From: Halobacteriovorax sp. GB3
GTDB taxonomy: Bacteria; Bdellovibrionota; Bacteriovoracia; Bacteriovoracales; Bacteriovoracaceae
Direction of reading: 5' to 3'
Assembly: GCF_028649655.1 (NCBI RefSeq)
Contig: NZ_JAQSLN010000001.1
Span: 868,001-932,000 of the forward strand
Length of the DNA stretch: 64,000 nucleotides
Shown here: positions 1-64,000 of the stretch, one piece after another
How the letters are laid out: the number at the start of each line of letters is the position of its first letter
How positions within the stretch are numbered: the stretch's first letter is position 1
The notes under the pieces: model-generated
Seen by the model: the letters and a program-made list of their open reading frames with translations, nothing else
Database searches by the model: none
Told to the model about the DNA's origin: nothing
Translations under genes and position numbers: made by a program

Positions 1-2208
1 TGGCACTGTCGTAACCGAATCACACTCGTTTTTGGAAGTAACGATGTGGAAGAACTTGATACGTATGTTTATGACGACTCAGGGGTTGTCTTTAAAACGG
101 TTCAATTTCATCAGGCCAAAAGTAAGGCCATTGAAGAGATTCTCGATAACTGTATTGATGAATATTATCGTGGACACGTCACGGAAGTTCACACCTATCT
201 TTCTGAAGATAAGAAAACTGTTGCCATTGAAGATAACGGGATTGGTTTTCCTTATGAGAAGGCCAAGCAAGTTTATTCTGAATTTAGAACTGGTTCTAAG
301 TTTAAAGATGAAGAGGTTGATGAGAAGGGATTTCTCCATAGAACTCTTGGTCAAAATGGGCTTGGAGCAGCGGCCACTTGCTTAACGGCCGATCTTTTTA
401 AGGCGAGAATCAGACATTATAACTCTAAAAAAGAGCAAACTTGGACTTTTGAAGATGGAGCATTAAAGGCGAAAAAAACAAAGCCAAAACCATTTAAAGG
501 CCACTCAGGTGTTCGTGTTGAAGTTGTTCTATCAAAAGAAGTTTATAAAAATAATGTGATCGATGAGGAGCTTCTAAGAAAGCGTATCATTGATCTTGCT
601 TACAATAATCCTGGTCTCGCCTTCTATTTCAATAAAGAGAAGTATCACTTTAAAAAAGGTCTATTCGAGCTTGCTCAAAGAGTTGATGAAGCTACGGCGC
701 AGCACTTTGGTGATTTTGATTATGTTTATGAAACAACCAATACAAAAGGGAAAAAAGTTAAAGGGAAAATTGATATGTCCCTCTCTTTTTGTATTGATAA
801 GTCTTCTGAAGAAAGAGAGAAATTTATCTCTTTTGTGAACTCCACTCCAACATATGACGGTGGTTTTCACCACGATCGTGTGAAGAGAATTTTTATCAAC
901 GCCATTAAGGCCAAGCTTGAAAGAGCCGCCAAGAAAGAAAAGTGTTCAGTTGTAGATAATGATATCCTCTCTGGTCTGACATTTATTTTAGGAATTACGA
1001 TGCCAAACCCAAGGTTTGAGTCGCAAACAAAGCGTAAGCTTGTTCGTGATCTTCAGCTTGAAAAAGGGATCGAGAATTTTATGGAAAAGAATGTCGATAA
1101 ATTTCTCAGAAAGAATAAGGAATATCTCGAAGTTGTTTTAGAAAGAGCTAAGTCTCGCCATAAATATCAGGCCTTAAAAGAAGCTTCGAAAAAGGCCAAA
1201 AAACAAAAGAAACAAAGAGTTGAAAAACTACTTGATGCCAACGAAAGAAAGCATCGTGAATTGTGTTCACTATTTATTTGTGAAGGGGACTCGGCCATTG
1301 GTGGTCTACGTTCGGCCAGAAATAAACTCTATCAGGGTGGTATCGCCTTGAAAGGGAAGCCGATGAACGTTGCCCAAGCTGGGATCAAAGATATTCTAAA
1401 TAACCAAGAATTTCTCGATATCATGGCCAGTGTTGGTCTTGTTCTTGGTCAAAAAGCTGAGATTGATGATCTTCGCTATTCAAAAATTGTCTTTCTTGCC
1501 GACTCAGATGTCGACGGTGGACATATTAACACTCTTTTAACGAACTTTTTCTTTCAGTTTTGGCCAGAGCTTTTCGAGCAAGGGGCCATTCAGTTAGCGA
1601 AAGCTCCTCTCTTTGAAGTTATCACTGATAAAGGTGTTAAGTTCTTCGAAACACCAGGTCAGCTAGAAGACTTCAAAAAAGTGACAAAATTAAAAATTAA
1701 AGAAGTTCAGCGAAATAAGGGACTAGGTGAGATGTCGCCTGAGGCCTGGAAACACGTTATGAATAGAGAGAATTATACAAAGATCTCTATTGATCAAATG
1801 AGCCGCGCCAAAGAAATGCTCAATGTGTGCTTTGGAAAAGATACGAGCCTTCGAAAAGAACTTCTCATCGATCAAGAGAGTTCTGATGTTACGGTCTCTC
1901 GCTCTGCAGAGAGACAAAAATCATATGATAAAAAGTCTAAAGCAAAAAAAGAAGTAACAAAGAAAGAAGAAACTTCTTCGCAAAAGAAGACAATTAAGAA
2001 GGTTGAGAAGAAGGCCGCTAAAAAAGTAGCAACTTCTTCTGTTAAGACTTCTTCTGTTAAGACTTCTTCTGTTAAGAAGAAGAAAGCCGCAAAGAAAGCG
2101 ACGAAGAAAGTTACGAAAAAGAAAGTTACGAAGAAAGTTACGAAGAAGGCGGCCAAGAAAAAGGCTTCGCCAAAGAAATCAATAGCTGAGATGATCGATT
2201 ACGTTTAA
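1..2208 (+). CDS. parE: Type IIA DNA topoisomerase (topoisomerase IV-like) B subunit, 5'-partial
   Basis: ATPase subunit that with the next gene would make an ATP-driven double-strand-passing topoisomerase for decatenation or supercoil control. Numbering from the GTG at base 46, the GHKL motifs are visible: N-box EEILDN (about residue 29), IEDNGIG and GQNGLGAAA. The TOPRIM motifs are EGDSA (about 413) and DSDVDGG (about 486), followed by RNKGLGEM. From about residue 617 to the end the protein is a lysine/alanine/serine/threonine tail like histone H1 tails. The frame is open to base 1, and the first residues (RITLVFGS) occupy the place of the family RPxxYIGS motif, so I treat the gene as cut by the window edge. 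The GTG at 46 with GGAAG upstream is an alternative start. The A subunit follows after 13 bases. ParE rather than GyrB is inferred from the partner and divergence. Confidence 0.85.
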   Translation, partial: WHCRNRITLVFGSNDVEELDTYVYDDSGVVFKTVQFHQAKSKAIEEILDNCIDEYYRGHVTEVHTYLSEDKKTVAIEDNGIGFPYEKAKQVYSEFRTGSKFKDEEVDEKGFLHRTLGQNGLGAAATCLTADLFKARIRHYNSKKEQTWTFEDGALKAKKTKPKPFKGHSGVRVEVVLSKEVYKNNVIDEELLRKRIIDLAYNNPGLAFYFNKEKYHFKKGLFELAQRVDEATAQHFGDFDYVYETTNTKGKKVKGKIDMSLSFCIDKSSEEREKFISFVNSTPTYDGGFHHDRVKRIFINAIKAKLERAAKKEKCSVVDNDILSGLTFILGITMPNPRFESQTKRKLVRDLQLEKGIENFMEKNVDKFLRKNKEYLEVVLERAKSRHKYQALKEASKKAKKQKKQRVEKLLDANERKHRELCSLFICEGDSAIGGLRSARNKLYQGGIALKGKPMNVAQAGIKDILNNQEFLDIMASVGLVLGQKAEIDDLRYSKIVFLADSDVDGGHINTLLTNFFFQFWPELFEQGAIQLAKAPLFEVITDKGVKFFETPGQLEDFKKVTKLKIKEVQRNKGLGEMSPEAWKHVMNRENYTKISIDQMSRAKEMLNVCFGKDTSLRKELLIDQESSDVTVSRSAERQKSYDKKSKAKKEVTKKEETSSQKKTIKKVEKKAAKKVATSSVKTSSVKTSSVKKKKAAKKATKKVTKKKVTKKVTKKAAKKKASPKKSIAEMIDYV
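2032..2076 (+). repeat. Three tandem 15-bp repeats in the topoisomerase B tail
   Basis: The unit ACTTCTTCTGTTAAG occurs three times in a row (2032-2046, 2047-2061, 2062-2076). It is in frame and encodes TSSVK three times within the lysine-rich tail. Imperfect ACGAAGAAAGTT-like repeats encoding KKVT follow to about 2150. Such in-frame repeats can expand or contract without a frameshift. Confidence 0.9.
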
Positions 2209-2221
2209 AGGATAACAGTTC

Positions 2222-3664
2222 ATGGAAGAAAGATATTTACACGCCCTTGAGTCGGTGCCACTACAGGAAATTGTTAAAGAAGAGTATAGAACTTATCAGA
2301 TCTATACACTTATGGATCGTGCGATTCCATATCTTCAAGATGGTTTAAAACCTGGGCAAAGAAGAATTCTTTTTACTCTTTGGAAAAATCAGTCAAAAGG
2401 GCTTATGAAAGTTTCTTCTGCCACTGGTCTTGTTCTCACGCTTCACCCACATGGTCCCGCCTCTGTTGAGTCGGCCATTGTTAATATGGCCCAGGATTAT
2501 ACTTTCTCAAACAATTATCCTCTTATTGATAAGAAGGGATATTTCGGAGAGAGAATGGAAACTCAACCAGCTGCTTCAAGGTATATTGAATGTAAGCTAG
2601 GTGAAGTTGCCAAGATTCTTCTTTTCGATGATATGAACCAAGTTGAAATGGCGCCAAACTATGATGAAAAGGTCATGGAGCCAGTTGGCCTTCTTCCAAA
2701 ACTTCCACTCATGCTTTTAAATGGAGCTGAGGGGATTGGTACAGGTTTCTCTTCTGTCATTCCAAGCTTTAATCACAAAGATATTGTAGCTTCTATGATC
2801 CAGATGATTGAGAAAGGCAAAGCAAAGAAGATTAAACCTTATGTTCATAGTTATTCGATGGACATTGAAAGCGATGGGAAAAATCGTTTTCTTTTCAATA
2901 TGAAATTTGAAAAGATTGGTGATAAAATATTTATAACTGAACTTCCTCGTGGATATGACGCTCAGAAAATTTATCGTTATTTAGCAAAGTATATCGAAAA
3001 AGATTTTATTAAAGACTTTATCGATTCATCTGTTGATAACGAAATTAAGATCGAACTTCTCTTTAAGCGTGGTCAAAACCCAACACTTGCAGAAGTTCAA
3101 AAGGAGATGGGGACAGCTTCATCACTTGTTCCTAACTATACTCTTATTTCTGAACGAGGGGTTAGGATCTTCGATCGCCCTGAAGAGATTATCGAAATCT
3201 TTACAAACGAGAGATTGAAAGTTGTAAAAAGACGTTATGAGCTCAGATGTAAGGATTTAGAAGATAAAATTACTCAAAATAATGAGATCATTAAATTTAT
3301 TAAGAATAAAGAATACGAGACGGCAACAAAGTCGAAAAACAGAAAGACCTTTGTTGAGTACCTCTCAAAGAAGAAATATGTTTATTCGGACTATTTAGCC
3401 GATATGCCTATTTACCGTATGACTAAGGAAGAAGTTGCCAAAAGGCAGTTAATGGTCAAAGACGATAAAGCAAAACTTAAAGAATATTCAAGAATTGCCA
3501 AGTCGAAAAAACTCATTGAGAAAAAGCTTATTGAAGAACTAAAAGATGTTAGCTCAAAGCTCTCTGAGTGGATTAGAAAGCGCGATAAGGACAAAATGAA
3601 TCTCATTAAGAAAATGGAAAAAGGGCAAAAAAAGAAAGTCGTTAAGAAGAAAACAAAGAAATAG
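2222..3664 (+). CDS. parC: Type IIA DNA topoisomerase (topoisomerase IV-like) A subunit, short form
   Basis: DNA cleavage-religation subunit partnering the preceding B subunit. Residues 41-50 keep the GLKPGQRRIL signature, HPHGPAS sits near 75-81, and AASRY places the catalytic tyrosine at residue 121. A coiled-coil arm is apparent around 320-450. The protein has 480 residues, against about 740-880 for usual ParC/GyrA. It ends in a lysine-rich tail (KKKVVKKKTKK) with no room for the C-terminal beta-pinwheel that wraps DNA. The ATG at 2222 follows AAAGGATAACAGTTC, an acceptable ribosome site 13 bases after the B-subunit stop, so the two are probably co-transcribed. The SNNYPLI segment before the active site is unlike the usual bacterial SLRYPL. 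Function as a topoisomerase is secure; the exact subtype is inferred. Confidence 0.87.
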   Translation: MEERYLHALESVPLQEIVKEEYRTYQIYTLMDRAIPYLQDGLKPGQRRILFTLWKNQSKGLMKVSSATGLVLTLHPHGPASVESAIVNMAQDYTFSNNYPLIDKKGYFGERMETQPAASRYIECKLGEVAKILLFDDMNQVEMAPNYDEKVMEPVGLLPKLPLMLLNGAEGIGTGFSSVIPSFNHKDIVASMIQMIEKGKAKKIKPYVHSYSMDIESDGKNRFLFNMKFEKIGDKIFITELPRGYDAQKIYRYLAKYIEKDFIKDFIDSSVDNEIKIELLFKRGQNPTLAEVQKEMGTASSLVPNYTLISERGVRIFDRPEEIIEIFTNERLKVVKRRYELRCKDLEDKITQNNEIIKFIKNKEYETATKSKNRKTFVEYLSKKKYVYSDYLADMPIYRMTKEEVAKRQLMVKDDKAKLKEYSRIAKSKKLIEKKLIEELKDVSSKLSEWIRKRDKDKMNLIKKMEKGQKKKVVKKKTKK

Positions 3665-3717
3665 TAGCGGCAAAAAGTGCTAAATAAAGCGGAAGAAATT
3701 TTTTTTATAGATAACCT

Positions 3718-3748
3718 TTGAGAAGTTTGCTAACCTTATGAATATATA
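3718..3748 (+). promoter_or_regulatory. Candidate promoter for ihfA-merR
   Basis: TTGAGA (3718-3723) and TATATA (3743-3748) resemble -35 and -10 boxes with a long 19-base spacer; AATATA at 3741 would give 17. This 118-base gap follows the topoisomerase pair, so a new promoter is expected here. The match is only moderate. Confidence 0.3.
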
Positions 3749-3782
3749 GGGTTTTAGACTTTGGTATTCATGGAGGAAGATT

Positions 3783-4193
3783 ATGAGTCTAACTAAGGCT
3801 GATATCGTTGAAAGAGTTTACAAAGAGGCAGGATTTTCTAAGAAAGAGGCTTCTGATCTTGTAGATCTCGTATTTAAAATCATTAAGGACACTCTTGCTA
3901 GAGGAGAGAAGGTAAAAATCTCAGGATTTGGAAACTTCTCAATTCGTGACAAGGCAACAAGAGTTGGACGTAACCCACAAACTGGGGATGCGATGGAGAT
4001 TTCTGCTCGTCGTGTTTTAACGTTCAAGCCTTCACAGGTCCTTAAAGAAGACGTTACTAACAGGTATTCTCACCGCATCGATGACAAAGGTGTTGAGGAT
4101 AAGTCGGTAGCACCGAAAGATGGAATCCCACGTGCTTTAAGTTCTTTTATGAACAACACGGACGATTCAATTGAAGGTGACGACCTCGATTAA
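3783..4193 (+). CDS. ihfA: Integration host factor alpha-like DNA-bending protein with C-terminal extension
   Basis: HU/IHF family nucleoid protein. The N-terminal 93 or so residues match IHF-alpha closely: LTKADIVERVYKEAGFSKKEA, KISGFGNFSIRDKATRVGRNPQTG, then the beta-arm and FKPSQVLKE. The GRNPQTG arm is the DNA-intercalating element. Usual IHF-alpha ends near residue 95-100. This protein has 136 residues, with an added tail of about 40 that is rich in Asp and hydroxyl residues and contains no recognised domain. ATG at 3783 follows GGAGGAAGATT. A MerR-type gene starts 17 bases after the stop, a pairing I know from delta-proteobacteria. HU-like alternatives are less likely because the IHF-alpha core is well conserved. 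Confidence 0.9.
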   Translation: MSLTKADIVERVYKEAGFSKKEASDLVDLVFKIIKDTLARGEKVKISGFGNFSIRDKATRVGRNPQTGDAMEISARRVLTFKPSQVLKEDVTNRYSHRIDDKGVEDKSVAPKDGIPRALSSFMNNTDDSIEGDDLD

Positions 4194-4210
4194 TTTCTTG
4201 GAGGAAATTC

Positions 4211-4690
4211 GTGCAATCGCCAACAGCAATTGAGATTCCAAACAAGTCTCACTTTAAAGTGAACGAAGTTTGTAATATCACAGGTGTTAAGCCTTACGTT
4301 CTTAGGTATTGGGAAACAGAATTTGAACAAATCGCTCCCAAAACTAATAGCTCAGGACAAAAAATGTATGAGCAAAAAGATATTGAGGCAGTTCTTTCGG
4401 TGAAAGTTTTACTCTTTGACCAAAAGATGACGATTGAAAAAGCGAAAATGGAAATGGATCGCACTTATGGTGTTCCTTCTCCAGTTGTTGCTTCTGACGA
4501 ATTTAAAGCGGCTGACTTTGTTGAAGTTAAAAAAGAAGAGGCCGTTGTCTCGACTGAAACTTTAGCTAAGGCTCACACTAGTCGTTCTCTAAGTGATCGT
4601 GACGTTCAGAAATTAGTGATGGCCAAGGCCAAGTTAAATTCTGTTCTGATGTTATGCACTGAGATCGAGCAAAAGCATAATTGGATTTAA
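4211..4690 (+). CDS. MerR family transcriptional regulator
   Basis: Predicted cytoplasmic DNA-binding regulator. Residues 15-75 form the MerR winged helix-turn-helix: FKVNEVCNITGVKPYVLRYWE, then KMYEQKDIEAVLSVK. The rest, with KAKMEMD and a C-terminal helical part, should form the dimerisation coiled coil. The few cysteines are not arranged as a metal site, so no effector can be named. The start is GTG at 4211 with GGAGGAAATTC upstream. It lies 17 bases downstream of ihfA and is probably in that operon. Its last 39 bases overlap the convergent polyprenyl synthase gene tail to tail. Confidence 0.85.
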   Translation: MQSPTAIEIPNKSHFKVNEVCNITGVKPYVLRYWETEFEQIAPKTNSSGQKMYEQKDIEAVLSVKVLLFDQKMTIEKAKMEMDRTYGVPSPVVASDEFKAADFVEVKKEEAVVSTETLAKAHTSRSLSDRDVQKLVMAKAKLNSVLMLCTEIEQKHNWI

Positions 4691-5602
4691 GTCCATTTTT
4701 GTGTGTTCGCTTACCATTTGCATATCGTTGTTTAAAAGACTTCTAATCTTCATATAATACATCTCGAGAACAGTTTCTAAGTTCTCGAGCTTGTATTGTT
4801 TGACAAGCTCTTTGGTTCTTTTAAGCTCACGACTTAAAAAATTAAGACAATTTTCTTTTGACTCGTCTCTTAGCCACGGATTGATTGCCAATTCATGCTC
4901 AGTTAACTTTTTTTCTGTAAGTTCAGTTAAGTCATCAAGAAGCTGGAAGTTTACGCCAAGTGAGTAACCAATTCTGGCGATGTCTTTGGCCATTTTTAAA
5001 GATAAATCTTCTTTTGAAAGAATTGCTCCACCTAGTAGTGCTAATTGAATGAGCCTTGCTGTTTTTAATTTATGTGTTTCTATCAGATTAGAAAAAGAAT
5101 CATTCATTTGTTCACTTAAATCAAGACATTGGCCGTGAATGAGACCCTTGGGTCCTGTTGCATGGCTGAATATTCGCATAACCTCTTTAAGGTTCTTCGA
5201 ATTTATTTTAGAGCAGAGTCCAAACGACATGATGAGAAGTCCATCTCCGGCCAATAAGGCCTTCCATTGTCCGTACTTAATGTGTGTTGCAGGTTTTCCT
5301 CTTCGAGTTTCATCATCGTCCATGCACGGCATATCATCGTGAACGAGTGTATAGCTATGATGAATTTCGACAGCACTTGAAAAATAAGAGAGGTTTTCCA
5401 GCACTCTTTGATCGAAGCTTTTATTCAGATCTTTTGCAAGTGCCTTCGTTAGAAGCGGTCTAAAGGCCTTGCCTGGGGGAAGAACGGCATAATCATAAAT
5501 CTCTTTGAACTCATGTTTAGGAGCAAAAGAATTTATATGACTTTCTAAGTCATTAACAATAATTTGGCGTTCTTTTTCAATATCAAATGATGATCTTGTC
5601 AT
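4652..5602 (-). CDS. ispA: Polyprenyl (farnesyl/geranylgeranyl) diphosphate synthase
   Basis: Trans-prenyltransferase that condenses isopentenyl diphosphate with allylic diphosphates for quinone, undecaprenyl or carotenoid precursors. The first aspartate-rich motif is DDMPCMDDD at about 89-97, preceded by SAVEIHHSYTLVHDD and followed by RRGKP, as in IspA-type short-chain enzymes. The second motif reads FQLLDDLTE near residue 220, so the last aspartate of DDxxD is glutamate. The length of 316 residues is close to the family norm (about 295-320). It lies 54 bases downstream of gspN on the same strand and may be the last gene of the T2SS transcript. The symbol is by family; chain length cannot be read reliably. 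Confidence 0.85.
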   Translation of the reverse strand: MTRSSFDIEKERQIIVNDLESHINSFAPKHEFKEIYDYAVLPPGKAFRPLLTKALAKDLNKSFDQRVLENLSYFSSAVEIHHSYTLVHDDMPCMDDDETRRGKPATHIKYGQWKALLAGDGLLIMSFGLCSKINSKNLKEVMRIFSHATGPKGLIHGQCLDLSEQMNDSFSNLIETHKLKTARLIQLALLGGAILSKEDLSLKMAKDIARIGYSLGVNFQLLDDLTELTEKKLTEHELAINPWLRDESKENCLNFLSRELKRTKELVKQYKLENLETVLEMYYMKIRSLLNNDMQMVSEHTKMDLNPIMLLLDLSA

Positions 5603-5656
5603 AATTTCCCCACTTCGATAGGGAATTTACCAGTTCTTTGGGTAACTGTCACTTGC

Positions 5657-6592
5657 TTAGAGAAATTCAGGCATTCCTGGTTTTGAAATTTGTCCTTTCA
5701 TTTTCACTCTAAAGTAGCCTTGTTTGTCCTGCTTATCTTTTGGCAAGATCATCTCAAGGATAGAAACGCTTTTAAGAAGTGATTGTCCAAGGCGAAATTG
5801 TCCTTGTAGGTCGTAAGAGCTCGCTTCAAAGCGTAGAAGATTTCTTCTAATTGTCCCTTTGAATTGAGCATTTAATGGAGATTCAGGGGTATCCCTACCA
5901 AGTATCAGGTTTTCAATTTCAATTGATTTCGGGGCCACGACGGCCTTTAGAAGAACGTTTCCAATTGCAAGTGAAGGGATTTCAAAATTTTCAACAGTCG
6001 TGTTGTTGATTTTAAAATTTGTCGACTTTAAAAGAAAGTCACCTTTGTTGAGACGATTATTCTCGAGATAAAAACGTCCCTCTAGATTAAAGATCCCTTT
6101 GAAAAGAGTTCCTTTATCCATAACTAAGTTTAAAAGGTCTGAGTGAATTGTTGAGTTTTTAAGTCGAATGAGTGTTTCTGAAAAGCTTGGAACAATAGCA
6201 AGCTTTAAATCAGTCGAGTCTTTTGAAACATGTGCATGAAGAGATGGACCAAAAGGTGAAAGACTAGGGAAGCCTACATTCGCTGTGGCCGAATGAAAAA
6301 AGATCTCAGCGCCTCTTTTCCCAAAGCATCGACCATCAATTTTTAACTTATCAATCTTAATTCCCAGTGGGAAAAAAGTTGTTTTAATATTGTCATAGCT
6401 CATGGGGCAATTTCTATTGCTTGTTAGGGCAGAATCGACAAGGCCAGTAATGACTTTCTTTACAGGAAAGTTAATAAAAAGAGAAAACATGAAGACGCAT
6501 AGTGCGACTAGGTTTAGCTTAAAAATGAATCCAAGTTTGAGATCATAGACATTTTGTGCGATTTGGCTAAATTTAGATTCTCTACCTTCCAC
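5657..6592 (-). CDS. gspN: Type II secretion system protein GspN
   Basis: Inner-membrane accessory component at the end of the gsp operon. A single N-terminal membrane segment lies around residues 23-45 (FIFKLNLVALCVFMFSLF), followed by a periplasmic beta-rich domain. The pattern (IKTTFFPLGIKIDKLKI, repeated layers of beta strands, ending QISKPGMPEF) matches the delta-proteobacterial GspN/AsmA-like family as I remember it. Length is 311 residues. It starts two bases after the gspM stop, so expression is presumably coupled. The role is assigned from position plus this weak sequence signature. Confidence 0.75.
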   Translation of the reverse strand: MEGRESKFSQIAQNVYDLKLGFIFKLNLVALCVFMFSLFINFPVKKVITGLVDSALTSNRNCPMSYDNIKTTFFPLGIKIDKLKIDGRCFGKRGAEIFFHSATANVGFPSLSPFGPSLHAHVSKDSTDLKLAIVPSFSETLIRLKNSTIHSDLLNLVMDKGTLFKGIFNLEGRFYLENNRLNKGDFLLKSTNFKINNTTVENFEIPSLAIGNVLLKAVVAPKSIEIENLILGRDTPESPLNAQFKGTIRRNLLRFEASSYDLQGQFRLGQSLLKSVSILEMILPKDKQDKQGYFRVKMKGQISKPGMPEFL

Positions 6593-6594
6593 GT

Positions 6595-7218
6595 CTATTC
6601 TCCGCTTTTAGAGTATTGAATGATCTCGATACTCCCTTGAACTGTTTCTGTTTTCGCATTTCTATTGAGGTTTAAGCTTTGTACTTTCATTTTCTCATTG
6701 GCAAGAATTGACGTGAGAAATTCTTTTAAATCTTTGAGACTAAATTCTGAGACTACAAGTGTTGCTTCAACTTTAGTAATCGTGCCAGATGGCAAAGTAC
6801 TTTCAAAAGTAGAGATTGTGATTTTCTTATTATCGATCCCTCTTAGAGAGCTAAAAGCATTAATTCTTTTTCTCAAATCTTCTTTCGTAACGACTTTATA
6901 AGGAGAAAGGAGTGAACGTGAAAATGAGTCAAATTCAGCCTTACCTTTACGGTAGCTTTTAATTGATGAAAGAAGCTCCTCTTTCGTTTCAATTCTGCTT
7001 TTTTGAAAAACGTTCGTCAGAGCAAGAGCACCAACAATAACAAGAGGAAGAACAGTTGAAAGGATTGTCAGAGTGTAATTAATGGCCTTTTGATTCTGTT
7101 CAGAGAGTAAACGCATTTCATCAGATATTTTCTGATAACTTTGCGATGATTTAAAGGCCTCTACCTGTTTCATTAGGGCTTCATCAATTGGTCTAAAAAT
7201 TTTAGATTTGGCACTCAT
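6595..7218 (-). CDS. gspM: Type II secretion system protein GspM
   Basis: Small bitopic inner-membrane protein that pairs with GspL in the T2SS assembly platform. It has a cytoplasmic N-terminus of about 45 residues, one transmembrane helix near 47-68 (YTLTILSTVLPLVIVGALAL) and a periplasmic ferredoxin-like alpha/beta domain (about 110-207). Sequence conservation in this family is poor; the call rests on topology, length (207 residues) and placement between gspL and gspN. Confidence 0.75.
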   Translation of the reverse strand: MSAKSKIFRPIDEALMKQVEAFKSSQSYQKISDEMRLLSEQNQKAINYTLTILSTVLPLVIVGALALTNVFQKSRIETKEELLSSIKSYRKGKAEFDSFSRSLLSPYKVVTKEDLRKRINAFSSLRGIDNKKITISTFESTLPSGTITKVEATLVVSEFSLKDLKEFLTSILANEKMKVQSLNLNRNAKTETVQGSIEIIQYSKSGE

Positions 7219-7227
7219 TCAAATTTC

Positions 7228-8802
7228 CTAATTATCAAACTTTACTTCAAGAAGAAGAGTCTTCTTTTTGAGATTGAGTTTTAAATTTTTAAGGTCACTT
7301 TTTTCTAGTTGTTTGACTAGAACTTCTAATTCTCTGATTTCTTCTGATTTAAAGATTGCCTCAGAGCTAAAGCTATCACTTGTGAAGTTTATAAGGTCAA
7401 TGAGATCATTTCTACTTACGGCATTAGAAAGACTGAGCAATGGTGAAATTGCATCAACTTTTGTTGCGGCCATGATCGAGTTAATTTCTTGTCTCATTGA
7501 GCTTTCTTTATTTTTGATCTGCTTATAAACCGTTTCAGGTTTTTTTCTATAGAGAGAGGAAACAGATCTCTTAAGTTCTAAGTTTCTATCTTTTAATTCT
7601 TTCAAAATAACACGATCGAGATATCGTTCTGTGTGGTTGAGAAGAATCTGCTTTTCACCAATAAGAAGAATAATTAACAGTAGTGAAAAGGCGAGAACTC
7701 TACTCACAACGAATGTAGAAGAGTGTAGATTAATCCCTGCACTTGTTGAGGATGCGTATTCTTTAGTTAGAAAGTTTACTGGATTTAACTTGGATTGTTG
7801 TGACATAGACATCATGTAAGAGAGTCCAAAACTGTGAGCGTTGTCTTCTCCAACTTGTCTTGCAAGGTTCTTATGTGGAAGAACTTCTACAGGTGTTCCG
7901 AGTTCACTGATAAGGAAATTCTCAATATTCGTAATGTTTGAAGATCCACCTGTGATGAAAACTTTTTCTACTGGTTGACCATAGTTAAGGCGGTAACCAA
8001 GCATCCAACGATTCATATCGTGAACAAGTGCAGAGAAAGTTGTTCTCATTAATTTCGCAAATTCGGCTTGATCCTCTTCAACTTGCTCAAGTTGCTCAGA
8101 AGTTAGAAGAAAACAGTTTTCATGTTTATAGTTAACTGCTTCATCACGTGAAATTTGATAAGTCTCACTGATAACTTCATCAATTTGGGCACCGGCCGTA
8201 AAACTAATGTGAGAGGCGACCATATCTTGTGCGTTAAAAAAGTAGGCCTTAGCTGTTTGATGACCAATATCAAGAATACAAAAGTTTCCTTCTAGTTTCT
8301 TAAGGTCAATATAGCTTTGAATTATAGAGTGTTCAGTCGTTAAAATGGCGGGGATAATTTTATGGAATTTTAAGCTTTCGTAGTAGGTATCAAAATACTC
8401 GAGTTCTGAAACGTAGACGGAAGATTTATAGTGGCCATTTCTTTTAATAAGTGATTTTGCAAAGTGTGCTTTTGAAACTGGATAGGGAAGATTCTCATCG
8501 AGTTGAAATGGAATCATCATATCAGCTTTTTTCTTATTACTTACTGGAAGATCGAGAAAACGTGTCGTTAGAGACGTCGAAGGAAATTGAAAAACGAGAC
8601 GACCATCAAAATTTGCTTGTTCAATATATTGATGGATAATCGTATGTTGAATTTCTTCAAGACTTGCATCTTCAGGAAATTGACTGCGCACACTTTCAAT
8701 AACAACCTCGTGATTGTCGAAAATGTTAAGCTTCTTTTGTTCTAATTTTCCGTGCAAGAATTTAACTGAGTAATTTCCTGCATCAACAGTAATAATATTC
8801 AT
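7228..8802 (-). CDS. gspL: Type II secretion system protein GspL (PilM-like actin fold)
   Basis: Links the GspE ATPase to the inner membrane. The N-terminal portion (residues 1 to about 340) is an actin/PilM-like cytoplasmic domain: an MNIITVDAGNYSVKF opening, FCILDIGHQTAKAYFF, and VFITGGSSNITNIENFL. One membrane helix at about 365-385 (SRVLAFSLLLIILLIG) is followed by a periplasmic coiled-coil/ferredoxin-like domain rich in lysine and leucine. The length of 524 is somewhat above the 400 or so of enterobacterial GspL. It sits 9 bases upstream of gspM and 57 bases after gspK. Confidence 0.83.
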   Translation of the reverse strand: MNIITVDAGNYSVKFLHGKLEQKKLNIFDNHEVVIESVRSQFPEDASLEEIQHTIIHQYIEQANFDGRLVFQFPSTSLTTRFLDLPVSNKKKADMMIPFQLDENLPYPVSKAHFAKSLIKRNGHYKSSVYVSELEYFDTYYESLKFHKIIPAILTTEHSIIQSYIDLKKLEGNFCILDIGHQTAKAYFFNAQDMVASHISFTAGAQIDEVISETYQISRDEAVNYKHENCFLLTSEQLEQVEEDQAEFAKLMRTTFSALVHDMNRWMLGYRLNYGQPVEKVFITGGSSNITNIENFLISELGTPVEVLPHKNLARQVGEDNAHSFGLSYMMSMSQQSKLNPVNFLTKEYASSTSAGINLHSSTFVVSRVLAFSLLLIILLIGEKQILLNHTERYLDRVILKELKDRNLELKRSVSSLYRKKPETVYKQIKNKESSMRQEINSIMAATKVDAISPLLSLSNAVSRNDLIDLINFTSDSFSSEAIFKSEEIRELEVLVKQLEKSDLKNLKLNLKKKTLLLEVKFDN

Positions 8803-8859
8803 ACTCTATATTCTATCAGAAGCAGAACAAAAAGCTCCAGAAAAAAAGAATTTTCCTAT

Positions 8860-10224
8860 TTAAATAACACGCAAATCGACGACTCGTGGTTCCATGAGAA
8901 AGACCTCTTCTTTTTCTTCTCCGGATTTGTTTGAGTTGTTATTTGTTTGACTTTGATCTTGATCATTATCCTGATTAACTAGGTCGGTTTTGTTCGTTTG
9001 AGTTTTTGATGAACTATTCTTATTATCTTTACTGATTGGTTTAGGTTTAACTGGTAAATCAATGATCGCCTCAATAGTATAAGTTGTTTCATTAGATTTT
9101 CCGGTAGAGGTCACTTTAAAAAGCTTTCCAGCAACACCTAATTTTAAACCTGCGTCATTCAGTTCTTTGATTCTTTTGTCAAAAGTTGATGAATCAACAA
9201 TTCCAAGTTTCTCAACAAGGGCCTGCTTAAATTCCTCAATATTTTTAAATGGGCTTGGTTCTATCTCTTTTTCTGGATCACCATCACGGTATTTGAAAAA
9301 TTCTTTCACTTGATCATCAGTAATCGAAGGGAAAATAACCTTGAGATCTCCTGCAGTGATATTGTTCAATTGAATAAAAGTAACTTCATTGACTGAAAGG
9401 CGAGGCTTAATCAGTTCAATTAGCTCATCATCCCAGCCTTGAAGAAGGTGGAGTTCTTCCAAGCTCGATAGTGGAGCATGTTTTGGGGTGATATTGTAAG
9501 AGCTGTATAAAGGCTCAATTTCTCCTAATTCAACATCTTTAAAATCACCGGGTTCATTAACAAAGAATTTAAGTTCTTTAATGAGAAGAGTAGGTCGAAT
9601 ATTGGCAAATTTTGTTGCAAACCTCTCGCTTGTCTCTGATTTGTTTTTAATCAAACTTTCCAGTGTTGAGATCAACTTCTTTTCGATGAGAACTTGAGGA
9701 GATTCTTTATCACTTTCACCATCATCATCTTGCGAATTTTGTGAGTTTTTGTCCGATTCATTCTCGTCTTTTTTTGGAATCCTAAGAAGATTGGGATTCA
9801 AAAAACCACTAATTGATTGCATCGAAAGGGTGATTCCTGAATTCGGGCTTAATAGAGAATCTTCTTCAAACTTTCCGATGGCCTGTTTTTGAATGACATT
9901 TGCACCATCTGGTATGGGTATAGGGTAGACAAAAGGGTAGGTTACCATCTTCTCTGCAGTTGAAGGAGGGATGACTTTCTTAATAGAAGGGTTTTTTTCA
10001 AGAAGATTCCAGGCTTCTTTGTAGACACGAAGCTTTGCTAGCGAGACGTTAATTCCTGATTCAGCATTAAGCTTAGCTTGTGCTTTATCAACGATGTTGT
10101 AGCCCTTATAAGAGTTCCACTCGTTGAGAGTCATAATTTCCATTGAAAGGAAAGTGAGTGTTACTAAGCTAATAAGAACAATAACGAGAGTAAATCCCTC
10201 TTGGTTTTTTCTAGTATTTTTCAT
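8860..10224 (-). CDS. gspK: Type II secretion system minor pseudopilin GspK
   Basis: Tip minor pseudopilin. The leader ends NQEGFTLVIVLISLVTLTFL, with cleavage expected after the glycine. The residue at mature position 5 is not glutamate, which is characteristic of GspK, the pseudopilin that caps the pilus tip. The body carries the helical SAM-like part around LSSLEELHLLQGWDDELIELIKPRL. A low-complexity Asp/Ser/Asn stretch lies near 150-170, and a long Asn/Gln/Lys-rich linker lies near the C-terminus. Length is 454 residues against about 330 in the usual family. The start codon overlaps the gspJ stop by one base (TAATG). Confidence 0.88.
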   Translation of the reverse strand: MKNTRKNQEGFTLVIVLISLVTLTFLSMEIMTLNEWNSYKGYNIVDKAQAKLNAESGINVSLAKLRVYKEAWNLLEKNPSIKKVIPPSTAEKMVTYPFVYPIPIPDGANVIQKQAIGKFEEDSLLSPNSGITLSMQSISGFLNPNLLRIPKKDENESDKNSQNSQDDDGESDKESPQVLIEKKLISTLESLIKNKSETSERFATKFANIRPTLLIKELKFFVNEPGDFKDVELGEIEPLYSSYNITPKHAPLSSLEELHLLQGWDDELIELIKPRLSVNEVTFIQLNNITAGDLKVIFPSITDDQVKEFFKYRDGDPEKEIEPSPFKNIEEFKQALVEKLGIVDSSTFDKRIKELNDAGLKLGVAGKLFKVTSTGKSNETTYTIEAIIDLPVKPKPISKDNKNSSSKTQTNKTDLVNQDNDQDQSQTNNNSNKSGEEKEEVFLMEPRVVDLRVI

Positions 10225-11168
10225 TACTCTTCTGCGCCCCTATCCTCTTCATCTTCATCTTGGGAGAGACCATTACCTAAGAAGCCTCCATTGGCCGGAG
10301 TGTTATTTGATTTCGTATTTTTTTGATTGGCCTTCAGTGCTTTTTGGTATTCTTCCCAATCTTTCTTAGTATCAAAGTTTGGCCACTGAACGCGAAAGAC
10401 ACGATTAAATTCTCTTGGACCTAGACCTGGGTTACTCCAAAGAACCTTTACCTTGAAAAGTCTTGGGGCCTTACCATTGAGAAGTTTTATATTGTCGACA
10501 AATTTTCCTTTGATACCAATGGAACCTTCATCTTTTTTCCAAAATAGAAATTGAAGCTGTTTTACATTTTCAAGAAGTGTAATTTTCTTTTGAGAATCCC
10601 AGTCAAATTGAGGAGCATAGACATTCTCTGCAATAGAGGTTCTAACAATGCGTTGGTTATAGTCTTTATTTTTATCCTCATACTCATCATCAGGGCTTTT
10701 TTCCATATCTGTCACACTGTAGCGTATCCAAGAATAATTTGATTGCTTACTATTTTTTAGAACGCGCCTATGGTTACTTGTATAAATAATGAGTGTATTT
10801 TTCTCTGGAGAATCTAATAGGGGAATTGGTCTAGCGTCTTGCGCTACTTTTGGAAAAGTTTCTGAATTGTCATAGGCCTTGGCCCTTTGATCATAGGAAG
10901 AGTTCTCATCACTTGAAGCTTTACTCGATTGCTCAACTGTATAATAGAGTGGCGTGTAGATGGCATTAATGTCTTGTTGAATCTTTTGAAAGAACGATTC
11001 TACTTGATAGTAAGGAGGGTCTTCATCTGAAAGAGTATCTAAGTTTGTTGTGACTGTATCGATCGTTGAGATCATTCCCATTGATATAAAAGTAATCAGA
11101 AAAAGACCAACAAGGACTTCTAACAGAGAGAAACCATTTTGTGATGAGGATGAATTAGAGTGCATCAA
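10224..11168 (-). CDS. gspJ: Type II secretion system minor pseudopilin GspJ
   Basis: Minor pseudopilin of the tip complex. The prepilin signal is SQNGFSLLEVLVGLFLITFI, with cleavage after G and glutamate at mature position 5. The body includes NTLIIYTSNHRR and a C-terminal KVKVLWSNPGLGPREFNRVFRVQW region typical of GspJ. A tail of about 40 residues is Asn/Asp/Glu-rich. It overlaps gspI by 14 bases and gspK by one base, so all three are likely translationally coupled. Length 314 is longer than the enterobacterial 200 or so. Confidence 0.87.
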   Translation of the reverse strand: MMHSNSSSSQNGFSLLEVLVGLFLITFISMGMISTIDTVTTNLDTLSDEDPPYYQVESFFQKIQQDINAIYTPLYYTVEQSSKASSDENSSYDQRAKAYDNSETFPKVAQDARPIPLLDSPEKNTLIIYTSNHRRVLKNSKQSNYSWIRYSVTDMEKSPDDEYEDKNKDYNQRIVRTSIAENVYAPQFDWDSQKKITLLENVKQLQFLFWKKDEGSIGIKGKFVDNIKLLNGKAPRLFKVKVLWSNPGLGPREFNRVFRVQWPNFDTKKDWEEYQKALKANQKNTKSNNTPANGGFLGNGLSQDEDEEDRGAEE

Positions 11169-11700
11169 TTTTCACCATGGCCTTGTCGTTATAGAGATAG
11201 CTAGAAAGAGAGAAAATATTCTCGGGTTCATCAGGATCAATAACTTCGATTCGTACTTGCCAGATCATTTCCTTGATATTGTTTTTTACATTCTCCATAA
11301 TCTTTTGGTTTGTCTGTGCATTCTCATCTTCATTCTGCTCATCTTTTCCTTGGATTTGGTCTAGACCAGGGATTTCAAGCCTTTTATATGTTGTCTTTAT
11401 TTTATAAGTTTTTTCGTATTTGTCTGAGCCATTTTCTTCTTTGTATTCAAAATTAGTTTCTTCGGCCGTTAGAGTGAGGCGCTCATCAAATCGAGGAGGA
11501 TTCTCTATGAGAAGATTCATTTGCTCTTCACAGATTGACTTCATAAGGAGCTCTTTTCTTAGTCGGTCAGATTTAGTGAGATTACTTGTTGAAGTGAAAA
11601 TAAACGTTAAGGCAATGGTCGCTCCTAAGAGGAGGGCCATCAATGATTCGATGATGAGATAACCATCTTGAGATCTATGTTTTTCTATTTTTTGAGCCAT
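11155..11700 (-). CDS. gspI: Type II secretion system minor pseudopilin GspI
   Basis: Minor pseudopilin. The prepilin-type N-terminus is SQDGYLIIESLMALLLGATI, with cleavage predicted after glycine, tyrosine instead of phenylalanine at +1, and Glu at +5. A short globular domain follows, including MKSICEEQMNLLIENPP. The placement between gspH and gspJ supports the assignment, and it overlaps gspH by 16 bases and gspJ by 14. The 181-residue length is a little more than usual because of an Asp/Glu/Asn-rich insert near residues 110-135. Confidence 0.82.
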   Translation of the reverse strand: MAQKIEKHRSQDGYLIIESLMALLLGATIALTFIFTSTSNLTKSDRLRKELLMKSICEEQMNLLIENPPRFDERLTLTAEETNFEYKEENGSDKYEKTYKIKTTYKRLEIPGLDQIQGKDEQNEDENAQTNQKIMENVKNNIKEMIWQVRIEVIDPDEPENIFSLSSYLYNDKAMVKIDAL

Positions 11701-12383
11701 TCGTTGTAGATTCCTTCTACAATTTCCCTAATTTCTTCTATTTGTTTGCCTCTAATATCATAATACCTTCTTTCTGTACGAGATGAGAAGGGCTCTATGG
11801 TTAAGGAGACTAGCTCGGAAGTTGTTCCAAGGATAATAATCCCTGCATCTTTCTCTCCATTAGGGAATGTATAAAGAGCTATTTTTCCTTCCGTTACATT
11901 AGATTTTAGCAAAGAAGATCCAATAGAGAAAATGCGTACAGTACTGGCAATTTCTACTTTACCTTCTTCAAGCTCAGGAAGGGGTTGAAAATTTTGTTCT
12001 TGTTTTTTTGAAAGAGCTAAAAGCTCTTCATCGTCCTCATCTTCATCAATTTGAAACAGCTCAGGATCTATCGTGATCTTGCTATCTGTTCCATATTGAA
12101 CAGTATAGATTTGAGGCGTCGAAAGAATAACTGGGTTATCTGAGTATTCTAGGTCAGTATCGCTTTTTAAATCAAAGAAAATTCTTGTAAATGAGTTTCG
12201 ATAAATTGCTTCAGATTCGCTAAGAGCAACAGCTTTTTCTAGAGTTGATGCCGCTTTATCTAGCTCGGCGCGGTCGGTATCAAAAAAACCGATCATCATC
12301 GTTGCTGTAAGTGCTAGGATAGCAAGGGCCACGAGAATCTCAATGAGCGTGAACCCTTGCTTATTTTGAACAAATTTATTCAT
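11685..12383 (-). CDS. gspH: Type II secretion system minor pseudopilin GspH
   Basis: Minor pseudopilin of the T2SS pseudopilus. Residues 9-30 carry KQGFTLIEILVALAILALTA, the classical prepilin cleavage and assembly motif with Glu at +5. The C-terminal domain is beta-rich and carries an acidic insertion (EDEDDEELLALSKK) near 115. It begins four bases after the gspG stop. GspH and GspI are told apart here mainly by order, since their globular parts are weakly conserved. Confidence 0.83.
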   Translation of the reverse strand: MNKFVQNKQGFTLIEILVALAILALTATMMIGFFDTDRAELDKAASTLEKAVALSESEAIYRNSFTRIFFDLKSDTDLEYSDNPVILSTPQIYTVQYGTDSKITIDPELFQIDEDEDDEELLALSKKQEQNFQPLPELEEGKVEIASTVRIFSIGSSLLKSNVTEGKIALYTFPNGEKDAGIIILGTTSELVSLTIEPFSSRTERRYYDIRGKQIEEIREIVEGIYNEWLKK

Positions 12384-12387
12384 GAAA

Positions 12388-12855
12388 TTAGTTCGATTGC
12401 TTGTCCTTTAGGTAAACATCGGCATCTTCGCCTTCTCCACCTTCAAGTCCATCACCACCAAATGAGAAGATATTGTAGCTTCTTCCATCTGAAGTGTAGT
12501 TGTATGGAGAGTCCCATGGATCGAGAGGTACTTCACCATCTTCAACGAAACCATTTGCTGGATAGCTTCTACACTCACGTCCAGAAGTTGGTTTAGCAAC
12601 AAGAGCATCAAGACCTTGCTCAGACGTTGGGTAGAAACCACATTTTCTTTTGAAGTCTTTTAAAAGACCTGAAAAAGAGTTCATTTGAATTTTAGCCGAT
12701 TTCACACGACCTTCATGAAGTTGGTCAAAAATACGTCCAGCTACAAAAGTACCTGCAAGACCTAGTAGAGTAAGTGCAATCAGAATCTCGATAAGAGAGA
12801 AACCTGATTGTGAATGTTTCGCTGTCTGCGCTGCAGTTTGTTTAGCAGTATCCAT
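12388..12855 (-). CDS. gspG: Type II secretion system major pseudopilin GspG
   Basis: Main subunit of the pseudopilus. The prepilin motif HSQSGFSLIEILIALTLLGLAG lies at about residues 14-35, after a short leader rich in Gln/Thr/Lys. The globular domain has the strongly conserved GFYPTSEQGLDALV, the Cys pair, PLDPWDSPYNY and SFGGDGLEGGEGEDADV, the calcium-binding end typical of GspG. The length of 155 fits the family. AAGGAG lies upstream of the ATG. A 24-base gap separates it from gspF. Confidence 0.95.
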   Translation of the reverse strand: MDTAKQTAAQTAKHSQSGFSLIEILIALTLLGLAGTFVAGRIFDQLHEGRVKSAKIQMNSFSGLLKDFKRKCGFYPTSEQGLDALVAKPTSGRECRSYPANGFVEDGEVPLDPWDSPYNYTSDGRSYNIFSFGGDGLEGGEGEDADVYLKDKQSN

Positions 12856-12879
12856 GAAATCTCCTTCTTTATGAATGGA

Positions 12880-14088
12880 TTATTTAATTGAGTTTAGTTC
12901 CATCATTGGCATGATAACGGCAAAGACGACAATGGCAACCCCTATACCCATAACTATAATCATTATAGGTTCAAGAATTGACGTGAGTCCACTAAGCTTA
13001 GAATCTACCTGCTCTTGATAATTTTCAGCAACGATTTTAAGCATAGGCTCAAGTTCACCAGATTTTTCTCCAAGAGAAATCATATGTGTCACCATAGGAG
13101 GGAAGTAACCCGATTGCGTTAAAGGACCAGCAAGAGTTGAACCTTCGGCAACGCTAACGCGGGACTTATCAATGGTTTCTTTCATGTGAACGTTACCAAC
13201 AAGATTTGAAACAATTTTAAGTGATGCTAATATCGGAACACCCGAATTGAGGAGTGTTGCTAAAGTTGAGGTAAAACGTGCGATATTGATCATGGAAACA
13301 ATTCTTCCCGCCTGAGGAATTTTTAAAACGATTCCATCCCAAGTTCTCTTTCCCTTTGGTCTACTTGTCCATCTCTTAAAGAGATAGAAAAAGACAAAAG
13401 GCATCGCAATAACGATGAACCAGTAATTGATAAGAAAATCAGAAATCGCAATACAAACCTCAGTTAGTAGTGGGAGTTCCATTTTCTTTTTTTGAAACAT
13501 TTTAGTAATTTTTGGAATAACAAAAATAAAGATGATTAAAAAAAGTAAAAAGGCGATAGTCATCATGATCACTGGATACATGAGGGCACCTTTTACTTTT
13601 GTTTTGAGTTTTACTTGTGACTCTGTAAATTCTGCAAGTCTTAAAAGAACAAGCTCAAGAGTTCCCGAACTCTCTCCGGCCTCAACCATATTAACGTAGA
13701 TATGATCAAAGATTTTAGGGTAATCACCAAGTGACTTTGCTAGGGAAGAACCTTCATTAACTTTTTGGCGAACCTCTGAGAGGACAAGTTTTAATTTTTC
13801 ACTTTCTGTTTGGTCAATCAGTGCACTAAGGGCCTCGACAATTTGAACCTTGGCCTTCAAAAGAGTGGCGAGCTGACGAGTCATTAAGGAGAGATCATCT
13901 ACTGAAACACCTGAGCCAAACGTTATGGTTCCAGGAGTTTTTGAAGAAGATTTCTTTTCTTTAATTTCAAGAAGCATAATCCCTTGGGCCTTCGCTTTTT
14001 GCTTAGCTTGCCCCAAATTTTCTGCTGTAATGCTTCCTTTGATATCAGTCCCTTTTTTATCGAGACCTTTAAAAGCGTATATCGCCAT
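12880..14088 (-). CDS. gspF: Type II secretion system inner-membrane platform protein GspF
   Basis: Polytopic platform protein contacting GspE and the pseudopilins. It has two repeated GspF domains (about 65-190 and 270-390) and membrane helices near 170-190 (VIMMTIAFLLFLIIFIFVI), 220-240 and 370-395. The second domain has the typical ARFTSTLATLLNSGVPILASL, and the first has MTRQLATLLKAKVQIVEAL. Length 402 is exactly the family norm. It lies 13 bases after gspE. Confidence 0.95.
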   Translation of the reverse strand: MAIYAFKGLDKKGTDIKGSITAENLGQAKQKAKAQGIMLLEIKEKKSSSKTPGTITFGSGVSVDDLSLMTRQLATLLKAKVQIVEALSALIDQTESEKLKLVLSEVRQKVNEGSSLAKSLGDYPKIFDHIYVNMVEAGESSGTLELVLLRLAEFTESQVKLKTKVKGALMYPVIMMTIAFLLFLIIFIFVIPKITKMFQKKKMELPLLTEVCIAISDFLINYWFIVIAMPFVFFYLFKRWTSRPKGKRTWDGIVLKIPQAGRIVSMINIARFTSTLATLLNSGVPILASLKIVSNLVGNVHMKETIDKSRVSVAEGSTLAGPLTQSGYFPPMVTHMISLGEKSGELEPMLKIVAENYQEQVDSKLSGLTSILEPIMIIVMGIGVAIVVFAVIMPMMELNSIK

Positions 14089-14101
14089 AGAAAATTAATC
14101 C

Positions 14102-15835
14102 TTATTCTTCTGTCACTTCTTCTGAGTTAATTGCTCTAAACATTTCTTCAATTGATGTATCACCTCTGAAAACTTTAACGAGGGCATCTTGGCGAAGAGA
14201 GTGCATTCCATGTTTCATTGCTACTCTTTTTATCGTACTTGCATCAGCTTTCTTTAGGACAAGTGGACGAATATGATCATCGATCATTAAGAGCTCCGAT
14301 ACAACGGTCATTCCACTATAACCTTTGTAGTTACAACGAGGACAACCTTTGGCCTTAAAAATCGTGGCATCATTTGGCACAGAGTGGGCACCAAGCATTT
14401 CCATATCAAATTCAGTTAGATTTGTATGAGGCTCTTTGCAATCAGGGCAAAGAGTTTGAATAAGTCTTTGAGCTAGAACCGCCGCTAGTGATGAGGCGAT
14501 AAGGAATGGCTGAACACCCATGTCGATCAATCGGTTAGGAGCTGAGGCGGCATCGTTGGTGTGGATTGTTGAAAGAACAAAGTGACCTGTAAGTGAGGCC
14601 TGAACTGCCATTTCTGCTGTCTCCAAGTCTCTGGTTTCCCCAACCATGATGACATCAGGGTTTTGACGGAGGATAGAGCGAAGGGCCACTGCAAAGGAAA
14701 GCTCGATTCTAGAATTAACCTGAATCTGAGAGATTCCAGGAATTTCGTATTCCACCGGATCTTCTACAGTAATAATCATTCTATCTGGAGTGTTGATCTC
14801 ATCAAGCATAGCAAAGAGAGTTGTCGTCTTTCCGTGACCAGTTGGTCCTGAAACGTAAACAACACCGTGCTTTCTCTGTGAAAGTTCAATGAGATTGTCG
14901 AGAACTTGTCCGTGAAATCCAAGAGACTTCAAGTTTAGGATCGTATTATTTTTTTCGAGAATCCTCATAACTATACGTTCACCGTGTTGAACAGGAACAG
15001 TCGAAAGACGAATATCAATGTCCTTTCCGGCCATTTTAATTCGAATACGACCATCTTGAGGAAGACGTTTTTCTGCAATATCAAGCTTGGCCATAACTTT
15101 AATACGTGAGGCCACGGCCGAATGAGTTTTGAGAGGCTGTCTTAGAATTTCGTTCATGACTCGATTGATACGAAAGCGATAAACTGATTCTTTCTCATAG
15201 GGCTCAATATGAATATCGGATGCTTTTTCTTTAACGGCCCTAAAAATAATAGAGTTTACAAAGCGAATAACAGGAGCTTCATCGGCGCCAGCATCGAGGA
15301 TATCGATAGGACCGTCTAGATCAAAGCTCTCTTCAAACTCGTCTTCTAGTGTGTCGACAAGGTTCTTATTGGCCTTCTCGTATACACGGTTAATAGCATC
15401 ATTTACTTTCAAAGGAGAAGAAACGATGATTTTGATTTCTTTTTTAAAGATCTCTCTAAAATCGTTGATTGCATCAAACTTAAATGGGTCTGTCATAACG
15501 ACAGAAACAGAAGTTTGAGTTTCTAAAATAGGAAGAATTTCATTTTGCTTTGAGTAGTTAATTGGAATCTTATTGATGATTTCTGGGTCGATTTCATCAA
15601 CTTTGATCTCATTCATGTAGGGGATTTCTACCTGATGACAGATTACTTTGATAATGTCATGTGGGTGAATGTAACTTTTCTTTAAAAGAATCTCCCCGAC
15701 CATGAGTCCAGATTCTTTTTGCATATCGAGAGCTTCTTGTAATTGCTCTTGAGTTAGCGATGTATGCTTAAGGAGAAGTTGTCCAATCTTCTCCTTATGA
15801 AATTCTACTTTTTGTAAAATATTTTCATGAACCAC
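14102..15835 (-). CDS. gspE: Type II secretion system ATPase GspE
   Basis: Cytoplasmic hexameric ATPase that powers pseudopilus assembly. An N-terminal MshEN-like domain (about 1-150) precedes the ATPase core. The core has Walker A GPTGHGKTTT (serine of the usual GSGKTT replaced by histidine), an Asp box, Walker B NPDVIMVGETRD, and the His box LSTIHTNDA. A C4 zinc-binding loop is present as CPDC followed by CPRC, which is typical of GspE and PilB relatives. Length is 577 residues. The promoter-proximal order gspC-D-E and 14-base spacing to gspD support the operon. Confidence 0.95.
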   Translation of the reverse strand: MVHENILQKVEFHKEKIGQLLLKHTSLTQEQLQEALDMQKESGLMVGEILLKKSYIHPHDIIKVICHQVEIPYMNEIKVDEIDPEIINKIPINYSKQNEILPILETQTSVSVVMTDPFKFDAINDFREIFKKEIKIIVSSPLKVNDAINRVYEKANKNLVDTLEDEFEESFDLDGPIDILDAGADEAPVIRFVNSIIFRAVKEKASDIHIEPYEKESVYRFRINRVMNEILRQPLKTHSAVASRIKVMAKLDIAEKRLPQDGRIRIKMAGKDIDIRLSTVPVQHGERIVMRILEKNNTILNLKSLGFHGQVLDNLIELSQRKHGVVYVSGPTGHGKTTTLFAMLDEINTPDRMIITVEDPVEYEIPGISQIQVNSRIELSFAVALRSILRQNPDVIMVGETRDLETAEMAVQASLTGHFVLSTIHTNDAASAPNRLIDMGVQPFLIASSLAAVLAQRLIQTLCPDCKEPHTNLTEFDMEMLGAHSVPNDATIFKAKGCPRCNYKGYSGMTVVSELLMIDDHIRPLVLKKADASTIKRVAMKHGMHSLRQDALVKVFRGDTSIEEMFRAINSEEVTEE

Positions 15836-15849
15836 TCGGATTCCCCTTA

Positions 15850-18183
15850 CTACTTATTGTCTTGTGTCTTTTGAACACCAGCTTGTTTTTTAGAAATCTC
15901 TTGTGCGATATTCTTGTAATTAGGAACAATCATATTTGAACCGACATCATTATTGCCGATACCTTCTGAGTTTCTGTTCTCATCAAGAAATTTCTTATTC
16001 TCTTTTTCATCGTAGAGAGGACCATCTTTTTGTTTTTTAACTTTTTCGTAAAGACCTTTAACTGTCGTTCCAAATGGATCTTCTTCACCCATAGTGTCTT
16101 TTAAGTGGTGATGACGACGATTAAGTATATCTTGAACATTATCAGCTGCACCATAGTAGCTTGAAACAATTCTTGGAGTTAGGAAGAAAGTCATATTAAC
16201 TTTTTCAATTCTATTGTCATAGTTTCTAAAGAGCCATCCAAGGACAGGAATATCTCCAAGAAGAGGAACCTTGCTTTCTGTTTCAGATTCTTTATCTCTC
16301 ATGAGACCACCCATGGCGATTGTGTCTCTATCTCTAACAACAACACTTGTAACAGTTTTTCTTGTCGTCGTTGCAACACCTTCCGATCTAAGACCATCTG
16401 GTAGGGCACGGTTAGAAAAATCATCAATTTGTTGGTCAATTTTCATTGTGATAACTCTTGTTGCCTTGTTAATTTGTGGCGTAATTTTAAGAGTTAGAGC
16501 AACTTTTTGTTGTTTTATCGATACTGAACTTGATCCGTTGGCAGCATCTGTTCTCTCTGGAGTTGGAACTGTTTCACCAACTTCAAAAACACCTTCTGTA
16601 TTGTCGAGTACCATTAGAGCAGGTGTTGCAAGGACGTTTGTATTACCATTGTTTGCAATGGCCCTAATGAGACCGTTGATTGTCTTAACTTCGACATCAA
16701 CTCCATTCACTTGAGTTGTGACTTTACTTCCGATTCCACCACCGATAAATAGACCACCAAGGCTTGTAAATTGTCCACCAATAAGGCTTAGAAGATCTTG
16801 TGAACCACCAAGGAATCCCGCTCTATCAGCATTTCCTGAACCGTAAGCACCGATGATATTAACACCGTATCCTTTGTTTTTAGAAAGATTCGATTCCATA
16901 ATAAGACCTTCAACAAAAACTTGGTCAGATGGAATATCGAGTTTCTTAATAACAGACTTGATAATCAGGTAGTCTGTAGGCGATGCCGTTACAACAAGCG
17001 CGTTATTTTCTTTATCTGAAGTAATCTTAACATCGTTAGCAAATAGTGAGCTTGATGAGTCATTACTTGAAAACTTTGAAAATCTCGATGTTGCCTTTTT
17101 CGCTGATTGCGTGTTTGAGACAAGAGAAGAGAGAGTTTTTGAGATCGCCTCTGAACTTTTGTGGTTGAGGTAGTAAACGTGAATCTGACCAGACTGAGAA
17201 GAAATGGTCTTTTGATCAAGTTTATCAATAAGTCTCTTAAGTTGGTTCGCTTCATCTTCAGTTGCCATAGCAATGATAGAGTTTGTTCTCGGTTCAGCAG
17301 TAAGTTTGATATCTGAAATTGAGCGAGTTGAACTAGAACGGATTCTTTTCGTCTTAGCTGAGTCACCCTTTAAGATACTGTCGAGAAGTTTTGCAATCTC
17401 TTGAGCAGAAGAGTTCTTAACAGGGATAATTTGAAGAGACTCTTCGTGGCCAGGGACGTCAATGAAACGAATCAGTCTTACAAGTCTGTTAATATTTGTC
17501 CCAGAATCTTGAATGATAATTGTATTAGTTTGTTTGATTTCAATAATACGTCCATAACGTGACATGAATGGTCTAAATGATCGAGTTAACTCACTTGAAG
17601 AGACGTTTTTAAGAGGAATAATTCTCATTGAGAAGTTTTCCGTCTCTGGAGTATATTCACCTGTATAGATTTTTGTAGGCGTGTAGCGGATCTCTCTGGT
17701 TTGTACAATCTTATAGAAAGCTCCAGACTTAACAAGAGTGTAGCCTTTCATGTTGAGGGCCGTAAGAAAGGCCTTCCACGCATCACCAACAGTAATAGGC
17801 TGAGGCGCTGTGATCGACACTTTACCCTTAAGGTCTTTGTCCATAATCAGGTTGATACCAGTTAACTTTTGCATATGCTTTGTTAATTCTTCCAGGGAAG
17901 TATCTTCAAAATCAAAAGTTGTAATAACCTCTGGACCAAATGCTGTTTCAGGGTTGAGGTTAACGTACTTGCTATTTTTAGCAGGTAGATCGCCTTGGAT
18001 ATCTGATTTATCTCTGCCAAAAGCATCTTTACCTGAATCGGGAACAAGTGTGCTCACTGATTTAGGGTTCGAATCAAATTGAGTCTTTGATTCATACTTT
18101 TTGAAGCTTTGGGCATAAGCGTTTGGCGCTAAAATAGCCGCAACTGTTAGGGTAGTTGAAAGAGAAATGAATTTCCTTTTCAT
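15850..18183 (-). CDS. gspD: Type II secretion system secretin GspD
   Basis: Outer-membrane secretin forming the exit channel. I choose the ATG at 18183 because GAAGGA lies 10 bases upstream and the product then begins with a good signal peptide (MKRKFISLSTTLTVAAILAPNAYA); an in-frame ATG at 18204 is the alternative. N0 (FEDTSLEELTKHMQKLTGIN), N1-N3 repeats and the secretin core follow: GETVPTPERTD, KVALTLKITPQINKA, and VPLLGDIPVLGWLF near the membrane end. A tail of about 90 residues follows, with no lipobox or obvious S-domain certainty. It follows gspC closely. Confidence 0.94.
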   Translation of the reverse strand: MKRKFISLSTTLTVAAILAPNAYAQSFKKYESKTQFDSNPKSVSTLVPDSGKDAFGRDKSDIQGDLPAKNSKYVNLNPETAFGPEVITTFDFEDTSLEELTKHMQKLTGINLIMDKDLKGKVSITAPQPITVGDAWKAFLTALNMKGYTLVKSGAFYKIVQTREIRYTPTKIYTGEYTPETENFSMRIIPLKNVSSSELTRSFRPFMSRYGRIIEIKQTNTIIIQDSGTNINRLVRLIRFIDVPGHEESLQIIPVKNSSAQEIAKLLDSILKGDSAKTKRIRSSSTRSISDIKLTAEPRTNSIIAMATEDEANQLKRLIDKLDQKTISSQSGQIHVYYLNHKSSEAISKTLSSLVSNTQSAKKATSRFSKFSSNDSSSSLFANDVKITSDKENNALVVTASPTDYLIIKSVIKKLDIPSDQVFVEGLIMESNLSKNKGYGVNIIGAYGSGNADRAGFLGGSQDLLSLIGGQFTSLGGLFIGGGIGSKVTTQVNGVDVEVKTINGLIRAIANNGNTNVLATPALMVLDNTEGVFEVGETVPTPERTDAANGSSSVSIKQQKVALTLKITPQINKATRVITMKIDQQIDDFSNRALPDGLRSEGVATTTRKTVTSVVVRDRDTIAMGGLMRDKESETESKVPLLGDIPVLGWLFRNYDNRIEKVNMTFFLTPRIVSSYYGAADNVQDILNRRHHHLKDTMGEEDPFGTTVKGLYEKVKKQKDGPLYDEKENKKFLDENRNSEGIGNNDVGSNMIVPNYKNIAQEISKKQAGVQKTQDNK

Positions 18184-18210
18184 GTGCACACGATCCTTCG
18201 TCATATTTTT

Positions 18211-19947
18211 CTATTCAAAGTTATAATCAAAAACTTGATCTACTCCATCACGCTTGACGCTAATTGAGTATTTATCATTATTCTTTAGCTGACCAAATAA
18301 GGCCATGAGCTCATTAATATTAGAGTACTTTTTACCATTGATGGATGTGATGATATCTCCATTTTGTACATTGAGTTGAGAGAATGGACTTCCTGGTACA
18401 ATCTCAACCATTTTAAATGAAAGTGTTCCATCTGGGTTTTTAATTGGAATAGCTCTCGCCTGTGTTAGGAGAGTTCCAACATTTTTGAGCATTTGGTCAC
18501 GATAAGATTTTTTTATCGTAAATGAGTTTCCTGTTTGCTTGATACTGTCATTTTTAGTTTCAGCAATAAGTTTAGATCCGACTTCAGGGGATACAACTTT
18601 AATAGGCTTTAATCTCTCTTTACTCTTTTTACTCTCAATATATTCACATTCACCACTTCTTAGATTTTTAAAGATCACTCTTGCACTGTCAATCTTTCCA
18701 ATCTCGGCCATTCCGTTAATTTTGTCACCTTCATAGAGGCTGAGCATCTTTCCACGGTTTTGAACTGAGGCGATCGATTTCACAGAGTCCTGAAGAACAA
18801 TCGTATTAAGCAGTTTAAGTGGTAGGGCGCTTTTTGTTTTTGCGTTGTGGCAAATGAGGTCTTCGTCAATTTTAACAGGTCCCTTGGGCCCCTTTGGTAC
18901 GTTGCTTTCGTTTAGTTTGATGTTGAAAGGGTTGGTCCTATCGAGAACTGCTACTTCTTGACGCCACAACACTCTTTGATCAGCGCCAAGAGAAGGGGCA
19001 GAGTCTTTTTTCTCTGAGCTTACTTGCTTTTCAAGAAACTGAGAGGTGAGGCTCCCACCAACATAAGAGGCGACGACAACACTTGAAACAAGGAATCCCT
19101 TGTGAATGGCCGGTCTTAATTCTGGTGAGTAAAGTGTTTTCATAATGTCATCAAATGTTAGACTTTTTAGGTCTATTTTATTGGATAACATTGTCAAAGA
19201 TGAGATTTTCGAGTCAGATTCTTGTGAATTTTTTGAAAGTAGAGACTTTATAGAAGCAAGCGCTGCTTGAAAAAAGTTGGCCTTTTCTCCTTCGTCTTCT
19301 AATTCATCATTGATATCAATAACAACTTCTTCATCGTCAATTGATGAGAGAACTAATTCATCTTCAAATTCATCATATTCTTCATCTTCATGAAAGTTTT
19401 TATGTTCTTGTTCCTGCGCTTGGCTTAGAACTTGATCAATTGAAGGAATTTCCTCATGAGTCTCAGTTGTTGAAGGGGAGTATTCCTGAATTTCTTCAGG
19501 TCTCGATTGCATGAGCTCTTCAAGCCCTTTGTCGATATCTTCGTCGCTTGGTGTTTCAAAGTCTGGCGGAAGATCCTCAAGTTCTGTTGAGTCCGCAAAC
19601 TCTAATTCACCTCTCGATTCTAGTTCACTGAGAGCGTGTTCAGCTGTTTGCCCGTCTGCAGTTGGATCAAAATCTTCATCATCAACAATAAAAAATTCTT
19701 CTTCAGAACTGTCTGAGTGTTCATTAAGTTCAATTTGGTCATGCTCTACAGGCTCTTCAAGAGTATCATCGATAATGACATCAGAAGATTCATCCATTTG
19801 TATTTGGATTTCCTGTGTCTTTTCAAGGGCCTCGAGGTCCTCGAGTTCGTCCTGATTTTCTTGGTCGTCAAACTCGTAACCCTCTTCTTCATGGGCTTCG
19901 GCATCACCTTTTTTGAATTTATTTTTTAACTTGTCTAAAAACTTCAA
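18211..19947 (-). CDS. gspC: Type II secretion system protein GspC with a very long acidic cytoplasmic region
   Basis: Inner-membrane clamp that contacts GspD. A membrane helix at about 284-300 (FLVSSVVVASYVGGSL) is followed by the periplasmic homology region (LKLLNTIVLQDSVKSIASVQ, near 385-450). A PDZ domain at about 490-578 includes MVEIVPGSPFSQLNVQNGDIITSINGK. Residues 1-283 precede the membrane helix and are extremely rich in Asp and Glu with few hydrophobics, so likely disordered in the cytoplasm. Ordinary GspC has a short cytoplasmic end and about 270-310 residues in total; this has 578. First gene of the operon, with a candidate -10 box 40 bases upstream. Confidence 0.87.
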   Translation of the reverse strand: MKFLDKLKNKFKKGDAEAHEEEGYEFDDQENQDELEDLEALEKTQEIQIQMDESSDVIIDDTLEEPVEHDQIELNEHSDSSEEEFFIVDDEDFDPTADGQTAEHALSELESRGELEFADSTELEDLPPDFETPSDEDIDKGLEELMQSRPEEIQEYSPSTTETHEEIPSIDQVLSQAQEQEHKNFHEDEEYDEFEDELVLSSIDDEEVVIDINDELEDEGEKANFFQAALASIKSLLSKNSQESDSKISSLTMLSNKIDLKSLTFDDIMKTLYSPELRPAIHKGFLVSSVVVASYVGGSLTSQFLEKQVSSEKKDSAPSLGADQRVLWRQEVAVLDRTNPFNIKLNESNVPKGPKGPVKIDEDLICHNAKTKSALPLKLLNTIVLQDSVKSIASVQNRGKMLSLYEGDKINGMAEIGKIDSARVIFKNLRSGECEYIESKKSKERLKPIKVVSPEVGSKLIAETKNDSIKQTGNSFTIKKSYRDQMLKNVGTLLTQARAIPIKNPDGTLSFKMVEIVPGSPFSQLNVQNGDIITSINGKKYSNINELMALFGQLKNNDKYSISVKRDGVDQVFDYNFE

Positions 19948-19987
19948 ACGGTTCTCTTTTGTTTTCGAAGAAAAATTATCGATTTCT

Positions 19988-19993
19988 ATTATA
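19988..19993 (-). promoter_or_regulatory. Candidate -10 box of the T2SS operon
   Basis: On the minus strand this is a perfect TATAAT about 40 bases before the gspC start codon. No convincing -35 element is visible at 17 bases upstream. It is the only strong -10 match in front of the operon. Confidence 0.4.
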
Positions 19994-20028
19994 CTATACT
20001 ATTTTATTTTAAGCGACTTAGGGGTCTC

Positions 20029-20044
20029 CCTTCAAGTGTGAAGG
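20029..20044. repeat. Small exact inverted repeat in the gspC/acyl-CoA dehydrogenase divergent gap
   Basis: CCTTCA, loop AGTG, TGAAGG. Perfect 6-bp stem with a tetraloop, in the region between two divergent genes (19948-20171). It could be an operator or chance; no T tract follows. Confidence 0.35.
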
Positions 20045-20125
20045 TAAAGGAAAATTATGACACATAGAAAACCGTGTAAAAGTGTCGGGAATATTTTTAT
20101 GTTTTCATATTTCCTAGTCCATTGC

Positions 20126-20131
20126 TACAAT
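20126..20131 (+). promoter_or_regulatory. Candidate -10 box for the acyl-CoA dehydrogenase gene
   Basis: TACAAT lies 40 bases before the ATG at 20172. Its position just upstream of, and partly abutting, the earlier in-frame ATG at 20133 argues that translation starts at 20172. The -35 region is weak. Confidence 0.3.
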
Positions 20132-20171
20132 AATGATAAATCGAAATAATTCTAACCATGAAGGACTATGT

Positions 20172-21938
20172 ATGACGGATAAAAAAGAACCGGTATTAGA
20201 TTCAGTTGTTGGATCTCTTTTTTATGGAGAAGTGGATGAAGCTGCCGTATTCCCATTTCCTCATTTCAACGAAGAACAAGTTGAGATGGCCAAAGAGATG
20301 ACTTCTGCTGTCGCAAAATTTGGCGAAGATAATATTGATGGAGAAAAATTTGATCACGAAGCAGTGATTCCAAAAGATGTCATTGATGGACTTGCGGCCT
20401 TGGGGCTTTGCGGTCTTGGTGTAGCTGAGGAACATGGAGGAATGGGGCTAGATTATTCTCTTTATTCTCGTGTTTTTGCAGAAGTTGCTTCAATGGACGG
20501 TTCAACTGCGACAATGCTTGGTGCTCACCAGTCGATTGGTTATCGCGCTCTTTTAAATGAAGGTTCTGATGAGCAAAAAGAAAAGTGGCTACCAGTTCTT
20601 GCTAGTGGTGAGAAACTTGCTGCATTCTGCTTAACTGAACCAGGGTCTGGTTCTGATGCTTATTCAATTAAGACTAAGGCCGTTAAAAATGATGACGGAA
20701 CTTATACGATCACTGGTCAAAAGCTTTGGATTACAAATGCTGGATCAGCTGATTTCTATTCAGTATTTTGTAAAACTGATCACGAAGTGAATGGGGAAGT
20801 GAAAGAGAAGATTTCATGTTTTATCGTTGAAAAAGATATGGAAGGTGTCTCTTTTGGTGAAAAAGAAAATAAAATGGGAATCCGTGCTTCTGAAACTCGT
20901 GCGGTTTACTTTGATAAAGTCGTCGTTCCTGCATCAAATATGATTGGTGAGCCTGGTAAAGGTTTTAAGATTGCAATGAACGTTCTCAATTCTGGTCGTC
21001 TTTCTCTAGGTGCTGGATGTGTTGGTGGAATGAAGACGATTCTAAAACTTGCAACTGAACACGCTAAAGGAAGAAAGCAATTTGGAAAATCAATTGCTGA
21101 ATTTGGAATTATTCAAGATAAGCTCTCTTATATGGCCGCTCGTTGTTATGCAACTGAATCAATTGTTTACATGACAACTGGAAATATGTGTAAAGGTCTT
21201 AAAGACTATTACTTAGAAACAGCAGTATGTAAGATCTATGGTTCAGAATCTCTTTGGACTGTTGTAGATACTGGAATGCAAATTGCTGCTGGTAACGGTT
21301 ATATGAAAGAATACCCATATGAAAGAATTATGAGGGATTCAAGAATTAACCTTATCTTTGAAGGAACAAATGAAATTCTTCGTTGTTTCCTTGCTCTTTC
21401 TGGAATGAAAGGTCCAGCTGATGGACTGAAAGAACTTGGTAAGGTTGCCGATGTTTCAAAAGCTCTTCAAGATCCAATTAAGTCTCTTGGTGTTCTTACT
21501 GACTTCGCTAAAAAGAGAGTTAGCCGTGTAATGTCGAAGACTCTTACTGGTGTTCATCCAGAACTAGAAGACTACGCAGCAAATTTCTCTGGCATGTTAG
21601 GTGGATTTGCTAACCAGGTTGAAAATACTCTTATTAAATACGGTAAGAAAATAATTGATCATGAACTACCTCAGCAAAGAATTGCCGACATGGTTATTAA
21701 TCTCTATGTCATGATCGCCGTTATGTCGAGAACGACAGCGATTCTCGAAAAAGATGATGTTGCTCAAGATAAAAAAGACTATGTTCTTGGACTTGCTAAG
21801 ATTGCTCTTAAAGAAAGTCGTAAAAACTTTGTGAACAATCTAAAGTCAATGCATAAGAACAATGACAAAACTGTTGAGAAGGTAAGTAAGTCTGTTTGTG
21901 ACTACGATGGTTACGGACTAGATATTATTGATTACTAA
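20172..21938 (+). CDS. Acyl-CoA dehydrogenase (VLCAD/ACAD9-like size)
   Basis: FAD enzyme that makes the trans-2-enoyl-CoA in fatty-acid beta-oxidation. Conserved blocks are CLTEPGSGSDA, TITGQKLWITNAG, FGEKENKMGIRASETR, FGKSIAEFGIIQDKLS and FEGTNEILR, the last bearing the catalytic glutamate. The core ends near residue 400, and about 190 more residues form a C-terminal helical domain as in VLCAD-type enzymes. The start at 20172 has GAAGGA six bases upstream; an in-frame ATG at 20133 lacks a ribosome site. The 588-residue product precedes a lipoprotein gene by five bases. Chain-length preference is unknown. Confidence 0.92.
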   Translation: MTDKKEPVLDSVVGSLFYGEVDEAAVFPFPHFNEEQVEMAKEMTSAVAKFGEDNIDGEKFDHEAVIPKDVIDGLAALGLCGLGVAEEHGGMGLDYSLYSRVFAEVASMDGSTATMLGAHQSIGYRALLNEGSDEQKEKWLPVLASGEKLAAFCLTEPGSGSDAYSIKTKAVKNDDGTYTITGQKLWITNAGSADFYSVFCKTDHEVNGEVKEKISCFIVEKDMEGVSFGEKENKMGIRASETRAVYFDKVVVPASNMIGEPGKGFKIAMNVLNSGRLSLGAGCVGGMKTILKLATEHAKGRKQFGKSIAEFGIIQDKLSYMAARCYATESIVYMTTGNMCKGLKDYYLETAVCKIYGSESLWTVVDTGMQIAAGNGYMKEYPYERIMRDSRINLIFEGTNEILRCFLALSGMKGPADGLKELGKVADVSKALQDPIKSLGVLTDFAKKRVSRVMSKTLTGVHPELEDYAANFSGMLGGFANQVENTLIKYGKKIIDHELPQQRIADMVINLYVMIAVMSRTTAILEKDDVAQDKKDYVLGLAKIALKESRKNFVNNLKSMHKNNDKTVEKVSKSVCDYDGYGLDIIDY

Positions 21939-21943
21939 AAATT

Positions 21944-23710
21944 ATGAAAAAAATTGCATGGACGCTTGCTCTCACACTAGGACTGATCTCATGTTCTAGT
22001 GTGAAAGAGCATTTTAAAAAGAAACGTGAAGTCAAAAAGTCGCGACGAACTGTTCGCAACTACGGACCTGTAGAAAAAGAATCTCCAACATTTAAAGATG
22101 CGACAAAAGAGCTAGGACTTGATGGCCAAAGCGCTATCCATCTTTATGCCGTTGATTTTGATGGTGATGGTGATACAGATCTTGTAAGTCTTCCCTCTTA
22201 TTATTCCGCTCCACGCTTTTTTAAAAGAACGAAAAAGGCCAGATTTACTCAGGTTGAAAGTCCTCTTCCTGAAGGTGTTCAGGCTTCTTATTTAATTTTT
22301 GCCGATTTTAATAGAGACGGCCTTTACGATCTTATCGTAGGGGTTCTCAATCAAAAAACTGAACTGACTCCTCGGGCGCTTCGAATCTTTGTCGGCCGTG
22401 CTCCTGATAAGAACAATCCTCATTTTCGCTATGAAGAATTTGTTAATCCAGTCGATAGGATGAAGTTTAATCCTACTTCTTCACTCGCTATTTTAGATTA
22501 CGATCTCGATGGTGAGTTGGATGTATTTGAGGCCAATTGGTTTGATCTAAAGGAGAACCCTCCTGGACTTGTGACAAATCGAATTTTTAAAGGACAATCG
22601 GACAAGACTAAGCAGGCAAAGGAAGTAACTTATCTTTTAGAAGATGAATTAAAATTTAACGAAGATGAGAAACGTTTTGTTAATGCCCGCCCGACATTTG
22701 GTGTGGGGATTTGTGATTTAGATGACAACGGTTACCCCGATATCATGACATCAAATTCAGATGGTCATTTGAATAAATTATGGATGAACCTCTATGATCG
22801 AAAAAATAAAGATCGTATCTTTAGAGACTACGCAGAGAGTTCAGGGTTTGCTCAAGATGATCTTGGTAAATTAAACCTAAGAGGTGGGGGAAATAGCTTC
22901 TTTGCCGTTTGTAATGACTATAACAATGATGGGATATATGACGTTTTAACAGGTGAGTTAACTCGAAGTATCGATAATGAAACTCGTGATAGATCGAGTG
23001 TTCTAACTGGTGCTTCACCAAATTTTCCACCAAAGTTTATTCGAAGCGAATATTACATGAGTGATGGAACACTCAATTGGAATCAAGGGGATCGACGCGC
23101 TATTTGGGCCGACTTTAATAATGATGGACTCAGTGATGTGCTAGTTGAAAATTCAGGTTTTCCTCCTCACTCAAGACTCATTCTCTTTGAACAAACAAAA
23201 GATCATGAGCTCGTAGATAAGGGAAAGGATTATGGGATCGATTTAGTGAATCCTTCCGGAATAATTTCACTTGATATTAATGGTGATGGGAAGATGGATT
23301 TTATCTCGGGGCAATCTTCATTAAGGGCCCATGGAATGAAGCCACGTCTCTATGCATTCATCAATAAAACAGAGAATAAGAATAAAGGATTGCGTTTTTA
23401 CTTAAGAGGTAAAAAGGCCAATACTTTTGGAATTGGAGCAACAGTTGAGCTTGTTTCTAGTAAGAGAACTCAAAAGCGTTTTGTTGAGTATTCCAATGGA
23501 AACCTTCCATCTCAAAATGAGGAAGGGATTCACTTTGGGCTTGAAGAAGGTGAGAAGGCAATCGAGCTTCGCGTTCGTTGGCCTTATTTAAAAAAGGGCA
23601 AACCACAGCGCTGGGGCTATGATCTAGAGAACTCAAGTAAGAGTTATCAGCAGTTCACTGTCTGTGATAATGGAAAGTTGGCCAAGGGTCGAGTAAAGTA
23701 TTGTCGCTAA
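21944..23710 (+). CDS. FG-GAP/VCBS repeat lipoprotein with ASPIC/UnbV C-terminal domain
   Basis: Predicted lipoprotein: MKKIAWTLALTLGLISCSS has a lipobox LISC with Cys 17. Calcium-binding-like FG-GAP/VCBS repeats recur: VDFDGDGDTDLVSLP, ADFNRDGLYDLIVG, LDYDLDGELDVFEAN, CDLDDNGYPDIMTSN, ADFNNDGLSDVLVEN and LDINGDGKMDFISG, probably a seven-bladed propeller. The last 120 residues match the ASPIC/UnbV module (RGKKANTFGIGATVELVS ... GLEEGEKAIELRVRWP), seen in surface carbohydrate- or cell-contact proteins. It begins five bases after the acyl-CoA dehydrogenase stop, so the two appear co-transcribed, though the functional link is unclear. 588 residues. Confidence 0.88.
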   Translation: MKKIAWTLALTLGLISCSSVKEHFKKKREVKKSRRTVRNYGPVEKESPTFKDATKELGLDGQSAIHLYAVDFDGDGDTDLVSLPSYYSAPRFFKRTKKARFTQVESPLPEGVQASYLIFADFNRDGLYDLIVGVLNQKTELTPRALRIFVGRAPDKNNPHFRYEEFVNPVDRMKFNPTSSLAILDYDLDGELDVFEANWFDLKENPPGLVTNRIFKGQSDKTKQAKEVTYLLEDELKFNEDEKRFVNARPTFGVGICDLDDNGYPDIMTSNSDGHLNKLWMNLYDRKNKDRIFRDYAESSGFAQDDLGKLNLRGGGNSFFAVCNDYNNDGIYDVLTGELTRSIDNETRDRSSVLTGASPNFPPKFIRSEYYMSDGTLNWNQGDRRAIWADFNNDGLSDVLVENSGFPPHSRLILFEQTKDHELVDKGKDYGIDLVNPSGIISLDINGDGKMDFISGQSSLRAHGMKPRLYAFINKTENKNKGLRFYLRGKKANTFGIGATVELVSSKRTQKRFVEYSNGNLPSQNEEGIHFGLEEGEKAIELRVRWPYLKKGKPQRWGYDLENSSKSYQQFTVCDNGKLAKGRVKYCR

Positions 23711-23716
23711 AGTGGC

Positions 23717-24517
23717 CTATGGACCAGGCATGACTTGAAGTAGCTCTCTAATTTGCTTAGGCATTGTTTTATAATTTAGTGTCGTTAAGTAGATCTCAGA
23801 CTTTGGTAATTCTGGCATTTCTGTAATCACAAGATTATCAGTTTTCTTAAGAACGTGGTCAGGGACCACGGCAATTCCAACATTATTTTTTACAAGATTA
23901 ATGATCGTTGAAATAGAATCAACATTAGTGATGCGCTCGCTTCTTTTCTTTGTTACCGAAAAGAGGTTGTCACCCTCTGAGAATGTGATCCAACGGTATT
24001 CGTGAAGCTTTTGAAGATCAACTTCGCTCTTAGAGATTAAGACCAATTTCTCATCAAAGAGTTTTAAAGAAGAGATTAATTCTGATTGAATATTCTCAAT
24101 TGAGAAAATCGCATCAAATCGTCCTTCTTCCATTCCTTTTCTAAGTTCTGGGATATCGGCGATATGAATGTTCATATTGCGATCATATTTTTTGTAAAAC
24201 TTCACGAGCACAGGATTAAACCAGGTCTTGAGAAGACCGTTAAGAATCCCAATTTTAAGAGGACGGTTGTCTTCTTTTTCGAAGATATTCGAACTTACTT
24301 GGTCAAAGCTTGTTGCCGCAATAAAAAGTTCTTTTCCCTTGTGAGTGAGAAGAACCTTTTTCGATGAACGAATGATAAGCTCTTCGCCAACACTTTCCTC
24401 GAGGAGTTTTATCTGTCTAGAGACCGCCGATTGGGCAATCTTAAGCTCTTCAGCGGCTTTAGAGAAACTTTTATTTTCTGCCGTTAAAATGAAGGCCTTG
24501 AGATAGCGATAATCCAT
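23717..24517 (-). CDS. LysR family transcriptional regulator
   Basis: Predicted effector-responsive regulator. The N-terminal winged helix is clear: MDYRYLKAFILTAENKSFSKAAEELKIAQSAVSRQIKLLEE. A two-lobed effector-binding domain follows (about 90-266, beginning LKIGILNGLLKTWF). With 266 residues it is shorter than the usual 290-310, mainly in the second domain. It lies 8 bases downstream of an A-type Fe-S carrier-like gene on the same strand and ends 6 bases from the convergent FG-GAP gene. Targets cannot be deduced. Confidence 0.88.
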   Translation of the reverse strand: MDYRYLKAFILTAENKSFSKAAEELKIAQSAVSRQIKLLEESVGEELIIRSSKKVLLTHKGKELFIAATSFDQVSSNIFEKEDNRPLKIGILNGLLKTWFNPVLVKFYKKYDRNMNIHIADIPELRKGMEEGRFDAIFSIENIQSELISSLKLFDEKLVLISKSEVDLQKLHEYRWITFSEGDNLFSVTKKRSERITNVDSISTIINLVKNNVGIAVVPDHVLKKTDNLVITEMPELPKSEIYLTTLNYKTMPKQIRELLQVMPGP

Positions 24518-24525
24518 GAATTATC

Positions 24526-24948
24526 CTATTTCGTGAGTTCTTTTAGAGGAGGGATCTTCGTTTCGTCTTGGCGCCAAAACTTTCCCTTGTAGAGATCTTG
24601 TGAGTGATTTGTAATAACAAAGCCCTCTTGGTTTTCTTCAAGATTTTGGATGAACTCTACAGTCGTTTCACCGAGATAGAATGCAGCAAAAGGATCAACA
24701 ATAATTTCTAGTTCTGTTTCATTGTTTTGAACTGGAACAATAAAGTCATCGTCTTTTAGATCTGTGAAACCTGCAGAATAAGTGAACCCATCACACTTTT
24801 TCCCAGAGATTAATAAGCGAAAATATTTTCCTTTAAGAGTAAAGTCATTATCTATAATCAACTCTAGTTCTTGGAGGGCCCTATCAGTAAATGTGATAAC
24901 GGGAGGAACGATAAGTTCTCTTTTAATCTTATTTTGGGTTTCGAGCAT
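24526..24948 (-). CDS. A-type iron-sulfur carrier (IscA/ErpA/HesB)-like protein lacking the C-terminal CxC
   Basis: The fold signature is good: ITFTDRALQELELI, KYFRLLISGKKCDGFTYSAGF, and VDPFAAFYLGETTVEF resemble the HesB/IscA alpha-beta domain. The first ligand cysteine (in KKCDGF) is kept, but the usual C-terminal CGCG is replaced by NHSQDLYKGKFW, and there is no other cysteine. The protein (140 residues) thus probably cannot bind a cluster in the canonical three-Cys manner. It may have another role, perhaps sensing with the LysR partner (inference). AGGTGA lies upstream of the ATG. Paired with the LysR gene downstream. Confidence 0.72.
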   Translation of the reverse strand: MLETQNKIKRELIVPPVITFTDRALQELELIIDNDFTLKGKYFRLLISGKKCDGFTYSAGFTDLKDDDFIVPVQNNETELEIIVDPFAAFYLGETTVEFIQNLEENQEGFVITNHSQDLYKGKFWRQDETKIPPLKELTK

Positions 24949-25098
24949 AATTCACCTGTGGGTTGTGATTTCGATAGCATAGGCGAGTCCCTCTTGTTGA
25001 GAGAGTATGTTTTTTCGACTATGATGCAATCAAGTTCGGTTTTAGTATCGAACGCGAATCTATTTTACAAGCAAAAATTATAAAAGAAGGAAGACTCT

Positions 25099-26832
25099 AT
25101 GAAACTTTCCTATAAAATCGCCATAAAAAACCCTGAAAACCATATGTTACAGGTCGTCATTCATGGACGCAAAGGGCCAGAAGAAAACGAAATTTCTTTT
25201 TTCCTCCCTAGTTGGTCGCCAGGTTCTTATTTAATGAGAGAGTACGGAAAAAATATTCGTACATTTAAGGCTGAAATCGCTAATGGTGAAGTTCTTTATC
25301 ATGAGCAAGTTGATAAAGGAGTATATCGCTTGGACTGGAATAAGAGCCAATTGAATACGCCTTCAGACGAGTTTCAAATCACCTATGAGATTTACTGTCA
25401 TGAACTCACTGTGAGAACTTCTCATATCGATCGCTCTCACGCATTTATTCATGGACCTAGTGTCTTTATGGGTGTTGTTGGTAAAGAGATAGAAGGGCCT
25501 ACTTTAGAAATTGAATTTCCTCCACTTTGGTCTAAAGTGACAACGGGTTTAAAAGATATTTCAACAAAGAGAGAAGTGTTTCTCTATCAAGCTAAAAACT
25601 ATGATGAATTGATTGATACACCTGTTGAAATTGGTTGTCATGAAACAGATGGTTTTCGCGTTGAGGGAATTGATCACGAACTCGCTTTTTACGGGGGAAC
25701 CTTTCCTCATAAATGGGAACTAAAAGAAGATATTAAAAAGATCGTTGAACACGTTTCAAAGACAATGAGAGATATTCCTTATGATAAGTACACGTTTATC
25801 ACTCATTATGGCCCTGGTCTCTTTGGTGGTCTAGAACACTTAAATTCGACGGCCCTTCAGTACTGCTCGCGTTCAATGACTGAGAGAAAGAAATATGTGG
25901 GCTTTTTAGAGCTCGTTGCCCATGAGTACTTTCACACGTGGAATGTAAAGCGTATTCGACCAATTGAACTTGGTCCTTTTGATTATCTCAATGAAGCTAA
26001 AACGAGAATGCATTGGTTAACTGAAGGCCTAACATCTTTTATGGATCAGCTCTTTATGTATCGATTGGATTTCGTTACTTTAGAGGAGTATCTCGAATTG
26101 ATGAAAAAGAATCTCAATCGCTATTATTCAATTCCTGGTAGAAAGTTTCACTCACTTGAAGATTCATCTTTTAATTCTTGGATCAAACTTTATCGTCCAG
26201 ATGAAAACTCTAATAACTCATCAATTAGTTACTACCTTAAGGGAGGGCTTGTCTTTTTTGTTCTCAATATCATGATGAATGAAAAAGGAAAGTCCATTAC
26301 AGACTTATTAGACGCTCTTTGGGATGGCTTTAAGAAAAGACCTGAACAAGGTTATGTTAAAGAAGAAGTTTTAAAAATGATTACAGATATCGCTGGAAAG
26401 GATGTTTGTGATTACTTTGATACAATGATTTCAACAACCAATGAAATTGATTTTGAGGCCTTCTTCAATAAAGCAGGTATTGAAGTAGAGTGGGAGAGTG
26501 CTCCAAAGGTATGGCTTGGACTCACGCCTAAATTTCTCACTGATCGCGTTGTCATTTCCCAGGTTGCTCTCGATGGCCCAGCTTATAAAGGTGGACTCAA
26601 TGCAGGAGATGAAATTCTTGCGATTAATGGTCTTAGAACTTTGAAAGATGGCTTTAATGATTATGAAAGCTATATGAGTGCAACTGATTCATACACGTTC
26701 ACAATTTCTAGACTTGGTTATATTCAAGATGTTGTTGTTAGCCCTAGTGCAGGTCCTAAAATGATCAAAGGTTTCAAGGTTGTCGATAGCACAAAGGCCA
26801 GTCAGTGGTTGAAAGCGAGAATGCCACAGTGA
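25099..26832 (+). CDS. M61 family (glycyl aminopeptidase-like) peptidase with PDZ domain
   Basis: Zinc metallopeptidase. The active site is VAHEYFHTWN (H275, E276, H279), followed by NEAKTRMHWLTEGLTSF, whose glutamate is the expected third ligand. The N-terminal beta domain (SFFLPSWSPGSYLMREY) is diagnostic of M61. A PDZ domain occupies about 485-560 (WLGLTPKFL ... VALDGPAYKGGLNAGDEILAINGL). The length of 577 residues is typical. No signal peptide is visible, so it may be cytoplasmic. ATG at 25099 follows GAAGGAAGACTCT. The stop overlaps the next gene by a few bases (GTGA). Confidence 0.9.
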   Translation: MKLSYKIAIKNPENHMLQVVIHGRKGPEENEISFFLPSWSPGSYLMREYGKNIRTFKAEIANGEVLYHEQVDKGVYRLDWNKSQLNTPSDEFQITYEIYCHELTVRTSHIDRSHAFIHGPSVFMGVVGKEIEGPTLEIEFPPLWSKVTTGLKDISTKREVFLYQAKNYDELIDTPVEIGCHETDGFRVEGIDHELAFYGGTFPHKWELKEDIKKIVEHVSKTMRDIPYDKYTFITHYGPGLFGGLEHLNSTALQYCSRSMTERKKYVGFLELVAHEYFHTWNVKRIRPIELGPFDYLNEAKTRMHWLTEGLTSFMDQLFMYRLDFVTLEEYLELMKKNLNRYYSIPGRKFHSLEDSSFNSWIKLYRPDENSNNSSISYYLKGGLVFFVLNIMMNEKGKSITDLLDALWDGFKKRPEQGYVKEEVLKMITDIAGKDVCDYFDTMISTTNEIDFEAFFNKAGIEVEWESAPKVWLGLTPKFLTDRVVISQVALDGPAYKGGLNAGDEILAINGLRTLKDGFNDYESYMSATDSYTFTISRLGYIQDVVVSPSAGPKMIKGFKVVDSTKASQWLKARMPQ

Positions 26833-27287
26833 TAAGAGATAAATTTTGGGAAAAATATAAACTAGATGAACTAAACCAGCAGGAGTGGGAAGCTCTTTGC
26901 GATGGTTGTGGTCGCTGTTGTTTAGTAAAATTGGAAGATGAAGATACAGGAGAGGTACACTATACCTCGATTTCTTGTCGTCTACTTGATCCTGAGACTT
27001 GTCGATGTACAAATTATGAAAAGCGCATGACCCTCGTTCCTGGGTGTATGAAGCTTGGTCCAAATTCATTTGAAGAGTTCTCTTACCTTCCTAAGACTTG
27101 TGCTTATCGTAAATTGCATGAAGGTGAGCCACTTGAGCCTTGGCATCCTCTTATTTCAGGAACACAAGAAAGTGTTCATAAATCAGGTGTATCTGTCGCC
27201 TACAAAGTCTTTCCTGAAAACAAGGTGATTGTTGATGATATTCAAGACTTTGCAATTGATTTTGATGATGATCTTGAAGAGGAGTAA
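26829..27287 (+). CDS. ycgN: YcgN/YkgJ-like cysteine cluster protein
   Basis: Small cytoplasmic protein of the YcgN (UPF0260/YkgJ-like) family with putative metal or Fe-S ligation. It starts IRDKFWEKYKLDELNQ and has LCDGCGRCCLVKLEDEDTGE, SCRLLDPETCRCTNYEKR, VPGCMKL and LPKTCAYRKL. These correspond closely to E. coli YcgN as I recall it, including WHPLISGTQESVHK. The GTG at 26829 overlaps the peptidase stop in a GTGA arrangement; GTG at 26805 is an upstream option with 28-base overlap. The likely start is uncertain, but the frame is certain. Function is not established. Confidence 0.85.
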   Translation: MIRDKFWEKYKLDELNQQEWEALCDGCGRCCLVKLEDEDTGEVHYTSISCRLLDPETCRCTNYEKRMTLVPGCMKLGPNSFEEFSYLPKTCAYRKLHEGEPLEPWHPLISGTQESVHKSGVSVAYKVFPENKVIVDDIQDFAIDFDDDLEEE

Positions 27288-27292
27288 GTAAA

Positions 27293-28348
27293 TTGAAAAA
27301 GACTTTGTGTTTGTTGATACTTTCCCTTGTTAGTTTGAATAGCTTTCCTACTATGATTGGTCATAGTTATGGGAAGTTTGAAAAGGGAATCTTTAGTGAA
27401 GTCACTCATGGCCTACGCGCATACAAGCATAAAGAGAAAATCAAAAAGAATGACCCCTTTCATTTAGGTTCAAATACAAAATCAATGACTGCCTATATGG
27501 TGGCAAAGTTAATTAATCGCGGAGATCTTAGTTTTGAAACAAAGATTTCTCGTATTCTAAAAATGAAGATGCACGAAAGTGTTTCGTCAATTACGATTGG
27601 CGAGCTTCTATCCCAGCGATCAGGACTCGTTATCGATCTTCTCTCTCTCGATAAGGGAGAGTTTTTTAAGTCATTTTTAAAGTCTAAACTCTCTGGCAAA
27701 GAAGATCGCAAGAGACTTTTAAGCCGAGTGCTTTCTATGAAGGCCACGGGAAAAAAGGAATATCACTATAGCAATATCAATCACATTATTTTGGGCCATA
27801 TCTTAGAGATTGTTCACCAAAAAGATTTTGTAGATATTTTAAAGAGTGAGCTCTTTATTCCTCTTAAGATGGAAGGTTGTGGTCTGGGTGCTCCTGGAAA
27901 AAGTAAGCGCTCTCCCGATGCCCCGTGGATGCACTATCAAGTGGCGAAAAAGATTTACGCTCTTCCCCCTGGGCCTTTAAGTGATAACCCGAAAGTTTTT
28001 TCTCCCGCCGGTCGAGTGCATTGCCCACTTAGTTCTTGGGCAAAGTTCTTAGAAGAGACCATGCGTGGAATTCGTGGGGACAGTAAGACATTTAAAAATG
28101 CTGTTCGAGTTGTCTTTTATTCTACACCTAAAAATTCAACTTATTCTTATAGTGGATTTATTAGTGTGTATCGAGGGTGGGCCAGAGGTTATGCCTATAT
28201 GCACTCAGGTTCGAACACTTTAAGTTCTTCCCTGGTATGGCTTGCTCCAAGCTTAAATCGTTTCTATGTTGTCGCGGCCAATAGTGCTTTCGATGATTTT
28301 CATAGTGAACTCGATAAAATTATTGGAACTATGATCGAATCTCGTTGA
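27293..28348 (+). CDS. Secreted serine hydrolase of the beta-lactamase (class C / esterase) fold
   Basis: Predicted exported hydrolase. The TTG start at 27293 is preceded by GAGGAGTAAGTAAA. The signal peptide is MKKTLCLLILSLVSLNSFPT. The catalytic set is SNTK (S60, K63), YSN (Y159-N161) and YMHSG near the C-terminus, matching the SxxK, YxN and HxG motifs of class C beta-lactamases, DD-peptidases and EstB-type esterases. The 351-residue length fits. It follows the YcgN-like gene by five bases. A periplasmic DD-peptidase or esterase is as likely as a beta-lactamase. Confidence 0.83.
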   Translation: MKKTLCLLILSLVSLNSFPTMIGHSYGKFEKGIFSEVTHGLRAYKHKEKIKKNDPFHLGSNTKSMTAYMVAKLINRGDLSFETKISRILKMKMHESVSSITIGELLSQRSGLVIDLLSLDKGEFFKSFLKSKLSGKEDRKRLLSRVLSMKATGKKEYHYSNINHIILGHILEIVHQKDFVDILKSELFIPLKMEGCGLGAPGKSKRSPDAPWMHYQVAKKIYALPPGPLSDNPKVFSPAGRVHCPLSSWAKFLEETMRGIRGDSKTFKNAVRVVFYSTPKNSTYSYSGFISVYRGWARGYAYMHSGSNTLSSSLVWLAPSLNRFYVVAANSAFDDFHSELDKIIGTMIESR

Positions 28349-28420
28349 GATTTGTCACACTAGTGTCATCATAGTGAATTTATTTGAAACTCTATTTACA
28401 AAAAACTGATTTCATGAAAT

Positions 28421-28440
28421 AAGTTTGATGACTCAAACTT
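28421..28440. terminator. Perfect hairpin before the tonB-like gene, terminator or leader structure
   Basis: AAGTTTGA, loop TGAC, TCAAACTT, then TT. A perfect 8-bp stem with a tetraloop and a short T run lies 73 bases after the serine hydrolase stop and 12 bases before the next ATG. It could terminate the upstream transcript or shape the leader of the tonB-like gene. Confidence 0.5.
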
Positions 28441-28452
28441 TTAGAACGAATT

Positions 28453-29070
28453 ATGGAAATTGAACATCGCCATTCATTATTATTTTCAAAACTTATGAAG
28501 ATAAGTCTCTGTGTGGTTGTTCTCTTTCACAGTGGTATTTTATTCTATCAAAAACGAGATCTCATTAAATCTATCGTCTATTCAAAAGATAATTTCCAAA
28601 AGAGCCAAGAGCGCACTGTCGTTCACTTTGTCGCACCTAAAAAGGTTCAGCCAATACAAAAGTTAAAAAAGAAGGCCAAGACAAAGAGTGTTCAAAAAAA
28701 GAAAGTACAAACACCTCCTAAGAAAGTAACGAGGGCCAATAAGGCAAAGAAAGAAGTTAAAAAATCTGCTGGGATCAATACTCTCGAAGCAAAATTAAAA
28801 TCACAGATCAAAGATCTCATTCTTAAAAACCGCTATTATCCTCGTATGGCAAGACGTCTTGGTCATGAGGGCGTTGTCGAGGTTAAATTTACTATTGGTG
28901 TCGATGGAAGGTTGGTTGAGCTTTCTTTGGATAAAGAAAGCCCTTATGGAACGCTCAATAAAGGGGCAATGCAGACCATCCGGAATATTGATCGATTCCC
29001 TGTGGAAAAAGAACTCTTCTTGAACAATCGCTATACAATAACTGTTCCTATTGAATTCTCTCTTGAGTGA
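28453..29070 (+). CDS. TonB family protein
   Basis: Energy-transducing periplasmic protein anchored in the inner membrane. A membrane segment lies at 17-33 (ISLCVVVLFHSGILFYQ). A lysine-rich linker spans about 50-105, with KPIQ/PPKK-like content, poorer in proline than E. coli TonB. The C-terminal TonB domain (about 122-205) reads NRYYPRMARRLGHEGVVEVKFTIGVDGRL ... FLNNRYTITVPIEFSL. No exbB or exbD is adjacent. ATG at 28453 has a poor ribosome site. Convergent with the next gene, three bases apart. It may serve a TonB-dependent receptor elsewhere. Confidence 0.82.
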   Translation: MEIEHRHSLLFSKLMKISLCVVVLFHSGILFYQKRDLIKSIVYSKDNFQKSQERTVVHFVAPKKVQPIQKLKKKAKTKSVQKKKVQTPPKKVTRANKAKKEVKKSAGINTLEAKLKSQIKDLILKNRYYPRMARRLGHEGVVEVKFTIGVDGRLVELSLDKESPYGTLNKGAMQTIRNIDRFPVEKELFLNNRYTITVPIEFSLE

Positions 29071-29073
29071 TTT

Positions 29074-29355
29074 CTATTTTTCTTTTTTAAACCACTCAAA
29101 TCCTTGGTTACAACCAAGAACATTAATCTTCTGGTCGCCATCCCAAGAGAACTCACATTCAATTGTTCTTTCGTTACCATAAGATTGAACAGTTAATTCT
29201 GCTCTGTAGTTTTCATTTTCTAGAGGAAGACATTGGTGAATGACTACACTTGAATCAAAGCGAATTTTATCTTCGAATTGTTGATAGAGGTGAGTGCAAT
29301 CTAGTGCCATTGAATTCAGTGAAAGAATGAATCCAGCAAGTAGTGAAAACTTCAT
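29074..29355 (-). CDS. Small secreted protein of unknown function
   Basis: A 93-residue exported protein. The ATG at 29355 follows GGGGATAAA, a better site than the in-frame ATG at 29379, and gives a signal peptide MKFSLLAGFILSLNSMA. The mature part has four cysteines (DCTHLY, HQCLPLE, IECEF, LGCNQGF) in a spacing suited to two disulfides. No family is recognised. It is the second gene after the phosphopantetheinyl transferase, with a gap of about 70 bases. Confidence 0.6.
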   Translation of the reverse strand: MKFSLLAGFILSLNSMALDCTHLYQQFEDKIRFDSSVVIHQCLPLENENYRAELTVQSYGNERTIECEFSWDGDQKINVLGCNQGFEWFKKEK

Positions 29356-29424
29356 TTTATCCCCATAGTGATATGTCATCTAACGATGAGGTTTTTTATC
29401 GTTTTCAATAGAAATGGTCAAGTA

Positions 29425-30069
29425 TCAATCGATGGTGACATCGGCCAAGAGAGCAAAGCTAATGAGAAGTAAATCATCTGCCCTAAGCTCGTAGGCGTAA
29501 TCAACCATTCCAAGGGCCCTAGAGGGGTTGGAAACCAGACCAAAGTGAGAGTCGTTAATCCAAAGGTCTTTTAGGACAAATGTCTTCTCCTGTAAGGTTT
29601 CGATATAGGGAGAGAGTGCTTTGAACGCCGCCTCTTTTAGAGACCATAGAAGAAGGGGGTCTGCTTGTAGTTCGAGAGAGTCGTGGTCATTAAAGTAAAA
29701 TTTATTGATACCTTCTTTGACTTTTCTTTCTCGAAGTTCAATATCGATTCCAACGCTGATGAAATCACCTTTTTGAACCACGAGACCTACACCATGACCA
29801 TCTGTGTGAGAGAGTGAGGCAAGTAGCTCTTGATTGTTTTCAATGTGAAGGTGGCGCTCGATTTTAACATCTTCTGGTTTCACTTGAATATTGATTGTCT
29901 CAAGGGCACCACTAAGGGCCTTCCTCGAAAGAAAGTGGCTCCAATCGTGCACAGGGGTTTTCTTTATTCCCTGAAAGCTTTCTGGCAGTGTTGAAAGTAA
30001 TTCTTTTGACTCAATACAATATACAATATCCATAAGTTTTATATTGCTAAAGTCTGCGTTATTTGTCAT
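29425..30069 (-). CDS. 4'-phosphopantetheinyl transferase (Sfp/EntD-like)
   Basis: Transfers the phosphopantetheine arm from CoA onto a carrier-protein serine. Characteristic blocks are SHTDGHGVGLVV, SVGIDIELRERK (the Mg-binding GIDIE) and LLWSLKEAAFKALSPY (the WxxKEAxxK motif). The 214 residues are close to the Sfp size. No polyketide, NRPS or acyl-carrier genes are in the window, so the substrate could be the fatty-acid ACP or a distant cluster. ATG at 30069 is preceded by AAAAAAAGTT with little ribosome site. Confidence 0.88.
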   Translation of the reverse strand: MTNNADFSNIKLMDIVYCIESKELLSTLPESFQGIKKTPVHDWSHFLSRKALSGALETINIQVKPEDVKIERHLHIENNQELLASLSHTDGHGVGLVVQKGDFISVGIDIELRERKVKEGINKFYFNDHDSLELQADPLLLWSLKEAAFKALSPYIETLQEKTFVLKDLWINDSHFGLVSNPSRALGMVDYAYELRADDLLLISFALLADVTID

Positions 30070-30122
30070 AACTTTTTTTAGATTATCTTATAAATATTTA
30101 GTTAAATTCTCAGGAGTTGCTC

Positions 30123-30266
30123 ATGCTACCTCACGAAGTTCAAGCGCTAGTGGCGAAAGTTGCATTTTTACTTGTTGCGACATCTCTTTTATGTATGAGT
30201 AAAGCAAGAAGTGAAGAAATCTCTTTAAAACCTGCTGTCACTTTATCAACTCAGATTTCTAAGTAA
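30123..30266 (+). CDS. 47-residue single-span membrane or exported peptide
   Basis: A short ORF with a good start: AGGAG lies 8 bases before the ATG, followed by 47 codons and TAA at 30264. The product begins MLPHEVQALVAKVAFLLVAT. Hydrophobic residues about 10-25 (VAKVAFLLVATSLLCM) form a single helix that may be a membrane anchor or uncleaved signal. A polar tail follows (SKARSEEISLKP). It lies alone between divergent genes and has no recognised family. The tight ribosome site makes it better than random, but expression is unproven. Confidence 0.5.
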   Translation: MLPHEVQALVAKVAFLLVATSLLCMSKARSEEISLKPAVTLSTQISK

Positions 30267-30353
30267 TCTCTCGGTCTCACTGACTTTTGATTCATTAGCG
30301 AGAGTTTGGAAAACCCTAATTAACTTCATTTTTTCTCATCAATTTCAAAACCT

Positions 30354-30359
30354 TATAAT
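30354..30359 (+). promoter_or_regulatory. Candidate -10 box for glnN
   Basis: Exact TATAAT 113 bases before the glutamine synthetase start. The -35 area (TTTTCT at 17 bases) is poor. The remaining leader of about 100 bases has no clear riboswitch fold that I can recognise. Confidence 0.35.
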
Positions 30360-30471
30360 AATTTTAAAATGATTAAGAAATCTAGTTTCTAGTGGACACT
30401 GGGACCTGTGTTTCTTATCATTTAAACAATAAAATTTTTCTATAGCAGACAAAAAAGTTTAAGGAGAAACA

Positions 30472-32664
30472 ATGTCTAGTGAAAACCTTCGTAGTATTGC
30501 CAAAACAATTGCCATTGATAGGGAAGAGCGTTTTTTTGATCGTCCAGTAGATCAAAATGGGAATTACAAACGCATTAGTGAGTATTACGGGGAAAATGTT
30601 TTTCACTTTTCTGATGCTCACGGAATTCCTGAAAATATTAGAAAGGAACTTGAAGAAGTTTCTCAGACAGGAAAGAAGCTCAAGCGAGAGCATGCTGATA
30701 TCGTAGCTAAAGCTGTAACAGAGTGGGCCCTTTCAAAAGGTGCAACTCACTTTTGTCACTGGTTTCAACCCTTAACGGGATCAACTGCTGAAAAGCATGA
30801 TGCATTCTTAGACTTTGATCATCATGGACTCCCTATTGAGAACCTCTCAGCATCACAACTAATTCAAGGTGAACCAGATGCTTCAAGTTTTCCAAACGGT
30901 GGTTCGAGAGCTACTTTTGAAGCTCGCGGATACACGGCCTGGGACATGACATCACCGATGTTTCTGATCGAAGGACAAAGTGGAAAGACTCTTTGTATTC
31001 CAACGGCCTTTGTTTCTTATCATGGTGATGCTCTTGATATTAAAACTCCACTTTTAAGATCTATTTCAAATCTCTCTGATCTTGCCTGTGAGTTTATGCA
31101 GATTATTGGTTTTGAAGAGACAAAAAGAGTGAGCGTCACTTGTGGTGCTGAACAAGAGTATTTTCTCATCGACAAGGCCTTCTATTTTTCTCGCCCAGAT
31201 TTAGTGATGACAGGACGTGCTCTTGTCGGTGCTGATGCTAAGAAGAACCAGCAGCTCGATGATCACTATTTTGGGGCCATTCCTGAGAGAGTTTTAAACT
31301 TCATGGAGGAACTCGATCTTGAGCTTCATAAGCTGGGAATTCCTGCTAAGACTCGTCACAATGAAGTCGCTCCTGGACAATTTGAACTTGCCCAAATTTT
31401 TAGAGAGGCCAATATTGCAGCTGATAACAATCAACTTGTCATGGCGACGATTAAAGAAGTGGCCCTTCGTCACAACTTTATCGCTCTTTTACATGAAAAG
31501 CCTTTTGCTGGTATTAATGGTTCTGGTAAGCACTTAAATTGGTCTATGGCCACAGATCAAGGAGTGAATCTTCTTGAGCCTGGTGCTGAAGTTCACAACA
31601 ATATGCGCTTTTTGGCCGTAACAAGTATTGTAGTAGAAGCAGTTAAAAGAAGAGCAAAGCTTCTTCGTGCTTCCATTGCCTCTGCAGGTAACGATCACCG
31701 TCTAGGTGCCAATGAAGCTCCTCCAAGTATTATGTCTGTTTTTCTTGGTGATACGATTGGAAAGATTTTTACTTCCATTAAAGAAGGTAAAGATATTGAA
31801 AAAGATGTTGCCGTTACTCTCGATATGGGAGCGAAACAACTTGTTCACCTTCCAAAAGATAATACAGATAGAAATAGGACATCTCCTTTTGCCTTTACGG
31901 GAAATAAATTTGAATTTCGCGCCGTTGGTTCGGCCAAGGCGATTGGACTTCCTCTTTGTATTTTGAACTCAGCTGTTGCAGAAGTTTTCGTTGAGTCCAA
32001 TGCTTTTTTAAAAGAAGAAATCGCGAAGGGAACTGATGTTGAAAAGGCCCTCTTAAAACTAACTAAGAAATGGACTGATTCGGCCAGTGAAGTTATTTTC
32101 AATGGCGATGGATACTCTGATGACTGGGTTCAAGAAGCTGCTAAGAGAGGTCTTCCTAATCTTAGAACGACAGCTGATGCTCTCGATGTTTTTATCGATG
32201 CATCTGAGACGAAGTACTTAAGAGAAGCAAAGATCTTGAGTGATTCTGAACTTCAGACTCGTTATCATGTCCTTGTAGAGAGATACTGTACTTTAAGAGC
32301 AATTGAATTTGATACACAACTTTCCCTTGTTCATAAGTATATTATCCCTGCGGCACTTGAGTATAAAAAGCAAGTGGCCGAGACGATTCGCATGCAAAAA
32401 GACTTAGGTTTTGATACGAATATTGAACACGATATTCTTAAGTCACTCAATCTTGCCTGTGAAAGTCTTTTTGAAAATGCTCGCAATCTTAAAAATATGA
32501 TCAACGATCAACCTGAAGAGGGAATTGAAAGAGCAAGAAAAATTGCTAATGAGCTCTACCCAATGAGTGAAAAGATCGCTGGTTATTGTAATGAACTCGA
32601 AGAAATCATTCCTGATAAGCTTTGGGAACTACCAACTTTCTATGACATGCTTTATTTAAGATAA
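30472..32664 (+). CDS. glnN: Type III glutamine synthetase
   Basis: ATP-dependent ammonium assimilation, making glutamine from glutamate. The 730 residues match GSIII (about 700-730), not the 450-470 of GSI. Motifs include SVTCGAEQEYFLIDK, RHNEVAPGQFELAQ, INGSGKHLNWSMAT (ammonium/glutamate site), NEAPPSIMS and FEFRAVGSAKA. The N-terminal region (RISEYYGENVFHF) and C-terminal helical region (about 600-730) are typical additions of GSIII. AAGGAGAAACA precedes the ATG at 30472. Expressed alone, with a strong hairpin after the stop. Confidence 0.95.
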   Translation: MSSENLRSIAKTIAIDREERFFDRPVDQNGNYKRISEYYGENVFHFSDAHGIPENIRKELEEVSQTGKKLKREHADIVAKAVTEWALSKGATHFCHWFQPLTGSTAEKHDAFLDFDHHGLPIENLSASQLIQGEPDASSFPNGGSRATFEARGYTAWDMTSPMFLIEGQSGKTLCIPTAFVSYHGDALDIKTPLLRSISNLSDLACEFMQIIGFEETKRVSVTCGAEQEYFLIDKAFYFSRPDLVMTGRALVGADAKKNQQLDDHYFGAIPERVLNFMEELDLELHKLGIPAKTRHNEVAPGQFELAQIFREANIAADNNQLVMATIKEVALRHNFIALLHEKPFAGINGSGKHLNWSMATDQGVNLLEPGAEVHNNMRFLAVTSIVVEAVKRRAKLLRASIASAGNDHRLGANEAPPSIMSVFLGDTIGKIFTSIKEGKDIEKDVAVTLDMGAKQLVHLPKDNTDRNRTSPFAFTGNKFEFRAVGSAKAIGLPLCILNSAVAEVFVESNAFLKEEIAKGTDVEKALLKLTKKWTDSASEVIFNGDGYSDDWVQEAAKRGLPNLRTTADALDVFIDASETKYLREAKILSDSELQTRYHVLVERYCTLRAIEFDTQLSLVHKYIIPAALEYKKQVAETIRMQKDLGFDTNIEHDILKSLNLACESLFENARNLKNMINDQPEEGIERARKIANELYPMSEKIAGYCNELEEIIPDKLWELPTFYDMLYLR

Positions 32665-32672
32665 GATATTTC

Positions 32673-32699
32673 TGTGACCGAGTGTTTTGCTCGGTCACA
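32673..32699 (+). terminator. Intrinsic terminator after glnN
   Basis: TGTGACCGAG (32673-32682), 7-base loop, CTCGGTCACA (32690-32699): a perfect 10-bp GC-containing stem, then TTCTTCTC. It lies 8 bases after the glnN stop. Confidence 0.75.
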
Positions 32700-32730
32700 T
32701 TCTTCTCAATGATTCATTTCAAATACCGAT

Positions 32731-32754
32731 CATATGTATAAGAAATTACATATG
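32731..32754. promoter_or_regulatory. Exact inverted repeat just before the secreted-protein gene
   Basis: CATATGTA, spacer TAAGAAAT, TACATATG: 8-bp arms with no mismatch and an 8-base spacer. It ends 8 bases before the ATG at 32763 and touches the GAGGG ribosome site. It could be an operator for a dimeric regulator or an RNA hairpin. Confidence 0.45.
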
Positions 32755-32762
32755 AGGGTTCT

Positions 32763-34079
32763 ATGAAATATATACTTCTTTTCATCGCATTAATCACAAA
32801 CACCATGGCCGTGGAAACTTATAAAAAGCATCTCGATCGCCTTTCTTCTAAGTTCTATGGAGAGTTTGTCGATCACATGGCCAATACATATAGCTTTGGA
32901 TACATTCTTTTAAAAAATAATCATCATAAATTTGATAAGCTTAGCGAAGTCTTCACTAACGAAAAGAGAAGGCAAGACTTTCAAAAAGTTTTGAGTAAGA
33001 TGAAAGTGAGCTCTCTTCCAAGACCTCTTTTTCATAAGCGTGGAATTGCTTTTAAGACTAAAGATCAAACACTTCTTATGACACCTGAAGGATTTGTCTA
33101 TGGGTTTGTCATTTGGAATGGAAAAAAAGTCTTTGTTGATGATAGGAATCCAAATTTTGAGAGTTCTATTCAATCACTTGTTAAACAGTCTGTTATTAAA
33201 AAGAAAGAAGCGACTCGAGAGTTTAGCTTTTTAGAGTTTGTGAATCCAATCGATTCTGCCCATGCTAATTATAAAACAATTAACGATCAATCATTAATTA
33301 TGGCGATCCTTACAGAGTTTTTCTATAAGGATTACTTTGTTTACTCTGTACCAGGGGGAAGATTTAGAGAAGCACTCTCTACAGAATTGTTAGAAAAACA
33401 TGATCCAAGCATTGAGCAGATTGCAAACTATGGTGTAGATAAATACGGCGAAAGAGAATTTCGTTTCATGCTTAGAAAAAATATTAACCTCATCTATGAA
33501 AAGGCAAAGTATCTTGGTGATGCTTGCGAAGATATCAAGCGTTTCATTGAAAATGGGGCAGACCCAGATAATGATCCTGCTATTCAAATTGAAAGTATTA
33601 CGCTTAACAAAAAAATACGTCTGACAGATCGCTTTATCCATATGTGGCTTCACTTTTCTTCTGGAAAGGGAGTCGATGCAAAACAATGGGAAGAGGATAA
33701 GAAGACTTATAACCATTTGATGAAGCAATTTCTCCTCTTTGATGTGAACTGGGAAAATAAAAATGATCTCTCTTGTAAAGACCTAGAGGAAAGACACCCC
33801 GCAAGGATTGTCGAAAATAAAAAGAAATTTGAAAAGAATGATATGACAAAGGTCGATCTAGGAGTGAAGGTTGCTAAAAATAAAGAGATCTATGATTTCA
33901 ATCCTTGTCGCCATTTAAAGCGACTTGCAAAATGCATCGATGAGCTTGATCAAAAAGATAATCGTCGTGTACTTGAGAGTCTCTCTCGTCAAACGAGGCG
34001 CAAAGATGGTTACTTGCAAAGAAATGCGCCAGAACTAGAGCAGTTTTGGGAATATGGCGGTTATGGTGAAAATCGCTAG
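32763..34079 (+). CDS. Secreted protein of unknown function
   Basis: A 438-residue protein with a clear signal peptide (MKYILLFIALITNTMAVE). The rest is mixed helical, rich in Lys, Asp and Phe, with three or four scattered cysteines, the last two around DFNPCRHLKRLAKCIDELD. No catalytic motif or known domain is evident. GAGGG sits before the ATG, overlapping the inverted repeat at 32731-32754. Convergent overlap of 4 bases with the methyltransferase gene. Probably periplasmic. Confidence 0.7.
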   Translation: MKYILLFIALITNTMAVETYKKHLDRLSSKFYGEFVDHMANTYSFGYILLKNNHHKFDKLSEVFTNEKRRQDFQKVLSKMKVSSLPRPLFHKRGIAFKTKDQTLLMTPEGFVYGFVIWNGKKVFVDDRNPNFESSIQSLVKQSVIKKKEATREFSFLEFVNPIDSAHANYKTINDQSLIMAILTEFFYKDYFVYSVPGGRFREALSTELLEKHDPSIEQIANYGVDKYGEREFRFMLRKNINLIYEKAKYLGDACEDIKRFIENGADPDNDPAIQIESITLNKKIRLTDRFIHMWLHFSSGKGVDAKQWEEDKKTYNHLMKQFLLFDVNWENKNDLSCKDLEERHPARIVENKKKFEKNDMTKVDLGVKVAKNKEIYDFNPCRHLKRLAKCIDELDQKDNRRVLESLSRQTRRKDGYLQRNAPELEQFWEYGGYGENR

Positions 34080-35356
34080 GAAGGTTCACTTTTTCTTAGA
34101 GAGAAAAGACCAATATTTCTAGGTGAGACGACTTCATCAAAAAATTGTTTTAATTCAACTTCTTGATCGTGTTCTTGTAAATATAGAGCACGATCTATGA
34201 GTAAGTAAAATTCAACGACTCGACCAATTTGCCAACGAATAACATTGCAAAGAAACATCTCTTCTAAAGTTTCTTTTATGTCTTCTCTTTCAAGAAAATG
34301 ATTAATGTACTCTTCATCGTAAGAGCAAGTGAGTCCAATTTCTTTATATTTTGAACGTAAGTAATCACTAAAAGGTCCCTTGTAGAGCTTTACGTGAGCT
34401 TCTCCAACGGAGAGAAAGTCACCTGTTTGCTCATGCTCTAAGAGAAACAGATGAAGTCCATAGCGATACTTCTTAACTGTTCTTTTAAGGCGAAATTCTT
34501 CTAAGTCCATGACACAGTGACCACGAGTGGCAAGAGTCAGAGCAAATTGATTAAAGGCAAGCGGGTTCTTCTTTGCGAATTCGCTGATATTGACATCGAG
34601 CAAAGGATCGAGCTTATTGTAGCAACATCCAAAATTTAGAAGTCCCTTTGTTTGAAATTTTAAATTTGTTTTCATGTGACCAATGGCAAGTGGGCCACAA
34701 GTGTGAAGGCCAAGAGAGATCGCTTCTTTAGAAAATACCTTTTCTAATATTTGATTATCTTTTTCATCTTTTAAATCGGCACCAAAGAACATGTTAATGA
34801 ATGAAAGTTCCTTGGCGCCCTCTGGTCTAGGGTATTTATTCATGCGCTTTTTTCCAAGATCTTGGAACGTTTTATTGGCATCAAGGCTAATGGTTTCTAT
34901 TCCAAAATAGTGGGACAAAACACGAGCGAGGTGACCAACTCCTCCTCCAATATCAACTAAGTGAGAAAAGCCCTCTTTTTTTTTAAGATGAGTAATCCAT
35001 TCACCAATCTTTAAAATCTCATAGCGCTTTTTGAATTTAACTTTATTAAAGGCCCAGTCGGGAAGTTCTTTTGGGTTGTCGAGTTTTTCAAAATCAAGGG
35101 CGGTGAGTTCTTTTATTCTCTTAAGCCAGCTTCCCATGGGATGATCTTTTAAGACTTCGGGATTACCAAAAGTGTCGACCTGATAAAGTTCTTCTTCTGA
35201 GAGTTCTTTGAGTTTATCAAGCCATGATTTCTCATAGCGAGATTGATAGGCCGGATAGTCATTAAGTATTTCAAAGCGGCTCAAATGATCGTGATCACCG
35301 AGAAATTCTCTGATTTCTTTAAACTGTTCACTGTATTTGAGCTTTTTGCTGTCCAT
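34076..35356 (-). CDS. METTL25/RRNAD1-like (Methyltransf_32) SAM-dependent methyltransferase
   Basis: Class I methyltransferase with motif I VDIGGGVGHLARVLSHYFG and motif II (TISLDANKTFQD). LGLHTCGPLAIGHM is the signature of the Methyltransf_32 group that includes eukaryotic METTL25 and RRNAD1. FGCCYNKL in the next block is also family-like. The ATG at 35356 follows AGGCGAAAA and removes a non-conserved 20-residue extension reached from 35416. Length is then 426. The substrate is unknown; a ribosomal protein or RNA is an inference from the family. Divergently placed against murD. Confidence 0.78.
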   Translation of the reverse strand: MDSKKLKYSEQFKEIREFLGDHDHLSRFEILNDYPAYQSRYEKSWLDKLKELSEEELYQVDTFGNPEVLKDHPMGSWLKRIKELTALDFEKLDNPKELPDWAFNKVKFKKRYEILKIGEWITHLKKKEGFSHLVDIGGGVGHLARVLSHYFGIETISLDANKTFQDLGKKRMNKYPRPEGAKELSFINMFFGADLKDEKDNQILEKVFSKEAISLGLHTCGPLAIGHMKTNLKFQTKGLLNFGCCYNKLDPLLDVNISEFAKKNPLAFNQFALTLATRGHCVMDLEEFRLKRTVKKYRYGLHLFLLEHEQTGDFLSVGEAHVKLYKGPFSDYLRSKYKEIGLTCSYDEEYINHFLEREDIKETLEEMFLCNVIRWQIGRVVEFYLLIDRALYLQEHDQEVELKQFFDEVVSPRNIGLFSLRKSEPS

Positions 35357-35452
35357 TTTTCGCCTATCGTTCTTAATTGGGAAGACACGTTGTCTTCCTC
35401 TTAGTATGCTATACATCGATTTTAAAAGTTAGAAAACAGTGTGTGGTAATTT

Positions 35453-36796
35453 ATGGCAAAGAAAATAGCAGTGTTTGGATTAGGAAAATCAGGTCTTTCG
35501 GCCATGAAGCTTCTCAGTCACTTAAAAGATCAAGTATTTTTAGTTAATCGAGGTCAGTTCGAAACTTGGCCTGATCGCGAAGAAATTGAAAAATACGTCG
35601 ATCAAAGTCATTGTCTTTCCCAAGAAGATCCAGATACGGCCAATCTTTTAACGACTATGGATGAGATTATTTTAAGCCCTGGTATAGCACGGGAACACGA
35701 GATTTTACGAGCTGCCCTTGATAGGGGTGTTAGTGTCATTAACGAGATTGAGCTGGCCCTTCGCTATTTAAGTGCTCCGGTTATCGCGGTAACAGGAACC
35801 AATGGCAAGACGACAACTGTCAGTCTCATTCAAGAGATGATGGAAAAAAGCGGAATCAATTCGTTTTTAGGAGGCAATATTGGTGTCCCTCTTAGCGATC
35901 ATGCCCTTGCCGTTTTAAAGGGAGAAAATCAGGCCAGCGTTTTGGTTTTAGAGTTATCAAGCTTTCAGCTTGAAAGTCTTCCTTCTTTAGCGCCAAAGGC
36001 CGCGTGTATTCTCAACATCTATCCTAATCATGGTGAGCGATATACATCTACTGATGACTATACTTTGGCCAAATTAAATATCTATAAAAAGATGGATTCC
36101 ATGAGCACTCTCTATCTTCCTAAAGATGATGAATATCTAAGTAGGCTCGCACAAAATATTCCCTGCCAAAGTGTTACTTTATCAACGAGAGAATCTCATG
36201 TGCTTGATTGTTTGAAAGAATACGACTTAAGCGGTTTTAAACTCCTTGGTGAGCACAATCTTTCTAATCTGATGTTTGCTACTTCTCTTGCCAAAGAGGC
36301 GGGAGCGACAAAGGAGGGGATTCAAGCTGCAATGAATAGTTTTTGTGGTGTTGAGTATCGTCTTGAGTACTTAGAGACTGGGCTTGATTGCACAATCTAT
36401 AACGATGCTAAGAGCACGAATTGGGATGCCACACTTGTGGCACTTAAGTCTTTTGAAAAAAGATCTGCACCTCTTCATCTTATTTTGGGGGGGGCCTTGA
36501 GAGGGCGTGGTGATGAGATTGCTCCGTATTTTGAAGAAATCGAAAAGGCCTGTGATAAAGTTTATTTAATTGGGCAGGCCGCAAAGACTTTGAATCAAGA
36601 AATTTCTCTTAGGGATAAACACTCGCTTGAAATTGAGGTTTGTGAAAACTTAAAAGAGGTCTATGATAGGGTTGTTGATAGCGGTTATAAAGGGGATTTA
36701 CTCTTTTCTCCGGCCTTTCCATCATTTGATCAATACGCGAATTATATTGAGAGAGGAAAGGATTTTAGAGCTATTTTTTCAGGAAAAAATGACTAA
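35453..36796 (+). CDS. murD: UDP-N-acetylmuramoylalanine--D-glutamate ligase
   Basis: Cytoplasmic Mur ligase adding D-Glu to UDP-MurNAc-L-Ala in peptidoglycan synthesis. The N-terminal Rossmann-like domain starts KKIAVFGLGKSGLSAM. The ATP-binding loop is VIAVTGTNGKTTTVSLI (about 112-128), and the middle domain has LELSSFQLESL and LNIYPNHGERY. The C-terminal domain has YNDAKSTNWDATLVAL, as in MurD. The 447 residues are normal. It is not in a dcw-type cluster here: neighbours are a methyltransferase and an aminopeptidase. The ribosome site before the ATG is weak. Confidence 0.93.
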   Translation: MAKKIAVFGLGKSGLSAMKLLSHLKDQVFLVNRGQFETWPDREEIEKYVDQSHCLSQEDPDTANLLTTMDEIILSPGIAREHEILRAALDRGVSVINEIELALRYLSAPVIAVTGTNGKTTTVSLIQEMMEKSGINSFLGGNIGVPLSDHALAVLKGENQASVLVLELSSFQLESLPSLAPKAACILNIYPNHGERYTSTDDYTLAKLNIYKKMDSMSTLYLPKDDEYLSRLAQNIPCQSVTLSTRESHVLDCLKEYDLSGFKLLGEHNLSNLMFATSLAKEAGATKEGIQAAMNSFCGVEYRLEYLETGLDCTIYNDAKSTNWDATLVALKSFEKRSAPLHLILGGALRGRGDEIAPYFEEIEKACDKVYLIGQAAKTLNQEISLRDKHSLEIEVCENLKEVYDRVVDSGYKGDLLFSPAFPSFDQYANYIERGKDFRAIFSGKND

Positions 36797-36933
36797 TAGC
36801 TCTCGTGAACTTTAACTTCAGATGTGGCAATAGATCTCTTGGCCTCTGGAGTTCTAAATGGATCGGCGATTGCAATTTTAAAGACAAATAAACCTAGGAT
36901 GATTCCGACAATTTTAAGATAAGCTACTTTCAT
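36793..36933 (-). CDS. 46-residue membrane or exported peptide, antisense between murD and an M24 peptidase
   Basis: A short ORF on the opposite strand to its neighbours, with a very strong start: AAGGAGGGAAT directly before the ATG at 36933. The peptide reads MKVAYLKIVGIILGLFVF at the start, a hydrophobic helix after a lysine, then IAIADPFRTPEAKRS with a possible signal cleavage after ALA-like IAIA, and ends HESY. The stop overlaps the last four bases of murD. No family is recognised. The ribosome site and the signal-like N-terminus make it credible. Confidence 0.6.
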   Translation of the reverse strand: MKVAYLKIVGIILGLFVFKIAIADPFRTPEAKRSIATSEVKVHESY

Positions 36934-36984
36934 ATTCCCTCCTTAAAGAGCTATCGGTAAGTCCTTAAAAAAACTGAAGAGAGA

Positions 36985-38730
36985 ATGAATATGAATCTAT
37001 CACCGGAAAAAATTAAAAAGAACTACGAACTTCTTTCATCATTTATGAAAGAGAATGATCTCGATGTTTTCTACATTTCGAGTTTCGATAACTTTTTAAA
37101 TGAATATGTTCCAACAGAAGAGTGTCATCGTTACTACTACACGGGCTTTACGGGATCAATGGCCGAGCTTTTAGTTGTGGCCTCTCATTTTGATAGTGCT
37201 GGAGTGAAACTCTTTGTGGATGGTCGCTATCACGAACAGGCCGATAAAGAAGTAGATTCAAGTTATTGCCATGTTCAAAAGTGCCCTTTTCATCCCGATA
37301 TTGCCGTTTATATGGAAAATCTTTTAAAAGAGCTGCAAGAGATTAAGGGAGGCGCTCTCAATATTGGTATCGAGCGTGAGAGAACGAGTCTTGGACTGTA
37401 TGAATCTCATTTTCTAAACCATAACGTTTCGGCTTTTGAGAGTCATCGTATAGGAGAGTTCGTTGGATATAAGGCCTATCCAATTGATCAGGCAGGGTCT
37501 TTATTGGATGAAGGGCTAGGGCTAAGCTCATTTGAACAAAAGAGAGAGAGAGTTCTTAAGAAAGATCAGGCCTTGTTTATTAATGCAATTGATGGCCTTT
37601 CATGGCTTCTCAATATCCGCGCCTATCAGTTGCCAAATCAAAGCTCTCTTGCGGCCAAGGCCTTTGTTACTAATGAAAAGGTTACATTATTTGTTGATGA
37701 CATGAGTTATGTAGATGAATCGATTCTTTCTAAGTATGAAGTGATTCTAAGTGCGAAAGCATCAATGGAGACGTTTTTTAAAAGTCAGGAGAATGTAAAA
37801 GAGGTCCTCTTTGATCCCAATCAAACTTCTTTTGGCGATTTTGAGATCTTAAAGGATTTCTTTGGAGATAAATTACATAAGCAGGTTAATCTTCTTACTC
37901 GTTTTTCTAGCATTAAAGAAGAAGCGGAGCTTAAGTTGATTAAAGAAGCCTTTGAATCGGGAGACACCGCCATTTTTAATGCCCTTAATGAAATTTACTC
38001 TCTCTATGAAGCAAACGAGAAGGTAAGCGAAAAACAGGCCTATGATATCGTTGGACGCTCTTATGAAAACGAGGGCTCAAAGGCCCAGAGTTTTAAAACC
38101 ATTTCTGCCGCTGGACCAAATGGCTCAATCATGCACTACTCAGTTCCTTCGAGTGAAGCATTTTTAACGAAGGGTGAGTTGTATTTACTGGATTCTGGAG
38201 GCTACTTTAGGGCCGGATTTGCAACAGATACAACGCGCACAATCCTTCTTGGAGAAAGTGCAACAGCTAAGCAAAAAGAAATTTATACACTCGTTCTCAA
38301 GGGTCTTCTTCAAGTTCAAAATGCCATTTTTCCACAAGGGACTCTCGGTTCACAAATTGATGCTTTGGCAAGAAGCGCCATGTGGGCCAAAGGTTATGAC
38401 TATGCCCATGGAACGGGACATGGTGTAGGGGTCAATGTTCACGAAGGTTGTTTTAGACTTTCTCCAACTTCGCTAATTCCTCTTAAGGCCAATCAAGTTG
38501 GTTCAATTGAGCCTGGTATTTATATTCCAGGTTATGGAGGGGTTCGCCTTGAAAATATCGCCATCGTCAAAAAACATCCTGAGTTTGAGGGGATGTTATG
38601 CTTTGAAAATTTAGTTTGGATTGGCTTTGACCATAAGTTGATTGATCGCTCAATTATGACTGAACAAGAGTTAATTTGGCTCGATGAATATGAAAATGAA
38701 TGCCTTAGACGAAAGAGGTCTTTCGTCTAA
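36985..38730 (+). CDS. M24 family Xaa-Pro aminopeptidase
   Basis: Dinuclear metal aminopeptidase P-like enzyme, cytoplasmic. It has two creatinase N-terminal domains (about 10-140 and 160-310) and the pita-bread catalytic domain (about 320-540). Ligand regions are LLDSGGYFRAGFATDTTRT (two Asp), GTGHGVGVNVHEG (His), GSIEPGIYIPGYGGVRLEN (Glu) and the final glutamate. The 581 residues are typical of the long three-domain form. ATG at 36985 follows GAAGAGAGAA, with a second ATG two codons in. The last codons and stop lie inside a perfect hairpin. Confidence 0.92.
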   Translation: MNMNLSPEKIKKNYELLSSFMKENDLDVFYISSFDNFLNEYVPTEECHRYYYTGFTGSMAELLVVASHFDSAGVKLFVDGRYHEQADKEVDSSYCHVQKCPFHPDIAVYMENLLKELQEIKGGALNIGIERERTSLGLYESHFLNHNVSAFESHRIGEFVGYKAYPIDQAGSLLDEGLGLSSFEQKRERVLKKDQALFINAIDGLSWLLNIRAYQLPNQSSLAAKAFVTNEKVTLFVDDMSYVDESILSKYEVILSAKASMETFFKSQENVKEVLFDPNQTSFGDFEILKDFFGDKLHKQVNLLTRFSSIKEEAELKLIKEAFESGDTAIFNALNEIYSLYEANEKVSEKQAYDIVGRSYENEGSKAQSFKTISAAGPNGSIMHYSVPSSEAFLTKGELYLLDSGGYFRAGFATDTTRTILLGESATAKQKEIYTLVLKGLLQVQNAIFPQGTLGSQIDALARSAMWAKGYDYAHGTGHGVGVNVHEGCFRLSPTSLIPLKANQVGSIEPGIYIPGYGGVRLENIAIVKKHPEFEGMLCFENLVWIGFDHKLIDRSIMTEQELIWLDEYENECLRRKRSFV

Positions 38731-38731
38731 G
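38704..38731. terminator. Bidirectional-type terminator hairpin overlapping the M24 gene stop
   Basis: CTTAGACGAAAGA (38704-38716), two bases GG, TCTTTCGTCTAAG (38719-38731): a perfect inverted repeat, 12-bp stem with a realistic 4-base loop. It encodes the last residues and TAA of the aminopeptidase and lies 5 bases before the convergent matrixin stop. T tracts on either side are weak. Confidence 0.65.
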
Positions 38732-38735
38732 ATTG

Positions 38736-39518
38736 CTAGTATGTTTTCTTAATGGCCTTAGAGCTTAAAGTTCCTAGGGCCATAATGAGCAGAAGAAAGA
38801 GAAGCGGAAACTTTCCTGGGCCCGACTTTGGAGGAGTGTTCTTTGATACATCGATTGTTGAACAAAAGCCTGCAAATGGTTGCTCTTTAGGGTACAGATA
38901 ACTAATTCCATCAATATCATCCCAACCAAGCTTTTCTCTTGATGAAGAACTCTCAGCATGCATGAGGTTGTCTTTATATTCAGAGTGGCCAAGTCCTAAG
39001 GCATGACCAATTTCATGTGAGACGACACTAATTTTTTCGTCCATAGAGAGGTCTTTAAAGGCACTTGAACTTGTATCATTCACTAAAACAATTGCACCAA
39101 TAATTGTTTTTCCACTCGTGTTATTGGGTATTGCTTTTGCTAAGATAGAGCCACTTGAAAAGTTTGTCGTATTATCATTACATGAGACAAGAATATTATC
39201 ACTGACAACAAGATCACTATTAATCTCGCAAGTATCACCTGTATTTGTACAAAGAGAGTCATCGTGAAATTTACTATCAACCGTTTTCATCCCACCGTTG
39301 ACAAGCTTTAGCTTACTCGTTGGGACGGTATTCCAAAACCGATTCCCCGCCTCAGTAATGACATAGTCCCAGTCACTTTGAGTGAGAGAAACTTCATTGC
39401 AATTATCGGCATAATAGACTTTCACTTCTTCATTATCAAAAGTCGCTGCAAGGTTGTTATTGAGCGTATAGGCTTTGGCCGAAAAGGGTATCAGAAGGAG
39501 GAGAAGGAGATGAATCAT
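38736..39518 (-). CDS. Matrixin-like (M10-type) metalloprotease with C-terminal membrane segment
   Basis: Secreted zinc protease. A signal peptide (MIHLLLLLLIPFSAKA) precedes a compact catalytic domain with VVSHEIGHALGLGHSE (H168, E169, H172, H178), the extended HExxHxxGxxH zinc motif, and a downstream NLMHAESSS methionine turn. The C-terminus SGPGKFPLLFLLLIMALGTL then SSKAIKKTY is a hydrophobic helix followed by a basic end, resembling a sorting or anchor signal. 260 residues. Its start overlaps the stop of the outer-membrane-like gene by four bases, indicating co-translation. Possible T2SS substrate (inference). Confidence 0.87.
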   Translation of the reverse strand: MIHLLLLLLIPFSAKAYTLNNNLAATFDNEEVKVYYADNCNEVSLTQSDWDYVITEAGNRFWNTVPTSKLKLVNGGMKTVDSKFHDDSLCTNTGDTCEINSDLVVSDNILVSCNDNTTNFSSGSILAKAIPNNTSGKTIIGAIVLVNDTSSSAFKDLSMDEKISVVSHEIGHALGLGHSEYKDNLMHAESSSSREKLGWDDIDGISYLYPKEQPFAGFCSTIDVSKNTPPKSGPGKFPLLFLLLIMALGTLSSKAIKKTY

Positions 39519-40132
39519 AATTTAAACTCTATTTTTCCAAAGTGATAGTTGATCGAAAGAACATAATTCCATGATCGAGAAAGCTCATCTGTAAGATTGA
39601 GAATGTGGGCATCAAAATTAGCGCTATAAGTATCCGTGACATGAGCGCGAAGGCCAATGGTTGTCAAGAGGTTTTGGCTTGTACTTGATCCCTCTGGTAT
39701 TGGGAAATCACTGTAGCCATCTCCATTTTGAAGCCTTTTCGTTCCACCATCTGAACTTAGATTGACCCAATAGAAACCTGTACCAAGGCTTAGTGCTAGA
39801 AACTTATAGTGGTAGGCGATTTTTGCAAGAAGATTGAAGCTCCACTTCTTAGTATTGGGGTCTCTTCCTTCGTGAGGAAGGGTTAAACCAAATTCAGGTT
39901 CAAAAGCAAAGTTTGTCTCATAGAGATTCAAGCGCATTCCCGTTAGAAAATAGGGATTGAAATCAAAGCTCTCCGTCTTTCCACTTTCATCGACTTGGAC
40001 ATGACCGACTAGTTCGGTAAGGTTGCCGATTCCTAAAAAGAAATCGTCTATATAAGGAGGACCCTTTTTAGCAAAGCTCGAAGAACATAGCGAAAAAAGG
40101 CCGATAATAATGGCTAATTTTAGTTTTTTCAT
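39515..40132 (-). CDS. Outer-membrane beta-barrel-like protein
   Basis: Predicted exported protein. The ATG at 40132 gives MKKLKLAIIIGLFSLCSSSFA, a signal peptide, better than the upstream ATG at 40171. The mature part alternates hydrophobic and polar residues, contains several AYHYKFLALSLGTGFYWV-like strands and ends INYHFGKIEFKL, resembling an 8-stranded barrel with an outward-pointing terminal. Length is 205 residues. It is co-translated with the matrixin gene (4-base overlap). No confident family; a porin-like or adhesin role is a guess. Confidence 0.6.
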   Translation of the reverse strand: MKKLKLAIIIGLFSLCSSSFAKKGPPYIDDFFLGIGNLTELVGHVQVDESGKTESFDFNPYFLTGMRLNLYETNFAFEPEFGLTLPHEGRDPNTKKWSFNLLAKIAYHYKFLALSLGTGFYWVNLSSDGGTKRLQNGDGYSDFPIPEGSSTSQNLLTTIGLRAHVTDTYSANFDAHILNLTDELSRSWNYVLSINYHFGKIEFKL

Positions 40133-40233
40133 AGTGCTAAATATTGTTTCAATTATACAAGATATTGACAACTTTTTTGTTTATCAATGGAGTCATCGGG
40201 CCTAAAATAGGGGCATTAACAAAGGAACTCACT

Positions 40234-41346
40234 ATGTTTGAAAACTTTAATGTACCAAATGAATTAACTCCAAGTGATCCACGCTTTGGCTGTGGGCCAT
40301 CACTTCTTCCTGTAGAATATGTTCAATCACTTTTAGAAACAGGACCTCATTTACTAGGAACGAGTCATAGAAAAGGGCCTTTCAAAAAAATCGTAAAAGA
40401 AATTCAAGAAGGACTTAAGAGTTATTTTAATGTTCCTGAGGATTATGAAGTTGTCATTGGAAATGGGGGAGCAACATTTCTCTTTGATATGATTGGTCTT
40501 GGAATGGTTGATAAGAAGATTACTCATTACACTTGTGGAGAGTTTTCTTCGAAATGGTTTAAGTCATCAAAACTCATTCCTTGGATTGAGCAAAAAGAAA
40601 TTAACGTCGACTATGGACAGGGTGTTGTTTATGAAGATCATTCAGACTCTGATGTGGTAGCCGTTACTTTAAATGAAACATCAACTGGAGTACAACTTGA
40701 TTCTCTTCCACAGGTAAATGATGACCAGCTTCTAGCCGTTGATGCTACTAGTGGTGCAGGGCAAGTTCCTTGTGATGTTTCTAAATGTGATATCTTCTTT
40801 TTCTCTCCTCAAAAGGTTTTTGCTAGTGAAGGTGGGACTTTTGTCGCGATTCTTTCTCCTAAAGCAATTGCTCGTAGTGAAAAAGTTCAAGAGCAAGATC
40901 GCTACATTCCAGAAATCATGAGCTGGAAGCTTGCTATTGATAACAACAGAAAGCATTCAACATATAATACGCCATCAATTAGCACATTGTTTTTTCTAAA
41001 TGAGCAAGTTAAGGCCATGAATGTTTTAGGTCTTGATCGTGTTATTGAACTTTCTAGGGAAAAGGCCGATGTTCTATATAATTGGGCAAAGGAAAAAGAC
41101 TACCTCGATCTCTATGTTAAAGATGAGAAGTTTCGCTCTCTTGCTGTAGCGACAATTGATGTTGATGATAAGTATCCTGCAGAGGATCTCTGTAAGAGGC
41201 TAGCTGATTTAAAGATTGCTTATGGTATTGATGCCTACAGAAAGCTTGGACGCAACCAATTTAGAATCGCTCTTTTTCATAACGTTAAAAAAGATGATCT
41301 TGTTAAACTTACAAAGATTATCAGCTTAGCGATCGAATCAAATTAA
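40234..41346 (+). CDS. serC: Phosphoserine aminotransferase, actinobacterial type
   Basis: PLP enzyme of serine biosynthesis, making phosphoserine from 3-phosphohydroxypyruvate. Conserved segments include RFGCGPSLLP, LLGTSHRKGPFKKIV, VIGNGGATFLFDM, HNETSTG-like LNETSTGVQL, VDATSGAGQVP, and the PLP lysine in FSPQKVFASEGG. They resemble Mycobacterium-type SerC (about 370 residues) rather than E. coli SerC. AAAGGAACTCACT precedes the ATG at 40234; the ATG at 40144 lies within the divergent gene's promoter region and is rejected. 370 residues. The tail-to-tail gap to the next gene is one base. Confidence 0.9.
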   Translation: MFENFNVPNELTPSDPRFGCGPSLLPVEYVQSLLETGPHLLGTSHRKGPFKKIVKEIQEGLKSYFNVPEDYEVVIGNGGATFLFDMIGLGMVDKKITHYTCGEFSSKWFKSSKLIPWIEQKEINVDYGQGVVYEDHSDSDVVAVTLNETSTGVQLDSLPQVNDDQLLAVDATSGAGQVPCDVSKCDIFFFSPQKVFASEGGTFVAILSPKAIARSEKVQEQDRYIPEIMSWKLAIDNNRKHSTYNTPSISTLFFLNEQVKAMNVLGLDRVIELSREKADVLYNWAKEKDYLDLYVKDEKFRSLAVATIDVDDKYPAEDLCKRLADLKIAYGIDAYRKLGRNQFRIALFHNVKKDDLVKLTKIISLAIESN

Positions 41347-41347
41347 A

Positions 41348-41881
41348 TTATAAGTCGAGATCTTCTTTCTTATGATCTTTGATCATGGGTTCAAACTTTG
41401 TTTGGGCCCATGTTTCAACAACTTTGCCATCTGTTCCTACAAGTGCTTCATAGCTATGGCGAAGGCCACCTTCTTTATTGACTTCAATAACAACATGTCT
41501 AAGTGAAACAAATTTCTTTCGAATTAACTTTTTGATTTTTGACTTTTCTCTAATAAAAATTTGAGTGTCTTCTTTTTCAAATCTAAGAAGAGTTTTCGCT
41601 AAATCTTTTTTCCACTGAGGGGCCGCTTTAATTGTCGTTGGTACACTGGCAATCGAGCGAGAAGCTTCATTTTGTTGATTAGCAACTTGTGGAAGTTCTT
41701 CCTTTTTCATCTTCTTTTGAAGGCGAGGTGGAACATAAATGGATGTGAAATCTTTTGATTTTGTTTTTTTCAGTCCGTGCCAAGTCATATTATTTTTTTC
41801 ATGTTTTTGTCCGTCATCATATACTTTGTAAATGATGGCGGCCGAGAATAGAAAAAAACATAGAATCGCAACTCTTTTCAT
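41348..41881 (-). CDS. Membrane-anchored protein of unknown function, third gene of a secreted operon
   Basis: A 177-residue protein with an N-terminal hydrophobic anchor or signal (VAILCFFLFSAAIIYKVY). The remaining part is basic and polar, with a conserved-looking C-terminal segment (KKFVSLRHVVIEVNKEGGLRHSYEALVGTDGKVVETWAQTKFE) that may be a small beta domain. No family is recognised. AGGGTTAAACA precedes the ATG. It begins 14 bases after the metalloprotease gene, so it is probably co-transcribed with that and the 1030-residue protein gene. Confidence 0.6.
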   Translation of the reverse strand: MKRVAILCFFLFSAAIIYKVYDDGQKHEKNNMTWHGLKKTKSKDFTSIYVPPRLQKKMKKEELPQVANQQNEASRSIASVPTTIKAAPQWKKDLAKTLLRFEKEDTQIFIREKSKIKKLIRKKFVSLRHVVIEVNKEGGLRHSYEALVGTDGKVVETWAQTKFEPMIKDHKKEDLDL

Positions 41882-41895
41882 TGTTTAACCCTGTA

Positions 41896-44268
41896 TTAGT
41901 CAAGAACTGTAAATTGAAAGTTGATCACTTTAAAGGGATCATCTTCCATATAATGTGAGTCCTTCAGATCATTATTCCCATCATCGTGACAATCAGAACA
42001 ATTTGTGAAGCTTACTCTTAATCGGCAATTAAACGTCGTTCCATGAGGAATATGAGGAGAAACTTCCATAAAGATGAGATTTCCAGTATCTAGCAGCGGA
42101 CTACCGTCTGATCTTTTAAATACTTCTGCCCACGTTTTATTAGGCTCAATCTTTGAATACCATGCCTGATCAACACCTCGTGGGATACGAATGTAACAGC
42201 TCTTTGTATCGCTTGGATCAAGACACTTGCTTTCATCGAGACCATGGTTTTCTCTAAAGTCCTCTTGTGAGGCCCAACGTGTTTCTGATTCTTCATTGAG
42301 TTGAACCATACAACTAGGGTAGAGCTTGTAGTCGAGAAAATCAGCATTGTCTGATGAGCTTGGATTCATTTCATCAAATGTTAAATCAGCGCAGCTATTG
42401 TTTTGATCAAGATCACTTGCCGTGGCACCTGTTGATTTAGGAAAATTATCGATGTTACAGGGTCTCGGAGCTGCCGGAGATTGAGTTGTGTCCTTATAAA
42501 AATGGGCCCAATCACTAGCGACCACACGTACACCAGAAACGATGGAATTCGAATTATTGAAAAGATTTAAATGGATTCCAACAAATTCACCTGGAGATAT
42601 TTTTCCATTACCATTGTTGTAGCCAAGAACATCATCTATTTGTGGAGAAATAGATGTAATTTTTCCCGATGAGAGAAATGATGTAAGAACGTTATAGAGG
42701 GATGACTGTTTATCAGAAACATAGAAGCCATTCTTTCCAAGTCTATCGTCAATCTTAATAACACTCTTGCTGACAAGTTCCGTTTTTTTCCTGTTGGCAA
42801 GAGTTACCTTGGTATCAGTCAGACCCGTTCCATTCTCTCCATTCATTGACTCGTTGAAGTTTTTAAAAAGAAGGAGCCCATAGCTATCGAGAAGTTGCTC
42901 GAGCGTGTCTTGATAAGTTGCTTTAGTACAGCTTCCCGTTTGTAGGGAGGAAATTGTTCTAAGAATATTTTTACCAAAGGTCTGCGAGAAGCTTCTATAG
43001 TCGATTGGCTTAAGCGCATCAACCATAAGCTTACTATAAGTTGAATTTAAGTTAACATGGGTTCCACTTGGATAGTGATCACTACCTTTTGCTGTTAAAT
43101 CTCCAAGCTCACTGAGAGTTTCGTTGATATTATTCATGACAAATCTTGTGGCCTTATCTAGTGGGATATTACAGGCCGATTCTATACTCTTGGTTTGCGC
43201 AACAAGGTAGTGGGACATTATTTGTCCAGCATAGTGAATATCTTCGTAGGAGCTATTTTTATCGTTTGGATCATAATCCAAGTAGGTTGGGTAACTCAAG
43301 CGCTCAGAGGTGCTCGTAGAGATTCCCGCTGCATGGAGTGGATCGTCTTCAGACATTGGTCTTGATTGATAAAAAACACGTCCAAGTCCCCATTCACCAA
43401 TGTGAGTTCTATAGTTCATATAATAACTAAAAAAGTCTGCGATCCCTTCGTTAATAGCACCTGCTTCATCATAGGAAACAACACCAAGATCAGATCGAAC
43501 AACAAAGCTTGAATCAAGGGCCTGGTAAGCTTGATTTCTCATATTCATCATAATATCAACAAGACCGTGTCCAACCTCGTGATAGATAACAGTATTGTCC
43601 TCTGCCAGTTTAAAGTCTGGATAAACGGAACTATAGCCCATGCACAATTCAAATGTGGCGGGTGAAAATGAAGCGTTATTAGCAAAATCACAGTGTGAAT
43701 AACCCGTTAGAGTTGTATTTTTTTTCCAATAACTTTGAGTTGATTTCAATGTATCAGGAAGAGCTGTTGGGTATTGAAGTCCACCTGAAGCGACTTCAAA
43801 ATGAGTCTCCATATCTCCTAAGTAACGATCGACAACTCTTTTTATATGACCAAAAGTTTGTACCTGTAAAAACTCATCTGTCGAAGTTGTAAAGGCCCAT
43901 TTCTTAGTCGTTGATTGAAGAGGGGATTCATTAACATCCATTCTTGCTGACATACAATTTTCAATAAGAAGACAATCTCCTTCAAGAAATTGAGAATCAG
44001 AAATAAACTCCTGATCAATGGTTAGATAGCGATCAAGAGATGTATCGACGGCTAAATTATCATTTCCAGAGAGAATGATTGGGTTGTCATCGAGGATTCT
44101 TCCATAGCCTGCACTTACAGAGTTTGGAGTGTTACTCACATAGGAATTTGAAGTTCTCTTACCTGAAGTTGCTTGCTGAAAGCAAGACGTAGCAAGAGTC
44201 ATCAAAAAGATGACTCCTGTTATTTTGTGATAAATGTTAAAAGTCCTTCTCGCGTTTTCTCTATCCAT
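41896..44268 (-). CDS. Gluzincin-like metalloprotease lipoprotein
   Basis: A 790-residue predicted lipoprotein: lipobox near LATSC with Cys 29 after a signal sequence. The catalytic signature is VIYHEVGHGLVDI (H230, E231, H234) and INEGIADFFSYY (Glu 274, 40 residues later), the HExxH plus ExxxD-type pattern of gluzincins such as M4/M36 thermolysin-fungalysin relatives. The rest is not similar to a family I know: it includes an LGYNNGNGKISPGEFVGIHLNL domain that resembles a C-terminal beta-sandwich. Several cysteines near the C-terminus (CRLRVSFTNCSDCHDD) suggest disulfides. It lies 15 bases downstream of the 1030-residue protein gene. Confidence 0.7.
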   Translation of the reverse strand: MDRENARRTFNIYHKITGVIFLMTLATSCFQQATSGKRTSNSYVSNTPNSVSAGYGRILDDNPIILSGNDNLAVDTSLDRYLTIDQEFISDSQFLEGDCLLIENCMSARMDVNESPLQSTTKKWAFTTSTDEFLQVQTFGHIKRVVDRYLGDMETHFEVASGGLQYPTALPDTLKSTQSYWKKNTTLTGYSHCDFANNASFSPATFELCMGYSSVYPDFKLAEDNTVIYHEVGHGLVDIMMNMRNQAYQALDSSFVVRSDLGVVSYDEAGAINEGIADFFSYYMNYRTHIGEWGLGRVFYQSRPMSEDDPLHAAGISTSTSERLSYPTYLDYDPNDKNSSYEDIHYAGQIMSHYLVAQTKSIESACNIPLDKATRFVMNNINETLSELGDLTAKGSDHYPSGTHVNLNSTYSKLMVDALKPIDYRSFSQTFGKNILRTISSLQTGSCTKATYQDTLEQLLDSYGLLLFKNFNESMNGENGTGLTDTKVTLANRKKTELVSKSVIKIDDRLGKNGFYVSDKQSSLYNVLTSFLSSGKITSISPQIDDVLGYNNGNGKISPGEFVGIHLNLFNNSNSIVSGVRVVASDWAHFYKDTTQSPAAPRPCNIDNFPKSTGATASDLDQNNSCADLTFDEMNPSSSDNADFLDYKLYPSCMVQLNEESETRWASQEDFRENHGLDESKCLDPSDTKSCYIRIPRGVDQAWYSKIEPNKTWAEVFKRSDGSPLLDTGNLIFMEVSPHIPHGTTFNCRLRVSFTNCSDCHDDGNNDLKDSHYMEDDPFKVINFQFTVLD

Positions 44269-44283
44269 AGAAACCTTGATGTT

Positions 44284-47200
44284 TTAGCGGCCTTCTGCCG
44301 TTGGCGCGCCTGCCAGATTCGAGAGAGAATTTGCAATATCCTCCATCGTCGGAGCTCCTCTGGACTGATCATTTCCTGCGAAACAACCAATTTGATTTGC
44401 TCTCTCTCCCAGAGCACTTAACTGTACTTGGAGATCTTCGTTAATAGACGTATCGAACTGTTCATTCATTTGTCTTAGTTCTGCACTACGAATATTTCCT
44501 TTTTCTTCATCATATTTATCTTCATAACAATCCATTATCGATGACTTAGAGTCTTTTCCTGAACAGAGGTCGATTGCTTTTAGAATCGCTTTATTGTTGA
44601 TCTCTGCACACGGGTTTTCATCTTGAGAGATACCTTCAAGATTATCTTTCAAGTAAGTAAGAGCTTCTTTCTTATCTTTATTGTCATCATTATCGTATGA
44701 ATTGATTTTTTCACTAAACCAGTTAGAGATTGAAGAAGAAGTCGACTTCATTTTAAATCCATTAAGGCTCGTTCTTAAATCTTCTAGGCTCTCCGCTAGG
44801 TTTTCATCTTCTAGCGATGGAAGTTCATCACTTTCACCTGAAAGGTACTTCTCGATTCCAGCGAGAGTTTTATCTTCAATATCAAGTGGAAGCTTCGATA
44901 GGGAAGAGTTAATTAGATTCTCTTTTACCTTGCTCCAGTTATTTTTCTTTTTAAGACAAATATTAACGAGTGCTGGAAGTTTAGTATCTGAACTTTCTTC
45001 AGCTTCTTTTCCAAACCCTTCACAAATGGCCACCATTTGACCATTGATGCTATTCATCTCTCCATTGAGACCAGCATTGAGGATCTTTGTCATGTCGTTA
45101 GACATTTGCTTTAGACCATTTCCATTACAAAGTGCGTTTGGACTTTGTTTGGCAAGTGCTCTTGTCGAGTTACAGAAGTTTTGAGCAAGGCCTCTGTTTT
45201 CCATTTGCTGCGCAAAGTTCTTTGCATTTCTTGTATTTTCATTTGTGTTATACGTTGTAATATTTGATGTACATGAGTCTTTTAGACCAACCCACTTATT
45301 TCTCTCATTAACAAGTGATGCTTCTTGGTCATTGATATACTGATCAACATTAGCAAGGGCCGCTTTACTTTGGTCGGAAACCATTTTCTTGATTTGATTT
45401 TCAATAAGTGATGGGAGCTTGTCCATAAACTCTAGAGATCCATTCCCAAGAAGTTTTACTCCTAATTCATTGTTGTCATCGATCTCTGGCATATTAATGA
45501 AAAAGTCTTTTGGTAGCTCATAAGCAGCTCCACCAAAGTAATTTTTTAGATAGTCCATATCGGCGATAACTTCATTTTTTATTTGCGCTAATTTCGCTTC
45601 TTGCATTACGACAAGAGCACTTAAATTCGCATTGTATTTAGAGGCGAGAACTTCTAGCTCTTTTGTTTTTTGAGCTACAACTTTTTCTGCGCCAGCATAA
45701 CAAGCTTGTACTTGATTTGAACATGTCGTTGCATTCGCTAGACAGAAACTATCTCCAGCTGGATTGAAAATTTCTCCGTTAGGATCACAAGTTCCCGTTT
45801 CAACTGGTCTGTCTTTACAAGTCAGGAGGTCTTCTGTGATATTTGTTGATACCTCAGAAACAAAATTCTTTTGCAGTCTAACTAGGTCTTTAAGATAACC
45901 CTTAGCTCTTTCTGTTTTCTCACTATGAGACTCTAGGTTCCCAGATGACTTATCTGCAGTGTATCTTTGCTCACAAGCATCTTTTGCTTGCATAAAGTAT
46001 TCGTAAGGAAGGGGAGCTCTTGTGTTACCATCAGTCCCTTTGTATTTCATGACAACTTTACCGTTGTTATCAGATTCAAAGGCCTTTAGTTGTTCAATTT
46101 TATCGTCCATTGAAATACTGTCGTTATTAAGAATATTTTCAATTCTTACTTTGAATGTATTGATTGTTCCGCTACCTGTTCCTGAACCTGTATAAGTTAA
46201 GCTGCTAAGAACTTGATCGAGACTCAGTCCTACATCTCCTGTCACACAGTCTTGGATATAATCATTTTTTAAATTCTTTACGACTTCTTTTTCAAAGTTT
46301 TCAATATTTACACTGAAGTGCTTATCCATCGCTGGTAATTTGTAGTCACCAGGAATTGAGTCTTGAGCCTGCTTATAAACTGTCGAAATTTCACTATAGT
46401 TTTTCATAACAGCTTCAGTCATTTTCGCTGCAAAAGGATTTGATTTTTTTACAGGAAAAGTACTTGAAAGCGAGGAAATCCCATATTTATTAACTTGTTC
46501 AATAATATCGTTGATGGCATCGTTTGCTCTTTTAGTGTAAGCGCCTTTATTTGTTTGAAAATTAACCGCTTGTTGATTATTTTGGGCCATCGAGTTTTTA
46601 ACACCAAGAAGTCCACCATTCTTTGCTCCTGGAGCAAGCTTTTCTGGTCCAATAATATTTCGACATTCATTAGAAAAGTACTTTGAAAAATCTCTCTGTT
46701 TTTCTGCAAGTGACTGACTACCTGAACCTTTACCTGTTAGTTCAGAATTAAGGTCTTGCATTTGTGATTTAATCGCCTTGTTTTGCTCTTTAAAAAGTTG
46801 CATGTCTTTTTTTATTTGATCAGCAAGTGCTTGAAGAGAGTTTAATTTGTCTTGAAATCTAGCTTCTAATTTCTTTTTCCCTTCATCAAGACACTGTAGA
46901 CCTTTAGTGTAAGTGGTGTTCTGTGCTTTTGACATGAGTTGATCAAAGTATCCTTCATAGGCCACTGAAAGCTGTCTGAACATATTGGCCTGGGCCGCAT
47001 CGGCGTCATTCGTAGGTGTTTCAAGACAAGCACCTTCTGGATAATTTGATTTTGCAGGGGCCACATAACAGAATTGAAAATTTGGATCATTAAAGTATTT
47101 TGCAGGAACTGGCTGAGGTGCTTTAAGGCTGCTCATCTGATTTGCAGAGAGATATTGTTGCATACCTTGTTGTCTTAAATTGATAATTTGATTTCCAAGG

Positions 47201-47376
47201 TATTGAGAGGCCTGTCCAACAACTCCTGCTACTTGAGAAAAAGTGTCGTTTGGCCGCGACTGAGCAAGTGCATTTGGAATGTAAACGCTAGGGAGGATTA
47301 AACCCATTGAAGTTGAATAACAAACCAATGAGTGAACTAGCTTTTTCATTGGATTTCCATTTTTTCTCGTTTTCAT
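44284..47376 (-). CDS. Large secreted coiled-coil protein of unknown function
   Basis: A 1030-residue exported protein. The ATG at 47376 follows AAGAGGATCGA, and the signal peptide runs to about LPSVYIPNALAQS. Residues of about 120-230 form a strong coiled-coil (KGLQCLDEGKKKLEARFQDKLN ... EQNKAIKSQMQDLNSE), with more helical heptads at about 560-700. Cysteines are spaced in pairs, for example ETGTCDPNGEIFNPAGDSFC and NATTCSNQVQACYAG, so disulfides are likely. No catalytic domain is visible. It is the first gene of a three-gene operon with a metalloprotease lipoprotein; a structural or scaffold role is only a guess. Confidence 0.65.
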   Translation of the reverse strand: MKTRKNGNPMKKLVHSLVCYSTSMGLILPSVYIPNALAQSRPNDTFSQVAGVVGQASQYLGNQIINLRQQGMQQYLSANQMSSLKAPQPVPAKYFNDPNFQFCYVAPAKSNYPEGACLETPTNDADAAQANMFRQLSVAYEGYFDQLMSKAQNTTYTKGLQCLDEGKKKLEARFQDKLNSLQALADQIKKDMQLFKEQNKAIKSQMQDLNSELTGKGSGSQSLAEKQRDFSKYFSNECRNIIGPEKLAPGAKNGGLLGVKNSMAQNNQQAVNFQTNKGAYTKRANDAINDIIEQVNKYGISSLSSTFPVKKSNPFAAKMTEAVMKNYSEISTVYKQAQDSIPGDYKLPAMDKHFSVNIENFEKEVVKNLKNDYIQDCVTGDVGLSLDQVLSSLTYTGSGTGSGTINTFKVRIENILNNDSISMDDKIEQLKAFESDNNGKVVMKYKGTDGNTRAPLPYEYFMQAKDACEQRYTADKSSGNLESHSEKTERAKGYLKDLVRLQKNFVSEVSTNITEDLLTCKDRPVETGTCDPNGEIFNPAGDSFCLANATTCSNQVQACYAGAEKVVAQKTKELEVLASKYNANLSALVVMQEAKLAQIKNEVIADMDYLKNYFGGAAYELPKDFFINMPEIDDNNELGVKLLGNGSLEFMDKLPSLIENQIKKMVSDQSKAALANVDQYINDQEASLVNERNKWVGLKDSCTSNITTYNTNENTRNAKNFAQQMENRGLAQNFCNSTRALAKQSPNALCNGNGLKQMSNDMTKILNAGLNGEMNSINGQMVAICEGFGKEAEESSDTKLPALVNICLKKKNNWSKVKENLINSSLSKLPLDIEDKTLAGIEKYLSGESDELPSLEDENLAESLEDLRTSLNGFKMKSTSSSISNWFSEKINSYDNDDNKDKKEALTYLKDNLEGISQDENPCAEINNKAILKAIDLCSGKDSKSSIMDCYEDKYDEEKGNIRSAELRQMNEQFDTSINEDLQVQLSALGERANQIGCFAGNDQSRGAPTMEDIANSLSNLAGAPTAEGR

Positions 47377-47679
47377 TCGATCCTCTTTTACTTTATTAAA
47401 TATTCCAAGATGTTAGACTCATCGGCTAAAACCTTTTCATACTTTATTTTAATAGCTGACCAAAAAACTCCCTATTAAAAGCTGTATATCTTGCCCAATC
47501 TTTAGAAAATAGCGCTCATTTAGTACAATAAATCTAAGTATTTCAATGATTTATAGAAGTCGTGGGGAATTGCCCCAAGTTGGAATGAATACAATTTTAG
47601 GTGCCATTTATTTGGGCCTTTAAAAAAAGCTTGGCAAGTTTTTAAGGACTTGGCCCAGTGAGCTTGAAGGAAGAAGAAA
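47377..47679. other. 303-base intergenic stretch between divergent genes
   Basis: Separates the 1030-residue protein gene (minus) and the RDD gene (plus) and should carry both promoters. No ORF with a ribosome site is visible; the 25-codon ATG frame at 47547 has none. A short TGGGG-AATTG-CCCCA dyad lies at 47563-47577. A longer imperfect inverted repeat (TGGGCC to GGCCCA) covers 47613-47657. Nothing else stands out. Confidence 0.5.
47613..47657 (+). repeat. Imperfect inverted repeat before the RDD membrane protein gene
   Basis: TGGGCC (47613-47618) pairs with GGCCCA (47652-47657), and the inner arms TAAAAA and TTTTTA also pair, leaving an asymmetric internal loop. It ends 8 bases before the ribosome site of the gene at 47680. 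Could be a leader hairpin. Confidence 0.35.
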
Positions 47680-49224
47680 TTGAACAAGTCTCTTGTAACT
47701 CGTCGAATTTTTGCTTTTTTTATCGATTTTATAATCGCGGCCCTTGTCATGGGGAGCTTGTTAAATTTCGAGGACTTTAAAAATTTCTTCATAGATATTG
47801 AGGCCGTCTTCTCAAAGCAGTTGGTTCTCTTTATTAGTGCTTATTGCTTGAGCTGCTTATTGCGTTTTTATCAAGTTCTCATTTTTAATACTTCTCTTGG
47901 CCTTTTACTTAGCGGACTTCAGACAGCGGGATGCGGACCGTTTTTAAGTCGAATTGTTTTGGCCATGAAGTCTCTGTTGTCACCCCTTTTTTTTCTTCTT
48001 TTGCCCTTTGATCTTTTCTTTAAAGGTGAGGCCGGCGTGCTAGAGGTCTTTTTTCATCTTCGTTATCAAGAGAGAAAAACACCTTTAATCATGGCCCCCA
48101 TTAGTTTTGCTTGTTTACTGGTTTTATTACCGGTGAGTTTACTTATGTGGGATCTCGCCATTTTTGATCGCGTGGATGTCTCAAAGGTTGTCTATAAAGC
48201 ACAGAAACTTACGAATTCAAGTCAGTTCAATCTTTTTAAAACGTATCAATCAAACCTCTTTCACTTTTCTTCTTTTAGTTCCCTTGGAGATGGTCGATTC
48301 ATTGTCTATCCAAGTTTTCAAATGGAGCAAAAGGAAAAATTTATTAGTTTCTATCCGAAGCTTCAAATATTTGATGATCAGAGAAAGAAAACGGCTCACT
48401 TTGAAATTATTGAAAAGAATTTAAAATTAAATGAAATGTTAAAAGAGAGCTTTCATAGTGACCTGTGGCTATCAATGAAATTTCGCCACCTCCAACAATA
48501 CATTGATAGCGAAAAATCATTAGATGATCTTGCTAAGAAGCAATTACAAAAACTCATTCTGATGGCCATGGAGATGAATAAAACCAATCTCTATGCAGAA
48601 ATTAAAACTTATGGGCCTTATCCTTATGGAGTCATGCTTCTTAGAAAGAGACTTTTAGATGTTTTTCAAATGGGTGAGCATATTAAATTTGATCTTGTTC
48701 ATTATGGAGATTCCAAATTTGTTCGCGTCGTAAAAAAATATGTGATGAGTGAATATGAAGATTCTATTCTTCTTCCTATTGCCGCCCTTAAAGTCCCACT
48801 TTACAGGTTGAGATGGCCCTTAGAAGGGGAGAAGGCCGTGGGCAAAAAAGAGTTTGAATCTTCACTCTTTGCCTCTTCTAAATGGAAATTTGAGAAATCT
48901 GATCAATTTCATTTTCCCGATAACACAGCAGAGATGAATCCGCTGTTTATCCTTGATTATTTTAAGGATAAAAAGCTCAAAGAGAATAAACGTGTTCTTT
49001 TTGAGGGCTATGTTTATAGCTATTTTAAAGATGTCGCCAAAGATGCGCTGGAGCGAGGAGATGATATTCTTCGCGATCAATTATATTCAACGCTAGAGAT
49101 GATCGGAGAGATTGTGAGGCTTAGAAATCGTAAAGAGGAGTATTATTCTCGTGAATTTATGAATAAGCTAAAAAATCTCTTACAGGCCCTTGCTAAAGAG
49201 GATCGAAACTACTTTAATATCTAG
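47680..49224 (+). CDS. RDD family membrane protein with a long soluble C-terminal part
   Basis: Inner-membrane protein. The TTG start at 47680 is preceded by GAAGGAAGAAGAAA. The opening LVTRRIFAFFIDFIIAALVM resembles the RDD domain (Arg then Asp near membrane helices). Four hydrophobic segments lie at about 10-32, 45-66, 95-118 and 145-168. The remaining 340 residues are soluble and helical, rich in Lys, Glu and Phe. No catalytic motif. The next gene, uppP, begins directly after its stop, so the two are likely co-transcribed. Confidence 0.65.
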   Translation: MNKSLVTRRIFAFFIDFIIAALVMGSLLNFEDFKNFFIDIEAVFSKQLVLFISAYCLSCLLRFYQVLIFNTSLGLLLSGLQTAGCGPFLSRIVLAMKSLLSPLFFLLLPFDLFFKGEAGVLEVFFHLRYQERKTPLIMAPISFACLLVLLPVSLLMWDLAIFDRVDVSKVVYKAQKLTNSSQFNLFKTYQSNLFHFSSFSSLGDGRFIVYPSFQMEQKEKFISFYPKLQIFDDQRKKTAHFEIIEKNLKLNEMLKESFHSDLWLSMKFRHLQQYIDSEKSLDDLAKKQLQKLILMAMEMNKTNLYAEIKTYGPYPYGVMLLRKRLLDVFQMGEHIKFDLVHYGDSKFVRVVKKYVMSEYEDSILLPIAALKVPLYRLRWPLEGEKAVGKKEFESSLFASSKWKFEKSDQFHFPDNTAEMNPLFILDYFKDKKLKENKRVLFEGYVYSYFKDVAKDALERGDDILRDQLYSTLEMIGEIVRLRNRKEEYYSREFMNKLKNLLQALAKEDRNYFNI

Positions 49225-50043
49225 ATGAATTACTTTTGCGCACTGATATATGGGATTGTTCAAGGATTAACAGAGTTTCTTCCTGTTAGTAGTAGTGGAC
49301 ACCTTGCTCTTCTTCCTCATTTTTTAGAGATTAAAGACCCTGGCATCGCCTTTGATTTGGCCATGCATGTTGGGACGGCCTTGGCCATCATGCTATATTT
49401 TAAAAAAGAAGTTCTTACTCTGATTAAAGAGTATCTCTTACTTTTTACTTTCAAGAAGTCTTATAAAGATCTTCCTTTTGCGACAAACTTTCTCGTGGCA
49501 ACTTTTTGTACTTTTGTTACGGCCATGAGTTTTAAGGGGTTGGCCGAAAGCTATGGCCGTTCGGAAACTTTCATTGCTGTAAATCTCATCGTCTTTGGTA
49601 TTTTGATGGTCATCGTTGATATGTATTGTCGCCAAAATGATGAAGATATCATGTTTAAGGGTGTGAAGCTAAAGCACTCGTTTTGGATCGGCCTTTTGCA
49701 AAGTCTCGCCCTCTTTCCCGGGGTCAGTCGATCGGGAATTACCATGACTACGGCGCGCTATTTAAATCTCTCGCGCGATGAAGCTTCAAGGTTTTCATTT
49801 CTTCTTTCGTTGCCCTTAATCGTCGGTGGAGCGATCCTAAAGCTTCCAGATCTCTTTTCTGGAGACGGTCAGATTTCTCTTTCTATATCACTCTTTGGTG
49901 TCTTTATCGCTTTTGTCGTAGGGATTTTGACGATCCATTACTTTTTAAAAGTCATTAAAAAGATTGGGCTGATCTACTTTGGAGTGTATCGAGTGATCTT
50001 GGCCATTGGTGTTCTTTGGCTTAGTTCCAAGGCCCTTGTTTAG
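49225..50043 (+). CDS. uppP: Undecaprenyl-diphosphatase (BacA/UppP)
   Basis: Integral membrane enzyme that recycles undecaprenyl pyrophosphate to the monophosphate lipid carrier for peptidoglycan and O-antigen synthesis. Both active-site blocks are present: GLTEFLPVSSSGHLAL near residue 14-30 and FPGVSRSGITMTTARY near 166-181, each with the catalytic Glu/Ser/Arg residues. Eight hydrophobic helices fit the fold, and 272 residues is the family norm. It starts directly after the RDD gene's stop (TAGATG). Loss of the carrier supply makes this an essential-type gene in many bacteria (known). Confidence 0.95.
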   Translation: MNYFCALIYGIVQGLTEFLPVSSSGHLALLPHFLEIKDPGIAFDLAMHVGTALAIMLYFKKEVLTLIKEYLLLFTFKKSYKDLPFATNFLVATFCTFVTAMSFKGLAESYGRSETFIAVNLIVFGILMVIVDMYCRQNDEDIMFKGVKLKHSFWIGLLQSLALFPGVSRSGITMTTARYLNLSRDEASRFSFLLSLPLIVGGAILKLPDLFSGDGQISLSISLFGVFIAFVVGILTIHYFLKVIKKIGLIYFGVYRVILAIGVLWLSSKALV

Positions 50044-50064
50044 AGCTCGGACCCTTTTGGGATC

Positions 50065-53000
50065 TCAGTTACATGTAAAGACTTGAAGAAAGCTCGTATC
50101 GACATCGGCCTGATCTTGAAAATCGATCGGGATACAGTAGAGGTGGTTATTCCATCTTAGGCCTTCATCAAAAAATTGTGCCTGACCTTTGTCATTATTC
50201 TCTGTTCCATTTCCATCAATAAAGCGCGAGATTGTAGGATCATTTTCATTGGTCTTACCGGCGACTTTATATTTTCCATAGGCAAGTCCGTAGCCATAAA
50301 CACCAGATTCACAAGCATCGATTTGACAGGCAAGTGAAAGAGTCGTGCTCACTGAGTTAATGAATCCTGTTGTTTCATCAAATTGCGCACTATTTAAGTC
50401 TTTTGCCTCACTAGAGACGTAGCGGTTTAGATAAACAGATACATTTGAATAGTTTTTAAGAGCACACTTATTTGTTTGTGGATCAATATGACCTGTACAA
50501 CAGAGGTTTTCATCACTGCCTGCTGGCATTTCTGTTCCGGCCGGTTGACAGCATGAGAAGCTATCGGCCGAGAAAACTTTCTTAACGTCACTTATAAAGT
50601 TCGTGTTCGCCTCATTTGTATAGTTTGCTGAATAATATCTTTCAGCGCCATCGCTATATTCTTTGGACTTTGTGAAATCCACAAAAGCTGCAGGAGGGGC
50701 AGTGCCAGCTAGTCTTGAATTCGTTGGTTGTACGCTACAGTTGAGCTCTTCAAAGGTCTCTGATTTGATCGCCACTTGAGGAATCCCCACAAGTTCCATC
50801 GTTCCAAGCCATTTAAGAACTTCGTTGGCCTCATTTTCAGCAATGGATCTGGCAAAGCAATCTGGGTCTGTGATGGCATCAGATCCGCTACAGTTAAATT
50901 TAGAAGTGTCTCCTGATCCTGGATTTGGGGCCCAGTTGTAACAACGAAGAGACGACTTATCAAAATTTTGCATTTTATCTGGACCCCATTCATGACCACC
51001 ACCAATAGATGTGTCAAAATTTCGAATCCAGTTTTCAGAGCAACAAGTTCTACCTGCTGTTTCATCAATTGTATTAAATTGCTTTTTGACAGTTGAAACA
51101 TCGAGACAGCCACTATCACACTTATTGTCTCTTGCTACTTGCATCGAAGGGTAGTTCGATGGGTCAGTTTGTCTCTTATAGTGACTAACAGCATTTCTTG
51201 AATAGCGACTCGAATTATTTAAGTCGATATTAAGACCTGGAATGCTTGTGATATCAATTGATGTGTCATTGTCGGCCACTGACGGGATTGACATCTCTTT
51301 TCCCGGAGCTCTACAACAACGGTTAAGAGATTGGTCAAATCCTTCTGCTCCTGGTGAATTTGGCTGAGAGCAAATAAGGGTTTCTTGCCAAAATTTAATC
51401 TCATAAGGGTTAAGACTTGTTGTCGTTGTTGGATCAATTGTCAGCGCAGCATTTGAAATAAAATCATTTGCTGCACAGTCAAGGTTAGTGTGACAAGTAG
51501 CTCCTGGAGCTCTTAGGCATCTATTTTCTTGAAGAGCTAGAGATGTTATTTGATTGTTATTAAAATCATCTAAAATCTTTTGACCAGAAATTGATTGAAT
51601 TAGTGCAAGAGAGTTTGTCGGCATTGATTGTGAAGCAGCAATATTTGTTATCTGAGCACTATTGAGTGCTTGATTGTAACTTGTCTCTTGAAAGTTGAGA
51701 AGGTTATTTGATTGATCAAAGTTAGCACACATGGATAGGTAATCGGCCCTTTGAATCGATCCCGATTGTGTTACTCCAATTCCAATGACTTTATCTCCAT
51801 TACTGGCATCAGTAGGGACGTTGTCATTAGTTGATGCGAGTGTGTCAGTAGATAGTCCTGGAGATCGTCCTGGAAGACAGATTCCATTGACAGCATTATT
51901 AATTAGGTTTCCATTGGCATAAGTATTAACTTGCTCATCACCTTGGTCTTTATAAGGCCTTCCTAAAATTCGGGCGCCTTTTCCAAAGCTTGAAAGAGTG
52001 GTTTCTGCGACATCACTGCTATCATTTTGCTCAACCACACTATAAGGCCAGCGAGCGACTTTATTGTTAAATTTTTTCTGATACTGACCGTCAGCATAGA
52101 ATTCTTGACAGTAGTAATTTGGCGCACATCCTAAAAGACGCGACTTAGCAGTCTTATTAAAAGTAGAGGCAGCATTTTGACCTGTGTAATCCGCTTGGCA
52201 AGGTGCTCCTCGTCCTCTATAAACACAACGCTTAAGACTATCACCACCATAGCTTCCATTTAATAAAAGGAGTTTTTCAAGAACTTGATCCTGAGGAACT
52301 TCAATGGCGTTATTGCTAAATCTAGGGTAGAAAGATTGAATATCTGAAACGGATTCACAGACATATTCCCATCCAAGCTTGGCACTACAGTCACTGTCAT
52401 TATTACAGCTATGTTGGGCCTGGCATTGAGCACCAGTTGTTTCATAGTCTGTTGTTGGCATCGTTGTACTTGGATCTGAAATGATTGAGTCTTTAATCAT
52501 TACTTGAAAAGAACTCTGAACAGTTAGATCAGAAAAAAATGAGTTGATAGCTAGATAGAGTTTATTTGTTGTCGCTTCAATTCTTCGGGCATTACCAATA
52601 GCAAACCAACGAACACCATCAAATGATCCAATCAATGAACCATAGTCAAAACCATACCAATCTCTTTGGTAACCATTGGCAAAGTAGAAGTGTTGGGCCG
52701 CAAGGCGCGATTGTCTTTGAATTCTAGAGTCACTCATCGTTGTATGAGACCATGGAATCATTGTCGCTGGAACAAAACAGGCCCTACCAAAAATAAGATC
52801 ATCCGCTCTATAAGTTTCTGTTGCACTTCGGCTTGTTTCGGTTTCATTTGGCACATAGCCACCACCGTATCCATTAAATGATTGAGGAAAGAGATCGGCG
52901 AGTGTTGCAGAGTAGTCATTTCCACAAGTCGTACAATTTGAAAATGTTGCGTTACCAACGATAATATCGTAACTCGTACCCTTTTCAACATCGACAACAT

Positions 53001-54975
53001 GGGCCGGAAGTCCTGTTAATGTGCGATATGAGAAGCTCCCATAAATTTCGTTAAAACCAATATACTTAGTCGTATTATTTGGTAGAAATTTACTTCCATT
53101 AGTGTACTCAAATGCTTCGCCTTCTTGGGCGAGAGTTTCATTTGATTGAATATCGGCAAGGAGTAGGTTCTCGCGAGCAACACCTGAGATATCATAATAG
53201 CGGTGCGGAGCTGATCGAGTGTCGACGTTCACAACTTCTTGCATCGGAGAAGGATTCGAGTTATCAGGCTGAGTGCAGATATAATCAGTGATGATGCCAA
53301 GACTTTCATTATTATTTTTATAAACAGGTTTCAATGAACATTGTAAATCTGTGCATGAGCAGAAGCTATCAATTTGCTCTAGTGCTTGTTGCTTAAGACC
53401 GATGATTCCTTGATTGGTTGGAACTGTTAGATCGACGTAGTAATCAATGACAACTTCTTGCTGGTTAAAAACTTTAAGTCCAGTACCGTTGAAGCGAACG
53501 ATAGAAGGTGATCCAATAATTAAAGTGTATTGGTTACCTGATTGTTGAAGTGTTCCATCTACTCGTACTTCGATTAAGCTTGAGTTATCAGCGTAAATCG
53601 GTAATTTAAAGTCATTTGACTCTGGAAAGTGATCTGTGACAATTCCAAGGTTTTGTCCTTGAACATAGGTCTTTTGACAGCGAGCAAGAGCATCGTTAAT
53701 TTTTTGACAAGAACCATCTACCATATAGCGAACGACAAGAGTGTCATCTTTAATCGTGCTATCTTTTGCTTGTGTCAGTGTTAATTCCTGAGAATTAATA
53801 AGATCATCATTTCCAGAAGCAATCGTAACTCCATTAGCTGCCTGAGTACTAGAGAAAAGTGTTTTTCCTTGATAGAGAACTTCTGTCACACTTGTAGTAT
53901 TTGTTGATACATAAGTTTTAAAACTACGATCATCAGGGTTTGTGTAGAATTTCTTATCACTATCGGCAGAAGCATTTGTAAAGCGCATTGTACAAATACT
54001 CATTTCACCAACCTGAGGAGTTGTACATTGATAGAGCTCTTCTAGCATTTCAAGTCGATCTTGGGCGAGTTCATCAGGGTCTTCATCATCAGAAGTATCG
54101 TCATCATCACCTGGTGTTGTCGTTCCACAGAGGTTATAGAAATTAGGATAATTTGAAATGTTATTTGGATTTTGACTTATGCTAAAAAGCGCCTGAAGAA
54201 ATTCAGGAGTCGAAGTGTCGACGCTACTTTTTAAGGTTTTATCGTTAACACACTGACCTTGAATACAACAATCGTAACCAAGAGTTTGACAATTGTCTTC
54301 AATTAAACAGCTCACTGAATCTGTTGGTAGCGATGTGGTTTGAATTTTTAGTCTTAAATTTGTAAGCGTAATATTTTCGATCTTCGCACCAGCATAAGAG
54401 TAGAGAAGAATCGAGTTCGATGTGAGCGTCGAAGTTTGGCAATTTGTACAAACATCTTGCAATCGATAGACAGGAGTTGTTGAGTAGAGTGCATTAAGTG
54501 CTGTAACAATACCTGTTTTTAAGCAAAAGGTCTGATTCGTTTCCTGATCATCGGGCGACATACTATAATAGTATTCTCTCTGATTGGTCCCAAGATTTGT
54601 GATGTACTTTGGCCTTGCGGCCATGACAACTAGAGGGTTCGTACTACCTGTAGGGATATAAGCAACAAAACACTGAATCGTATCAGGATTATTTCTTACA
54701 AAGTAATCAACTTGTTTCCCTCTAAGAAAAAAGTTTCTCGTCTCTGAGAGAGAAAGAGAAAAAGTATTGTTACTCGTTTGATCTTGATTGGATAAAGAAT
54801 TCACAGAGTCTGAAAAATCAGGTGTTTCAACAGTATCATCTGTTGAACCTTGTTGTTCACTTGTTTCTGTTGAGCGTTTACTAGATGGAGTTGTTGGTAA
54901 ACAAGAACTCACTCCAACTGCCACGAGAAGAAGTGCAATAAAACTGAGTTGTGTGAAAATCCCTTTTTGTCTCAT
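50065..54975 (-). CDS. Giant Cys-rich lipoprotein of unknown function
   Basis: A predicted surface or periplasmic lipoprotein. The ATG at 54975 with AAAGGATTTT before it is better than a GTG at 54990. Its N-terminus (MRQKGIFTQLSFIALLLVAV) leads to the lipobox VSSC (mature CLPTTPSSK). The product is about 1636 residues. Cysteine-rich clusters recur, many with CC pairs or a C-x-x-C: CSCTDLQC, CQAQHSCNNDSDC, CHTNLDCAANDF, CCRAPGKEMS, CDSGC, CCSENWIRN, CCQPAGTEM and CCTGHIDPQTNKC. No recognised domain. Unusually, many segments mention Asn/Ser/Thr-rich linkers. Family-wide function is unknown; a role in attachment or the outer surface is a guess. Confidence 0.68.
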   Translation of the reverse strand: MRQKGIFTQLSFIALLLVAVGVSSCLPTTPSSKRSTETSEQQGSTDDTVETPDFSDSVNSLSNQDQTSNNTFSLSLSETRNFFLRGKQVDYFVRNNPDTIQCFVAYIPTGSTNPLVVMAARPKYITNLGTNQREYYYSMSPDDQETNQTFCLKTGIVTALNALYSTTPVYRLQDVCTNCQTSTLTSNSILLYSYAGAKIENITLTNLRLKIQTTSLPTDSVSCLIEDNCQTLGYDCCIQGQCVNDKTLKSSVDTSTPEFLQALFSISQNPNNISNYPNFYNLCGTTTPGDDDDTSDDEDPDELAQDRLEMLEELYQCTTPQVGEMSICTMRFTNASADSDKKFYTNPDDRSFKTYVSTNTTSVTEVLYQGKTLFSSTQAANGVTIASGNDDLINSQELTLTQAKDSTIKDDTLVVRYMVDGSCQKINDALARCQKTYVQGQNLGIVTDHFPESNDFKLPIYADNSSLIEVRVDGTLQQSGNQYTLIIGSPSIVRFNGTGLKVFNQQEVVIDYYVDLTVPTNQGIIGLKQQALEQIDSFCSCTDLQCSLKPVYKNNNESLGIITDYICTQPDNSNPSPMQEVVNVDTRSAPHRYYDISGVARENLLLADIQSNETLAQEGEAFEYTNGSKFLPNNTTKYIGFNEIYGSFSYRTLTGLPAHVVDVEKGTSYDIIVGNATFSNCTTCGNDYSATLADLFPQSFNGYGGGYVPNETETSRSATETYRADDLIFGRACFVPATMIPWSHTTMSDSRIQRQSRLAAQHFYFANGYQRDWYGFDYGSLIGSFDGVRWFAIGNARRIEATTNKLYLAINSFFSDLTVQSSFQVMIKDSIISDPSTTMPTTDYETTGAQCQAQHSCNNDSDCSAKLGWEYVCESVSDIQSFYPRFSNNAIEVPQDQVLEKLLLLNGSYGGDSLKRCVYRGRGAPCQADYTGQNAASTFNKTAKSRLLGCAPNYYCQEFYADGQYQKKFNNKVARWPYSVVEQNDSSDVAETTLSSFGKGARILGRPYKDQGDEQVNTYANGNLINNAVNGICLPGRSPGLSTDTLASTNDNVPTDASNGDKVIGIGVTQSGSIQRADYLSMCANFDQSNNLLNFQETSYNQALNSAQITNIAASQSMPTNSLALIQSISGQKILDDFNNNQITSLALQENRCLRAPGATCHTNLDCAANDFISNAALTIDPTTTTSLNPYEIKFWQETLICSQPNSPGAEGFDQSLNRCCRAPGKEMSIPSVADNDTSIDITSIPGLNIDLNNSSRYSRNAVSHYKRQTDPSNYPSMQVARDNKCDSGCLDVSTVKKQFNTIDETAGRTCCSENWIRNFDTSIGGGHEWGPDKMQNFDKSSLRCYNWAPNPGSGDTSKFNCSGSDAITDPDCFARSIAENEANEVLKWLGTMELVGIPQVAIKSETFEELNCSVQPTNSRLAGTAPPAAFVDFTKSKEYSDGAERYYSANYTNEANTNFISDVKKVFSADSFSCCQPAGTEMPAGSDENLCCTGHIDPQTNKCALKNYSNVSVYLNRYVSSEAKDLNSAQFDETTGFINSVSTTLSLACQIDACESGVYGYGLAYGKYKVAGKTNENDPTISRFIDGNGTENNDKGQAQFFDEGLRWNNHLYCIPIDFQDQADVDTSFLQVFTCN

Positions 54976-54994
54976 AAAATCCTTTTCCACTAAC

Positions 54995-55017
54995 TTTTCG
55001 GAATAAATAGCCGAAAA
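54995..55017 (-). repeat. Inverted repeat in the leader of the giant lipoprotein gene
   Basis: TTTTCGG (54995-55001), 9-base spacer AATAAATAG, CCGAAAA (55011-55017): perfect 7-bp arms, 20 bases before the start codon. Either an operator or an RNA stem. Confidence 0.4.
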
Positions 55018-55205
55018 TTAAGCATCTCTTAAAGACATGGGATTATTTTACCTCTAATACGAGGTTGAGTGCCTAACTTGCCAGTTAAGTGTATGTAATC
55101 GTGTCATTTTCGAGAGAAAATCGCCTTTTCTTTGGCAAAAATTAAAGGCAATGACGGAGAAGAGTTCAGTAAAATGATATAAGTGACCAATGAGGAGAGT
55201 CTGCC

Positions 55206-56363
55206 ATGAGTGAATTTGATTTAAATATAGAGCAGTTGCGCGAGGAATATCTAGCAACTATTGATGAAGACCTTGGCTCTGTTGAGCATATTATCGTCTC
55301 ACTTGAGCACTCAAAAAAAGTACTCGATGATGTGAGACAAGTGTTTCGTGTTGTTCATTCTATCAAAGGAGGAGCGGGCTCATATAATCTACTTATTCTC
55401 TCTTCTATTTGTCATCGCTTCGAAGACTATATTTCAAGTTTTGATGATCAAATGGAGATCAATGCTTTTATTGATCAATCTCTTAAGTATATTGATCTTT
55501 TAAAAAATTGTACTCACGATTATGAGACGGGAAAAAAAGATCTTGATAAGTATATTTCTTATCTCGATGGAATGGGTCCTTCTCGTGAAGGAGAAGAGGT
55601 TAGTGCTGGACATGTATTGATTGTTGATACGACAAAGAGTATTCCAAAGATTTTCAAGCGTGCTCTTAAATCAATGAACCTTGAAATCTCACAGACTGAC
55701 GATGGGCTAGAAGCCTTTAGAAGACTTGTTAGTGAGAGATTTGATGCTTTAGTGACAAGTGTTAATGTGAATACACTCGATGGTCTTTCTGTTATTAGTG
55801 CCCTTAAAACGACGAATAATATCAATAAAAAGATTCCAACAATTGCCCTTTCTGCAAATGATAATATCAATTTAGATGATCTGCCATTTAGGCCAGATCA
55901 CTTTGTTGTAAAAGACGGTGCACTTGCCACTAATGCCAAAAGGATTATGGATTCAATTTTTAATGAACAATCGCAACAAGTTAGTGGCATTAAAAATATT
56001 CTCTATGTTGAAGATGATCCAAGAATTCAAAAGATAGTAAACCTTTCACTTCAAAAATATGGGCAGTGCGAACTATCTCTGGCAAATGATGAACAAGAGG
56101 CCTTTTCTCAAATTGAGAAGGTGATGCCCGATCTTATTTTGATGGACAATTATTTAAAAGAAACGACGGGAATTGAAGTTTTTAAAAAACTTGCAAAAGA
56201 TGACCGTTATAAAAATATTCCTGTGATCTTTCTTACAGCAACGGTCGCTGATATTAAACTTGATGAATTAAAGAAAATTGGCCCAGCGATGGGAATCATA
56301 GCTAAGCCAATTAATATAAAAAGTCTTTCAAGTGAAATAAGAACAATTATGAATTCTCGATAA
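55206..56363 (+). CDS. Hpt domain protein with a pseudo-receiver and a true receiver domain
   Basis: Signal-relay protein of the two-component type. Residues 1-115 form an Hpt domain, with the phosphorylatable His 51 in VVHSIKGGAGSY. Residues 135-250 are a degenerate receiver: the site that should be Asp is serine 185 (LVTSVNV), and only one acidic-pocket Asp remains (LIVDTTKS). Residues 263-385 form a canonical receiver with ILYVEDDP, phospho-acceptor D314 in LILMDNYL, and the conserved Thr and Lys (FLTATV and AKPINIK). No output domain or DNA-binding domain exists. Convergent 17-base overlap with cinA. Its partners are elsewhere. Confidence 0.87.
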   Translation: MSEFDLNIEQLREEYLATIDEDLGSVEHIIVSLEHSKKVLDDVRQVFRVVHSIKGGAGSYNLLILSSICHRFEDYISSFDDQMEINAFIDQSLKYIDLLKNCTHDYETGKKDLDKYISYLDGMGPSREGEEVSAGHVLIVDTTKSIPKIFKRALKSMNLEISQTDDGLEAFRRLVSERFDALVTSVNVNTLDGLSVISALKTTNNINKKIPTIALSANDNINLDDLPFRPDHFVVKDGALATNAKRIMDSIFNEQSQQVSGIKNILYVEDDPRIQKIVNLSLQKYGQCELSLANDEQEAFSQIEKVMPDLILMDNYLKETTGIEVFKKLAKDDRYKNIPVIFLTATVADIKLDELKKIGPAMGIIAKPINIKSLSSEIRTIMNSR

Positions 56364-57597
56364 GTTTTAATAGTCGATAGAGTCCTGCTTGGGAAAAGCG
56401 GGACTTCAGCTTTAGGCGGTCGCCGTGAAAATTCAAAACTTCACTCGTATCACCACGTTTCGAGCTTAGTCCTATGGCAACAGTTCCAACTGGCTTGTAA
56501 TCACTTCCGCCCCCTGGTCCTGCAATTCCAGTAAAGGAAACAGCAATATCAGTTTTCATGACTTCTCTAGCTCCCATTGCCATTTCTAGAGCTGTTTGTT
56601 TTGAAACGGCACCAAAGTCTATGAGTGTTTGTTCTTTCACTCCAAGAATATTGGTTTTAACACTATTGGCATAGGCGATAACACTTCCAATAAAAACAGA
56701 AGATGAGCCGGCCACATCTGTTAGGCGAGAAGCACTAAGTCCGCCAGTGCATGATTCAGCTAGTGAGATCGTTAGATTCTTTTCTTTGGCCTTTTGTACA
56801 ATTAGCTCTGGTAGTGAAAGAAGACCGTATTGCCAAATACTTTCTTTAAGAGGTGTGTTTTCAACGATTCTCTTGATCTGTTCTTTCTTCTCTTGTGTTT
56901 TTTCATTCTTTTCAAGAACGATGGTTAGATCCACTCCCATTAATTGGGGAAGGCTTGCAAGTTTTCCAAAGGCCTCTAACTTTTCCCAAAGTCCTGGGCA
57001 AAGTTCAAAAAAGATTTTTTCTTCAGGAATACCGAATGTGCGAATATTGAAAATTTCAAAATCTGAATTTTCAACTTTCATATTGGTAAGAAGATAGGGA
57101 AGAAAGACCTTGGAGAACATTTCCTGAAATTCTCGGGGAACTCCTGGTGCACTCATAAAGACTTTATTTTCACTTTTTTGATACACCAAGCCTGGAGCGA
57201 TCCCATTTGGGTTTTCAGTTGTTATAAAATCCTCTGGAATGAGACGATAATCATTGCTCATCGGGTCCCACTCTTTTCCAAAGCGCTCATAATGTTTTTT
57301 AACGATTTCAATTGTCTTTTGACATTCAACCAAATTCTTTCCGTGGTATTTGGCCATGATCTCTTTTGTAAGATCATCTTTCGTTGGGCCGATCCCTCCG
57401 GTCGTTAAGATTATATCTGAACACTCTTCAAGGTCTTTGATGGCCCTTAGCATCTCATCTTCACGATCTCTTACAAAACTGACTTTATTCAGTCTAAAGG
57501 GAGTCTTTGCCAGATAGCCCGTTAGCCAAGCTGCATTTAAGTCTTTGATTTTTCCATTTAAGATTTCATCACCAATGACGAGAAGACCAATGTTCAT
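56347..57597 (-). CDS. cinA: CinA family protein (nicotinamide-nucleotide amidase/pyrophosphatase)
   Basis: Two-domain CinA. The N-terminal MoeA/MogA-like domain begins MNIGLLVIGDEILNGKIKDLN and contains DIILTTGGIGPTKDDLT. The C-terminal PncC domain has SLAESCTGGLSASRLTDVAGSS and SFTGIAGPGG. The first is an ADP-ribose or NMN pyrophosphatase-like domain; the second deamidates nicotinamide mononucleotide (known for the family). The ATG at 57597 has AAAAGGCAAAATACA before it; a longer frame from 57669 has no conservation. 416 residues. Overlaps the Hpt gene tail to tail. Confidence 0.9.
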   Translation of the reverse strand: MNIGLLVIGDEILNGKIKDLNAAWLTGYLAKTPFRLNKVSFVRDREDEMLRAIKDLEECSDIILTTGGIGPTKDDLTKEIMAKYHGKNLVECQKTIEIVKKHYERFGKEWDPMSNDYRLIPEDFITTENPNGIAPGLVYQKSENKVFMSAPGVPREFQEMFSKVFLPYLLTNMKVENSDFEIFNIRTFGIPEEKIFFELCPGLWEKLEAFGKLASLPQLMGVDLTIVLEKNEKTQEKKEQIKRIVENTPLKESIWQYGLLSLPELIVQKAKEKNLTISLAESCTGGLSASRLTDVAGSSSVFIGSVIAYANSVKTNILGVKEQTLIDFGAVSKQTALEMAMGAREVMKTDIAVSFTGIAGPGGGSDYKPVGTVAIGLSSKRGDTSEVLNFHGDRLKLKSRFSQAGLYRLLKLIENS

Positions 57598-57699
57598 TGT
57601 ATTTTGCCTTTTATCTAAGTATAGAGAATTCTTGTAAAAAATTATACTCGACCAAATAGTTTTGGCCAAGAGAAAGGTTCTAACTTATAAATTTTGCCT

Positions 57700-59256
57700 A
57701 TGAGTACGAAAATTCAATTTATTTTAGATTACGATGCAGATCTCGACGCTTACTTAAAAAGCCGTCATCCCGATATGGTCGATTATCGCATTTTATCCAA
57801 GGCCCTTGATGCTAGGGGAGCTAATCGCGGTAAAGTGCCACGATATAACTATCATATCGAGATCATTAAGCCCGGTGAGCGTTTCAGTGCCTATCGAGAA
57901 GAGTTTCGCGATCTTGGTTCTTTTAAACAAAAACCAGTTATTGTTGGAGCCGGACCTGGGGGTCTTTTCTGTGCTCTTCGCTTATCGGAGTATGGAATCC
58001 CTAGTGTTCTCATTGAGAGAGGAGAGAGGGCCCATAATCGTATGAAGCATATTGCTAGATTTTGGCGATATGGTGAATTTGATACAGAAAATAATGTTTG
58101 TTACGGAGAAGGGGGAGCGGGGCTTTTTTCTGATGGAAAGCTTATTACTCGCGTAAAATCTCCTTACGTACAATATGTTATGAATCGTCTTGTTGATTTT
58201 GGTGCACCAGAAGAGACGGCCTATCTTTCAAATCCGCACCTAGGGTCGAATAAGATTCGTGGGCTTATTACTCAGATTACGGATGAACTTTTAAGGCGTG
58301 GCTGTGAGATTCATTACAATACACGTGTTGATGAACTTCTTTATAGTTCTGATAATTCGAAAATCGAGGGTGTTCTTTTAGATAATGGAAAGAAGATCTA
58401 TAGTAATGATGTGATTCTAGCAACAGGGCATTCCGCTAAAGAAGTTTATTCTCATTTAAAAGATCGCAATGTTTCGATGAAGGCCAAAAGCTTTGCCGTA
58501 GGTGTTCGTATCGAACATCCGCGTGAGCTTATTGATAAAATTCAATATGGTGATTACGCTTGTGAATTAGGGGCCGCTCGCTATCGCTTAAGTTACGAGG
58601 ATCGCTCTTCACACAAGGGGACTTATAGTTTCTGTATGTGTCCTGGTGGTTATGTTCTCTCTTCTGGAACTGATGCGAACGGAATTGTTGTCAATGGAAT
58701 GAGTAACTATGCTCGAAATTCAAGGTGGTCAAACTCTGCACTCGTTGTTTCAGTTGAGGCAGGAGTTGATTTTGGCCTAGACGATGTTCTTGAAGGGCAT
58801 TATTTTCAACAAAGTATTGAAAAGAAGGCCTATGAGGCATCGATGTCAAAGGCCTCTGGAAAAGAAGTACCTGTTCAGACTTTAACAGATTTTCTCGATG
58901 ATAAAATTGCAAGATCTGCGCTTCCTAAAACGTCATGTCCTTCAGGAATTTTTTCTGAAAGTATGAGAAATATTTTACCTGAGTTTATCACAAATCACTT
59001 AAGCAATGCGCTTAAAAAGTTTGATACTAAAATGCCTGGATTTGTTTCGAAAAATGCTCTTCTTCTTGCTCCTGAAACGAGAACAAGTGCACCAGTCACG
59101 ATTGAAAGAGATCGAGAAACATTAGAGTCGACAAGTCACAAAGGATTGTATCCTTGTGGAGAAGGGGCCGGATATGCCGGGGGGATTACATCAGCTGCTG
59201 TTGACGGTGTTAAAATAGCGATGAGTATGATTAAAAAATATAAAGGTGAGCTCTAA
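57700..59256 (+). CDS. FAD-dependent oxidoreductase (COG2509-type)
   Basis: Cytoplasmic flavoprotein. The FAD-binding Rossmann motif KPVIVGAGPGGLFCALRLSEYG lies at about residue 78-98, after an N-terminal domain of about 75 residues with CGxxRGxxP-like GANRGKVPRYNY. Later motifs are NVCYGEGGAGLFSDGKL (characteristic of this uncharacterised dehydrogenase family), VILATGHSAKEVY and CGEGAGYAGGITSAAVDGV. Length is 518. The start ATG at 57700 follows no clear ribosome site; TTG at 57694 is a less likely choice. It ends in a terminator whose loop includes the stop codon. Substrate unknown. Confidence 0.85.
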   Translation: MSTKIQFILDYDADLDAYLKSRHPDMVDYRILSKALDARGANRGKVPRYNYHIEIIKPGERFSAYREEFRDLGSFKQKPVIVGAGPGGLFCALRLSEYGIPSVLIERGERAHNRMKHIARFWRYGEFDTENNVCYGEGGAGLFSDGKLITRVKSPYVQYVMNRLVDFGAPEETAYLSNPHLGSNKIRGLITQITDELLRRGCEIHYNTRVDELLYSSDNSKIEGVLLDNGKKIYSNDVILATGHSAKEVYSHLKDRNVSMKAKSFAVGVRIEHPRELIDKIQYGDYACELGAARYRLSYEDRSSHKGTYSFCMCPGGYVLSSGTDANGIVVNGMSNYARNSRWSNSALVVSVEAGVDFGLDDVLEGHYFQQSIEKKAYEASMSKASGKEVPVQTLTDFLDDKIARSALPKTSCPSGIFSESMRNILPEFITNHLSNALKKFDTKMPGFVSKNALLLAPETRTSAPVTIERDRETLESTSHKGLYPCGEGAGYAGGITSAAVDGVKIAMSMIKKYKGEL

Positions 59257-59266
59257 TCTCACCTTT
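59242..59266. terminator. Bidirectional intrinsic terminator with the stop codon in its loop
   Basis: AAAGGTGAG (59242-59250), loop CTCTAAT, CTCACCTTT (59258-59266), then TTT. A perfect 9-bp stem; the loop holds the TAA of the FAD oxidoreductase. On the minus strand the same hairpin is followed by ATATTTTTTAA, so it can also terminate the convergent gene at 59268. Confidence 0.85.
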
Positions 59267-59267
59267 T

Positions 59268-59618
59268 TTAATCTTCACCTCTAAACCAAGAGCGAATATT
59301 TCCATTACAATCAAGACTCAATCCTTCCCAGCACTGAGCTCCCGGAGCACAGTAGTATTCAAGAAAACTTCCCGTTCTAAAAAGTTGAGTTCTTTCAAAG
59401 TAGCGAGTAAAACTTAGCGCTCTTTCAAATTTTTCTTCACTTACACATTCGTTTTCAGAAGACTCACTTGAAAGGCAAAGAGTGTACTTACTAAGGGCGG
59501 CCTCTCTTAGAATTTCTCTTGCCTGGTCGATTTCCATGCACTGAGTGCTTGGAAAGGGGAAAGAGAGTTGGCCTGCATAACTAGAAAGGGAGAGAAGGGA
59601 TAGCATAAAGAATTTCAT
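59268..59618 (-). CDS. Small secreted Cys-containing protein of unknown function
   Basis: A 116-residue exported protein (MKFFMLSLLSLSSYAGQL signal). The mature part has several cysteines: QCMEIDQA, YTLCLSSESSENECVSEEK, YYCAPGAQCWEGLSLDC, enough for two or three disulfides. No family is recognised. The ATG at 59618 is chosen over an upstream GTG at 59630. It lies opposite a papain-like protease gene across a 200-base divergent gap that contains a 19-base palindrome, which may be a shared operator. Confidence 0.58.
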   Translation of the reverse strand: MKFFMLSLLSLSSYAGQLSFPFPSTQCMEIDQAREILREAALSKYTLCLSSESSENECVSEEKFERALSFTRYFERTQLFRTGSFLEYYCAPGAQCWEGLSLDCNGNIRSWFRGED

Positions 59619-59661
59619 TTTCTGTCTCACAAATATTTACTGGTAAAGTTAAAGCGTTTTA

Positions 59662-59680
59662 TTTCTTATGACATAAGAAA
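59662..59680. promoter_or_regulatory. Perfect odd palindrome between divergent secreted-protein genes
   Basis: TTTCTTATG, centre A, CATAAGAAA: 9-bp arms with no mismatch, in the divergent gap between the genes at 59618 (minus) and 59820 (plus). Its size and symmetry suit a dimeric repressor operator. No regulator gene is adjacent. Confidence 0.5.
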
Positions 59681-59819
59681 AAAAGAACAGACAAGTTCGC
59701 CTCTTGTTATGAGTCTCTTTTTTAAAAGGAAATGTAACATTCAAACAAGCTCTTACATTGTGCGGTGTTTTTTACAGAGTTGCCTGTGCTTTTTACATCT
59801 TCACACTCATTGTGGACAC

Positions 59820-60923
59820 ATGAAAAAGCTAACAACACTTGTATTAACTTTTATTTCTTTAACAAATTTAACACACGCAAGCTCTTGCTCTGATGTTCGC
59901 CTCGATAAAAAGGATGGACCTCTTGCTGGAATTCCCGTTTACAATCAAAGCTATACGCCAACAACAGATTCTTCTATGTGTTACGCCTTTGCTGGTTCTC
60001 AATTTATTGATGCCATTCGTATCACTAATGGAGGGAGTAAAGATATTTGGACTTCTCCTGTCACGACTGCTCTTCAAACAAAGTTGCACCCTCTAACTCA
60101 GTGGGGAACTCCTCAACGTTTGATCTCTGAAATTTCAAGAGGTGCCGGAAGATCTGGTCTTGGCGTTGGAATGATTAATCGCATGTACGAACAATTAAAA
60201 AATGGCTATTCATGCGATAAAAAAACTCTAGAGGATATCGGTGGTATTAAAGATCCAAATGCCTTTTGGGAGTTATTCGTTCTTTCTCATAATGAATACG
60301 CCTATGGAGATGGCAATAAACATACCATCGTTGTAAAACTATCTGAATCTTTAAAAGAGCTAGGATTGAGTGAACATTTTCTAGGTCTTCTGAATGACTC
60401 TTTTCTTCATGATGTATTAACGACAAAGGGCTTCTATTTGAAAGAGAAGAAGGTTTATGATCTTCTTTGTGAAGATGCTAAAGAAAAGCTTTCTCTTCCT
60501 GAGATGGACTTTCATAATTTCATGCCTCTCGATGTTACAGATGATGAAACTGACGAAGAGTTTGAAAGTCGTTTTCAAGTTGCTCCAGTAAATCAAAATG
60601 TTCTCTCTCTTATTCACTCGGCATTAAATCGCAAGGCGCCTTATCCTGCACTCATCGATATTTGTTCTGAAGTTTTAACTGATCATAAAAATAGTTTCAA
60701 AGAGTCTCTACCGTCTTTTATCGGAAAGTGCTCGCCTCATACAGTTGTTGTTATTGGGAGAAAAGAAAACCCTAAAACAGGAAAATGTGAAATGCTCATA
60801 AGAAACTCTTGGGGTGCTTATCAAGACTACGATAAAGAGTGGGAGAGTGAAGCAAACGGTCAGGTCTGGATTCCTGAAGAAGATCTCTCGTCGAATGTCC
60901 TTAATGTTCTTTTAGCAAAATAG
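59820..60923 (+). CDS. Secreted papain-like (C1-type) cysteine protease
   Basis: Exported cysteine peptidase-like protein. The ATG at 59820 gives a clear signal peptide (MKKLTTLVLTFISLTNLTHA); an ATG at 59709 would add 37 residues before it. The catalytic Cys is in TDSSMCYAFAGSQFIDA (Cys 54), replacing the usual CGSCWAF. The His is in CSPHTVVVIGRKENP and the Asn in LIRNSWGAYQDYD, close to C1 spacing. About 367 residues. No prodomain of usual type is seen, and a charged insertion lies around residues 190-250. Reading as an active peptidase is likely but unproven. Confidence 0.8.
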   Translation: MKKLTTLVLTFISLTNLTHASSCSDVRLDKKDGPLAGIPVYNQSYTPTTDSSMCYAFAGSQFIDAIRITNGGSKDIWTSPVTTALQTKLHPLTQWGTPQRLISEISRGAGRSGLGVGMINRMYEQLKNGYSCDKKTLEDIGGIKDPNAFWELFVLSHNEYAYGDGNKHTIVVKLSESLKELGLSEHFLGLLNDSFLHDVLTTKGFYLKEKKVYDLLCEDAKEKLSLPEMDFHNFMPLDVTDDETDEEFESRFQVAPVNQNVLSLIHSALNRKAPYPALIDICSEVLTDHKNSFKESLPSFIGKCSPHTVVVIGRKENPKTGKCEMLIRNSWGAYQDYDKEWESEANGQVWIPEEDLSSNVLNVLLAK

Positions 60924-60928
60924 GCCCT

Positions 60929-60998
60929 TTTCATATGGGTGAACTTCCTTTATCGTTTTGTTTGAGTAGTCAAACAAAGGAAGTTCACCATGATGAAA
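60929..60998 (+). promoter_or_regulatory. Long hairpin pairing the ribosome site and start codon of the next gene
   Basis: GGTGAACTTCCTTT (60938-60951) pairs exactly with AAAGGAAGTTCACC (60976-60989), which contains the AAAGGA ribosome site and abuts the ATG at 60990. Inside, GTTTGA (60960-60965) pairs with TCAAAC (60970-60975) round a GTAG loop. Outside, TTTCAT (60929-60934) can pair with ATGAAA (60993-60998) across a 3x3 internal loop. The mRNA start of the gene would be closed, so this looks like translational control, though it may also act as a terminator for the upstream protease gene. Confidence 0.6.
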
Positions 60999-62135
60999 TA
61001 CTTTTTTCAATCATTTCTTATTCTCACATTGGCCATCGAGGTCTCATCGGCCAAGGAGCTGACTCTCATTGCTAGAGCAAGCGAAAGAGACAGCTACAAC
61101 CTGCCTTATACAAGTTACTTTCAAGATGTTACTCCTTTTCTTTCAAGTTCCGGTGATGTTTATGCCAAAGTTATCTTTTTAAATGGAAGCGCTTATCATC
61201 AAGGGATTTTCTTAAAAGAAAGTGGCAAAACTGAAGGGACTCTTATCTATACCGCACCTGAGGGGATTTATATTGGGGATCTTCATGTAAATGCCAATGA
61301 CCTCATTACCTTTGCCACTCATGATGGTGGAAGTGCTGTTGGACTTTATACATTCGATCCTAAAAAATTAGTTTTAAAAACAATCATTGATGCAAGAAAA
61401 GAAAAAATCGATGGAATTTCTGATCCAACGATTGATAATGAAAACCGTATCATTACAAGAATTTTAACGAGAAAAGGGAAAAGAAGTATCATCCGTATTA
61501 GTGAGAATGATCGTGAGGTTCTCTATTCTGATGAAGAAAATGGAATGAGTTATATCTTTAGTCCTTATTCGAACCTATCGGGTGAGTTTGTATTTAAGGC
61601 CCGTTACGGTGAGCTTGGAAACTTTGGTGAAGAGAGACCTGATGCTCTTGTCACAAATAAGGGTAAAGTTGCCATTGATCGCGACAGTAAGAAAAGTTCG
61701 ATCTTTCTTTCTTTTAGAAATACAGCTTCGCTTAATGACTTAGGAGAGATTGTCTTTGTAGCTATGAATGAATCAGGGAAACTTGGTGTCTATAGTTCTA
61801 AAAGAGAGGGAGCTCTGGTTTTAGAAGGTCAAAGTGGCGTTTCAAAAATTGAATATTTTCCACCACGAATTAATAACCTTGGGGAAATCGCTCTACGCTA
61901 CAAAGATGAGCAGGGACGTACAAATATTGGACTTGTTACTTTGAGTGGAAAGTTAAAGAGTGCACTGAAGATTGGAGATCTCGTAGAGACGGATTATTTG
62001 ACATCTGTGGTTAAGGAATTCCACGGTGGCGTGGCCATCGATGATCGTTCCAATGTGAGTTTTGTGACGACTCTCTTAGATAAAAACGAGACAGAGCTCC
62101 TAGGTCATGGTCTCTTTGTGGCATCTGATCTTTAA
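60990..62135 (+). CDS. Secreted repeat (beta-propeller-like) protein of unknown function
   Basis: A 381-residue exported protein with a signal peptide (MKYFFQSFLILTLAIEVSSA), start at 60990 or 60993. The mature part shows about six weak repeats of strands ending with N-x-x-G/N-x-I/V-x-F-type patterns: PFLSSSGDVYAKVIF, NENRIITRILTRKG, SNLSGEFVFKARYG, LNDLGEIVFVAMN, INNLGEIALRYKD, IDDRSNVSFVTTLLD. This is typical of propeller or choice-of-anchor type surface proteins, but no family is certain. AAAGGA precedes the start but lies in a long stem, so translation is likely controlled. Confidence 0.68.
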   Translation: MMKYFFQSFLILTLAIEVSSAKELTLIARASERDSYNLPYTSYFQDVTPFLSSSGDVYAKVIFLNGSAYHQGIFLKESGKTEGTLIYTAPEGIYIGDLHVNANDLITFATHDGGSAVGLYTFDPKKLVLKTIIDARKEKIDGISDPTIDNENRIITRILTRKGKRSIIRISENDREVLYSDEENGMSYIFSPYSNLSGEFVFKARYGELGNFGEERPDALVTNKGKVAIDRDSKKSSIFLSFRNTASLNDLGEIVFVAMNESGKLGVYSSKREGALVLEGQSGVSKIEYFPPRINNLGEIALRYKDEQGRTNIGLVTLSGKLKSALKIGDLVETDYLTSVVKEFHGGVAIDDRSNVSFVTTLLDKNETELLGHGLFVASDL

Positions 62136-62150
62136 AACAAAAAAAATTAT

Positions 62151-62183
62151 GGGACTTATGAGGCCTTTTGCGTAGTAAGTCCC
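62151..62183. terminator. Inverted repeat downstream of the secreted repeat protein gene
   Basis: GGGACTTA (62151-62158), 17-base loop, TAAGTCCC (62176-62183). A perfect 8-bp stem 15 bases after the stop. The A-rich run just before it would be a T tract on the minus strand; the plus-strand side has no T run. Function as terminator is moderately likely. Confidence 0.45.
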
Positions 62184-62306
62184 TGAAAATAGATTACTTC
62201 TTCTCTCTTCTTTCTTTCACAATTAAACTGTGCACTGCGAATACTTCTTTTATCTCAATAAAGGTAGAATTGCTGCGTAAAATTTTGAAATTAAAGGGCT
62301 TTTCAA

Positions 62307-63725
62307 ATGCTTTATAAAAAGAAAGACGTCATTACAAAAAAGTATGACGTAGTTGTTATTGGTTCTGGACTTGCTGGTCTGACGGCAGCAAATAAATTGG
62401 CAAAAAATGGAAGAAAGGTACTTCTTCTAGAATCTCATAATAAGCTCGGTGGGTTTGCAACTTGGTTTAAAAGAGCAAAGGGTGATCATATCTTTGATGT
62501 TAGTCTTCATGGCTTTCCTGTTGGGATGATTAAAACCTGTAAGAAGTATTGGTCTCGTGAAATTGCTTCAAAAATTGTTCAAGTTAAATCTGTTCGCATG
62601 ATCAATCCGCAATTTAATATCGAAACGGATTTTACTAAAGAAGACTACAAAAGAATTTTAAGAGAGAAGTTTGAGTTAGATGAGCAGCTTGTTAAAGGTT
62701 TCTTTGAAGAACTCGCTAATATGAATTTCTATGATAACTCGCATATGACTAATAAAGAACTTTTTGAAAAGTTCTTTCCTGGGCGCAATGATGTTGTTCG
62801 TTTTCTTTTAGAGCCAATTGTCTATGCTAACGGATCTACTCTTGAAGATCCTGCCATTACTTATGGAATCGTTTTTTCAAATTTCATGAATAAAGGTGTC
62901 TACATCTTCAAAGGTGGAACAGATCAGTTAATTGGTATGATGAAAGATGAACTCATCGCTAATGGTGTTGATATCAAACTGCACTCATATGTAGATAAAA
63001 TTGTTGTTGAACAAGGCAAGGTTTGTGGTGTTGAAGTCAAAGGTCATCGCATAGAGGCCGACTCTGTTGTTTCTAATGCCAATTTATATAATACGATTTT
63101 TAAGATGGCCGGTGAATCAAACTTTTCAAGTGAATACATCAAAGATATGAAGAAAGTTCGCCTAAACACTTCGAGCTGTCAGGTTTTTATGGGAATTAAA
63201 GAAGGCGAGAGCATTCCAGATATTGGAGAGCTTATCTTTACTTCAGAAGATGAAGATTTTAATACGGATCTCATTCTTTCACCAAAAGTAGGATCACAAA
63301 CATTTTCAGTCTATTATCCAGAGATTCGCCCACAACGTCCTGAGCGCTATGCTGTTGTATCATCTTCAAATGCTCGCTATGAAGATTGGAAAGATCTCAG
63401 TGAAGAGGATTATAAAAAGCAAAAAGAGTACGTCACTCAAAGGGCGCTGGATGCTCTAGAGAAAATTGTTCCAGGAGTTAAAGATAAGATTGATTATGTT
63501 GATTGCTCAACTCCTTTAACTGTTGAGAAGTATACGCACCATCGTTTTGGTGCGAGTTTTGGGACAAAGTTTGAAGGGCTTGGAATTTCTCAAAATATGC
63601 ACAAAGAAGTTGAAGGTCTTTTTCACTCTGGCTCTGTTGGAATTATCATGTCTGGATGGCTTGGGGCCGCAAATTATGGTGTCATTCAATCCCATGAAGT
63701 AGAAAATTATTTATCTAAATTATAA
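62307..63725 (+). CDS. Phytoene desaturase/carotenoid isomerase-like FAD oxidoreductase
   Basis: Amine-oxidase-fold flavoprotein of the CrtI/CrtISO type. The dinucleotide motif is YDVVVIGSGLAGLTAANKLAKNGRKVLLLES, with HNKLGGFATWFKRAKGDHIFDVSLHG next, both typical. The C-terminal FAD block is GLFHSGSVGIIMSGWLGAANYGV. Length is 472 residues. It may act on a polyprenyl or carotenoid substrate; no phytoene synthase is nearby, so substrate is undetermined. The SDR gene follows 11 bases downstream and is probably co-transcribed. Small 7-bp hairpin (TTTGAAA/TTTCAAA, 62284-62307) frames its ribosome site. Confidence 0.82.
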   Translation: MLYKKKDVITKKYDVVVIGSGLAGLTAANKLAKNGRKVLLLESHNKLGGFATWFKRAKGDHIFDVSLHGFPVGMIKTCKKYWSREIASKIVQVKSVRMINPQFNIETDFTKEDYKRILREKFELDEQLVKGFFEELANMNFYDNSHMTNKELFEKFFPGRNDVVRFLLEPIVYANGSTLEDPAITYGIVFSNFMNKGVYIFKGGTDQLIGMMKDELIANGVDIKLHSYVDKIVVEQGKVCGVEVKGHRIEADSVVSNANLYNTIFKMAGESNFSSEYIKDMKKVRLNTSSCQVFMGIKEGESIPDIGELIFTSEDEDFNTDLILSPKVGSQTFSVYYPEIRPQRPERYAVVSSSNARYEDWKDLSEEDYKKQKEYVTQRALDALEKIVPGVKDKIDYVDCSTPLTVEKYTHHRFGASFGTKFEGLGISQNMHKEVEGLFHSGSVGIIMSGWLGAANYGVIQSHEVENYLSKL

Positions 63726-63736
63726 CGAGGAAAAAT

Positions 63737-64000
63737 ATGTTTAATTTTGAAAATCAAAAAGTGATTGTAACGGGTGGAACGAGAGGAATCGGTAAGGGAA
63801 TTACTGAGGCCTTCTTAAAAAGTGGTGCAACAGTGGTTGCGACTTATGCTTCAAATGATCAGGCGGCCAATGAGTTTAAAGAATCTCTAGGCGTTCTTTC
63901 AAAAAATCTCATTCTAAGTAAATTTGACGTATCAGATCCAAAGGCCGTTGAAGCCTTCTACCAAAACTTTGAAAAAGAATTTGGCGAACTTCACGTGCTG
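63737..64000 (+). CDS. Short-chain dehydrogenase/reductase (FabG-like), 3'-partial
   Basis: Runs off the right edge after 88 codons. The N-terminus is MFNFENQKVIVTGGTRGIGKG, with the TGxxxGIG NAD(P)-binding motif, then FLKSGATVVATYASNDQAA and FDVSDPKAVEAFYQNFEKEFGELHVL, matching 3-oxoacyl-ACP reductase-type SDRs. ATAACGAGGAAAAAT precedes the ATG. It is likely in an operon with the CrtI-like oxidoreductase. The catalytic SxxxYxxxK lies beyond the window, so substrate cannot be judged. Confidence 0.85.
   Translation, partial: MFNFENQKVIVTGGTRGIGKGITEAFLKSGATVVATYASNDQAANEFKESLGVLSKNLILSKFDVSDPKAVEAFYQNFEKEFGELHVL

Follow-up and report, generated by a model that had tools for sequence, protein, structure and literature searches.

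The propeptides of M4 and M36 metalloproteases are classic in-chain chaperones and inhibitors. Two described systems offer further points of comparison. Lif foldases are built from a transmembrane helix, a variable linker and a folding domain (PMC7046727), and the PepSY protein YpeB shares an operon with the hydrolase SleB in Bacillus spores (PMC6660665). The accessible text of a comparative study of predatory Bdellovibrionota (PMC11656739) centres on peptidoglycan enzymes and does not mention the operon described here, and a literature search that reached few subscription journals returned no account of either the operon or an M4/M36 propeptide encoded in trans. On balance, we favour the view that the operon encodes a zinc protease whose prodomain is supplied by a separate gene, together with a large, co-made, order-specific protein.

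The window analysed here is a stretch of 64,000 nucleotides from the 3.62-Mb genome of Halobacteriovorax sp. GB3. The features relevant to this report are as follows.

Gene A, 44284..47376, minus strand: 1030 aa; secreted helical/coiled-coil protein with a signal peptide, specific to the order.
Gene B, 41896..44268, minus strand: 790 aa; lipoprotein, predicted M4/M36-type zinc protease, HEVGH at residues 230-234.
Gene C, 41348..41881, minus strand: 177 aa; N-terminal membrane anchor, then a linker and a PepSY-like domain; putative prodomain acting on B in trans.
A-R intergenic region, 47377..47679, no strand: 303 bp between divergent genes; likely holds the operon promoter, judging from its position.
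Gene R, 47680..49224, plus strand: multi-pass membrane protein, divergent to A.
UppP/BacA gene, 49225..50043, plus strand: PF02673.
Gene D, 50065..54990, minus strand: 1641 aa with 55 Cys, lipoprotein-like.

Genes A, B and C are transcribed in that order from the minus strand, with gaps of 15 bp between A and B and 14 bp between B and C, and an AGAGGA sequence resembling a Shine-Dalgarno site precedes the ATG of A. Inspection of the coding strand between the three genes found no terminator-like sites. A scan for promoter-like sites was uninformative, giving no excess over shuffled sequence. Just downstream of the three genes, on the same strand, lies a gene for a matrixin-type metalloprotease (38736-39518; Pfam M10, 2e-11), which overlaps its upstream gene (39515-40171) and whose product carries a hydrophobic segment and a basic tail at its end, resembling a C-terminal surface-sorting signal. 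The matrixin (Peptidase_M10) is a zinc metalloprotease, as is B, and is encoded close by on the same strand; however, it is a metzincin with a gene of its own, located outside the conserved operon in relatives.

The conservation of this arrangement was examined in 116 genomes of the order Bacteriovoracales, all from one family and representing 46 genera. B was found in 106 of them; searches with single sequences recovered A from 74 genomes and C from 46. With profiles, C was detected at E<1e-10 in 100 of the 116 genomes. A was detected in this way in 95 of 97 sampled genomes from the order, and 194 sampled genomes from elsewhere in the Bdellovibrionota yielded no A. In 54 of 55 loci with readable flanks A was located immediately upstream of B, and in 53 a gene the size of C came immediately downstream of B. 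Typical gaps in these relatives were 0-70 bp between A and B and -8 to +15 bp between B and C; in most genomes the latter two genes touch or overlap. The gene order was kept even though mean column identity within the A, B and C families is 16-34%. The same layout was seen in nearly all loci reached by contig among 80 named ones, which were mostly labelled Bacteriovoracaceae, Halobacteriovorax or Bdellovibrionales, and it is present in cultured predators, among them Bacteriovorax sp. BSW11_IV and DB6_IX. In one genome (G039), C lies on a different contig and an unrelated gene follows B, C being retained though unlinked. Recurrence of the A-B-C order across an order of bacteria is more than chance would produce. 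These results demonstrate that A-B-C is a conserved operon in Bacteriovoracales, spanning about 35 genera.

A sequence-only reading of this DNA had described three genes 14-15 bases apart and forming one operon, and both statements are borne out. It had named a lack of co-occurrence in related genomes as grounds for rejection; co-occurrence was found instead, for A and B as well as for B and C. Its view of B as a dedicated protease is likewise supported.

Conservation is not confined to these three genes. Of 54 loci compared, 47 have R in divergent orientation to A, 46 have UppP no more than three genes away from A, and 45 have D within four genes. UppP is probably a housekeeping neighbour. 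R itself gave a weak RDD match; a homologue of R in another genus (L133:2325-4745) contains an FHA domain (1e-11) and gave a sub-threshold match to the cytoplasmic domain of the type III secretion inner-membrane protein YscD. Of 50 genomes from the order, 46 carry D; the four without it are exactly G010, G018, G034 and G038, all of which lack B, and in which C yielded weak anchor-region matches at most, or none. The three-gene unit first proposed stands as an operon, but the unit extends beyond positions 41348-47376: D, UppP and R belong to the conserved neighbourhood, and genomes without B and C are without D as well. The four genomes come from two genera and are smaller, and the joint absence of B, C and D may represent at most a few independent losses, perhaps one or two events. 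A partial paralogue of D is encoded elsewhere in the genome (G000:C3:578647-581007); D and this paralogue recur across the order, and both are missing in the four sampled genomes without B.

A is retained without B and C in genera g9, g25, g35 and g42, in some genomes still beside R. This survival of A in several genera, and the equal conservation of a housekeeping gene nearby (UppP, 46 of 54 loci), would suit a reading in which D-UppP-R-A-B-C is a slowly rearranging core region whose members are neighbours without joint action. We regard this as very unlikely, given the close packing of A, B and C, with B and C touching or overlapping in most genomes, the preservation of their order in spite of low sequence identity, and the recurrence of a B-C-type pair in other families in a different neighbourhood, as described below.

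The A product carries a signal peptide, seen by eye, and its family has 15 invariant cysteines. In the AlphaFold2 model it is almost entirely helical, with very long helices (for example 546-613 and 649-743); with a mean pLDDT of 80 and a pTM of 0.42, the overall arrangement is uncertain. The earlier description of A as a coiled-coil, secreted, scaffold-like protein is in keeping with these features. No Pfam or NCBIfam family was above threshold for A, which agrees, as do the corresponding scans with C, with the earlier statement that neither protein has a recognised family. A Pfam Filament match (0.0015) was below the cut-off and the NCBIfam matches were coiled-coil noise, and assignment of A to a known family was rejected. 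Foldseek returned only generic coiled coils of the SMC/MukB, flagellin and PrgA types, none of them significant. As a separate observation, 35 of 70 A proteins adjoining B end in Lys or Arg, compared with 102 of 521 ORFs of the same loci, an enrichment that may reflect relatedness of the sequences; none of the seven A proteins from genomes without B ends in this way.

A protein of this kind could serve in prey attachment or invasion, as a surface stalk or adhesin that B trims and C anchors. The export of A, its rod-like model, the presence of the enterococcal coiled-coil surface protein PrgA among the weak Foldseek rows and the occurrence of A-B-C in cultured predators are in line with such a device. 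The same Foldseek rows, however, are generic coiled coils below significance, and the literature search found no expression or phenotype data. We consider this device distinctly unlikely; a locus that almost all members of the order carry is at least as well explained by a core role in the envelope as by an attack on prey.

We then consider the evidence for a protease and its partner. In 41 aligned homologues of B, residues H230, E231, H234, E274 and D278 are invariant, as is the lipobox cysteine C29. The gluzincin HExxH/E site previously noticed in the middle gene is thus confirmed as an invariant HExxH...E(G/A)xxD set, the pattern of M4/M36 gluzincins (clan MA). B is mostly single-copy, and has a C-terminal extra region with conserved Cys. 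The commonest Pfam match in the family was Peptidase_M4_C, in 20 of 41 members (best E 2e-4); B of the window scored 19.6 bits against a curated cut-off of 24.4, and was therefore filed as M4/M36-related and not as a Pfam M4 member. A direct PDB search with B gave no M4/M36 entry. Its sole match, to FtsH of family M41 (E 0.1), was a local alignment over HExxH, and this assignment was rejected.

Firmer placement came from homologues in other families of Bdellovibrionota, here termed B', which are mostly 500-690 aa. B and B' aligned by hhalign with a probability of 100% (E 3e-42), and B' matched Pfam Peptidase_M36 in 14 of 14 members (32.8 and 26.0 bits in the two with given scores, against a cut-off of 23.3) as well as fungalysin (5e-10) and thermolysin (1e-5) in the PDB. 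Neither B (n=41) nor B' (n=14) gave a Pfam match to an FTP or PepSY domain, and in both only about 200 residues precede HExxH. By these sequence criteria, B is an M4/M36-related lipoprotein zinc protease without an in-chain propeptide.

The genes upstream of B' are not A-like, but resemble threonine deaminase or TPR proteins by eye. Directly 3' of B', in the majority of loci at a spacing of about -4 to +20 bp, is a gene that we term C', whose product is mostly 210-300 aa long with an N-terminal anchor. C' matched Pfam FTP in 8 of 15 members and PepSY in 3 of 15, and its profile matched pro-thermolysin (5a3y, residues 97-218, E 1.6e-7) and the Mcp02 propeptide (3nqy, E 2.1e-7) in the PDB. C' is thus clearly homologous to the FTP-PepSY propeptide of M4/M36 proteases. 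A search of 291 genomes gave 26 strong matches to C' as a gene of its own, of which 25 were located about 0.4-1.3 kb from a B' catalytic core. In some genomes the C' profile also picked up ORFs of about 520-650 aa with probable in-chain propeptides, and the phylum thus seems to have both the fused and the separate form. A simple frameshift split is not the explanation for the separate form, since the B'-C' order is the reverse of the usual order of propeptide and catalytic domain. At one locus of another family (L262:7042-7866), a possibly propeptide-like gene of 275 aa, judged by eye, lies upstream of the protease rather than downstream.

C occupies the position that C' does, directly after the protease, and shares its layout of anchor, linker and C-terminal domain, without the FTP half. 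In its AlphaFold2 model an anchor helix (2-23) is followed by a domain of high pLDDT, consisting of a helix (89-98) and four strands (107-158). C of the window matched no Pfam family, PepSY (PF03413) included; among relatives of C, PepSY was the commonest match (8 of 74, best E 0.0032). As the PF03413 cut-off was not reached, we call the domain PepSY-like. By sequence, the PDB entry that the C profile matched best was the PepSY-type protein YpmB (E 0.03). Foldseek with the C model gave no significant structure match; the VIA-align rows, many of them unrelated, included the PepSY-like entries DUF2874 (4k61) and YpmB (9a5z) with Z of 3.8-4.5, and neither search was decisive.

Direct alignment of C with C' by hhalign was weak (probability 44.5%, E 2e-4), and for this reason a rank test was performed with anchors removed. 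The profile of the C' PepSY part was run against 1173 unique ORFs without their first 45 residues, 92 of which were C. The C proteins took 28 of the top 30 places, and C of the window ranked 38 (E 8.4). Because the C proteins are mutually related, a hypergeometric value for this ranking is no true probability. Homology of C to the PepSY part of C' is therefore indicated at the level of the family, and weakly for the window copy alone. A 244-aa C-like protein, encoded with a second M36-type protease (L254, G060:C236) in a genome that also has the main B, is intermediate between C and C' (E 2e-4). The last gene had been described as a small anchored protein; the N-terminal anchor is present, but C is more than an anchor, as its homology points to a separate, PepSY propeptide-like partner.

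A PepSY-like protein in this position might instead be an inhibitor or tether that shields the predator's own envelope, B being a digestive or prey-opening enzyme and A merely co-expressed. The order does include obligate predators. B, however, is conserved, mostly single-copy and syntenic with envelope genes, unlike an expandable digestive enzyme, and B' is also found in families where C' resembles a complete FTP-PepSY propeptide. We judge this reading unlikely.

For the protease with a separately encoded prodomain, we propose the following scheme. B would be exported and lipidated, and would fold as a thermolysin/fungalysin-type protease without an N-terminal propeptide, as indicated by its catalytic residues, its lipobox cysteine and the lack of a propeptide match or of room for one. 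C would be anchored in the inner membrane, its PepSY-like domain facing the periplasm, as predicted from its sequence and model. There it would act in trans as a folding helper and/or inhibitor of B, keeping B inactive until B moves on, for example to the outer membrane. We infer this role of C towards B, whether folding, inhibition or retention in trans, from the homology of C to C', which adjoins B', and from its Lif-like layout of anchor, linker and domain; it would parallel the action of Lif foldases on lipases. A would be exported, stapled by disulfides and assembled into long helical rods, which B, perhaps acting also on D, might process or remodel in an envelope or surface assembly. What points to action of B on A or D is operon order and shared presence and absence only, and we hold that B matures either protein less firmly than that C is the partner of B. 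The widest form of the proposal is a Bdellovibrionota-wide class of M4/M36 proteases whose propeptide has become a separate protein anchored in the inner membrane, a metalloprotease counterpart of the Lif foldases, and in which the C-licensed B of Bacteriovoracales matures the disulfide-stapled A and the Cys-rich lipoprotein D for an envelope assembly specific to the order; this we put forward tentatively, as a possibility that is rather less than probable.

If the scheme is correct, a natural, tethered and separate propeptide would illustrate how a cell can safely produce such a protease within its envelope and activate it once released, and B and C would provide a simple two-gene system for testing a propeptide that acts in trans. 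For predatory bacteria, it points to A-B-C-D as a near-universal, unstudied and putative envelope locus of Bacteriovoracales. Because A and D are absent from the other Bdellovibrionota sampled, the locus is a candidate for a role in the envelope or in predation that is peculiar to this lineage.

Among the known systems, YpeB-SleB resembles the B-C pair in that a PepSY-domain partner, encoded in one operon with a hydrolase, stabilises or inhibits that hydrolase; SleB, however, is a cell-wall hydrolase and not a protease, and its lineage differs. Lif/LipH proteins and C share the arrangement of anchor, linker and periplasmic domain in a separate protein dedicated to one enzyme. The client of Lif/LipH is a lipase, whereas that proposed for C is a metalloprotease; the domain of C is PepSY-like, with no sequence relation seen and no Lif-family match in Pfam or NCBIfam scans, and the likeness is one of layout only. 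The M4 thermolysin and M36 fungalysin enzymes (5a3y; Mcp02, 3nqy/3nqz; MEP, 4k90) have the zinc site of HExxH, E and D that B has, and their FTP-PepSY propeptide is homologous to C' and, in its PepSY part and at the level of the family, to C. B differs from these enzymes in being a lipoprotein with a Cys-containing C-terminal extension, and C in having no FTP part; the propeptide here would be a separate, membrane-anchored protein encoded downstream of its protease.
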